Positions 1-35,659 of a stretch of DNA of 35,659 bases are shown piece by piece (within the stretch, counting starts at the first letter, position 1; each line of letters starts with the position of its first letter). Both the position numbers and the translations under genes were made by a program. The notes beneath the pieces are model-generated. The model was given only the letters and a program-made list of their open reading frames with translations. It was not told the origin of the DNA and did not search any database. The DNA is from an uncultured Alphaproteobacteria bacterium (GTDB taxonomy: Bacteria; Pseudomonadota; Alphaproteobacteria; HIMB59; GCA-002718135): NCBI GenBank assembly GCA_902630465.1, contig CACOVJ010000009.1, positions 1 through 35,659 on the forward strand. Reading direction: 5' to 3'.

Positions 1-971
1 ATTTTTATAGTCTTAAGAGTTTAAAAGTTGATGATAAAATTTTATTTTATAGTAACAATAAAGGAGAATTACTAAAAATAGACTTAAGTCTAGATTTTGA
101 AACTTATTTAGCAGTTGATATAAATGATCAAATTGTAATAAATAAAATAAATTTGCAAAAAGAGACATATCAGATTTCTAAAGAGTACAATATAGATCAA
201 TCTTTATATTCGGATGGTATAAAAAATAATATACCACAAGATATTTTAATAAAAATAATTAAACTTTTTAGTTTTGATTTAGACTTTCAAAGAGATATAA
301 AAAAAAATACTTTAGTTTCTGTATCTTATGAATTTGATCAAGTGATAAAAAATGATAAAATAAAATATAAAGATATAAATTATGCTTTAATTTCAATAAA
401 TGATAAAAAATTAGAATACTTCAAATTTTTAACGGATGATGGTTATATTGACTACTTTAATAGAGAGGGTAAAAATGTAAAAAAATCTATTTTAAAAACT
501 CCTTTAGATGGTGCTAGATTATCATCAAACTTTGGAATGAGAAAACATCCAATATCGGGATATAACAAAATGCATAAAGGGGTTGATTTTGCAGCTCCTT
601 TGGGAACTCCAATATATGCTGGAGGAAATGGTGTGGTTGAATATGTTGGTAAAAATGGTGGATATGGAAATTATATAAGGATTAGACATAATAATGAATA
701 CAAAACTGCTTATGCTCACTTATCAAGTTTTAAAAAAGGTATATCAAAAGGAGTTAGAGTTAATCAAGGAGATGTAATTGGGTTTGTAGGTAGCACTGGT
801 AATTCCACAGGACCACATTTACATTATGAAATTATATTTCAAAACAAACAAATTAATCCATTAAAATTAAAATTACCTTCTGGAAAAATTCTAAATGGGA
901 AAGAATTAAAAAGATTTATAAAAGAATATAATAAAATTTACGCTAATCATTTAAATTTATTGTATGAGTAA
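1..971 (+). CDS. M23-family murein metallopeptidase, 5'-truncated by window edge
   Basis: This is a zinc endopeptidase of the LytM/M23 type, expected to cut peptidoglycan cross-links in the periplasm. The frame is open from base 3 through to the stop at 969-971, so the real start, any signal peptide and the N-terminal part lie left of the window. An apparent TTG start at 153 is internal. The upstream part resembles the mixed alpha/beta domain that precedes the catalytic domain in MepM/YebA-like enzymes. The catalytic domain begins near base 505, with SNFGMRKHP, then HKGVD (His codon 573-575, Asp 585-587) and HLH (816-824), which are the usual zinc ligands and catalytic His. The gene converges on the DUF4167 gene with one base between stops. 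The family is secure; cleavage specificity is not visible. Confidence 0.93.
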   Translation, partial: FYSLKSLKVDDKILFYSNNKGELLKIDLSLDFETYLAVDINDQIVINKINLQKETYQISKEYNIDQSLYSDGIKNNIPQDILIKIIKLFSFDLDFQRDIKKNTLVSVSYEFDQVIKNDKIKYKDINYALISINDKKLEYFKFLTDDGYIDYFNREGKNVKKSILKTPLDGARLSSNFGMRKHPISGYNKMHKGVDFAAPLGTPIYAGGNGVVEYVGKNGGYGNYIRIRHNNEYKTAYAHLSSFKKGISKGVRVNQGDVIGFVGSTGNSTGPHLHYEIIFQNKQINPLKLKLPSGKILNGKELKRFIKEYNKIYANHLNLLYE

Positions 972-972
972 A

Positions 973-1389
973 TTATTTATTTGACCGAGTTCTTTTATCT
1001 TTAGAAGGTTCAGCTATAAAAGAGATAGATTCGATAGACTCTTCGTCTGTATTACTTTCTTCAGCTGATGTAGTAGGTATATCTTGGTTTTCTATCTGTT
1101 GTTCTTCAGATGTTGTATTTTTTGATTCATCAGATTGAATATTCTCTTCAATATTAATTCCTAATTCAATCATCAATCTATAGTAATGATCAGTATATTG
1201 ATAGTAATACTCAGATTGTACTCTATCTCCAGATCTAAAAGCCTCTTTTGCTAACTTTAGATATTTATTGTACTGCTGAGATACATTACCTCTGTTTCTA
1301 TTTTTATAGTTTGTAAAACCACCTATTTTTTTAAAACCAGGTCTTCTATTAGATTTATACGTTGTTCTACCGTTATTTTTTTTATACAT
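973..1389 (-). CDS. DUF4167 domain protein
   Basis: A 138-residue basic protein with the DUF4167 hallmark: an Arg/Asn/Gly-rich N-terminus followed by a helical segment at about residues 38-75 (YNKYLKLAKEAFRSGDRV, then a Tyr-rich stretch ending HYYRLM). The C-terminal half (about 80-138) is acidic, rich in Glu/Ser/Thr and probably disordered, ending in a basic tail. In Alphaproteobacteria this family commonly follows prfA-prmC, as here, but its molecular role is not known to me; an RNA or ribosome link is only suggested by the neighbours and basic N-terminus. The ATG at 1389 is 88 bases from the prmC stop, so it may be read from its own promoter as well as from the upstream operon. Confidence 0.85.
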   Translation of the reverse strand: MYKKNNGRTTYKSNRRPGFKKIGGFTNYKNRNRGNVSQQYNKYLKLAKEAFRSGDRVQSEYYYQYTDHYYRLMIELGINIEENIQSDESKNTTSEEQQIENQDIPTTSAEESNTDEESIESISFIAEPSKDKRTRSNK

Positions 1390-1477
1390 AATTTATGGAT
1401 TAAAAAGTTTAATTTTTTAATTAAAATAATTAATTTATATAATAAACTCTATACAGATATAAAAAAATAAATACAAC

Positions 1478-2308
1478 TTATATCTTAAAAAAGGTTAGAG
1501 TTCTGTCGATTTTTTGCAGATCTTTGGATATTTTTTTTAACTTTAAATTAGTGTCTGAAAAAATTTTTTTACAATCATTTAATTGATTGTAACCGATCTC
1601 ACAAATAAAAAAGGAATTTTTCTTCATTAATTTTTCTATTTTTTTGGCAAATAATTTATAAAATTTTAAACCATCCTTACCACCTAACAGAGCTACTTTT
1701 GGTTCATATTTTCTAATTTCGATTTGAAGATTTTTATACTGATTTTCATCAATATATGGTGGGTTAGAAATTACAAAATCAAATTTTTTTTTTATTTTAT
1801 TAATATTTGATATTTTTAAATTTACTTGATTGCTTAAGTTGTGAAAATTTACATTTTTTTTAGCAACCTGAATTGCTTTTTTTGAAATATCTATAGCCAT
1901 TATTTTAGAATTTTTTAATTCTTTAGCTAAAGAGATTGCTAAACAACCAGTGCCAGTGCCAATATCTAATATTTCATATTTTTTTGTTTTATCTTTTATA
2001 TTATGTATTACTTCTTCAATAATAAGTTCTGTTTCTGGACGCGGATCTAAAACATTTTTATTTACAAAAAACTCACTTTTCCAAAAATATTTTTTTCTTA
2101 AAATTTTTGATATAGGCTCTTTATTTAATCTTTTTAAAACTAATTTTTTAAAATATTTGATATCAATATTATTTATTTCCAAATTGCTAAGAATTATTTC
2201 CCTCTTGACATATGATGCCTCTTTTAGGAGAATTTTCAGATCTAATAAGGGATCTGGTATCTTTTCTTTTTTTAATTCTAAAAGACTCGAAAGAATAATT
2301 TCATTCAT
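1478..2308 (-). CDS. prmC: Peptide chain release factor N5-glutamine methyltransferase
   Basis: PrmC (HemK) methylates the Gln of the GGQ loop in class I release factors using S-adenosylmethionine. From the ATG at 2308 the protein has 276 residues. The SAM loop DIGTGTG is near 115-121 and the diagnostic NPPY motif near 182-185, after a helical N-terminal substrate-binding domain. The frame can be extended to a TTG at 2323, but that would place 23 bases inside prfA; the ATG gives an 8-base overlap and a family-like N-terminus, so I prefer it. It lies directly downstream of its substrate gene prfA in the same transcription unit, a conserved pairing. Its Lys content is high, in line with the AT-rich genome. 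Confidence 0.96.
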
Positions 2309-3374
2309 GTTTAATTTCTGCAAGTTTTTTACTTTCTTCTTCAGCTATAAGAGGATTAATTAAATCTTGAATATTACCCTCTAAAATTTCAGTCAAGTTA
2401 TATAGGGTTAGATTAATTCTATGATCAGATACTCTACCCTGTGGAAAGTTGTAGGTTCTTATTCTTTCAGATCTATCACCTGAACCTACTTGTGTTTTTC
2501 TTTGTTCTGATCTTTCTTTATTTTTTTGCTGCATTTCATTATCTAATAATCTTGATCTTAAAATTTTCATTGCTTTAGCTTTATTCTTATGTTGTGATTT
2601 TTCATCTTGCTGAGATACAACTATACCACTTGGAACATGTGTTATTCTTACAGCACTATCAGTTGTGTTAACAGATTGCCCACCGGGTCCACTTGATCTA
2701 AAAACATCAATTCTTAAATCTTTTTCTTCTATTTCTATATCAATTTCTTCAGCCTCTGGTAGCACTGCAACAGTTGCTGCAGAGGTATGTACTCTTCCAC
2801 TACTCTCTGTTGTGGGAACTCTCTGTACTCTATGAACTCCAGATTCAAACTTTAACTTTGAAAAAACATTTGAACCAGAAATATTACAAATAACTTCTTT
2901 AATACCTTTTAGACCTGTTTCAGAAATTGATAAAATTTCAAATTTCCATAAATTTATATCTGCATATTTTTGATACATTGATAATAAATCTGCCGCAAAT
3001 AATGAAGCTTCATCTCCTCCTGTTCCAGCTCTAATTTCTAAAATTGAATTTTTTGAATCATTCTCATCTTTTGGAATTAATAGCTTAAGAAGATCATTCT
3101 CTAATAATTTAATAATATTTTTTTTTTCTAATAATTCTGATTCTGCGATTTTTATTATTTCAATATCATTATCTTTAATCAATTCTTTTAGATTGATTAT
3201 TTCATTTTGCTCTTTTCTATATTCTTCAATTTTTTCAACTATGGGTTTTAATTCAGCATATTCTCTATTTAACTTAATTAAATTTTCAGTATTACTATTA
3301 TCCATGGTATTAAGAGAATTTTCAATTTGATTAAATTTATTTATAATATTAGAAAATTGTAGATCAAGATTCAT
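2301..3374 (-). CDS. prfA: Peptide chain release factor 1
   Basis: RF1 recognises UAA and UAG in the ribosomal A site and triggers peptide release. At 357 residues it has the usual family length. Visible landmarks are the GGDEAS stretch (119-124), the stop-codon-reading tripeptide in the form PTT (187-189, within VPTTESSGR, matching the PxT of RF1 rather than the SPF of RF2), and the GGQ motif at 231-233 within SSGPGGQSV. The GGQ glutamine is the target of PrmC, encoded immediately downstream. The ATG at 3374 overlaps the end of hisS by 11 bases, suggesting translational coupling in the operon that starts at lysC. Confidence 0.98.
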
Positions 3375-4605
3375 CGTTTATAAAACTTTTAATATTTTCA
3401 ATATTTATTTCTTTTTGCTCACCAGTATTCATTTTTTTTATTTGAAAGTTATTTTTTTTATATTCATTTTCTCCTATTATAATTACATAATTTGCTTTAT
3501 TCAAATTTGCTTTGGACAACGATTTTTTTAAATTGTATTTATAATTCCAATAAAATATAATTTGATTTTCTTTTAAATATTTAATAACTTTTTGAAGGTG
3601 GTTTTTAAATTTTTTGTCTGTAATTGCTAAATGAATATAAGGAGGTGAGACAAAATTTTCCTCCATCAACATTGAAATTCTCTCAACCCCAGCTGCCCAG
3701 CCAATGCCTGAAATATCTGGACCACCTAAAATATTTATTAGGCCATCATATCTACCTCCACCAAGAATAGTATCTTGAGCACCTAAATCTTTAGTCTTAA
3801 ATTCAAAAACAGTACCACAATAATAATCTAAACCTCTTACAAGTTTATTATTTTCTACAAAACTAATATTATAGGCTTCTAATCCACTTTTTACTTCTTC
3901 ATAGTGATTCATAGTTTCTTTCGAAATGTATTCTTGAATAAGAGGTGCATTATTTGAAATTTCTATGTCATTTTTTTCTTTAGAATCTAATATTCTAAGG
4001 GGATTAGAGTAAATTTTTTTTCTACTTTCTTCAGATAATTTTATTTTATTATTTTCAAAATATTTTTCTAATTCTAATTTATATTTAACAAGATTATTTT
4101 TTTTTCCTAAACAATTAATATGTAATTCAAATTTATGGTTTGTAATAATTGATTTAAGTATATCATTTCCAAGAGTTATTAGTTCTAAATCAACAATTGG
4201 ATCATCTGCTCCAAAAACTTCAAAATTTATTTGATTGAACTGTCTATATCTGCCTTTTTGAGGTCTTTCTCTCCTAAACATCTGTCCAATTCCATACACT
4301 TTTAGAGGCAAGTCATTTAGTAAATTATTAGTAATTGCTGCTCTAATCATAGGAGTTGTATATTCAGGTCGAAGTGTTAATAAATCTTCATTCCTATCCT
4401 TAAAAGTGTACATTTCTTTCAAAACAACATCTGAATACTCTCCAAGAGGTTTTGAAAATAATTCAGTAAATTCAAATATTGGTGTTTTCATTTCACTAAA
4501 ACTATATAAGGAAGCATATTTTGCTACTTTTTCGCGAATTATGTTGTATTTCTTTAGCTCAGAACCATATAAATCATGAGTTCCTCTTACTGATCTTAGT
4601 TTCAT
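3364..4605 (-). CDS. hisS: Histidyl-tRNA synthetase
   Basis: This class II aminoacyl-tRNA synthetase charges tRNA-His. The 413-residue protein shows class II motif 2 ([15 protein letters not shown]), a GADDP stretch and the HisRS-specific [15 protein letters not shown] segment near residue 258, followed by the motif 3 region ([11 protein letters not shown]). The C-terminal roughly 90 residues form the anticodon-binding domain; they are short and lysine-rich but the domain is present. The ATG at 4605 follows the ispG stop by one base. The order ispG-hisS-prfA is typical of Alphaproteobacteria. Nothing suggests a paralogue such as HisZ: the histidine-binding motifs are intact. Confidence 0.97.
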
Positions 4606-4606
4606 A

Positions 4607-5704
4607 CTATTTTACCATTTGAATATTGTTTGATCTTTCTCTAATTAATTTTTCTAAATACTCTTCTAAATCAATATTCTTAACAACATTATTTTTTTTT
4701 CCATCAAGATAAATCATATGTGTGCCATTTCCGCCACCTGTCACTCCAATATCAGTCATTGTAGCTTCACCTGGTCCATTAACTACACATCCAATTATTG
4801 AAACTGTTATTGGAGTAGAAATATCATCTAATTTTTTTTCTAAATTTTTTACTGTATCTATAACTTGGAATTGTTGTCTAGCACACGAAGGACAAGAAAT
4901 AATCTTCACACCCCTATTCCTCAAACCAAGACTTTTTAATATCTCAAAACCAACTCTTACTTCCTCTTCTGGTTCATCTGACAATGATACTCGAATTGTA
5001 TCACCTATCCCTTTTAATAATAGATTTCCTATACCTATTGATGATTTTATAGATCCTGTTCTCTTACCTCCAGCCTCTGTTATTCCCAAATGTAACGGAT
5101 AATCACATATTTCAGATAGTTTATTATAAGCTTCAACAGACATAAAGATATCTGAGGATTTTACACTGATTTTGAAATTGGTAAAATCATTGTCTTCAAG
5201 TATTTTTATATTGAGTTTTGCACTTTCAACTAATGCTACAGGGTTTGGCTCTGAATGTTTATCTAATATTTGTTTTTCTAAACTACCTGCATTTACTCCA
5301 ATTCTAATAGAACAATTATAATCTTTAGCCGCTTTTATTACTTCTTTAATCCTATCAATATTGCCAATATTACCTGGATTAATCCTAATACATGCTGCTC
5401 CATTTTTTGCCGCCTCTATTGCTCTTTGATAATGAAAATGAATATCTGCAACAATTGGAACAGAGCTGTGCTTTACTATTTCTTTTAATGCATTAGAAGA
5501 ATCTTTATCTGGAACTGATACCCTTACGACATCAGCTCCTAATTTTGCTGCTCTTTCAATTTGAGCAATAGTTTCTTTGCTATCTGATGTTAAAGTATTA
5601 GTCATTGTTTGAACAGCTATTGGATTATTACCACCAATTTTTACCTTACCTACATTAACTGTACGTGATTTTCTTCGATTAATTTTTTGATAGTCTCTTA
5701 GCAT
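4607..5704 (-). CDS. ispG: 4-hydroxy-3-methylbut-2-enyl diphosphate synthase (GcpE)
   Basis: IspG carries out the penultimate step of the MEP isoprenoid pathway, the reductive ring opening of methylerythritol cyclodiphosphate, using a [4Fe-4S] cluster. The 365-residue protein has an N-terminal TIM-barrel-like domain (for example [10 protein letters not shown] near 87-96) and the C-terminal cluster-binding domain. The cluster ligands are visible: Cys271 and Cys274 in CPSC, Cys306, and Glu313 in GPGEA. It starts with ATG at 5704, four bases after the rodZ-like gene. The enzyme needs a ferredoxin or flavodoxin electron donor; a ferredoxin-NADP reductase lies at 29695-30708, which could feed it indirectly (inference). 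Confidence 0.97.
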
Positions 5705-5708
5705 TAAG

Positions 5709-6515
5709 CTAATTGTTAAAATTGCTGTCTAGTATAAGAGAATCAACAACTTCTCCATATTTACCAATTTTACCCCTAACATCATTATTAATTATAACTA
5801 AAATATTACCAGCATTTCCAGCGGTTATGTTGTATTCTAATCTCATGTCATAACTGAATTCTTCATCTTTTTCCATTAATTGGCTCAATATTATATTATT
5901 AGATTCATCTCGTAATTGCAACCAAGTTGAATTTAGAATTTTAAGAGTAATCTTAGAATAATTTGCAATTTTATTAGAGTTGGTTGAAGCGTTGGCGCTT
6001 ATATAATCTTTTGATTCATTTATAAATTTTGTGTCAGTATTATTTTCTGACTCCATAAAATCTGTATTGTTTAAATTAGCTTCTTCGATTATGGGATTAT
6101 AATCTTCTGGTAAGTCAGGAATTAGTGCATAATCAATAGATTGATCATCCTCTCTAACAAATAATAAATAAAAAGTGCTAAATATTACTAAAATTAGAGT
6201 TGCTGGTATAAATTTTTGAAATTTAAATGCATTTCTTTCAAATTTAGGTTTTGCGAGTGTTTTAATCGAAGATATTTTAATATATGAGATTTGATCTTTG
6301 TAATCATTAACTATTTTATCATAATCTAATTCTAATAATCTACTATAACTTCTAACATGGCCAATATAAAATATCGAATCTCTAATATTAATTTGTTTAT
6401 CAGTCTCAATATCTCTTATTATACTTTGTGATATATTCAATTCTTTAGAAACATCTTCTATTGATAATTTTTTTGATATCCTATTTGATTTAATTATTTG
6501 ACCAACTTTTATCAT
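5709..6515 (-). CDS. RodZ-like HTH / membrane / DUF4115 protein
   Basis: A 268-residue bitopic membrane protein with the RodZ architecture. A Xre-type helix-turn-helix region sits at about residues 4-65 ([12 protein letters not shown], then the recognition-helix area), then a basic linker, one transmembrane helix at about 102-120, a low-complexity Asn/Glu-rich linker (about 125-185) and a C-terminal DUF4115-like beta domain (about 188-265, with [10 protein letters not shown]). RodZ connects MreB filaments to the wall-elongation machinery in other bacteria; the same role is inferred here. No mreB lies in the window. Position between lysC and ispG is usual for Alphaproteobacteria. Its ATG overlaps the lysC stop as ATGA. 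Confidence 0.85.
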
Positions 6516-7726
6516 TTTACTTTCAAATTATAAGCTTCGTGCAAAGATTTAACAGCTATATTCGTATACTTTTCATCAATTAAAACACTTATTTTAATTT
6601 CTGAAGTAGATATTGCAAGTATATTAATAGAATTATCTGCTAATGTTTTAAACATTTTCTTGGCTACTCCAGATTGTGACATCATACCCATACCAATTAC
6701 TGAAATTTTTGATACCTTTTTATCTGTTTTTATAGAACTAAAATCTAATTTATTAATATTCGTTTTTAGCACATTATTAGCTAAGTTTACTTCATCATTA
6801 GGAACTGTAAAAGTAATATTTGCTGTAATACCATCTTGTGAAATATTTTGAACAATCATATCTACATTAATATTCTGATCTGCTAATAATCCAAATAATA
6901 GTGCAGAAATACCTGGGCGATCTGGAATACCAGAAATGGTTATTTTTGATTCATTCTTACTATAGCTAACACCACTTACTATTTCCTTTTCAATTAATTT
7001 CTTATCATCTAATATTAATGTTCCTGGTTTTTTGGATATTGATGATATAACTTGTAAGACTAAATTATTTTTCATAGCAAGCTCAACTGACCTAGTATGT
7101 AAAACTTTTGCACCTGTTGAGGACATTTCTAACATTTCTTCAAATGCTAACTTTGGTATTTGTTTTGCTTCTGGCACAATATTTGGATCAGTTGTATAAA
7201 CACCGTCAACATCAGTATAGATATCACATCTTTTAGCATCTACAGCAGAAGCAATTGCTACAGCTGTTGTATCAGACCCTCCACGTCCTAAAGAAGTAAT
7301 ATGGCCTTCCTGATTAATTCCTTGGAAACCGGCCAAAACAATTACATCAAAATTTTTTAAAAATTCATTTATTCTTTCTTTATCAATATTTAATATTTTA
7401 GCTTTTTGATAATTATTATCTGTTACTATTGGTATTTGCCAACCTAATAACGGAATACTTTTAATATCCCTTTTTTTTAAAATTGCAGATAATAAACCAA
7501 CAGTTACACTTTCGCCTGAAGTCAATATTAGATCGTTTTCTATTTTTTCATCTGAACTTACATCATCAATATATTTTTGCATTTCATTTGTAACCCCTGA
7601 CATTGCAGATAAAACAACAATGAGCTTATTTAATTTTGCTTCTTTAATTACAATATCTGCAACATTTTTTATTTTATCTATACTGCCTACAGATGTTCCA
7701 CCAAATTTCATTACAATAAGATTCAT
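6512..7726 (-). CDS. lysC: Aspartate kinase
   Basis: Aspartokinase phosphorylates L-aspartate, the entry step to lysine, threonine, methionine and diaminopimelate. The 404-residue protein has the N-terminal kinase motif MKFGGTSVG (6-14), the LGRGGSDTTAVAIA loop near 147-160 that contacts aspartate and ATP, and TDVDGVYTTDPNIV, followed by two ACT domains (roughly 260-404). Those domains normally mediate allosteric inhibition by Lys and/or Thr; the effector cannot be read by eye. It is the first gene of the minus-strand unit running to DUF4167 and is divergent from ubiG across 65 bases. There is no purine-rich Shine-Dalgarno just before the ATG. Confidence 0.96.
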   Translation of the reverse strand: MNLIVMKFGGTSVGSIDKIKNVADIVIKEAKLNKLIVVLSAMSGVTNEMQKYIDDVSSDEKIENDLILTSGESVTVGLLSAILKKRDIKSIPLLGWQIPIVTDNNYQKAKILNIDKERINEFLKNFDVIVLAGFQGINQEGHITSLGRGGSDTTAVAIASAVDAKRCDIYTDVDGVYTTDPNIVPEAKQIPKLAFEEMLEMSSTGAKVLHTRSVELAMKNNLVLQVISSISKKPGTLILDDKKLIEKEIVSGVSYSKNESKITISGIPDRPGISALLFGLLADQNINVDMIVQNISQDGITANITFTVPNDEVNLANNVLKTNINKLDFSSIKTDKKVSKISVIGMGMMSQSGVAKKMFKTLADNSINILAISTSEIKISVLIDEKYTNIAVKSLHEAYNLKVK

Positions 7727-7791
7727 TGACTTAAAAAAAAATTAAATTAACTCTGGTAATATAATTATTGAAATAAAAAACAAGTAGTTTG
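7727..7791. promoter_or_regulatory. Shared lysC/ubiG divergent promoter region
   Basis: These 65 bases separate the starts of lysC (minus) and ubiG (plus), so promoters for both genes, or at least their -10 elements, should lie here or just inside the genes. On the plus strand a perfect TATAAT at 7760-7765 could act as the ubiG -10, predicting a transcript start near 7772 and a leader of about 20 bases. No good -35 sits 16-18 bases upstream of it. Because the region is almost pure A/T, a chance TATAAT is quite possible. I see no inverted repeat strong enough to call an operator. Confidence 0.35.
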
Positions 7792-8493
7792 ATGTCGACA
7801 AAAAATATTAATTCAGAGTATGAACATTTTAACAAATTATCAGAAGAGTGGTGGAATGAAAATGGCAAATTTAATGTTTTGCATCGCATAAGGCCAGTTA
7901 GGATTGATTATATATTATCTCAGTTAAATACAAAAAATCTAAAAACTCTAGATATTCTTGATGTCGGATGTGGCGGAGGATTAGTTAGCGAATCTCTATC
8001 AAGACTCGGAGGAAGAGTTACTGGAGTGGATTTTGTGGAAAATAATATTAAAGTTGCACAAGCTCACGCAAGAAACAAAGGTCTGCATATCAATTATATG
8101 CATGGGGATGTTGAAAAAATTAAATTCGAAAATAAATTTGACTTAATAATTATTTTTGAAGTTTTAGAGCATTTAAATGATTGGAGATCTTTTATATTTA
8201 AAATAGAAAAAATTTTAAAAAAAAAAGGTAAAATAATTATTTCTACAATTAATAGAAATATTATTTCCAAATTAACTGCTATTTATTTAGCAGAAAATAT
8301 ATTAAAATGGATACCAAAAAATACACATAAGTATCATAGCTTTATCAAACCAAATGAAATTGAAAAGGAGATGAAGATGTACGGTCTCTCTCTTGAAGAT
8401 ACTAAAGGATTAATATTTAATCCAATTGATTTTACTTGGAAGTTGTCTAAAAACACAAAAGTTAATTACTTTTGTACTTATTTAAAAAATTAA
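7792..8493 (+). CDS. ubiG: Ubiquinone biosynthesis O-methyltransferase
   Basis: UbiG performs both O-methylations of ubiquinone biosynthesis with S-adenosylmethionine. From the ATG at 7792 the protein has 233 residues; a TTG directly upstream (7789) is open but less likely. The N-terminus has the UbiG pattern EYEHFNKLSEEWWNENGKF followed by LHRIRPVR. SAM motif I reads DVGCGGG (57-63), and the acidic end of strand 2 is GVDFVENN. The later stretch WIPKNTHKYHSFIKP, close to family WVPKGTHDWxKF, is also diagnostic. It converges on the DUF1178 gene with interleaved stops (TTAA at 8490-8493). A COQ9-family gene at the right edge belongs to the same pathway. Confidence 0.96.
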   Translation: MSTKNINSEYEHFNKLSEEWWNENGKFNVLHRIRPVRIDYILSQLNTKNLKTLDILDVGCGGGLVSESLSRLGGRVTGVDFVENNIKVAQAHARNKGLHINYMHGDVEKIKFENKFDLIIIFEVLEHLNDWRSFIFKIEKILKKKGKIIISTINRNIISKLTAIYLAENILKWIPKNTHKYHSFIKPNEIEKEMKMYGLSLEDTKGLIFNPIDFTWKLSKNTKVNYFCTYLKN

Positions 8494-8903
8494 TTTGTTT
8501 TTTTAGTCGAAAATGGAAGTGGCAGTACATCTATTTCTTCTTCAATCAATTCTTTAGTTTGATCTAGTGTCGCTTCTCCATAAATAGACCTTTCTTGAGT
8601 TTCACCATATTTCATTCTCTTTGCTTCTTCTGTAAACTTATCTCCAACATAATCAAAATCTTTCTCAATAATTTTTCTTAATTTAGAAATATTTGATGCT
8701 ACTGATTTTTTTTTCTTATTAATTTTAGAGTTACTTTTTTTATTTAAATTTGGTGTCATTAATCCTTTTTCAATACTAGAACTATTACAAGAAGGGCAAT
8801 TAATTAAGTTTTTTTTCTTTTGCCTCAAATATTCATTGGATGTGTCAAACCATCCTTCAAAACTATATTCGCAATTATTACATTTAAGATTAAAGATTAT
8901 CAT
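8490..8903 (-). CDS. DUF1178 zinc-ribbon protein
   Basis: A 137-residue protein of the DUF1178 family. It begins MIIFNLKCNNCEYSFEGWF and carries two CxxC pairs, Cys8/Cys11 and Cys36/Cys39, forming a likely zinc ribbon. A lysine-rich linker follows (about 54-75), then a conserved-looking helical segment that includes RKIIEKDFDYVGDKFTEEA and GEATLDQTKELIEEEI near the C-terminus. The function of the family is not known to me. In Alphaproteobacteria it normally sits next to ubiG/lysC, as here. Its stop is interleaved with the ubiG stop. The upstream gene (8921-9391, same strand) is 17 bases away, so the two are probably co-transcribed. Confidence 0.87.
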   Translation of the reverse strand: MIIFNLKCNNCEYSFEGWFDTSNEYLRQKKKNLINCPSCNSSSIEKGLMTPNLNKKSNSKINKKKKSVASNISKLRKIIEKDFDYVGDKFTEEAKRMKYGETQERSIYGEATLDQTKELIEEEIDVLPLPFSTKKTN

Positions 8904-8920
8904 ATTAACAATATTGTGTT

Positions 8921-9391
8921 TTATTCTTTTTTTTCAATGTTAATTATTTTATCTTCTATCTCTAATTCTAAAATTAATGAATTTTTTTCGTATTTTACTT
9001 TGCAATTAGTACCATTAGTTATAGCTATACCGGTCATTGGAATACAATTATAATTAAATATTTTTTTTGTTTTATAGTCTTTAATGTTTATTTTGATAGT
9101 TTCTTTAATACATATAAAAAGTAAGTTTTTTTTATTTTCAAAATTCAGATTTGATACAGGGTTTTTGAAAAATTTTAGCATAACACCTAATTTATTACTT
9201 TCATTTTCGATAAAGTTAGTAAATTCAACATTTTCTTCTACTTCATTGTAAATATTTAAATTTAGATTTCGTAACTTTTCAATTATTTTATATTTTAAGA
9301 TTTCTAGTAAAACAATGCCACTAATCTTGGGATTTATTGATGATAGTTCTTCCTTTATAAAAATCTCAATTTGTTTAAATAGATCTTTCAT
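8921..9391 (-). CDS. Unrecognised 156-residue protein
   Basis: I do not recognise this protein. It has no signal peptide and no long hydrophobic helix. The N-terminal half looks helical (LLEILKYKIIEKLRNLN at about 28-44). The C-terminal half looks beta-rich, including TGIAITNGTNCKVKYEKN and LILELEIEDK, with Cys residues only at about 94, 115 and 129. In related alphaproteobacterial loci the space between DUF1178 and the NDUFAF5-like methyltransferase usually holds a carbon-nitrogen hydrolase, glutaredoxin and a ComF-like gene; this protein shows none of their motifs (no CPYC glutaredoxin site). It is divergent from the methyltransferase across 26 bases and is probably co-transcribed with DUF1178. 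Coding status is supported by the tight fit between neighbours. Confidence 0.7.
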   Translation of the reverse strand: MKDLFKQIEIFIKEELSSINPKISGIVLLEILKYKIIEKLRNLNLNIYNEVEENVEFTNFIENESNKLGVMLKFFKNPVSNLNFENKKNLLFICIKETIKINIKDYKTKKIFNYNCIPMTGIAITNGTNCKVKYEKNSLILELEIEDKIINIEKKE

Positions 9392-9417
9392 ATGATGATA
9401 TTACACACTTAAATAAA

Positions 9418-10194
9418 ATGATAAATAAAAAATATCTTAAATTATTAAGATCAAAACATAGATTTGACAACGAAAACTTCATTTATAAAATTATTTCTAA
9501 AAGAATAATTGATTCTATTGATTTATTAAATATTGATATACGTAAGGTACTTGAAATAGGCATAAATGAAAATACAACCTATAATTTTATTAATGATAAG
9601 TTTAAAGATAATAAAATAGATAGAAGTGATCTATGTATATCGAAAAATAATTTAGACAAAGAATATAATTTTTTACAAATAGATCTAGAAAATATTAATT
9701 TTAATAAAAACTATTATGACCTTGTTTACAGCAATTTGTTTTTACATTTAACACCAAATTTTGAACATTGTCTAAGATGTATTAATGATAGCTTAAAGCC
9801 AAATGGTTTTTTTATTAGTACAATTCCTGACAAAGATTGCATGTATCAACTTTTAAATTCAATGTATCATGCAGATCTAGATATGTATAACGGAGCTTAT
9901 CAAAGAGCAAATCCGACAATAGAAATTGATAGAATACTTAAAATTTTAAAAAATCTTAATTTTGATGCTCCAAGTATATATTCTGATAATATTTCAATTG
10001 AATATTCAAGCTTCAATAAAATGCTTTCTGATATAAAAAAAATGAATATTTCATACTCATATAAAGATAAAAAGAAAATATTTGAAAAGAAAGAATATTT
10101 TAAAAAATTAGAAAAATTTTTTAAGGAAAATTATTATAAAAATAACTATTTATTGGATATAAAAATTAATATTATTTCATGTTGGAAAAAATAA
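9418..10194 (+). CDS. NDUFAF5/BioC-like class I methyltransferase-fold protein
   Basis: A 258-residue protein with a methyltransferase-like Rossmann fold. The order of segments matches the alphaproteobacterial relatives of mitochondrial NDUFAF5: an N-terminal KYLKLLRSKHRF motif, DLVYSNLFLHLTPNFE after strand 4, NDSLKPNGFFISTIPD at strand 5, then SDNISIEYSSFNKMLSDIKK, where the family has a conserved D-x-aromatic/hydrophobic stretch and a Met/Asp-Leu-Lys helix. Human NDUFAF5 hydroxylates an arginine in complex I subunit NDUFS7, so a complex I assembly role is possible here. The SAM loop is eroded: where a Gly-rich motif is expected it reads EIGINENT (46-53). Adjacency to DUF1178/ubiG fits the alphaproteobacterial neighbourhood. 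The exact reaction is unresolved. Confidence 0.78.
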   Translation: MINKKYLKLLRSKHRFDNENFIYKIISKRIIDSIDLLNIDIRKVLEIGINENTTYNFINDKFKDNKIDRSDLCISKNNLDKEYNFLQIDLENINFNKNYYDLVYSNLFLHLTPNFEHCLRCINDSLKPNGFFISTIPDKDCMYQLLNSMYHADLDMYNGAYQRANPTIEIDRILKILKNLNFDAPSIYSDNISIEYSSFNKMLSDIKKMNISYSYKDKKKIFEKKEYFKKLEKFFKENYYKNNYLLDIKINIISCWKK

Positions 10195-10195
10195 A

Positions 10196-11461
10196 TTACG
10201 ATCTGTAATCTGCATTAATTCTAATATATTCATATGTAAGATCATTTCCAAAAAAGGTATGATTTACATTTCCATTTTGTAAAATTACGGTAATTTCAAT
10301 TATTTTGTTTTTCATATAATCATTAATTTTAGATATTTTAATATCTGGATATCTAGCCCCTTTTTCACAAACTAAATATTTCCCAAATAATATTTTGATT
10401 TTGTTTTGATTAATTTTTTCTTCAGATTTACCAATAGCTGCTATTACTCTGCCCCAATTTGCGTCTTGACCAGAAAGCGCTGTTTTAACTAATGGAGAAT
10501 TGATAATAGAAAAGGCAATATTTTTTGCTTGTTTAATCGATTTTGACATAAGTATATTAACTTTTATTAATTTAGATATGCCTTCTCCATCTTTAACGAC
10601 TTTAAGTGATAAATCATACATTAATTCATAAAGTGAATTATTTAATTTTTGAAAATTCTTTTTATTTTTAAAATTTATATCTATTTTATTTAATGAAAAT
10701 AATGCCAAAGTATCACTTGTTGAAGTATCACTATCAATTGAAATAGAATTAAATGTAGATTCTAAATTATTCATTAATAATTTATTTAATATTGTTTTAG
10801 ATATTTTCGGTTCTAAAAATATATATGATAGCATCGTTCCCATATTAGGCTTTATCATTCCTGATCCCTTAGCAATACCATAGATTTTAAATATTTTTTT
10901 GTTAATGACTACTTTTTTTACTGAGATTTTTGGGTATGTATCAGTTGTCATTATAGCTTTGGCTGCATCTAATAAATAATTTGGTTTTAAAGATTTTATT
11001 TTTGGTATTTGATTAATAATTAAACTTGGATCAAATAATTCTCCTATTACACCTGTTGATGATACAAGTATTTCATTTTTTTTACATCCTATAAAATTAG
11101 ATAAATAGTTTGTATATTTATCAATTGTATCAATCCCTTTTTTACCTGTGTGAGCATTTGCATTTCCAGAATTAACAATGAGTGCTTTAACTGTACCTTT
11201 ATTATTTTTTAAATCCCATATTATTGGTGCAGAGGGCATTGAAGTTTTAGAATAAACAATTTTTGAATTAACGGTTTTATCAAATATAATAATAAGTAAA
11301 TCTTTCAATTTTTTTTTAAAACCTGCATGGAATGTATAAATTTTTAAGCCTTTAGGTTTTAAATTATTGTATTTTTTGGGCTTAAAAATAGAATTACCTT
11401 TTAAAAATAATCTTTCATTACTACTTAAAGCTAAATCCTTTGTAGAAGATTTCGTAATCAT
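10196..11461 (-). CDS. argJ: Bifunctional ornithine acetyltransferase / N-acetylglutamate synthase
   Basis: ArgJ recycles the acetyl group from N-acetylornithine to glutamate in arginine biosynthesis and may also make N-acetylglutamate from acetyl-CoA. The 421-residue precursor cleaves itself before a conserved threonine: the site reads GMIKPNMGTML, giving Thr209 as the nucleophile. The oxyanion-hole motif SSTGVIG (134-140) is present, and near the C-terminus the chain shows KTALSGQDANWGR and ARYPDIKI. It starts with ATG at 11461, back-to-back with secA. In many Alphaproteobacteria a PpiC-type isomerase gene lies between argJ and secA; it is absent here. The gene converges on the methyltransferase gene with one base between stops. 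Confidence 0.96.
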   Translation of the reverse strand: MITKSSTKDLALSSNERLFLKGNSIFKPKKYNNLKPKGLKIYTFHAGFKKKLKDLLIIIFDKTVNSKIVYSKTSMPSAPIIWDLKNNKGTVKALIVNSGNANAHTGKKGIDTIDKYTNYLSNFIGCKKNEILVSSTGVIGELFDPSLIINQIPKIKSLKPNYLLDAAKAIMTTDTYPKISVKKVVINKKIFKIYGIAKGSGMIKPNMGTMLSYIFLEPKISKTILNKLLMNNLESTFNSISIDSDTSTSDTLALFSLNKIDINFKNKKNFQKLNNSLYELMYDLSLKVVKDGEGISKLIKVNILMSKSIKQAKNIAFSIINSPLVKTALSGQDANWGRVIAAIGKSEEKINQNKIKILFGKYLVCEKGARYPDIKISKINDYMKNKIIEITVILQNGNVNHTFFGNDLTYEYIRINADYRS

Positions 11462-11485
11462 ATGTTAACAGCCATTTATCATATT

Positions 11486-14005
11486 ATGATCGGTATTGTT
11501 AACAAACTTTTTGGTTCTTTAGGATCAAATTCATTAAAAAAATACAATAATTTTGTTCTAGAAGTTAACGAACATGAAAAGGATTTAATAAATTTAAGTG
11601 ACAATGAATTAAAGGCAAAAACTGAATATTTTAGAAATCAAATTAAAAATAATATTAATTTAGAAACAATTTTACCAGAAGTATTTGCAGTCGTAAGAGA
11701 AGCTGCAAAAAGATCAATTAAATTGAGACATTTTGATGTACAGCTTATTGGTGGCAAAGTTCTCCATGAAGGTAAAATTGCAGAAATGAAAACAGGTGAG
11801 GGAAAAACACTAGTTGCTACTCTAGCTGCCTATGCGAATACATTGGAAGGTAAATCTGTACATATAGTTACAGTTAATGATTATTTGGCAAATAGAGACT
11901 CAAAATGGATGGGTAAAATCTACAATTTTTTAGGACTAAGTGTTGGTTGTATTACCTCTGAAACAAAACATGAATTAAGACCAAAACAATATAATTGTGA
12001 TGTTGTCTATGCAACAAATAATGAAATCGGTTTTGATTATCTAAGAGATAACTTAAAAAATGATTACGAAAATCTATGTTTTAAAAAAGAAGCATTTGCT
12101 ATTGTTGATGAAGTTGATAGCATATTAATAGATGAGGCAAGAACTCCACTTGTAATTTCTGCTGAAGCTGAGTCAGATATAAATTTATTTCCAAGAATAA
12201 ATAAAATTGTTAAATTTTTAAAGGAAGATGATTATGAAATAAATGAAGAAAGTAAATCAATATTATTATCTTCTAAAGGCATGGAATTATCAGAAGTGCT
12301 CCTAAAGAAGGATAAACTTATTACAGGTGGGACTCTTCAAGATATTGAAAATATTACTTTGAATCACAATATCATACAAGCTCTACGAGCTAATAAAATT
12401 TTCATAAAAGATAAGGATTATATTATCAAAAATAATCAAATAGTCATTATAGATGATCTAACTGGAAGACCTATGGATGGAAGAAGGTATGGTGATGGTT
12501 TGCATCAGGCAATTGAGGCAAAAGAAGGGCTTAAAATTCAAAAAGAAAACCAAACTATTGCTTCAATAACTTATCAAAATTTCTTTAGAACATATAGTAA
12601 ATTAAGTGGAATGACTGGTACTGCCCTAACTGAAGCTAAGGAATTTGAGGGCATATATGATTTAAACGTGATTGATATCCCTCCAAATCTTAAAATTAAT
12701 AGAATAGATAAAAATGATCAAATCTACATGACTAAAAAAGAAAAATATAATGCTGTCATAGAATTAGTAAAATCAAGACATGAAGAATTTAAACAGCCAA
12801 TACTTATTGGTACTACTTCTGTTGAAAATTCAGAGATATTGTCAAATTATTTAAAGAAAGAAAATATAGCTCATAATATTTTAAATGCAAAAAATCATAA
12901 AATGGAAGCTGATATTATTCAACAAGCAGGTATTCCTGGGAATGTAACAATTTCAACAAATATGGCAGGAAGAGGAACTGATATTAAGCTTGGTAATGAC
13001 GATGAAAACTTGAAATTAAAAGCAATAGAGTCGGGAGGATTACTTGTTATTGGAACTGAAAGACACGAAAGTAGAAGAATTGATAATCAGTTAAGAGGAA
13101 GATCTGGTAGACAAGGAGATATTGGGGAAAGTATATTTTTTTTATCACTAGAAGATGATCTGATGCGTATTTTTGGTTCAAAAACTCTAGAAAATGTATT
13201 GAGCAAGCTTGGATTAAAAGATGGTGAAGTTATTACTCACTCTATGATTACACGGTCTCTTGAAAGAGCACAACAAAAAGTAGAATCTCATAATTATGAT
13301 ATGAGAAAACAAATCTTAAAATTCGATGATATTTTGAATGATCAGAGACAGATTATTTATCAGAATAGAAAAGAGATACTGGTTACAAACGATCAAAATA
13401 AAATTATAAAAGAAATGATTGATGAATATGTAGAGAAACTAGTATTAGAAGCCATTCCACCTAAGAAATATAATGTTGAATGGAATTCCAATCTATTAAA
13501 AGATAAAACAAAAGAAATTTTTGATTTAGATTTACCTATTGAATTGTGGTTCGATGAAGAAGGTGTTGATGAAGAAGAAATAAAAAAAAGATTGCATGAT
13601 GAAATAAATCAAAAATATAATGAAAAAAAATATAAATATTCTGCACAACTATTAACATTTGCAGAAAAAAGAGTGATGTTATTTCAAATTGATAAAGATT
13701 GGAGAGAACACCTAGCGGCAATGGATTCATTGCGAGGGAGTGTAAATTTAAGAGCAATGGGTGGTAAAGATCCATTTTATGAATATAAAAAAGAGTCATT
13801 TGACTATTTTGATGAAATGTTATCAAATCAGAATGAAAAGGTTTTAAAAACTTTGTTTAATATGCAGCTTCTAAGTAATAATGAAACAAATGAAAATGAG
13901 AAAAAAATAACCGACACAAGAAGAATAATCTCTAAAAAAGTTGGAAGGAATGAACCGTGCCCATGTGGATCTGGAAAAAAATACAAGCAATGTCATGGAT
14001 CTTAG
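11486..14005 (+). CDS. secA: Preprotein translocase motor subunit SecA
   Basis: SecA is the ATPase that drives proteins through SecYEG. I start it at the ATG at 11486 (839 residues, MIGIVNKLFGS), which matches the family N-terminus; the in-frame ATG at 11462 would abut the argJ start with no room for signals. Landmarks are Walker A MKTGEGKT (101-108), a Walker B region IVDEVDS, the GMTGTA segment of the preprotein-binding area, NMAGRGTDIKLG, and RLRGRSGRQGD written here as QLRGRSGRQGD. The C-terminal zinc-binding tail, which binds SecB and phospholipid, is intact: Cys825, Cys827, Cys836, His837. Its stop is interleaved with the accA stop (TTAG at 14002-14005). Confidence 0.97.
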   Translation: MIGIVNKLFGSLGSNSLKKYNNFVLEVNEHEKDLINLSDNELKAKTEYFRNQIKNNINLETILPEVFAVVREAAKRSIKLRHFDVQLIGGKVLHEGKIAEMKTGEGKTLVATLAAYANTLEGKSVHIVTVNDYLANRDSKWMGKIYNFLGLSVGCITSETKHELRPKQYNCDVVYATNNEIGFDYLRDNLKNDYENLCFKKEAFAIVDEVDSILIDEARTPLVISAEAESDINLFPRINKIVKFLKEDDYEINEESKSILLSSKGMELSEVLLKKDKLITGGTLQDIENITLNHNIIQALRANKIFIKDKDYIIKNNQIVIIDDLTGRPMDGRRYGDGLHQAIEAKEGLKIQKENQTIASITYQNFFRTYSKLSGMTGTALTEAKEFEGIYDLNVIDIPPNLKINRIDKNDQIYMTKKEKYNAVIELVKSRHEEFKQPILIGTTSVENSEILSNYLKKENIAHNILNAKNHKMEADIIQQAGIPGNVTISTNMAGRGTDIKLGNDDENLKLKAIESGGLLVIGTERHESRRIDNQLRGRSGRQGDIGESIFFLSLEDDLMRIFGSKTLENVLSKLGLKDGEVITHSMITRSLERAQQKVESHNYDMRKQILKFDDILNDQRQIIYQNRKEILVTNDQNKIIKEMIDEYVEKLVLEAIPPKKYNVEWNSNLLKDKTKEIFDLDLPIELWFDEEGVDEEEIKKRLHDEINQKYNEKKYKYSAQLLTFAEKRVMLFQIDKDWREHLAAMDSLRGSVNLRAMGGKDPFYEYKKESFDYFDEMLSNQNEKVLKTLFNMQLLSNNETNENEKKITDTRRIISKKVGRNEPCPCGSGKKYKQCHGS

Positions 14006-14940
14006 ATATCAGAAGTTATATTTAAGTATTTTTCTTTTCTAAATTTAATAAGTTCAAAAATTGGAATTTTTTGCAGTGATATAATTTGATCTATAATTTC
14101 ATTTTTGACGATTTCAGCTTGTGATTTTAAATTTCTGTGAGCACCACCTGGTAGTTCTTTAATTATTTCATCAATAATTTTATAATTCTTACAATCTGCA
14201 GAAGTTAACTTAAGAGTGTTTGCAGCCTCTTGAGAAAAGGTTGGATTTCTCCAAAGAATTGAGGCGCAACCTTCTGGAGAAATTACGGAATAAGTTGCAT
14301 GTTCAAGCATAAGCACCCTATCAGTTGCCGCAATACCAATAGCACCGCCCGACCCTCCTTCTCCAATAATTATTGAAATTGTAGGAGTTTTAGCATTTAA
14401 AAAAATTAGTATAGAGGATGCTATAGACTCTGATTGACCTCTTTCCTCAGCATCCTTTCCAGGGAAAGCTCCAGCAGTATCAACAAAAGAAACAACTGGT
14501 AAATTAAATTTTTCAGCTAACATTAATAGTCTTTGAGCTTTTCTGTAGCCCTCAGGTTTAGCCATACCAAAATTGTGTTTTATTCTAGTATCCATAGTAT
14601 TGCCTTTTTCAGTTCCTACAAATAATATTGATTGATTATTTATTTTAGCAAAACCTCCAACTATAGCGCTGTCATCTGAGTATTTTTTATCCCCATGTAA
14701 GTAAATAATTTCTGTAAAAATTTCATTAATATAATCAATTGTGTGTGGTCTATCATTGTGTCTTGATACTTGTACCTTTTGCCAAGGTTTGAGATTGGAG
14801 TATATTTTATTAAGTATCTTTTCTTTTTCTAAGTTAAGTTGATCTATTTTCTTTTTATCATTAGGTTCTTTAAATTCTACTTCATTGATTAGGGTATCTA
14901 TTTTTTCAATTTCTTTTTCAAATTCAAAATATTTGATCAT
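14002..14940 (-). CDS. accA: Acetyl-CoA carboxylase carboxyltransferase subunit alpha
   Basis: AccA with AccD transfers carboxyl from biotin to acetyl-CoA, giving malonyl-CoA for fatty acid synthesis. The 312-residue protein has the family's N-terminal helical segment (about 1-45, coiled-coil-like), then the crotonase-type core with GTEKGNTMDTRIKHNFGM, KPEGYRKAQRL, DTAGAFPGKDAEERGQ and EGGSGGAIGIA, and the conserved end of the core SPEGCASILWR. The start codon shares one base with the stop of the 593-residue gene upstream (TAATG arrangement), so the two are likely translated from one message. accD is not in the window. There are no unusual substitutions in the motifs I can see. Confidence 0.97.
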   Translation of the reverse strand: MIKYFEFEKEIEKIDTLINEVEFKEPNDKKKIDQLNLEKEKILNKIYSNLKPWQKVQVSRHNDRPHTIDYINEIFTEIIYLHGDKKYSDDSAIVGGFAKINNQSILFVGTEKGNTMDTRIKHNFGMAKPEGYRKAQRLLMLAEKFNLPVVSFVDTAGAFPGKDAEERGQSESIASSILIFLNAKTPTISIIIGEGGSGGAIGIAATDRVLMLEHATYSVISPEGCASILWRNPTFSQEAANTLKLTSADCKNYKIIDEIIKELPGGAHRNLKSQAEIVKNEIIDQIISLQKIPIFELIKFRKEKYLNITSDI

Positions 14941-16721
14941 TATAAAATTCTATAATTTTTAAATATTTCTAATATTATATCTTTTAAATTATCACCATTA
15001 TTATAAATCAAATAACCTTCTAAAATCATTCTAAGATGCAATGGATGTATATCTGTCCATTCTTTATTATTTAAAGATATGATAGAATATATTAAAAACT
15101 TATTTTCATTGTTGTTTTGCAATGATTTTTCTATTTCATTAGAAATAAAATATGAAGGCATTTGCCTGTCGTCATATATATTTGTAAAATCTTGAGATAG
15201 TTTAGAATTTTGATTTTTATCTAATAATTCAAATAAAACAAATAATAATTCTTCATATTTATTATTTGCATTTTCTTTAAATTGGTCTGAATTTTTATTT
15301 ATTATTTGAATAAATAGATTGATATCTTTTGAAGAATATAAATTTAGAAGTATTCTAGCCAAAGTACTTTTATCATCTATGCCATAAACATTTTCATAAA
15401 AATTTATCCAATTTAATGCTTTTTCATAGTCTTTGTTGTAAATGTATGATGTTGCGATTTCTGATCCATAAAGTGCAAAATCAGAAGTAATATCAATAGA
15501 GTCAACTATATTATGAGACAAAGAATAAGCTATGTTCTCTAAATTATTTTGTTCAGCAAATTTCCAAAAGTTTATTAATGCTTCTAATCTTTCGGAGGGA
15601 AAAATTTGAATATTTATTAGCTGGAAATAAAAGGGCATTAAAATATTAATTTCTCCAGAATATTTTTCTATTGTATCTTCTGGAAAATTGAGTTGGTTTG
15701 AATCAAAATCTACGGACTGATATAGTGCTGCAAGACTTTCTATTGAAATACTCTTATTAAGAAAACTATAATGAGCAGCATTAATTCTTAACTCTATTGG
15801 TGTAGAACTATTTAAAATAATTGGTATTGCCATATTCAGTTTGTCAACTTCTAAAAATTTTTCGCTCAATGGTAATTCTGCAATTCTGGCCATAGCACTA
15901 TACAAATATAATAATTCTTTGTTAATATTTTTAGTAAGCCAATTATTTGGTAAATCATTTTCTATTGTTGACTTATTAATTAAATACATAAACAAATTTT
16001 GAAAATTTTCATCTTGGATACTTTCTGTTTCAAGCATTATTGAATTCAATAATTCAGCTTCTGATATTTTATCCTGGAGTAATAAACAAAATATTTCTAC
16101 TTTGTCTAATATATTATTATTAGAATTTAATTCTATATTGACTTGACTTTTAAAATCACACACCTCTTCTAATTTAAAAGTTGATAATAGATAATTTAAT
16201 TCTAACAGATTATAAAAATTTATATTTTCATCATTATTTATATCGCGATCACTTATTAACTTATAAGCTTTAGATATATTTCCTATTTCATAAAAATGCT
16301 TTACAATTAAGAAAAAAAAATCCCTATTGGCTTTAATTTCATAGTCTAAATCCAAACTCATAATTTTATTATTAAATTCTTTTTTTAAAAAATCAGATTT
16401 TATGTTTTTGGTATTCGATAAAATTTGAGAAATAAATTCAGAATCCTCTTTATTCCAGAAAAGTGTGGTATCATTTATATTTGTATCACTAATAGTTATA
16501 TTATCTACTTGACTTGTATTAGTATCTAAAGAGCTATCATTTACATCACCTAAAGTGGATTCACTGATCTCTTGATTATCATTATTTAAATTTTCTTCAT
16601 TTTGATCAAGAACTATTTGATCAAGACTTTTGTTTTTATGTAGTTCAATGATTTCGCTATCATCAATTGCGAAAGAGATTTTTGTAAGAAAAATAAAGAA
16701 TATATATATTATAATTTTCAT
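14940..16721 (-). CDS. Exported helical-repeat-like protein of unknown function
   Basis: I do not recognise a family for this 593-residue protein. It has a clear signal peptide (MKIIIYIFFIFLTKISFA, cleavage probably after residue 18), then an acidic Asn/Asp/Ser-rich linker (about 19-85). The remainder is a long, mostly helical body without obvious membrane helices, with repeated amphipathic helices such as KALNWINFYENVYG and STLARILLNLYS that recall TPR-like scaffolds. Only a few cysteines are present. It sits between a 42-codon membrane miniprotein gene (ATGA overlap) and accA (one-base overlap), so all three should share a message. The compartment is periplasm or outer surface. A cell-envelope scaffold role is a guess from topology only. 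Confidence 0.75.
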   Translation of the reverse strand: MKIIIYIFFIFLTKISFAIDDSEIIELHKNKSLDQIVLDQNEENLNNDNQEISESTLGDVNDSSLDTNTSQVDNITISDTNINDTTLFWNKEDSEFISQILSNTKNIKSDFLKKEFNNKIMSLDLDYEIKANRDFFFLIVKHFYEIGNISKAYKLISDRDINNDENINFYNLLELNYLLSTFKLEEVCDFKSQVNIELNSNNNILDKVEIFCLLLQDKISEAELLNSIMLETESIQDENFQNLFMYLINKSTIENDLPNNWLTKNINKELLYLYSAMARIAELPLSEKFLEVDKLNMAIPIILNSSTPIELRINAAHYSFLNKSISIESLAALYQSVDFDSNQLNFPEDTIEKYSGEINILMPFYFQLINIQIFPSERLEALINFWKFAEQNNLENIAYSLSHNIVDSIDITSDFALYGSEIATSYIYNKDYEKALNWINFYENVYGIDDKSTLARILLNLYSSKDINLFIQIINKNSDQFKENANNKYEELLFVLFELLDKNQNSKLSQDFTNIYDDRQMPSYFISNEIEKSLQNNNENKFLIYSIISLNNKEWTDIHPLHLRMILEGYLIYNNGDNLKDIILEIFKNYRIL

Positions 16722-16846
16722 TTTATATTCAGTTGATAATCTTCTATAATTGTAATCGATGGAACGGGTATTTCAACAAAATATAGAAATAATAAAAATA
16801 TGATTATAAATGCAGAAAACAGATATAAAATAATTTTATTTTTCAT
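16718..16846 (-). CDS. 42-residue single-span membrane miniprotein
   Basis: This short frame begins MKNKIILYLFSAFIIIF and runs 42 codons from the ATG at 16846 to a TGA at 16718-16720. Residues about 4-23 form one strongly hydrophobic helix, with the Lys residues at the N-terminus suggesting an N-in orientation; the remaining about 18 residues (VEIPVPSITIIEDYQLNIK) would lie on the outer side. Its TGA overlaps the ATG of the 593-residue exported protein as ATGA, the classic arrangement for translational coupling, which is the main evidence that it is real. It could be a small partner or anchor of that exported protein. No homologue is claimed. Confidence 0.62.
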   Translation of the reverse strand: MKNKIILYLFSAFIIIFLLFLYFVEIPVPSITIIEDYQLNIK

Positions 16847-16946
16847 ATATTTAATTTAAAAAAATGACTATTATAGGAATTAATATTTTTTTTAAACTAT
16901 TTCTTAATGTAATGTAAATTTGTCAAGAATAAGAAATATATAAAAA
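16847..16946. promoter_or_regulatory. Divergent promoter region, miniprotein operon / aroK
   Basis: These 100 bases are the longest gap in the window and separate the minus-strand unit (miniprotein, 593-residue protein, accA) from plus-strand aroK. On the minus strand a perfect TATAAT lies at 16875-16870, predicting a start about 17 bases before the miniprotein ATG; the sequence 17 bases upstream of it is a poor -35. A perfect TTGACA on the minus strand lies at 16926-16921, but it is too far from that -10 to pair with it. For aroK, TATATA at 16937-16942 is the only -10-like element. No terminator or clear operator is visible. Confidence 0.35.
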
Positions 16947-17474
16947 ATGCTAGAATTCAGAACAAATGAAATAAAAAATATATGCCTTATCGGTTTAATG
17001 GGGTCGGGTAAATCAGTATTAGGAAGAGAATTAAGTAAATATTACAAATTAGATTTTTTTGATACTGATAATGAAATAGAAAAAGAGACTAACAAGAGTA
17101 TTGAAACTATTTTTAAAGATTATGGTGAAGCTTATTTTAGAAAAATTGAGGAAAGTGTATGTTTGAAAGTACTAAAATATAGTAAATGTATTATCTCTTT
17201 AGGAGGAGGAAGTATAACAAATCTTAAAATTAGAAACTTAGTAAAAAAAAACTCTTACTCTATTTATCTAAAGGTAGATAATAATATACTGATTAAAAGA
17301 CTTAAAAACTCAAAAAAAAGACCTTTGTTAAAAAATATAGATAAAAAATTTGTAATTGAAAAACTTTATAATGAAAGAAAAAAATTTTATAATATAGCAA
17401 ATCTTGTGGTTGAAAATAATTTTGATAAAAAAGATATAATATCAAAGATAATTATTGAAATAAATAAAATATGA
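16947..17474 (+). CDS. aroK: Shikimate kinase
   Basis: AroK phosphorylates shikimate with ATP in the chorismate pathway. The 175-residue protein has Walker A GLMGSGKS (16-23), the shikimate-binding DTDNEIE motif with the acidic residues after strand 2, a FxxxGEAYFRKIEE segment, LGGGS at the shikimate-binding glycine loop, and the adenine-lid pattern RPLL (KKRPLLKN). The length is normal. It starts at ATG 16947 without an evident Shine-Dalgarno, and its last four bases overlap aroB (ATGA), so the two are coupled. aroK-aroB order and the downstream CorC/HlyC, bolA, J-protein and cobST genes follow a common alphaproteobacterial arrangement. Confidence 0.96.
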   Translation: MLEFRTNEIKNICLIGLMGSGKSVLGRELSKYYKLDFFDTDNEIEKETNKSIETIFKDYGEAYFRKIEESVCLKVLKYSKCIISLGGGSITNLKIRNLVKKNSYSIYLKVDNNILIKRLKNSKKRPLLKNIDKKFVIEKLYNERKKFYNIANLVVENNFDKKDIISKIIIEINKI

Positions 17475-18544
17475 TAAAAACAATAAAGTTAAAAAATAAT
17501 ATATTGAAAACTAGGATAATAATCAAAAATAAATCTATTTCTGATTATTTAATAAAGATTTCAAAAAGTAAAAAGAAAATATTTTGTATTGTAGATTATA
17601 AATTAAAATATTTAGTTAATAAATTATCATATAAAGATAATTTAAACTTTCTTTATCTTAAAGGTGGTGAAAATATTAAAACTAATAGGGTTTATGCAAA
17701 TGTGTGTGATCAATTATTATCAAAAAATATTGACAGAGAATCTATATTGGTTGCTATAGGAGGAGGCACAATAGGAGATCTGTGCGGTTTTATTTCCAAT
17801 ACCATTTTAAGAGGTGTAGATTTTAAGCTTATTCCAACAACTTTATTATCACAGGTAGATAGTTCGATTGGGGGAAAAAATGGTATCAATAGTAAATATG
17901 GTAAAAATTTGATTGGCACCTTTTATCATCCAAGTGAAGTTATAATTGATCCAGACATCTTAAAAACTTTGCCAATAAGACAGATAAAATCAGGATATGC
18001 AGAAATTGTTAAACATTCATTAATTAATGATCTTAATTTTTTCAGTTGGCTTGAAAAGAATTATATAAGATTTTTTAATTTAGATATGAAAGTAATTGAA
18101 AGAGCAATACACAAGTCAATTAATATAAAATTATATTATGTAGAAAAAGATCCAAAAGAAAATTTAAAAGATAATAACTCTAGAGCTATGTTAAATTTTG
18201 GCCACACTTTTGGTCATTCTTTAGAAAGTTTTTATAGTTACAATAAAAAATTAAACCATGGTGAAGCTATATCAATTGGAATGATTACAGAAGCAGTAAT
18301 TTCTAATAAATTAGGTTTTTTGAAAAAAAATGAGCTTAATAAAATCATTAGTCATTTTAAAAAAGCAAAATTAAGACTTTACGACAAAAATACTAAAAAA
18401 AACAATATATTAAAAAATATAATTAAGGACAAAAAAAATCTAAAAAATAGAGTAAATATTGTTTTATTAAAAGGTATCGGAAAATCTTTCTATAAAAGAA
18501 ATATTAAAATAGATTATTTAGAAAAAATTATTAAGAGTATTTAG
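17471..18544 (+). CDS. aroB: 3-dehydroquinate synthase
   Basis: AroB converts DAHP to 3-dehydroquinate, the second step of the shikimate pathway, using NAD and a divalent metal. The 357-residue protein shows the NAD-binding loop AIGGGTIGDLCGF, the substrate segment TTLLSQVDSSIGGKNGIN, then the metal ligands in EIVKHSLI (Glu), FGHTFGHSLE (His) and NHGEAISIGM (His). Length is typical. The start overlaps aroK as ATGA. The C-terminal third is unusually Lys-rich, as expected in this base composition. Two bases separate its stop from the GTG of the next gene, so it is likely one transcription unit. Confidence 0.97.
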   Translation: MIKTIKLKNNILKTRIIIKNKSISDYLIKISKSKKKIFCIVDYKLKYLVNKLSYKDNLNFLYLKGGENIKTNRVYANVCDQLLSKNIDRESILVAIGGGTIGDLCGFISNTILRGVDFKLIPTTLLSQVDSSIGGKNGINSKYGKNLIGTFYHPSEVIIDPDILKTLPIRQIKSGYAEIVKHSLINDLNFFSWLEKNYIRFFNLDMKVIERAIHKSINIKLYYVEKDPKENLKDNNSRAMLNFGHTFGHSLESFYSYNKKLNHGEAISIGMITEAVISNKLGFLKKNELNKIISHFKKAKLRLYDKNTKKNNILKNIIKDKKNLKNRVNIVLLKGIGKSFYKRNIKIDYLEKIIKSI

Positions 18545-18546
18545 TT

Positions 18547-19794
18547 GTGTCATCTATAATTCTATTATTTTTGTTAATATTATTAGTGCTATTATCCGGA
18601 TTTCTATCTGGGTCTGAAACAGCTATAACGGCAACTTCAAAAGCCAGGATCATATATAAAATTAAAAAAGGTAGTAAAAGGGCTCAGTATGTTCTTAAGA
18701 TTCTAGACAAAAAAGACAATGTAATTTCATCTCTTTTATTATCAAATAATTTAGTTAATATTTTAGCATCTTCACTAGCAACAGCATTTTTTTATGACAT
18801 ATTTGGAGTAAAAGGAATTTTTTATTCTACTTTAATTATGACAATAATTTTAGTTATATTTGCTGAAGTACTACCTAAAACTTATGCACTAAACAAACCT
18901 ACGAGAACAGCGCTATTAATTTCACCTGTTATTTTTTATTTAAACAAATTATTATTTGCTTTTGTTTTTTTAATAAATCTAATTGTTAGATTTATATTTA
19001 GAAAAAAAGATACTGATATTAAACTTGCTGATCAACAATCAGAAGAGGAATTAAAAGGTGTTATAGATCTTTATAAAACATCTAATCCTGATTATGAACA
19101 AGAAAAAGAGATGCTTCATGGGATTTTACAGTTAAATGATATTACAGTAGAAGAAATTTTTACACATAGAAAGAATATCTTTTCTATTGATAGCTCTGCT
19201 GAGACAAAAGACATTATTAACAAAATAAATAGTTCGAGATTTACCAGAATACCATTTTGGAAAGATAATCCAGAAAATATTATTGGCCTACTAAATGTAA
19301 GAACTTTAAATATTGATCTAGATAATGAGGAGAAATCAAAGGAGATTATTTTTGATAAAATTATTAAACCATGGTTTATACCTGAAACTACAAATCTTTT
19401 AGAACAATTAGTAGAATTTAGAAAAAGAAAGGAACATTTAGCATTTATAGTTGATGAATTTGGAGAATTATTAGGCTTAATAACTCTTGAAGATATTATT
19501 GAGGAGATTGTCGGGGAAATAGTAGATGAAATTGATATTCCAGAAAATAATTTCAAAATTAATAATTATGGAAAAATAATTATAAATGGTGAAAGGAACT
19601 TAAGAGATTTATATAAAAATTTTGATTTAGATGCTCCAAAAAGTGAAGCATCGACTATTGCTGGTTATATATTAGAAATCTCAAAGAAAATACCGTCATA
19701 TGGAGAAAAAGTTTCAGATGGAATATTTAATTTTCGTATATTGTCTCATTCAAGAAAACAAATTACTAGAGTAGAAATTTCAAAAATTATATAA
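18547..19794 (+). CDS. CorC/HlyC-family membrane protein (CNNM-CBS-CorC)
   Basis: A 415-residue inner-membrane protein with three parts. The N-terminal CNNM/DUF21 domain (about 1-165) has three to four hydrophobic helices and the SGSETAITA and AEVLPKTYALNKP motifs. A CBS pair (about 195-325) includes TRIPFWKDNPENIIGLLN and AFIVDEFGELLGLITLEDI. The C-terminal CorC_HlyC domain (about 335-412) has the IAGYILE motif. Relatives are linked to Mg2+/Co2+ efflux or resistance; the name hemolysin is historical. The start is GTG at 18547, two bases after the aroB stop; a Shine-Dalgarno is not obvious, so coupling to aroB is likely. The gene converges on bolA with an 8-base overlap. Confidence 0.9.
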   Translation: MSSIILLFLLILLVLLSGFLSGSETAITATSKARIIYKIKKGSKRAQYVLKILDKKDNVISSLLLSNNLVNILASSLATAFFYDIFGVKGIFYSTLIMTIILVIFAEVLPKTYALNKPTRTALLISPVIFYLNKLLFAFVFLINLIVRFIFRKKDTDIKLADQQSEEELKGVIDLYKTSNPDYEQEKEMLHGILQLNDITVEEIFTHRKNIFSIDSSAETKDIINKINSSRFTRIPFWKDNPENIIGLLNVRTLNIDLDNEEKSKEIIFDKIIKPWFIPETTNLLEQLVEFRKRKEHLAFIVDEFGELLGLITLEDIIEEIVGEIVDEIDIPENNFKINNYGKIIINGERNLRDLYKNFDLDAPKSEASTIAGYILEISKKIPSYGEKVSDGIFNFRILSHSRKQITRVEISKII

Positions 19795-20041
19795 TTTTTA
19801 TTTCCAATGAATGTAAGCCAGATTTAAACTCATATTCTAGAAGCTCATTAATTTTTCTATGAATAATCAATCTATTATTTTTTTTCATTAATTTATTTTT
19901 TAATAATATTTGTAAATGAGTTTCTTTTGAGCCATCAAAGTTATTATGTCCGGCATGAAGTTTAGAATTATCGATTATTTCTATAGAGAATTCTTTAAAT
20001 TCATTTAACAATAGATTTTTGATTCTTTTTTTACGATTCAT
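19787..20041 (-). CDS. BolA-family protein
   Basis: An 84-residue protein with the BolA fold signature: a basic N-terminus, then EIIDNSKLHAGHNN with His29 and His32 of the HAGH motif, an ETHLQILL strand, and RLIIHRKINELLEYE followed by the GLHSLEI ending (family RHRxVN...E...vHALxI). BolA proteins partner with monothiol glutaredoxins to bind [2Fe-2S] clusters and take part in iron-sulfur handling or envelope-related regulation. No glutaredoxin is in the window. It is divergent from the J-protein gene across only 24 bases and converges on the CorC/HlyC gene with an 8-base 3' overlap. Lys content is higher than usual for the family. Confidence 0.92.
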   Translation of the reverse strand: MNRKKRIKNLLLNEFKEFSIEIIDNSKLHAGHNNFDGSKETHLQILLKNKLMKKNNRLIIHRKINELLEYEFKSGLHSLEIKII

Positions 20042-20065
20042 ATATTAATAACTATATATAAAGAA

Positions 20066-20659
20066 ATGGGAAAACATAAAATAGATATAAAGAAAAATAG
20101 CCTGTCTTGGGAAAAAACATACTTTAAAGAATGTGATAAACATGAATGTACCAAGGAGGGTACATTTAGGGCGCCTAAATCTAGAATAAGGCTTAATCAA
20201 TATTATTTTTTTTGTCTTGAACATGTAAAAGAATACAATAAATCTTGGGATTTTTACAAAGGATTATCTGTGAATCAAATAGAGAGTTCCATGAGAGACG
20301 ATATAATATGGAATCGCCCATCTTGGCCACTTAAAGGAAATCCTAATAATGTATTGGATCAAATAGATAATTTATTTAGTGAAGATTTAAATTATTTAAA
20401 TTTAGATAAAAAAAATAATGAATATTTTAAAAATAAGCTTTTGGACGAGAATCTGACTAAAGAAGAAAATAATGCACTTTTAACACTTAGACTAAAACTA
20501 CCACTTAATTTAGAGAAAATTAAAAAAAACTATAAAAAATTAGTGAAAATATTTCATCCTGATGTAAATGGGAATAATAAAAATGCAGAAGAAAAATTTA
20601 AAGAAATTAACAAATCGTATAAAACACTTTTAACTAAATTAAAAAATGGTCAAAAATAA
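20066..20659 (+). CDS. C-terminal J-domain protein with zinc-finger-like N-terminus
   Basis: A 197-residue J-domain co-chaperone of the type found beside cobS in Alphaproteobacteria. The J domain is at the C-terminus (about 145-195) with HPD at 164-166, so it should stimulate a DnaK. The N-terminal part carries a Cys23/Cys28 and Cys50/His53 constellation within ECDKHEC and FFCLEH that could bind zinc, plus a conserved-looking FRAPKSRIRL and EYNKSWDFYKG stretch. It starts with ATG at 20066. Its end overlaps cobS by 14 bases if cobS starts at 20646. The client is unknown; the tight link to an AAA+ ATPase and a VWA protein suggests it serves them (inference). Confidence 0.88.
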   Translation: MGKHKIDIKKNSLSWEKTYFKECDKHECTKEGTFRAPKSRIRLNQYYFFCLEHVKEYNKSWDFYKGLSVNQIESSMRDDIIWNRPSWPLKGNPNNVLDQIDNLFSEDLNYLNLDKKNNEYFKNKLLDENLTKEENNALLTLRLKLPLNLEKIKKNYKKLVKIFHPDVNGNNKNAEEKFKEINKSYKTLLTKLKNGQK

Positions 20660-21629
20660 TAATATTGAAATGATACCCAATAAAATAATTAATCCTAGTG
20701 AAATATTTGGAGTTTCCTGTAATTTTGAAGTATTGAGCTTTGAAAAGAAAACGGAATATGTTCCTGAAATAGATATTTCTTATAAATTTGACCCAAATAC
20801 AACTTTAGCAATTCTCGCTGGATTTGCATGCAATAGAAGAGTTCTGATACAAGGTTATCACGGAACTGGTAAATCAACGCATATTGAACAAGTTGCAGCA
20901 AGACTTAATTGGCCTTGTATTAGAATAAACCTAGACAGTCACATTAGTAGAATAGATCTAATTGGTAAAGACGCAATTGTTTTAAAAGACAATAAACAAA
21001 TAACTGAGTTTCAGGATGGTATATTGCCATGGGCTTACAAAAATCCTATAGCTTTAGTTTTTGACGAATATGATGCTGGCAGACCTGATGTTATGTTTGT
21101 AATCCAAAGAATACTTGAAACAGATGGAAAGTTGACACTTTTAGATCAGTCTAGAGTAATAAAGCCAAATAAATATTTTAGATTATTTGCTACTGCCAAC
21201 ACTGTTGGTTTAGGAGACACTTCTGGTCTATATCACGGTACACAACAAATAAACCAGGGACAAATGGATAGATGGAATATTGTATCGACTTTGAATTACT
21301 TAGATAATGATCAAGAATGTAAAATTATACTCAGTAAAGTTAAAGGTTTAAATAATAAAGAGGGAAAAGAAATTATAAAAAGTATGGTTGCTACTGCAGA
21401 ACTATCAAGATCGGGGTTTATAAATGGCGATATATCAACTGTAATGAGTCCCAGAACTGTATTGACTTGGGCTGAAAACTACCTTCTTTTAAATGATATT
21501 GAATATGCTTTTAAATTATCATTTTTAAATAGATGCGATGAAATGGAGAGATCAATAATTGAAGAATACTTTCAAAGATCTTTTGGAATTGATATTGCTG
21601 ATGCTAAGGTAGTAAATGTTAAAGAATGA
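20646..21629 (+). CDS. cobS: CobS-like AAA+ ATPase (cobaltochelatase subunit)
   Basis: This 327-residue MoxR-type AAA+ ATPase matches CobS closely. Walker A is GYHGTGKST (70-78), the preceding region reads [15 protein letters not shown], Walker B is VFDEYD (138-143, within [17 protein letters not shown]), and the [19 protein letters not shown] motif follows sensor 1. CobS with CobT and CobN inserts cobalt into hydrogenobyrinic acid diamide during aerobic B12 synthesis. No other cobalamin gene is nearby, so a different role is possible. ATG at 20646 overlaps the J-protein gene; ATG at 20670 ([11 protein letters not shown]) is an alternative start that avoids overlap. The gene overlaps cobT by 14 bases. 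Confidence 0.93.
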
Positions 21630-23391
21630 TGAGTTTTTAGAAGAATTCAAAAAATCTATATCAGTAACAATAAAATCAATAGGCAAAGTTGATGATATAG
21701 AGATAAATTACGTTACAGAAAATCCATCAGTAGCTGGTAATACAATTAATTTAACAGAACCAAATATAGAAAGTGTTAAAAATAATCTTAATTACTTGCG
21801 AGCTGAAGCAGATGCATTGGCTTTAGAATTTAGATTTCATTCAAAAAAAATTCATCAAAACTTCATTAACAATGATGTTTTATCTAACGAAATTTTAAGT
21901 GCCCTTGAACAAACAAGGATAGAAGTAAAAGGAAGTAATGATTTTAAGGGGATTAAAAAAAATCTGAATAATAAACATATTCAAGATCTTACGAAAAAAA
22001 AAATCGATAAATCCAAAGATACTTTAGTTAATGCATTTCGTTATGTTTCTTATTCAGAACTTTTAGATCAAGATTTAGGAGATGGAAACTTAAAATATAA
22101 AGAAATAATTAAGGAAAAATTAAAGAATAATTACAGAAGTTTTTTTGATGAACTAAAAACTAAAATTGATAATCAGGAAGAATACTCGACTAAAATTTTA
22201 GAACAATTAGAGGAACTAGGTCTTTTAAACAAAAGTAACAATATACAAAATGATGAAATAGATGAACAAGAAACTGAGGATGATCATCAAAATAACGAAA
22301 ATGAGAGTGAAAATAATGATGAAAATTCAGAAGCTAATATAGAAATGCAAGCTAATGAAACCAATATTGAACAATCTGTATCTACAGAAGAAAATGATGA
22401 ATTGGGTGAAGATAGTAGTGACTCAGAATTAGATTATTTTCCAAAGATTGAGTCTCTTGAAAAATTAGAAATATATAAAATTTATAATAATAGTTTCGAT
22501 GAAATTATTAATGCTGAAGATTTATGTGATTTACAAGAATTAGAAAAGTTAAGACGTAATCTTGATCAGCAGGTATTTTCATTCCAACCATTAATAGTAA
22601 AATTTGCAAATCGACTTCAAAGAAAACTTTTAGCGCAACAAAATAGACATTGGGACTTTAATATGGAAGAGGGATATCTTGATACATCTAGACTGGCAAA
22701 AATAATTGCAAATCCAAACAACAAATTAAGTTATAAAATTGAAAAAGAAATTGAATTTAAAGATACCATAGTATCTCTTTTAATAGATAATTCAGGTTCA
22801 ATGAGAGGTAGGCCAATAACTGTTGCTGCATTGTGTTCAGATATATTGGCCAAAACTTTAGAAAGATGTTTAATAAAATCTGAAATTTTAGGCTTTACCA
22901 CCAAAGCTTGGAAAGGTGGTAAATCTAGAGAAAATTGGATAAAAAATGGCAAGCCTTCGAATCCAGGAAGATTAAATGATCTAAGACATATTGTTTATAA
23001 GTCAGCTGACGCGCCATGGAGAAGATCAAAAAAGAATCTTGGATTATTACTTAAGGAAGGTATTTTAAAAGAAAATGTTGATGGCGAGGCATTATCTTGG
23101 GCATATAAAAGACTGTTAACAAGGCAAGAAAAGAGGAAGGTTTTAGTTGTAATAAGCGATGGAGCCCCAGTTGATGATTCTACTTTATCAGTTAATCCAG
23201 GAAACTATCTAGAAAAAAATCTTAGAGATATTATAAATAATATAGAAAATAATAAAGATGTCGAACTTATTGCAATTGGCATTGGCCATGATGTTTCAAG
23301 ATATTATAGTAAAGCAGTTACAATTATGGATGTAGACCAACTAGGGGAGGTATTACTCAATCAATTATCTAATATATTTTCAGTTAAATAA
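21616..23391 (+). CDS. cobT: CobT-like VWA protein (cobaltochelatase subunit)
   Basis: This 591-residue partner of the CobS ATPase has the CobT layout: an N-terminal helical domain, a very acidic Asp/Glu/Asn-rich low-complexity region (about 213-275), then a conserved core and a C-terminal von Willebrand A domain. The MIDAS motif is DNSGS (391-395), with the later metal-contacting SDGAPVDD and the [10 protein letters not shown] stretch near the end. In B12-making bacteria it activates CobN; in relatives without that pathway its target is unknown. The start overlaps cobS by 14 bases; a weak purine run AAGG lies 5' of the ATG. The stop abuts the tgt stop on the other strand. Confidence 0.93.
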
Positions 23392-24591
23392 TTAACTTTC
23401 TATCCATTCCTTTTTTTTATATTCATAGTTATCTTCTTTAATTGAGTCTCTAATTGTTTTCATTAAATCATTCATGAAAAATACATTATGATTTGTAAGT
23501 AACTGTAAAGCAAGTAATTCTTTAGATGCAAATAGATGAAACAAATATGATAAAGTAAAATTTTTGCAAGTATAGCATAAACACCTATCATCTATTGGTT
23601 TAAGTATATTTTTATATTTTGAATTTTTTAAATTAATCTTTCCATTTCTACCTTTTACCAAAGCAGATCCATGCCTTGCTAAACGTGTTGGGCTTACACA
23701 ATCAAATGTATCGATTCCTTGTTCAACAAATGTCCATATATCAATTGGGTCTCCAATTCCTAGTAAATGGACTGGTCTATCATTATTTAGTTTTGAAGCA
23801 GTAAAACTTACAACTTCCTGCATTTCTTCTTTATTTGAACCTAAACTACCTCCTATAGCGATACCAAATGTATTTATTTTATTAAGGTTAAAATCAATAC
23901 TTTCTTCTCTCATACCCTTATAAATACCACCTTGAACAATTCCATAAATTTCTTGTGGTCCTGCTGATCCTTCTTTTGGATTATATTTTAATTTTGAATT
24001 AAATGCATTTATAGATCGTATTGCCCATTTGTGACTTCTTAGCATGGAATTGTATGTATAATCTTTATCAACATTAAAAGGTGTACATTCATCAAATACT
24101 ACTATTAGATCAGCTCCTAAGTTTCTCTGAATATTTATAGATTTTTCTGGTGATAACAAAAGATTTGAGCCATCAATATATGATTTGAAAATAGCTCCTT
24201 CTTCATTAATATTTAAAAGAGTTTTTTTAATTTTTGAATTTGATTTTCTACCTTTTATTTCATCTGCAACTGAACCATAACCTAAAGAAAATATTTGAAA
24301 TCCACCACTATCAGTTAACATAGGGCCTTCCCATCCAATAAATTTGTGCAATCCTCCGTGTTTTGCTATTAAACTACTGCCTGGTTGAAGCATTAAATGA
24401 TAAGTGTTCGACAATATTATTTGAGTATTATTTTTTTTTGCATCTTCTGTTGAAAATGATTTCAAAGCTCCTTTTGTTGCACAAAATATAAATGCAGGAG
24501 TTTCAATATCTCCGTGTGGAGTAGAAATTATCCCTAATTTAATATTCTTATTTTTTAGTTTTTTTATAACTTTCCATGCAAATCTAGACAT
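23392..24591 (-). CDS. tgt: tRNA-guanine transglycosylase
   Basis: Tgt exchanges guanine-34 of GUN-anticodon tRNAs for a 7-deazaguanine base. The 399-residue protein has TDSGGFQIFSLG with the catalytic Asp94, FDCVSPTRLARHGSALV with the likely nucleophile Asp297, and a zinc site with Cys337, Cys339, Cys342 and His368. The pocket motif reads AIGGSLGSNKEEM (from 245). Where preQ1-type bacterial enzymes have Val (AIGGLSVGE), this one has Gly251, and the ARHGSALV segment resembles eukaryotic queuine-type Tgt more than the Escherichia or Zymomonas enzymes. It overlaps the downstream end of the transporter gene by 8 bases, consistent with import and use of a salvaged base. Confidence 0.95.
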   Translation of the reverse strand: MSRFAWKVIKKLKNKNIKLGIISTPHGDIETPAFIFCATKGALKSFSTEDAKKNNTQIILSNTYHLMLQPGSSLIAKHGGLHKFIGWEGPMLTDSGGFQIFSLGYGSVADEIKGRKSNSKIKKTLLNINEEGAIFKSYIDGSNLLLSPEKSINIQRNLGADLIVVFDECTPFNVDKDYTYNSMLRSHKWAIRSINAFNSKLKYNPKEGSAGPQEIYGIVQGGIYKGMREESIDFNLNKINTFGIAIGGSLGSNKEEMQEVVSFTASKLNNDRPVHLLGIGDPIDIWTFVEQGIDTFDCVSPTRLARHGSALVKGRNGKINLKNSKYKNILKPIDDRCLCYTCKNFTLSYLFHLFASKELLALQLLTNHNVFFMNDLMKTIRDSIKEDNYEYKKKEWIES

Positions 24592-25324
24592 CAGTTTTTT
24601 TTATAAAAAACTTTGCGATATAAATAAATGGGGTGTCTAATAATGCTATAATAATTCTAAGTAAGTATGTGCCTAAAATATATATCATTATCACATTATA
24701 TACGCTAACAGGCTCTGGATTTAATAATATCCAAGCAAAAAAACTAAATACTGTGTTATCAACCAAAGATGATGCGGCTGTTGATAAATTATTTCTTAAC
24801 CACAAATATTTTTGAGATGTTGACTTCCTTATATAATTATAAAACCAAACATCAAAATATTGACTTATTAGATAAGCAATCATACTAGCAATAAAGAACC
24901 TTGTCATTGGAGTAAATACATTAGATAAACTCTCTTGAACCCAGTCTTGTGATGAAGGCTTGAAACCAATTGTAATAACCATAAGTAATGTCATAAATAG
25001 AAAAGCACAGAAACCAATTAATATATTCATCCTTGCTTTTTCTTTCCCAAAATATTCAGATAAAATATCAGTACATAAAAATGTTGAAGCAAAAAGAATA
25101 GTACCTAATGCAACGGGCTCGGGTGAATAAAAAAAATCTACAGTTTTTAACACTTGGATATTAGCTGCAATTACTGCTAGTGCAGAATAGATGAATATTC
25201 CGATATAACCAAATAGTCTTAAAAAAATTAGAATAGAAATAAAACAAAATAGAAGCATGATAACCCACATTAACTCTGAGCTTAAAGAATTTAAGTAAGT
25301 AGTAAGATCGAAGAAAAAACCCAT
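24584..25324 (-). CDS. Queuosine-precursor transporter (YhhQ/VUT family)
   Basis: A 246-residue inner-membrane protein with about six hydrophobic helices. It shows the VUT/YhhQ (queuosine precursor transporter, QPTR) signatures: FASTFLCTDILSEYFGKEKAR in the second third, with the acidic TD..SE pair, then FFIASMIAYLISQYFDVWFY and VDNTVFSFFAW. Members import preQ0, preQ1 or queuine. The gene directly precedes tgt and overlaps it by 8 bases, so substrate and user are encoded together. It starts with ATG at 25324, ten bases after rpmB. No queuosine synthesis genes (queA, queC-F, queG) are in the window, which fits but does not prove a salvage lifestyle. Confidence 0.92.
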   Translation of the reverse strand: MGFFFDLTTYLNSLSSELMWVIMLLFCFISILIFLRLFGYIGIFIYSALAVIAANIQVLKTVDFFYSPEPVALGTILFASTFLCTDILSEYFGKEKARMNILIGFCAFLFMTLLMVITIGFKPSSQDWVQESLSNVFTPMTRFFIASMIAYLISQYFDVWFYNYIRKSTSQKYLWLRNNLSTAASSLVDNTVFSFFAWILLNPEPVSVYNVIMIYILGTYLLRIIIALLDTPFIYIAKFFIKKTDV

Positions 25325-25334
25325 CTAAAGAATT

Positions 25335-25616
25335 TTAATTTGATTTTGAAAGAATTGTTTTTTTAAGTTTTTTTGCTTTTAGAGGAAGCTTTGAGTTAGG
25401 TGTATTGATTAGAAATTCATCAAGTCCACCTTTTTTTTCGACTGTTCTAATTGTGCTAGTAGCAACCTTTAACTGAAATTTTTGACCAAGAATATCACTA
25501 CTAAAAGAGATATTTTGGAGGTTAGGCTTAAACCTTCTTTTTGTTCTATTTTTAGCATGGCTAACGTTATTTCCTGTTTGAAAAGATTTACCAGTTAATT
25601 CACATCTCATAGCCAT
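25335..25616 (-). CDS. rpmB: 50S ribosomal protein L28
   Basis: A 93-residue L28 protein of the large ribosomal subunit. The start [20 protein letters not shown] matches the family pattern CELTGK...GNNVSHAKN, followed by [10 protein letters not shown], the strand with [14 protein letters not shown], and a basic C-terminal tail. An internal Met at residue 3 (25610) is the only alternative start. The promoter is probably in the 44 bases upstream (perfect TTGACA at 25654-25649, minus strand). The L28 gene leads the unit rpmB-transporter-tgt, with 10 bases to the transporter, linking a ribosomal gene to tRNA modification in one message. Confidence 0.96.
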
Positions 25617-25626
25617 ATTATTTTTG

Positions 25627-25654
25627 CTAGTAAATGTATATACTATTTTGTCAA
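25627..25654 (-). promoter_or_regulatory. Putative rpmB promoter
   Basis: On the minus strand TTGACA (25654-25649) is a perfect sigma-70 -35, followed after 16 bases by TACTAG (25632-25627), a weak -10, about ten bases before the rpmB ATG. The predicted transcript would be nearly leaderless. A TATACA-like alternative -10 lies a few bases closer to the -35 but with spacing too short. The element sits in the only gap between the HAD-IIA gene stop (25661) and rpmB, so it is the natural site for a promoter of the rpmB-tgt unit. Confidence 0.45.
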
Positions 25655-25660
25655 GTATTC

Positions 25661-26497
25661 TTAGATACTAAAATCATTGATTAAATAAGTGGGTTCTATT
25701 TGATGAATTTTGCATAACATATTAATAGATTTAAGATCTTTATGAATTCCTGACTTAACTAAAATACTATCTATTGAAAAATTAATTGCTCCTCTAATAT
25801 CGTGAAAAATTGAGTCTCCTATAGCAATAGTTTTAGATTTATCTAATTTAACCATTTTAGTATTCTCCATATATATTTCTTTATCAGGCTTACCCTTTAT
25901 AATCACCTTGCCGCCCATATTTTCATATATTTCAGCAATAACGCCCATACAAAATACATTTTTGTTTTTGTCTTTATGTACTGTTTCATAATCTGGATTA
26001 GCACAGTACATTGTTAGTTTTTTATCAATTGCTTTGTCTAGAATAGGAATGTAATCAATGGGTTGCATATTATCAAATGGTGTACACGCTAAAATTAAAT
26101 CTGCATTTTCAATTTTGTCAACAAAAGTTAAGTTTAGACCTTCTCTATATATGAGACTGTCTTCTTTTGTGTTATCATAAATGTGAAAGCATTTTTTTTT
26201 ATATTTTAAATTTACATATTTTTTGTAAAGCATTTGCCAAACAATTTCGCCACTTGTAGCAATATCAATGAAAGATTTTTTTTCAAAACCAAGTTTATTC
26301 AATTTTTCTTCTGTGTGTTTTTTTCTTTTAGAAGAATTAGATATAATAAATAAATTTTTATTATTTTTTTTTAAAAAATTAATTGTTTGGATAGCATGTT
26401 TATAACCAATTTTTCCATCATGAATAACGCCCCATTGATCAATAATATAGTTTTCATATTTGTTAATTATTTCAAGTATGGTATTTATTTTTTTCAT
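25661..26497 (-). CDS. HAD-IIA family hydrolase (TIGR01459-like)
   Basis: A 278-residue HAD phosphatase of the IIA group. Motif I reads [11 protein letters not shown], the DxWGVxHDG form typical of the TIGR01459 subgroup common in Alphaproteobacteria, with the nucleophile Asp as the first residue. Motif II is SNSSKRK, the motif III lysine is in [10 protein letters not shown], and motif IV is [12 protein letters not shown] cap of roughly 100 residues lies between motifs II and III. Substrate is not known; relatives act on small phosphorylated sugars or nucleotides such as glycerol or pyridoxal phosphate. It follows pyrD by two bases, so a nucleotide-linked role is possible but only inferred. 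Confidence 0.88.
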
Positions 26498-26499
26498 AC

Positions 26500-27555
26500 T
26501 CAGACTGATTTTCCAACTACCTCAGAAATATTTTTATACCCATCAGTTTTAATTAAATCTATCAATTCATTGTTAATTTTAAAAATTAATGATGGCCCTG
26601 AATAAATTAAAGCTGTATATAACTGAATTAATGAAGCTCCTGATTTAATTTTTTCATAACAATCACTTCCATTTGAAATACCTCCAACACCAATTAAGGT
26701 AACTTGACCATTTGTTAAATTATACATTTTTTTTAAAATATTGTTTGAAGTTTCAAATAGCGGCTTCCCACTCAATCCCCCTTTAAATTTCTTGAAGCTT
26801 GAAAGTAAATTATCTGGTCTACTAGTTGTAGTATTGGTTAATATTAAACCATCAATGTTATTTGCAAGTGAAATAAGCGCTATGTCTCTAAGTTGATCCT
26901 CATTCAAATCAGGCGAAATTTTAATAAAAACTGGTTTTTTATTTATACTTTCAATTTCTTCTCTTTTTACAATAATTTTTTTTATTAAGTTTTCAATATT
27001 ACCTCTTAATTGCAAGTCTCTTAGCCCATCTGTGTTTGGAGAAGATATGTTTATTGTAATGTAACTTGCTAAATTACCTAATTTTTCCATACCAAAAAGA
27101 TAATCATCAATTGAATTTAAGCTGCTTTTGTTTTTACCTAAATTAATTCCAATAATTTTATTTCCAGTGAGGCTATTTCTTATCTTAACTATATTTTTTT
27201 TTATTTTTTTTGATCCTTTATTATTAAAACCTAAATTATTTATTATTGCATTATCTTCTCCTAATCTAAATACCCTGGGCTTAGGGTTACCTTTTTGTGG
27301 AAGCGGAGTTATAGTTCCTACTTCAATAAACCCAAATCCAAGTGAAAACATTGATCTAATAACCTCTCCATTTTTATCAAATCCAGCAGCAAGACCAACA
27401 GGATTGGGGAAATCCATACCCATTAAATGTTGAGCAAGGATTGGATCATTAATTTTATCATAATTAAAACTTAAATATTTGAGTACTTTAATACTAAAGG
27501 AATGAGCTAATTCTGGCGGTAAGATTTTTAAAATTTTAATAAAACTATCTAACAA
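26500..27555 (-). CDS. pyrD: Dihydroorotate dehydrogenase (quinone), class 2
   Basis: This class 2, membrane-associated, FMN enzyme oxidises dihydroorotate to orotate with ubiquinone in pyrimidine synthesis. The 351-residue protein has the short amphipathic N-terminus (LPPELAHSFSIKVL) that mediates quinone access, the MGMDFPNPVGLAAGFDKNG segment, NISSPNTDGLR with the class 2 catalytic serine, and the FMN loops LTNTTTSRP and IGVGGIS near the C-terminus. The start appears to be TTG at 27555; no in-frame ATG lies upstream before the lysS stop (27560) and the first residues fit the family, so the rare start is accepted. The gene is four bases downstream of lysS. Confidence 0.95.
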   Translation of the reverse strand: MLDSFIKILKILPPELAHSFSIKVLKYLSFNYDKINDPILAQHLMGMDFPNPVGLAAGFDKNGEVIRSMFSLGFGFIEVGTITPLPQKGNPKPRVFRLGEDNAIINNLGFNNKGSKKIKKNIVKIRNSLTGNKIIGINLGKNKSSLNSIDDYLFGMEKLGNLASYITINISSPNTDGLRDLQLRGNIENLIKKIIVKREEIESINKKPVFIKISPDLNEDQLRDIALISLANNIDGLILTNTTTSRPDNLLSSFKKFKGGLSGKPLFETSNNILKKMYNLTNGQVTLIGVGGISNGSDCYEKIKSGASLIQLYTALIYSGPSLIFKINNELIDLIKTDGYKNISEVVGKSV

Positions 27556-27559
27556 TAAA

Positions 27560-29143
27560 TTAATTATCTATTAATTTTTTAATATAATCAATAGTTTCTC
27601 TTATTCCAAATAATTTAATAAATGAACCTAATCTTGGACCCTTTTCTTGACCAAGTAAAACTTGATAAACTAATTTGAAAAAATCCTTTAAATTTTCAAC
27701 ATAATGCTTTTTACCAACTTCATATAAAAGTGTTTGTATTTCTTCTGCAGTGCTTTCTACTGTTATGTCATTTTGTAAAACAAATATTATATCAAGAAAA
27801 ATATTTTTGTTTTCATTATCAATTTTTACATATTTTTTTTTCGGTAGTATAAAATCATTGTAGTAATTTAGAGCAAAATCGATGAGACGATCAAACTCTG
27901 GATTGTTATTAGAATTTAATTCTTGATCATATTTATTAATAAATGACCAAATAACCTTTTTATCATTTGAATTTGATACACTTACTAGGTTAGTCAAAGT
28001 ATTAAAGTTTATATCTGTTTTAAAATGTTTTGGATTTCCTGAATGTATATGCCATATTGGGCTATCAGGTTTTTTATCGTCTTCTAAATTTGAATAAGAG
28101 TTGTAATGTGAAATATAATCATCAACTGTTTTTGGAATTACATCAAAATGTAATTTCTTAGCTGATTTGGGTCTTTGAAACATATAAAGAGATAAACTTT
28201 CAGGTGAAGCATATTTTAGCCACTCATCAACACTTATGCCATTGCCCACAGATTTTGATATTTTTTCCCCTTTTTCATCTAAAAACATTTCATATATTAA
28301 ATTTGTTGGGGATTTTTTACCTAAAGCACGACAAATCTTAGAACCAAGTTCCACACTTTCAGTAAGATCCTTTCCACACATTTCATAATCAACCCCAAAT
28401 GATATCCATCTCATCGCCCAATCTACTTTCCATTGTAGTTTACATTTTCCATTTATGACTTCACTTTCAATAAGTTTATCATTTGCAGGATCTTTATAAA
28501 CAATAGTTTTAGAATCGATTTTATATTCTTCAATTTTAACTTGTAAGACTTGACCAGAAATTTCACTAACTGGAAGGAAAGGGCTATAAGTTTCTTTTCT
28601 TTCTGCTCTTAACGTGGGCAATATTATATCAAGTATTTTTTGGTAATTATCAAAAATATCTAAAATTGTTGAATTAAATGCTCCATTTTTGTATTTTTCC
28701 GTGGAACTAACAAATTGATAATCAAAATCGAATTCATCAAGAAAACTTCTCAATTTAGCATTATTGTGATGTCCAAAACTTTCAAACTTACCAAATGGAT
28801 CTGGTATAGAAGTTAGAGGTTTGCCTAAATATTCTTTAAGCATATCTTTATTAGGAACATTTTCTGGAACTTTTCTTAATCCATCCATATCATCAGAAAA
28901 GGTAATTAATCTTGTTGGACAATTTACAATTGAACTTAACGCATTTTTTACCATTGATGTTCTTACAACTTCTCCAAAGGTGCCAATATGTGGTAAGCCA
29001 GATGGACCATAGCCAGTTTCAAAAAGAACAAAACCTTTGCTTGGAATTTTAAAATTTTTTTGACCTCCATATTTTTTTACAATTTGCATTGCTTCTTTAA
29101 AAGGCCATGATTTTAGATTATTAATAATTTCTTGATTAATCAT
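27560..29143 (-). CDS. lysS: Class I lysyl-tRNA synthetase
   Basis: This enzyme charges tRNA-Lys and is the class I, archaeal-type LysRS that Alphaproteobacteria use instead of the class II form. The 527-residue protein has a HIGH-type motif GPSGLPHIGTFGEV near residues 47-60 and the KMSKS-type motif KISKS within EKISKSVGNG near 294. A helical C-terminal anticodon-recognising domain covers about 370-527, with KKHYVENLKDFFKLVYQVLLG. Motif DKGEK-like spacing is normal. It overlaps the marR gene by 8 bases, so it is probably under the MarR-controlled promoter. Because charging tRNA-Lys is essential, full repression by MarR seems unlikely unless another promoter exists. Confidence 0.95.
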   Translation of the reverse strand: MINQEIINNLKSWPFKEAMQIVKKYGGQKNFKIPSKGFVLFETGYGPSGLPHIGTFGEVVRTSMVKNALSSIVNCPTRLITFSDDMDGLRKVPENVPNKDMLKEYLGKPLTSIPDPFGKFESFGHHNNAKLRSFLDEFDFDYQFVSSTEKYKNGAFNSTILDIFDNYQKILDIILPTLRAERKETYSPFLPVSEISGQVLQVKIEEYKIDSKTIVYKDPANDKLIESEVINGKCKLQWKVDWAMRWISFGVDYEMCGKDLTESVELGSKICRALGKKSPTNLIYEMFLDEKGEKISKSVGNGISVDEWLKYASPESLSLYMFQRPKSAKKLHFDVIPKTVDDYISHYNSYSNLEDDKKPDSPIWHIHSGNPKHFKTDINFNTLTNLVSVSNSNDKKVIWSFINKYDQELNSNNNPEFDRLIDFALNYYNDFILPKKKYVKIDNENKNIFLDIIFVLQNDITVESTAEEIQTLLYEVGKKHYVENLKDFFKLVYQVLLGQEKGPRLGSFIKLFGIRETIDYIKKLIDN

Positions 29144-29597
29144 TTAGTTTAGCTTTAATTCTAATTTTTTTACCCAATATCAATTTTAAAGAATTTGTGA
29201 AATTAAAAATTTCAGAACTTAATTTATCAAATATTAAACTTTCCTGAATTTCTATACTGTCAATTAAAGATTGAACTAATAAAACACCATTATCTGTTAA
29301 AGATAAACCATATGATCGCTTGTCCTTTGGTTGTGATCTAAATAATAATTTTTTTTCTTCAAGACCATTTATTTTTTGACTTACAACTGACCTGTCTATC
29401 GAAGAATTTCTAGAAACATCCTGCTGTGTTATGTTATCTTGTTTATCTCTTAGTTTGTAAAGAGTTTCTAAAATTAGATATTCATTAAATGTTAGCTCAG
29501 AACTTTTTAAAATTTGTCTAATTTTAGATTGCCAAAGGTTAGAAATTTGCCAGATTAATATACTTAATCTGTTCTCATTAAGAGAAGTGTCTGCCAT
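29136..29597 (-). CDS. MarR-family transcriptional regulator
   Basis: A 153-residue winged-helix regulator. The DNA-binding part shows LTFNEYLILETLYKL, then the recognition segment TQQDVSRNSSIDRSVVSQ and the wing (LLFRSQPKDKRSYGLSLTD) that is typical of MarR. N- and C-terminal helices form the dimer interface. No obvious cysteine sensor pair is present. The ATG at 29597 lies two bases from a 23-base inverted repeat (29600-29622) that covers the -10 region, so autorepression is likely. The gene overlaps lysS by 8 bases, so its regulation should extend to lysyl-tRNA synthetase. The effector is unknown. Confidence 0.92.
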   Translation of the reverse strand: MADTSLNENRLSILIWQISNLWQSKIRQILKSSELTFNEYLILETLYKLRDKQDNITQQDVSRNSSIDRSVVSQKINGLEEKKLLFRSQPKDKRSYGLSLTDNGVLLVQSLIDSIEIQESLIFDKLSSEIFNFTNSLKLILGKKIRIKAKLND

Positions 29598-29599
29598 GT

Positions 29600-29641
29600 T
29601 GTATACAAATTGTTTGTATACATATTATTTACATATGTCAA
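29600..29641 (-). promoter_or_regulatory. marR-lysS promoter with overlapping inverted-repeat operator
   Basis: On the minus strand the -35 is a perfect TTGACA (29641-29636). Fifteen bases later comes TATACA (29620-29615). A perfect 10-base inverted repeat, TGTATACAAA at 29600-29609 and its complement TTTGTATACA at 29613-29622, flanks a 3-base centre. Each arm contains the self-complementary octamer TGTATACA, so two tandem palindromes lie 15 bases apart. A third short palindrome, ACATATGT (29631-29638), overlaps the -35. The operator covers the -10 region and runs to within two bases of the marR ATG, the position expected for an autoregulatory MarR operator. Confidence 0.78.
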
Positions 29642-29694
29642 CTTAAAATATCTAAAATATTGAGAAACTAATTAAATTTATTGTCTCTTTTAAG

Positions 29695-30708
29695 CTACTT
29701 TACGCCTAATTTTTGTTGAAGTTCTTTAGAAGAAGTTGTGTATTGAAATTTATTCTTCTTATCTGGAAAACAGTATTTAAAGCATTCTTGTGCCATTAGT
29801 GCAGCCTCATGAAAACCAGATAGTATTAATTTCAATTTACCTGGGTACCAATTTATATCACCTATTGCAAAGATAGATGGAACTGAAGTCTCAAATTTCT
29901 CTGTGTCAACCTTGATTAAATTTTCATGAAGATTGAGCCCCCAATCTGAAATAGGGCCTAGCTCCATTTTAAGACCAAAAAAAGGAATTAAGTAATCAAC
30001 TTCCAATTCGTGAATATTTTCATCAGTTTTGTATGATACGATAATTTTATTCTTCGAACTGTTTTTTATATCTTTTACAACACCCTTAAGAAAATTAACC
30101 TTACCTTCACTTTCTAGCTCCTGCATTTTAGTAACAGAGTCTGGTGCAGCTCTGAATTCTTTTCTTCTATGCATTAATGTAACATGTGATTTTTTTGATA
30201 ACTCATTTGTCCAATCCAAAGCTGAGTCGCCTCCTCCGGCAATGAGCAATTTTTTATTTTCAAACATCGATTTATTTCTTATGGCGTAAAATACGTTTAT
30301 ATTTTCAAATTTATCAATGTTTTCTATTGGCGGCTTCCTAGGAACAAAACTACCTGCGCCAGCTGCAATTACTATACATTTAGCTTCGATTTTTTTTCCT
30401 AGATTAGTTTCAACACTCCATCCATGATCAGATTTAGTTATTTTATCAACTTGCTGATTAAGATGAAAATTGGGTTTAAATGGATTTATTTGTTTCAATA
30501 ATTCATCCGTAAGCTCTTGACCGGTTACAATTGGCCTAGAAGGTATATCGTAAATAGGTTTTTCTGGGTAAAGCTCCGCGCATTGGCCGCCTACCTTGTC
30601 AAGATTATCAATAAGATGACATTTAATATTAAGTAAACCTAATTCAAAAACGGCAAACAAGCCCACAGGCCCTGCCCCAACTATAACTACATCGGTCTTT
30701 TCTGTCAT
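29695..30708 (-). CDS. Ferredoxin/flavodoxin-NADP+ reductase, thioredoxin-reductase-like type
   Basis: A 337-residue FAD- and NADPH-binding oxidoreductase of the type II ferredoxin-NADP reductase class (YumC-like). The FAD loop is VGAGPVGLFAVFELG near 9-23, the NADPH loop is AGGGDSALDW near 157-166, and the FAD-closing FAIGDI motif is near 285. The region GGQCAELYPEKPIYDIP is characteristic of this class, and the active-site CxxC of thioredoxin reductase is absent, which separates the two families. It should reduce ferredoxin or flavodoxin, or run in reverse; iron-sulfur biogenesis and IspG are plausible users. It is divergent from ctaA across 54 bases. Confidence 0.93.
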   Translation of the reverse strand: MTEKTDVVIVGAGPVGLFAVFELGLLNIKCHLIDNLDKVGGQCAELYPEKPIYDIPSRPIVTGQELTDELLKQINPFKPNFHLNQQVDKITKSDHGWSVETNLGKKIEAKCIVIAAGAGSFVPRKPPIENIDKFENINVFYAIRNKSMFENKKLLIAGGGDSALDWTNELSKKSHVTLMHRRKEFRAAPDSVTKMQELESEGKVNFLKGVVKDIKNSSKNKIIVSYKTDENIHELEVDYLIPFFGLKMELGPISDWGLNLHENLIKVDTEKFETSVPSIFAIGDINWYPGKLKLILSGFHEAALMAQECFKYCFPDKKNKFQYTTSSKELQQKLGVK

Positions 30709-30762
30709 AATATGAGAAATAACAACTTTTTTTTATTTTTCTAGAGATTATATATATTTTAA
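30709..30762. promoter_or_regulatory. Divergent FNR/ctaA promoter region
   Basis: The 54 bases between the FNR and ctaA starts must contain at least part of both promoters. A TATATA-rich stretch at about 30749-30756 lies near the usual -10 position for a short-leader ctaA transcript. The left part contains a T-run (about 30727-30739) with no recognisable -35 of consensus quality. I see no inverted repeat, so no operator is called. Confidence 0.28.
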
Positions 30763-31818
30763 ATGAATTACTACAAAGTTTCAGGGGATTACCACCGTAC
30801 AATTTATATATGGTTACTAGTAATGACTTCAATGGTTTTGGGCATTATTGTCATTGGTGGTTTGACAAGACTAACTGACTCAGGTCTTTCTATGACAGAT
30901 TGGAGACCTTTACTAGGTATCATCCCTCCATTAAACAATAGTAGCTGGCAAAAAGTATTTGAAATGTACCAACTTACCCCAGAATTTAAAATTGTTAATA
31001 GAAATATGAGTCTTGAAGAATTTAAATATATTTTTTGGTGGGAATGGTTTCACAGAGTTTTTGCAAGAATGATAGGTATTGTATTTATTTTACCACTTAT
31101 TTATTTCATTATTAAAAAACAATTAAACTATTACCTTTGTCAAAGATTAGCAGTGGTATTTATATTTGGACTATTTCAGGCCTTTGTTGGTTGGTGGATG
31201 GTTAAGAGTGGACTAAGTGAAAACCCTTATGTTAGTCCATATAGATTAACTTTCCATCTTCTTAACGCTTTGATAATCTTTTCAATGTTATTATGGATTG
31301 CGATGGACTATAAATATGAAATTAAAATTAACTTTTTTTCGAAACCATTTACTGCTGACTTTTACATATTTGTATCAATCTTATTAATTTTTATCACTAT
31401 AGCTTCAGGTGGGTTCATGGCTGGCACCAACTCTGGGCAATCATTTAATACATTTCCTCTTATGAATGGTAAAATTATTCCAGATGATTATCATATGGAA
31501 GATTATGGGATATATAACATTTTTGAAAATACAGTCGCTATTAACTTCAATCACAGATGGATATCAATCTTTGCATTTTTTTATATTATATTTATTTGTT
31601 TTAAATTTATAAAATTTAATGACGAATATATATCTAGTACTTTAGTTTATTTAATAATATTCTTTCTTACACTTCAGGTGATACTTGGCATTATTACTCT
31701 TCTTAGTAATGTTTATTTACCTTTAGCAAGCATGCATCAAACTAATTCTATCTTATTGTTATCAACATTATTAATTAGTTATCATCAATATAAATACAGA
31801 AAGGTAAAACATGAGTGA
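30763..31818 (+). CDS. ctaA: Heme A synthase, COX15 type
   Basis: CtaA oxidises the C8 methyl of heme O to the formyl of heme A for cytochrome c oxidase, in the inner membrane. The 351-residue protein has eight hydrophobic helices. The conserved histidines are at residues 97 (WWEWFHRVFARMIG), 165 (LTFHLLNAL), 264 (INFNHRWISI) and 325 (ASMHQTNS), the heme-ligand set of the family. The early GGLTRLTDSGLSMTDWRP stretch and the FMAGTNSG loop are diagnostic of alphaproteobacterial and mitochondrial COX15 proteins. The end overlaps the SDR gene by 8 bases, so ctaA heads a four-gene unit. No other cytochrome oxidase gene is in the window. Confidence 0.96.
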   Translation: MNYYKVSGDYHRTIYIWLLVMTSMVLGIIVIGGLTRLTDSGLSMTDWRPLLGIIPPLNNSSWQKVFEMYQLTPEFKIVNRNMSLEEFKYIFWWEWFHRVFARMIGIVFILPLIYFIIKKQLNYYLCQRLAVVFIFGLFQAFVGWWMVKSGLSENPYVSPYRLTFHLLNALIIFSMLLWIAMDYKYEIKINFFSKPFTADFYIFVSILLIFITIASGGFMAGTNSGQSFNTFPLMNGKIIPDDYHMEDYGIYNIFENTVAINFNHRWISIFAFFYIIFICFKFIKFNDEYISSTLVYLIIFFLTLQVILGIITLLSNVYLPLASMHQTNSILLLSTLLISYHQYKYRKVKHE

Positions 31819-32536
31819 AAAAAAAATATTAGTTTTTGGAGGAACAGGTTCAATAGGTAGATCCTTAGCAATTAAACTTAAAGAAGATAATTATTCACCA
31901 ATTATTTTGTCAAGAAATGAAAATGAACTGAAAAATCTTTCTGAAGAAACTAATTGTGAATATAGAGTCTGTGATGTATTAAATACTGATAAAATTATAG
32001 AAATTTCTAAAGAATTCAAAGACAATATATTTGGTATTGCATACTGTGTAGGTTCTATAAATCTGAAGCCACTTAAACTTACTAAAGACGAAGATTTTTT
32101 AGAATCTTTTAAAGTTAATACTCTTGGAGCAATAAATGTAATCAAGCAAAATCAAGAAAGTTTAGCTAAAAACAATGGAAGTATTCTACTTTATTCAACA
32201 ATTGCAGTAAAACAAGGTTTTACAAATCATACCATTATATCAACAGCAAAGGGTGCGATTGAAGGATTAACTCTTAGCCTTGCAGCAGAATTTGCTCCTA
32301 AAATCCGTGTAAACTGTATTGCGCCTAGTTTGACAGACGCAAAAATGACACAAAAAATTATTAGTAATGAAGCAATTAGGAAGGCAATTGAAAATATGCA
32401 TCCATTACCAAAAATTGGGTCTGGTGAAGATTTTTCTGATATAGGAGCATTTCTTTTAAGTAAAAAAAATAGTTGGATAACTGGACAAATTTTCCATATA
32501 GATGGAGGTAGATCAACGTTAAGAATAAAATCGTGA
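31811..32536 (+). CDS. SDR-family protein lacking the catalytic tyrosine
   Basis: A 241-residue Rossmann-fold protein of the short-chain dehydrogenase/reductase family. The cofactor loop is VFGGTGSIG (8-16). Ser/Thr129-130 and Lys147 are in place, but the catalytic YxxxK reads ISTAK, with Ile at residue 143. The surrounding sequence KGAIEGLTLSLAAE, then RVNCIAPSLTDA, and the ending SWITGQIFHIDGG, is otherwise FabG-like. From memory, similar proteins with HASxxxAKGAVEGLT form a distinct SDR group that also lacks the tyrosine, so this is probably a family trait, not decay. A weak AAGG precedes the ATG. It overlaps ctaA by 8 bases and the DUF6134 gene by four. Confidence 0.88.
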   Translation: MSEKKILVFGGTGSIGRSLAIKLKEDNYSPIILSRNENELKNLSEETNCEYRVCDVLNTDKIIEISKEFKDNIFGIAYCVGSINLKPLKLTKDEDFLESFKVNTLGAINVIKQNQESLAKNNGSILLYSTIAVKQGFTNHTIISTAKGAIEGLTLSLAAEFAPKIRVNCIAPSLTDAKMTQKIISNEAIRKAIENMHPLPKIGSGEDFSDIGAFLLSKKNSWITGQIFHIDGGRSTLRIKS

Positions 32537-33213
32537 AATATTTATTTACTTTAATCCTAGCCCTAATTTCGTTTAGTGTTTATTCACAACCTTTTCCCAT
32601 TCCAGATGATAAAGAAGTAAGCTATGATGTTATTAGAAAAAAGAAAACGATCGGAAGCCTAGTTTCTAAATTCATACAGGAAGATGAGAAATTAATCTTA
32701 CATTCAGTTTTAAATATTGATGTAAAAGTTCTTTTCTTTCCAGCATATCAATTTTTTCAAGAAAGCAAAGAAACGTGGATTAATGGAGAATTTGTTTCAA
32801 TTGATGGATTTACAGACTTTGAAGACGATAGGGAATATAAAATTATAGGAAAAGATACAGAAAAGTTTTTTATTGTAAGTGGTATGGATGGTGAATTGAA
32901 ATTAGATAAAGATATTTTGCCATTAAATTATTGGAATATGTCAATTTTAGATAAAGAGGAAGTATTTGATACACAGAAAGGAATTGTTAGAAAAATAAAA
33001 GTTAGAAAATTAAAAAGTGAAAAAATTAAAATCAATGAAAAGACTGTCAGCGCTGAAAAATTTTTGTTTAATGCTTCAAAGAATCCTAAGGATAAGGGGC
33101 CATTTCCAGAGTACACATTATGGTATCATGAAAGAGAGCTTTTAAAAATGGAATTTAAAAACCCAAAAGATAAAAAAACTATAAAGATAATAAGAAATGA
33201 TTGGGGAAAGTAA
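32533..33213 (+). CDS. Exported DUF6134-like protein
   Basis: A 226-residue protein with a signal peptide (hydrophobic core LFTLILALISFSV, cleavage probably after VYS or VYSQ). The mature part is beta-rich and matches my recollection of DUF6134: an opening VSYDVIRKKKTIGSLVSKF, the middle ESKETWINGEFVSIDGFTDF, a PLNYWN segment, and YTLWYHERELLKMEF near the end. The function is unknown; the shape recalls lipid-binding beta-barrel or clam folds, but that is speculation. The start is GTG at 32533, forming GTGA with the SDR stop, so it is coupled. The next SDR gene begins immediately after its TAA. Periplasmic location is expected. Confidence 0.78.
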   Translation: MKYLFTLILALISFSVYSQPFPIPDDKEVSYDVIRKKKTIGSLVSKFIQEDEKLILHSVLNIDVKVLFFPAYQFFQESKETWINGEFVSIDGFTDFEDDREYKIIGKDTEKFFIVSGMDGELKLDKDILPLNYWNMSILDKEEVFDTQKGIVRKIKVRKLKSEKIKINEKTVSAEKFLFNASKNPKDKGPFPEYTLWYHERELLKMEFKNPKDKKTIKIIRNDWGK

Positions 33214-33972
33214 TTGAAGACAATTTGGATTACCGGTGGTTCTTCAGGTATAGGTTTTGCAACAGCTAAAGAGTTTTTGTTAAATGGATGGCAGGTAGTA
33301 ATATCTTCTAGTAATAAAGAGAAATTGGAGAATGCAAAAAAGAGATTGATTGATAAAAAAAATTCTGGTTCGTTACATATTGTTCCATGTGACATATCAA
33401 AAATTAAAAATGTTAATGAAACAATCGATTATATTGAGACTAATCTAGGTAAGATTAATATAGCACTTTTAAATGCCTCAGCTTACAGTCCTAATAAAGA
33501 TCAGATATTTGATATTAATAATTATGAATTATTGGTAGATGTTAATATTAAAGGTACTTTATTTTGTGTTAATAAACTTAAAGATTATATGAGTGGTAGG
33601 AACAATACAATTGCTATTATCTCTTCACCATTAGGTTATAGAGGCTGGCCTACTGCCGGAGCCTATGGAATATCTAAAGCAGCTCAGTTAAGTTTGAGCG
33701 AGAGTTTATACTTTGATTTCAAAAAACTTAACATTAATGTACGAGTTATTTGTCCTGGATTTATTGATACAGAAGCTACAAGAAAAAATAGTTTTAAAAT
33801 GCCATTTTTAAAAAGTGCTGAATATGCTGGAAAAAAAATATTTGAAAGGCTTACAAAAGGTAAGGAATTTGAAATAATATTTCCATTTGTGATTGTTTAT
33901 TTTTTTAAGTTTACTAGAATTTTACCTTACAAAATCTATTTTTATATCTGGAAAAAACTTGGTAATTTTTAA
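33214..33972 (+). CDS. Classical SDR-family oxidoreductase
   Basis: A 252-residue short-chain dehydrogenase with all catalytic elements: TGGSSGIG cofactor loop (7-14), the NAS loop (87-89), Ser137/138 and YGISK with Tyr151 and Lys155. The C-terminal extension is distinctive: CPGFIDTEATRKNSFKMPFL, then a hydrophobic tail ending FPFVIVYFFKFTRILPYKIYF that may associate with the membrane. I recall this extension from SDRs found in photolyase or lipid-related clusters of marine proteobacteria, which hints at a lipid or lipophilic substrate. The start is TTG at 33214, directly after the DUF6134 stop. Its own stop is interleaved with that of the phosphofructokinase gene (TTAA, 33969-33972). Confidence 0.88.
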   Translation: MKTIWITGGSSGIGFATAKEFLLNGWQVVISSSNKEKLENAKKRLIDKKNSGSLHIVPCDISKIKNVNETIDYIETNLGKINIALLNASAYSPNKDQIFDINNYELLVDVNIKGTLFCVNKLKDYMSGRNNTIAIISSPLGYRGWPTAGAYGISKAAQLSLSESLYFDFKKLNINVRVICPGFIDTEATRKNSFKMPFLKSAEYAGKKIFERLTKGKEFEIIFPFVIVYFFKFTRILPYKIYFYIWKKLGNF

Positions 33973-35054
33973 GCTAATTCACCAATATATATTCCTAACC
34001 CTTTTGCTACCTTAATCAAAGGATCGTTTTTCTGAATAGTTTTAGAGTAACCAGCAATTTGATTAAGTGGGAGATCTTGAACTCCTCTATCCTTCCAAAC
34101 AACAACTCTATTAAATTTCTTTTTTGCAATTAAATCTGTTGCGTAAACCCCAAATGCACTAGCAATTAATCTATCTCGATGTGTAGGTTGCGCACCTCTT
34201 TGAACATGTCCTAGTACAGTTACTCTAGTTTCTGAATTTGTTATTTTATATATTTCATCGCCTAAATAGTTACCAATTCCTCCTAATCTAACTTCACCAT
34301 CAACATACTTAACAGTAGCTTTTTTGCCATTTTCTTTTTTTACAGCCTCGGCAACAACAATTAAACAATGGTTTCTTCCTTTAGATCTTAAATTTTCTAT
34401 ATGCATTGCTATTGATTTTATTGAATAAGGTATTTCTGGTATCAAAATAATATCTGCCCCTCCAGCAATACCAGAATTTAGGGCTATATGCCCTGCATCT
34501 CGACCCATTACCTCTAAAATCATTGCCCTTCTATGACTTGCCGCGGTTGGCTGAAGCATGTCAAGTGCGTTAGTGGCTACATCAACTGCTGTATCATATC
34601 CAATAGAGAGCTCGTTGTGTTTTACATCATTGTCAATTGTCTTTGGAATACCTACAAAATTAATATTTCCTTTTTTTGTAAGACTTCTTAAAATTTTTAA
34701 ACTTCCATCTCCTCCAATACCAATCAATGCATCTATACCTAGTTTTTTGAAACCGTTAATAATAATATCAGTGGAATCTGTTTTTTTTCCATTTTTATTT
34801 ATAATTTTAAAAGGATTTCCTTTGTTGTTAGATCCCAAAAAAGTACCGCCCATTCTCATTAAATTACCTTCGAAATTATTAGGTTCTAGTTTTACAACAT
34901 CCAATGGATCTTTTAATAGACCAAGAGTTCCATCCCTTATCCCATAAACCTCCCAGTTATATTTATTATGAGAGCGTAGAGTAACAGCTCTGATTACTGC
35001 GTTAAGGCCAGCACAATCTCCACCACTTGTTAAAATAGCTATTTTTTTAATCAC
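33969..35054 (-). CDS. 6-phosphofructokinase (ATP- or PPi-dependent unresolved)
   Basis: This enzyme phosphorylates fructose 6-phosphate to the 1,6-bisphosphate. The 361-residue protein has LTSGGDCAGLNAVIRA at the start, GIGGDGS (112-118), PKTIDND (137-143) with the catalytic aspartate, MGRDAGHIAL, and VTVLGHVQRG near the sugar-phosphate site. At the two classic donor-specificity positions it has Gly in GGDGS (ATP-like) and Lys in PKTIDND (PPi-like), the mixed pattern of group III PFKs, so the phosphate donor cannot be assigned by eye. The start is GTG at 35054. Its presence implies an Embden-Meyerhof route or a PPi-linked gluconeogenic step, unlike classic Pelagibacter. Confidence 0.94.
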   Translation of the reverse strand: MIKKIAILTSGGDCAGLNAVIRAVTLRSHNKYNWEVYGIRDGTLGLLKDPLDVVKLEPNNFEGNLMRMGGTFLGSNNKGNPFKIINKNGKKTDSTDIIINGFKKLGIDALIGIGGDGSLKILRSLTKKGNINFVGIPKTIDNDVKHNELSIGYDTAVDVATNALDMLQPTAASHRRAMILEVMGRDAGHIALNSGIAGGADIILIPEIPYSIKSIAMHIENLRSKGRNHCLIVVAEAVKKENGKKATVKYVDGEVRLGGIGNYLGDEIYKITNSETRVTVLGHVQRGAQPTHRDRLIASAFGVYATDLIAKKKFNRVVVWKDRGVQDLPLNQIAGYSKTIQKNDPLIKVAKGLGIYIGELA

Positions 35055-35097
35055 ACAGAGTTTATATACTAATAATTAATAATTAATATTTTTTTTC

Positions 35098-35298
35098 ATG
35101 GAAGATACAGATAAACTAGTCGAAGTTCTTAAAAATTTTGAGCAAGAACATAGAGACCTTGATGAAATATTAATTCAATTACAAGAAAAAAATACTGTTG
35201 ATTTTTTACAAATACAAAGACTAAAAAAAAGAAAATTAATTTTAAAAGATAAAATAATTGATATTAAAAATAAATTAGAGCCTGATATAATTGCTTAG
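35098..35298 (+). CDS. DUF465 (YdcH-like) small coiled-coil protein
   Basis: A 66-residue protein that is almost entirely predicted helix: an N-terminal helix with EVLKNFEQEHRDLDEILIQL and a C-terminal basic helix with QRLKKRKLILKDKIIDIKN, separated by a short turn. This two-helix hairpin with HxxLDxxI and LKKxKLxLKDxI patterns is typical of DUF465. The function of the family is not known to me. It starts with ATG at 35098, 43 bases from the divergent phosphofructokinase start, and its TAG is interleaved with the stop of the COQ9-family gene (TTAG, 35295-35298). Confidence 0.88.
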   Translation: MEDTDKLVEVLKNFEQEHRDLDEILIQLQEKNTVDFLQIQRLKKRKLILKDKIIDIKNKLEPDIIA

Positions 35299-35659
35299 TT
35301 AAAAATCCCTTTTAAAATGATAGGCAAACTGTCTTTAATGAATGAGAATCTTTCTTTGAATTTAGGTATATTTGATATTCTCTTTAAATTATTATCAATA
35401 TTTATGGTAGCTTTTTCAATATCCTTATTATAAAATATAAATAGTGCGTTAGTATAAATTGCAGCTAGTGTTAATCTTTTTGTGTAAAAACTAAAGTCAG
35501 TCGAATTATCTCCAGCTAAATACCACATATTATCAACACTTTTATATAAATTTTTTTTCATAATTTTAGCATTTTGAGGTAGGACCAAATGATTAAAAGT
35601 TTTTTTAAAATATCTTTTTTCTTCATTTAATATTTCTAATCGTAATAAAAGTATTTTTT
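35295..35659 (-). CDS. COQ9-family ubiquinone biosynthesis protein, 5' end outside window
   Basis: The C-terminal part of a COQ9-like protein. The frame stays open from the stop at 35295-35297 to the right edge, so the start is outside the window; a TTG at 35588 is only an internal codon. The diagnostic segment is VDNMWYLAGDNSTDFSFYTK (family D-x-W-x-x-x-GD-x-STDFN-x-YTKR), followed by RLTLAAIYTNALF. Upstream codons read RLEILNEEKRYFKK and LVLPQNAK, fitting the family region that precedes it. COQ9 binds lipid and assists COQ7-type hydroxylation in ubiquinone synthesis. It ends with a helix-like tail. UbiG at 7792-8493 belongs to the same pathway. Confidence 0.9.
   Translation of the reverse strand, partial: KILLLRLEILNEEKRYFKKTFNHLVLPQNAKIMKKNLYKSVDNMWYLAGDNSTDFSFYTKRLTLAAIYTNALFIFYNKDIEKATINIDNNLKRISNIPKFKERFSFIKDSLPIILKGIFN

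Follow-up and report, generated by a model that had tools for sequence, protein, structure and literature searches.

Why a heme A synthase gene (ctaA) should run directly into genes for two short-chain dehydrogenases (SDRs) and a DUF6134 protein is the question raised by a contig of an uncultured alphaproteobacterium of the HIMB59 order (GCA_902630465.1, CACOVJ010000009.1; positions 1 to 35,659, referred to here as the window). The original prediction that these genes are fused by overlaps was confirmed by their coordinates (Table 1). Eight bases are common to the 3' end of ctaA and the 5' end of SDR1, four (GTGA) are common to SDR1 and DUF6134, whose start codon is GTG at 32533, and SDR2 starts with TTG at 33214, directly abutting the end of DUF6134 at 33213. 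The end of SDR2 also overlaps the tail of the convergent 6-phosphofructokinase (PFK) gene by four bases (33969-33972).

Table 1. Features of the ctaA-SDR1-DUF6134-SDR2 operon and its flanks, in window coordinates.
Feature	Position	Strand	Basis
Ferredoxin-NADP/thioredoxin reductase-like (FNR-like) flavoprotein, divergent	29695..30708	-	PF07992 E 4e-27
Intergenic region, 54 bp, FNR-like gene/ctaA	30709..30762	.	Sequence comparison
ctaA, heme A synthase (COX15/CtaA)	30763..31818	+	PF02628 E 6e-101
SDR1, short-chain dehydrogenase-fold protein	31811..32536	+	PF13561 E 4e-41; alignments
DUF6134 protein, probably exported, predicted beta-spiral fold	32533..33213	+	PF19630 E 7e-32; predicted model
Signal-peptide-like hydrophobic N-terminus of DUF6134, ~residues 1-21	32533..32595	+	Read from sequence; low pLDDT at residues 9-16
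SDR2, classical SDR	33214..33972	+	PF00106 E 8e-39; alignment
SDR2 C-terminal extension, conserved F-x-I-x-F-P motif and hydrophobic tail	33811..33969	+	Alignment
6-phosphofructokinase gene, convergent, closes operon	33969..35054	-	4-bp tail overlap

The same junctions recur across the window's genus, with spacings of -8 between ctaA and SDR1 in 15 of 17 other loci (L002-L018), -4 between SDR1 and DUF6134 in 16 of the 17, and 0 between DUF6134 and SDR2 in 14 (-1 in one more); L019 and L020, whose contigs end before ctaA, were left out of these counts. There are two exceptions. In L009 SDR1 has decayed to a remnant, and in L017 the gap between ctaA and SDR1 is +1 and a contig end cuts SDR2. Because the junctions recur in other loci of the genus, the architecture is not a matter of chance. 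DUF6134 was present in 20 of 25 genus genomes searched; the five without a match are assemblies of 56-86% completeness, one of which (G022) carries a truncated SDR2 beside PFK at a contig end. PFK adjoins SDR2 in 19 of 20 genus loci, the remaining locus being cut by a contig end. On the other side, the divergent FNR-like gene also adjoins ctaA in L146-L149 and L191, and sequence similar to the intergenic region is found in L191, L149 and L146 and, to a lesser degree, in L147 and L148. No other stretch offers the four genes obvious room for a promoter. A generic scan of positions 30600-34100 was of little help, with 28 sigma-70-like sites, compared with 21.5 (sd 4.9) in shuffles, and no terminator-like sites, compared with 1.1. 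Judged from the conserved overlaps and the upstream gap, SDR1, DUF6134 and SDR2 are probably transcribed with ctaA as one unit.

DUF6134 neighbourhoods were then compared in 94 loci from 64 other families, which were picked by match score, with one to a few for each family, and are not a random sample; ten cluster gene labels derived from these same loci were counted. In many other Alphaproteobacteria, SDR2-type SDRs, SnoaL, DUF3833, MFS, CFA synthase, DUF1365 and FAD oxidase genes were neighbours of DUF6134, and in some a photolyase-related gene was also nearby. At least one of the ten cluster genes occurred in 70 of the 94 loci and at least four in 45. With the FxIxFP motif as the marker for SDR2-type SDRs, such a gene followed DUF6134 in the same orientation, no more than 3.5 kb away, in 38 of 94 loci representing 28 families; in no locus did one precede it in that orientation. 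Conserved co-occurrence of DUF6134 with SDR genes, the absence of which would have counted against any module of the kind originally proposed, was thus found. SDR1-DUF6134-photolyase arrangements were present in four of 12 named loci (L171, L172, L173 and L181; Niveispirillum, AAP38 and Azospirillum sp. RU38E). At the genome level, DUF6134 and DUF1365 were found together in 123 genomes, singly in 30 and 62, and neither was found in 170. DUF6134 also has other settings, since 24 of the 94 loci contain none of the ten cluster genes, four Nitrospirillum loci among the 12 named ones have no cluster genes, and DUF1365 is absent from 30 of 153 genomes with DUF6134.

Taken together, these neighbours are those of the sigmaE-ChrR cluster for the response to singlet oxygen and for furan fatty acids. 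In Rhodobacter sphaeroides, the sigmaE-ChrR (ECF11) singlet oxygen regulon is described as including the furan fatty acid genes ufaM, ufaD and ufaO together with phrA (PMC7380195, PMC7074977, PMC5507510), and the DUF6134 neighbours correspond to it as CFA/UfaM-like, FAD/UfaD-like and DUF1365/UfaO-like genes along with SDR, MFS, DUF3833, photolyase and ChrR genes. DUF6134 is not named in the cited passages of these three sources. One gene of the regulon, RSP1087, is annotated there as an SDR (PMC7074977), and furan fatty acids were reported to be unchanged after deletion of RSP1087, RSP1088 or RSP1089 (PMC7380195); numerous sigmaE targets are without known function according to a review (PMC6852236). 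The likeness extends to the promoter motif. The exact sigmaE consensus as printed (TGATCC-N16-CGTA; PMC5507510, PMC4336711) stands ahead of DUF6134 in 21 of the 94 loci and ahead of 18 of 1004 other ORFs, and 17 of those 18 are themselves cluster genes (six DUF3833, three RpoE, three ChrR, two phr, two FAD and one SDR1). A loose-spacer form preceded DUF6134 in 24 of 94 loci (19 families) versus 24 of 1004 other ORFs, and 22 of the 24 DUF6134 sites have one spacer length; in the exact search, spacers of N13, N14, N17, N18 and N19 gave no sites upstream of DUF6134 and N15 gave two. These comparisons with other ORFs and other spacers weigh more than the motif shuffle control, which is rough (a plain letter shuffle if the dinucleotide-preserving walk fails). 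Across the DUF6134 family at large the sigmaE promoter is a feature of a minority of loci, the exact site being missing in 73 of 94. Overall, it is very likely that SDR1-DUF6134-SDR2 belongs to the sigmaE-ChrR photolyase/furan-fatty-acid cluster.

A link to ctaA is common to both families seen in the window's order and rare elsewhere. In the sister family (f2), ctaA-SDR1-photolyase-SDR2 was found in all four loci (L187-L190). Its photolyase-related protein (DPRP)-SDR2 pair resembles, by gene kind, the RpoE2 operon of Shewanella oneidensis, in which SO_4169 (photolyase-related protein) and SO_4170 (SDR) stand under TGATCC...CGTA (PMC4336711); SDR1, DUF6134 and ctaA are not mentioned for that operon in the cited passage. 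The overlapping operon across the genus and the position of ctaA ahead of SDR1 in f2 could be read as a sign that the trio serves heme A or cytochrome oxidase biogenesis, for instance through membrane preparation or through the handling, for CtaA, of a heme A precursor that is lipid-like, and ctaA does lie near DUF6134 in three of the 94 other loci (L073, L075 and L113). However, ctaA was not found in the fetched stretches of the other 91, where photolyase and lipid genes are often present, and in four genomes of family f99 with both ctaA and DUF6134 no cluster label appeared in the ~20 kb around ctaA in any of the four, making a role in heme A formation very improbable. The ctaA link was likewise rejected as a general functional rule because it is too rare.

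Unlike the R. sphaeroides regulon, the window has only SDR1-DUF6134-SDR2, free of the motif and joined to ctaA. No exact TGATCC-N16-CGTA was found in the window, where the consensus may differ from the genus's own sigmaE motif and a diverged site is possible. SigmaE control of the operon was rejected, as the exact and looser forms searched in the window and genus loci gave no site at the operon; two loose matches in the window (16618, +; 24112, -) lie far from it. A second conserved motif, TTTCATC-N-TTAGTATA, was present upstream of rpoE once each in six of eight genus genomes (as a control, the pattern was reversed and gave a single match, in G019). It yielded no further targets because in those genomes it was found only upstream of rpoE-chrR, and its looser form was absent from the window. 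The remainder of the cluster was located at other sites in the genus. Furan fatty acid genes (CFA-type, FAD-type and DUF1365) are present at a locus separate from the window operon, in the order phr-FAD-DUF1365-CFA-DUF2878 on G000:C16 (a putative furan role judged by sequence), and 12 of the 13 genomes of the genus that were searched have the DUF1365 gene of this locus. DPRP was found in ten of the 13, also at other loci, and the ChrR cupin in ten of the 13 and in three of three f2 genomes, with a sigma factor gene adjoining that for ChrR in all eight fetched loci, so that the lineage has an RpoE-ChrR pair. Neither DPRP nor ChrR was matched in the assembly from which the window comes, which is 77% complete. 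Because the genus keeps its furan genes, photolyase and rpoE-chrR elsewhere, the window is best read as holding a displaced cluster arm without a sigmaE site.

The full explanation, to which we assign a probability of roughly 60%, is an arm displaced from the alphaproteobacterial sigmaE-ChrR (ECF11) cluster, overlap-joined to ctaA, expressed from the ctaA promoter and engaged in lipid handling. Expression would then probably come from the ctaA promoter and not on demand via sigmaE, and this small-genome lineage would make the arm constitutively with a respiratory heme enzyme. The original proposal of a compact lipid or redox-stress module riding on the ctaA promoter is supported in part. The conserved overlaps and the upstream gap devoid of a sigmaE site are consistent with the promoter, and the cluster context gives the lipid and stress association an outline. 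The ctaA link is rare outside the order, and the self-containment of the module is not supported because furan fatty acid and photolyase-related genes sit elsewhere in the genus. Old stress-cluster genes might instead have survived behind ctaA through genome packing, with a housekeeping or leftover role today. The missing sigmaE site and the rare ctaA linkage outside the order would fit such hitchhiking, as would the decay of SDR1 in one genus member (G011), because of which at least one member of the trio appears dispensable. Yet junctions kept in nearly all examined genus loci, in assemblies of ~1.0-1.6 Mb, the retention of the furan-locus DUF1365, and an intact DUF6134-SDR2 pair where SDR1 decayed make it unlikely.

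The two SDRs differ in their catalytic residues. SDR2 is a classical SDR with the glycine-rich motif, Ser and YxxxK present in a 13-sequence alignment, and its neighbourhoods and conserved C-terminal FxIxFP extension bear out its assignment to the photolyase/lipid-cluster type. SDR1 is not classical: the catalytic Tyr of YxxxK is replaced by Ile143, as is also visible in the alignment against 5FF9, while Asn103, Ser129 and Lys147 are kept and His140 is invariant. Among 14 aligned members, the Tyr position holds Ile in 13 and Val in one, with Asn, Ser and Lys retained. Within the loci fetched, SDR1 homologues form a family of their own, set apart by a drop in E-value from 3e-52 to 9e-12. In 12 of 20 loci they lie near a photolyase-related gene, and in two more they adjoin SDR2 directly; six of the 20 have no cluster gene. 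The top NCBIfam matches of SDR1 are YmfI- and FabG-type models, though far under the cut-offs, and would agree with both SDRs being FabG-like and serving ordinary fatty acid synthesis next to an unrelated envelope protein, DUF6134. Against this stand the missing Tyr and separate family of SDR1 as well as the conserved extension and DUF6134 association of SDR2, and we consider ordinary fatty acid synthesis very improbable. As parts of the displaced arm, the hydrophobic-tailed SDR2 may be an NAD(P)H oxidoreductase whose substrate, a carbonyl or hydroxyl compound, comes from the membrane, possibly from oxidised or methylated acyl chains. SDR1, linked to the photolyase side, may serve as a binding partner or may be a reductase in which a different acid replaces the Tyr.

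DUF6134 had been described as exported and beta-rich, and a structure prediction had been suggested. Its signal-like N-terminus indicates that it is probably exported, and the prediction gave a beta-spiral (pLDDT 88). PF19630 was the sole Pfam match at E <= 0.01, with no match to DUF1849, and a search for solved structures related by sequence gave a best E of only 0.27. Among known folds, the model resembles EipB of Brucella abortus (DUF1849; 6NTR; Foldseek E 1.3e-5; VIA Z 13.5, rmsd 4.1 over 197 residues), a periplasmic envelope-integrity protein (PMC10787603), whose beta-spiral corresponds to nearly the whole DUF6134 model. In contrast to this fold likeness, identity is 8-12%, the Pfam families differ, and the EipB gene is described as adjoining bamA/lpx genes (PMC10787603), unlike DUF6134. 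DUF6134 may therefore work like EipB by its model, without being a member of DUF1849. The half-barrels of LolA, RseB, LprG and EPDR1 are broadly similar to the model at VIA Z 6.0-8.1, a range that the fold-comparison tool calls common. A carrier role is not derivable from fold alone, because the matches also include outer-membrane barrels such as Omp33 (Z 8.5) and, at Z 10.0, a DUF1089 protein.

At the inner membrane or in the periplasm, an exported DUF6134 could bind or carry a lipid or a hydrophobic product of damage; for such lipid-handling steps of DUF6134 and the SDRs we see somewhat less than an even chance. A broader and more tentative proposal is that the bacterial singlet-oxygen response has, in DUF6134 and its partner SDR, a periplasmic arm for lipid handling that has gone unrecognised, that SDR1 represents a photolyase-tied Tyr-less SDR family, and that the HIMB59-like order rewired the arm, so that its expression, once induced by stress, is now constitutive and coupled to heme A synthase. 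The displaced genes point to a part for an unstudied secreted protein in bacterial membrane care under light stress; the term DUF6134 was not found in the literature searched, and the sigmaE-ChrR response and furan fatty acids have been studied in a few bacteria. With its probable export, predicted carrier-like fold and sigmaE-type promoter in many alphaproteobacterial families, DUF6134 is a testable candidate for envelope handling of modified or damaged lipids, and the window illustrates how a small-genome marine lineage can split a cluster yet retain its arms. An axonemal chain, 9fqr_Xh, heads the VIA list for the DUF6134 model at Z 14.2, which is taken as fold similarity only.

The assignment of the SDR1-DUF6134-SDR2 trio to the light-stress cluster, i.e., the sigmaE-ChrR (singlet oxygen) photolyase/furan-fatty-acid gene cluster of Alphaproteobacteria, is well supported. 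The original prediction had described ctaA as joined by overlaps to an SDR-DUF6134-SDR unit, and its four genes and three junctions were borne out, with Pfam support for every family. When compared to 17 other loci of the genus (L002-L018), the 8-bp overlap of ctaA with SDR1 was found in 15 and the 4-bp overlap of SDR1 with DUF6134 in 16, and DUF6134 directly abutted SDR2 in 14 and overlapped it by 1 bp in one. Exceptions were L009, where SDR1 has decayed away, and L017, where ctaA and SDR1 are separated by 1 bp and the contig ends inside SDR2.

Boundaries and coordinates of features in the window and at related loci
Feature	Location	Orientation	Remark
FNR-like gene	54 bp upstream of operon	divergent	upstream boundary
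6-phosphofructokinase gene	end overlaps SDR2 by 4 bp	convergent	downstream boundary
DPRP gene of G025	L189, 6745-8228		two pieces, stops between
Small gene between MarR-like and FNR-like genes	L191, 5113-5472		2Fe-2S ferredoxin (PF00111)
Corresponding position in window	29598-29694		small gene absent at this position
Inverted repeat	window, 29600-29622		perfect, 10 bp, TGTATACAAA...TTTGTATACA; upstream of MarR-like gene

The genus comprises uncultured, probably marine bacteria of a probably HIMB59-like order. DUF6134 was present in 20 of 25 genomes of the genus and in none of the 16 searched genomes of the order's other family (f2). All four fetched f2 loci (L187-L190) carry ctaA-SDR1-DPRP-SDR2, and the ctaA link is therefore common to both families seen in the order. 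DPRP is a photolyase-related gene, which we take to be a member of the iron-sulfur photolyase/cryptochrome group, and it was located away from ctaA in 10 of 13 genomes of the window's genus. The simplest reading would be an ancestral ctaA-SDR1-DUF6134-DPRP-SDR2 order, after which the window's family lost the photolyase and f2 lost DUF6134. In the one-contig f2 genome G025 the DPRP gene is interrupted, unlike in G026 and G027, where it occupies a single frame.

Across the class, DUF6134 was found in 153 of the 385 genomes drawn, and 94 of its loci (94 genomes, 64 other families; ~11 kb each, less at contig ends) were picked mostly by best match score and spread over families. Neighboring genes were clustered and representatives scanned with Pfam; the locus labels derive from these same 94 loci. 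A repeated layout was observed in which DUF6134 is followed by an SDR2-type SDR and a SnoaL-like protein, facing DUF3833, MFS_2, CFA synthase, DUF1365, and FAD oxidase genes. Labels were counted for SDR2-like (58 of 94), CFA (42), DUF1365 (39), MFS (38), SnoaL (37), FAD (35), DUF3833 (34), ChrR (12), DPRP (11), other photolyase (8), SDR1 (5), and ctaA (3). Of the 94 loci, 70 had one or more of ten cluster genes, 45 had four or more, and 24 had none. The co-occurrence of DUF6134 and SDR genes sought by the original prediction recurs in other genomes: an SDR with the conserved C-terminal FxIxFP motif lay within 3.5 kb downstream on the same strand at 38 of 94 loci (28 families), directly adjoining DUF6134 at 27 (20 families), and upstream on its strand at none of the 94.

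Named genomes contributed 15 DUF6134 loci, three from the window's genus and 12 others. Four of these 12 (L171, L172, L173, and L181, from Niveispirillum, AAP38, and Azospirillum sp. RU38E) carry SDR1-DUF6134-photolyase, L180 carries DUF6134-photolyase, and L177, L179, and L182 combine DUF6134 with FAD, DUF1365, and CFA genes; four Nitrospirillum loci hold DUF6134 without any cluster label. A different setting, with the further recurrent families c66, c41, and c20 and an SDR, was seen at L064, L077, and L087, and yet another at L120, L133, and L138. In several families (L052, L056, L078, L084, L113, L114, and L115), DUF6134 is immediately preceded by a divergent PhoX-type alkaline phosphatase gene.

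The available text of PMC5507510 gives the sigmaE (ECF11) consensus as TGATCC-N16-CGTA, with which sites in that of PMC4336711 agree. A loose form (TGATC-N15-20-YGTA) was found upstream of DUF6134 at 24 of 94 loci (19 families), compared to 24 of 1004 other ORFs on the same stretches and a mean of 0.5 (maximum 3) of 94 among shuffled DUF6134 upstreams (100 rounds). Spacing was exactly as published in 22 of these 24 sites. The exact motif preceded DUF6134 at 21 of 94 loci, compared to two with an N15 spacer and none with N17-N19. It also preceded 18 of 1004 other ORFs, and 17 of those 18 are cluster genes (DUF3833, 6; RpoE, 3; ChrR, 3; phr, 2; FAD, 2; SDR1, 1), with one that is not. A limited literature search found no published statement of a sigmaE motif upstream of DUF6134. 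The exact motif occurs nowhere in the window, where the trio is probably coexpressed with ctaA instead of being induced through sigmaE. Separately, a TTTTCATC...TTAGTATATC element is conserved upstream of rpoE-chrR in the genus (L237, L242-L244, and L247) and occurs once each in six of eight genus genomes searched; it is possibly a diverged autoregulatory promoter.

Other cluster genes lie elsewhere in the genus. A second locus of the window's own genome (G000:C16) holds photolyase, FAD oxidase, DUF1365, CFA synthase, and DUF2878 genes consecutively, and this row recurred in all five other genus genomes fetched (Pfam run on G000 only). DUF1365 was found in 12 of 13 genus genomes and ChrR in 10 of 13, with a sigma factor gene adjoining in the loci fetched; DPRP and ChrR had no match in the window's own, 77% complete assembly. 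Among the 385 genomes, 123 hold both DUF6134 and DUF1365, 30 DUF6134 only, 62 DUF1365 only, and 170 neither (odds ratio 11, kinship ignored). According to the available text of PMC7380195, furan fatty acids are made by UfaM, UfaD, and UfaO (a DUF1365 protein), and RSP1087, RSP1088, and RSP1089 are dispensable for their synthesis. That of PMC7074977, on photo-oxidative stress in Rhodobacter, places the SDR RSP_1087 in the RpoE regulon.

A DUF6134 model built on the window's own protein plus 15 others from related loci was nearly all beta (mean pLDDT 88, pTM 0.83). Its best bacterial structural match was Brucella EipB (DUF1849; Foldseek E 1.3e-5; VIA Z 13.5, 197 residues), a periplasmic envelope-integrity protein whose shape is called LolA/LolB-like in the available text of PMC10787603. 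Lower matches were a DUF1089 protein (Z 10.0), LmcA (9.2), VioE (8.6), Omp33 (8.5), RseB (8.1), LolA (7.9), EPDR1 (6.5), and LprG (6.0), where by the comparison tool's own guide Z below 8 may reflect merely a common arrangement. We infer that DUF6134 is most likely an exported, probably lipid-binding protein of the light-stress cluster arm, which would act with a putatively membrane-associated SDR on acyl-derived damage or intermediates; its export and ligand, the SDR's association with the membrane, and the chemistry are all predicted here.

SDR2 retains Ser, Tyr, and Lys. SDR1, a sharply distinct family among the fetched loci, retains Asn, Ser, and Lys and has an invariant His three residues ahead of the catalytic Tyr position, which is occupied by Ile in 13 of 14 aligned sequences and by Val in the other. 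It was detected in 31 of 385 class genomes (E ≤ 1e-45); in 20 further SDR1 stretches a photolyase-related gene was near in 12, SDR2 directly beside SDR1 in two, and no cluster label present in six. Two SDR2 classes, mutually ~60-64% identical, exist in the genus (L004 and L013-L016 versus the window, L146, L149, and L170). Because the flanking genes of L004 and L013-L016 remain ~71-95% identical to the window, their sequences suggest that SDR2 was replaced in place.

In relatives L146, L147, L149, and L191, the MarR-like and FNR-like genes beside ctaA flank a small gene. A ferredoxin and its reductase would fit the known electron supply of Cox15. The window's inverted repeat, to which similar sequence was found in L191 and L146, is likely a MarR operator.
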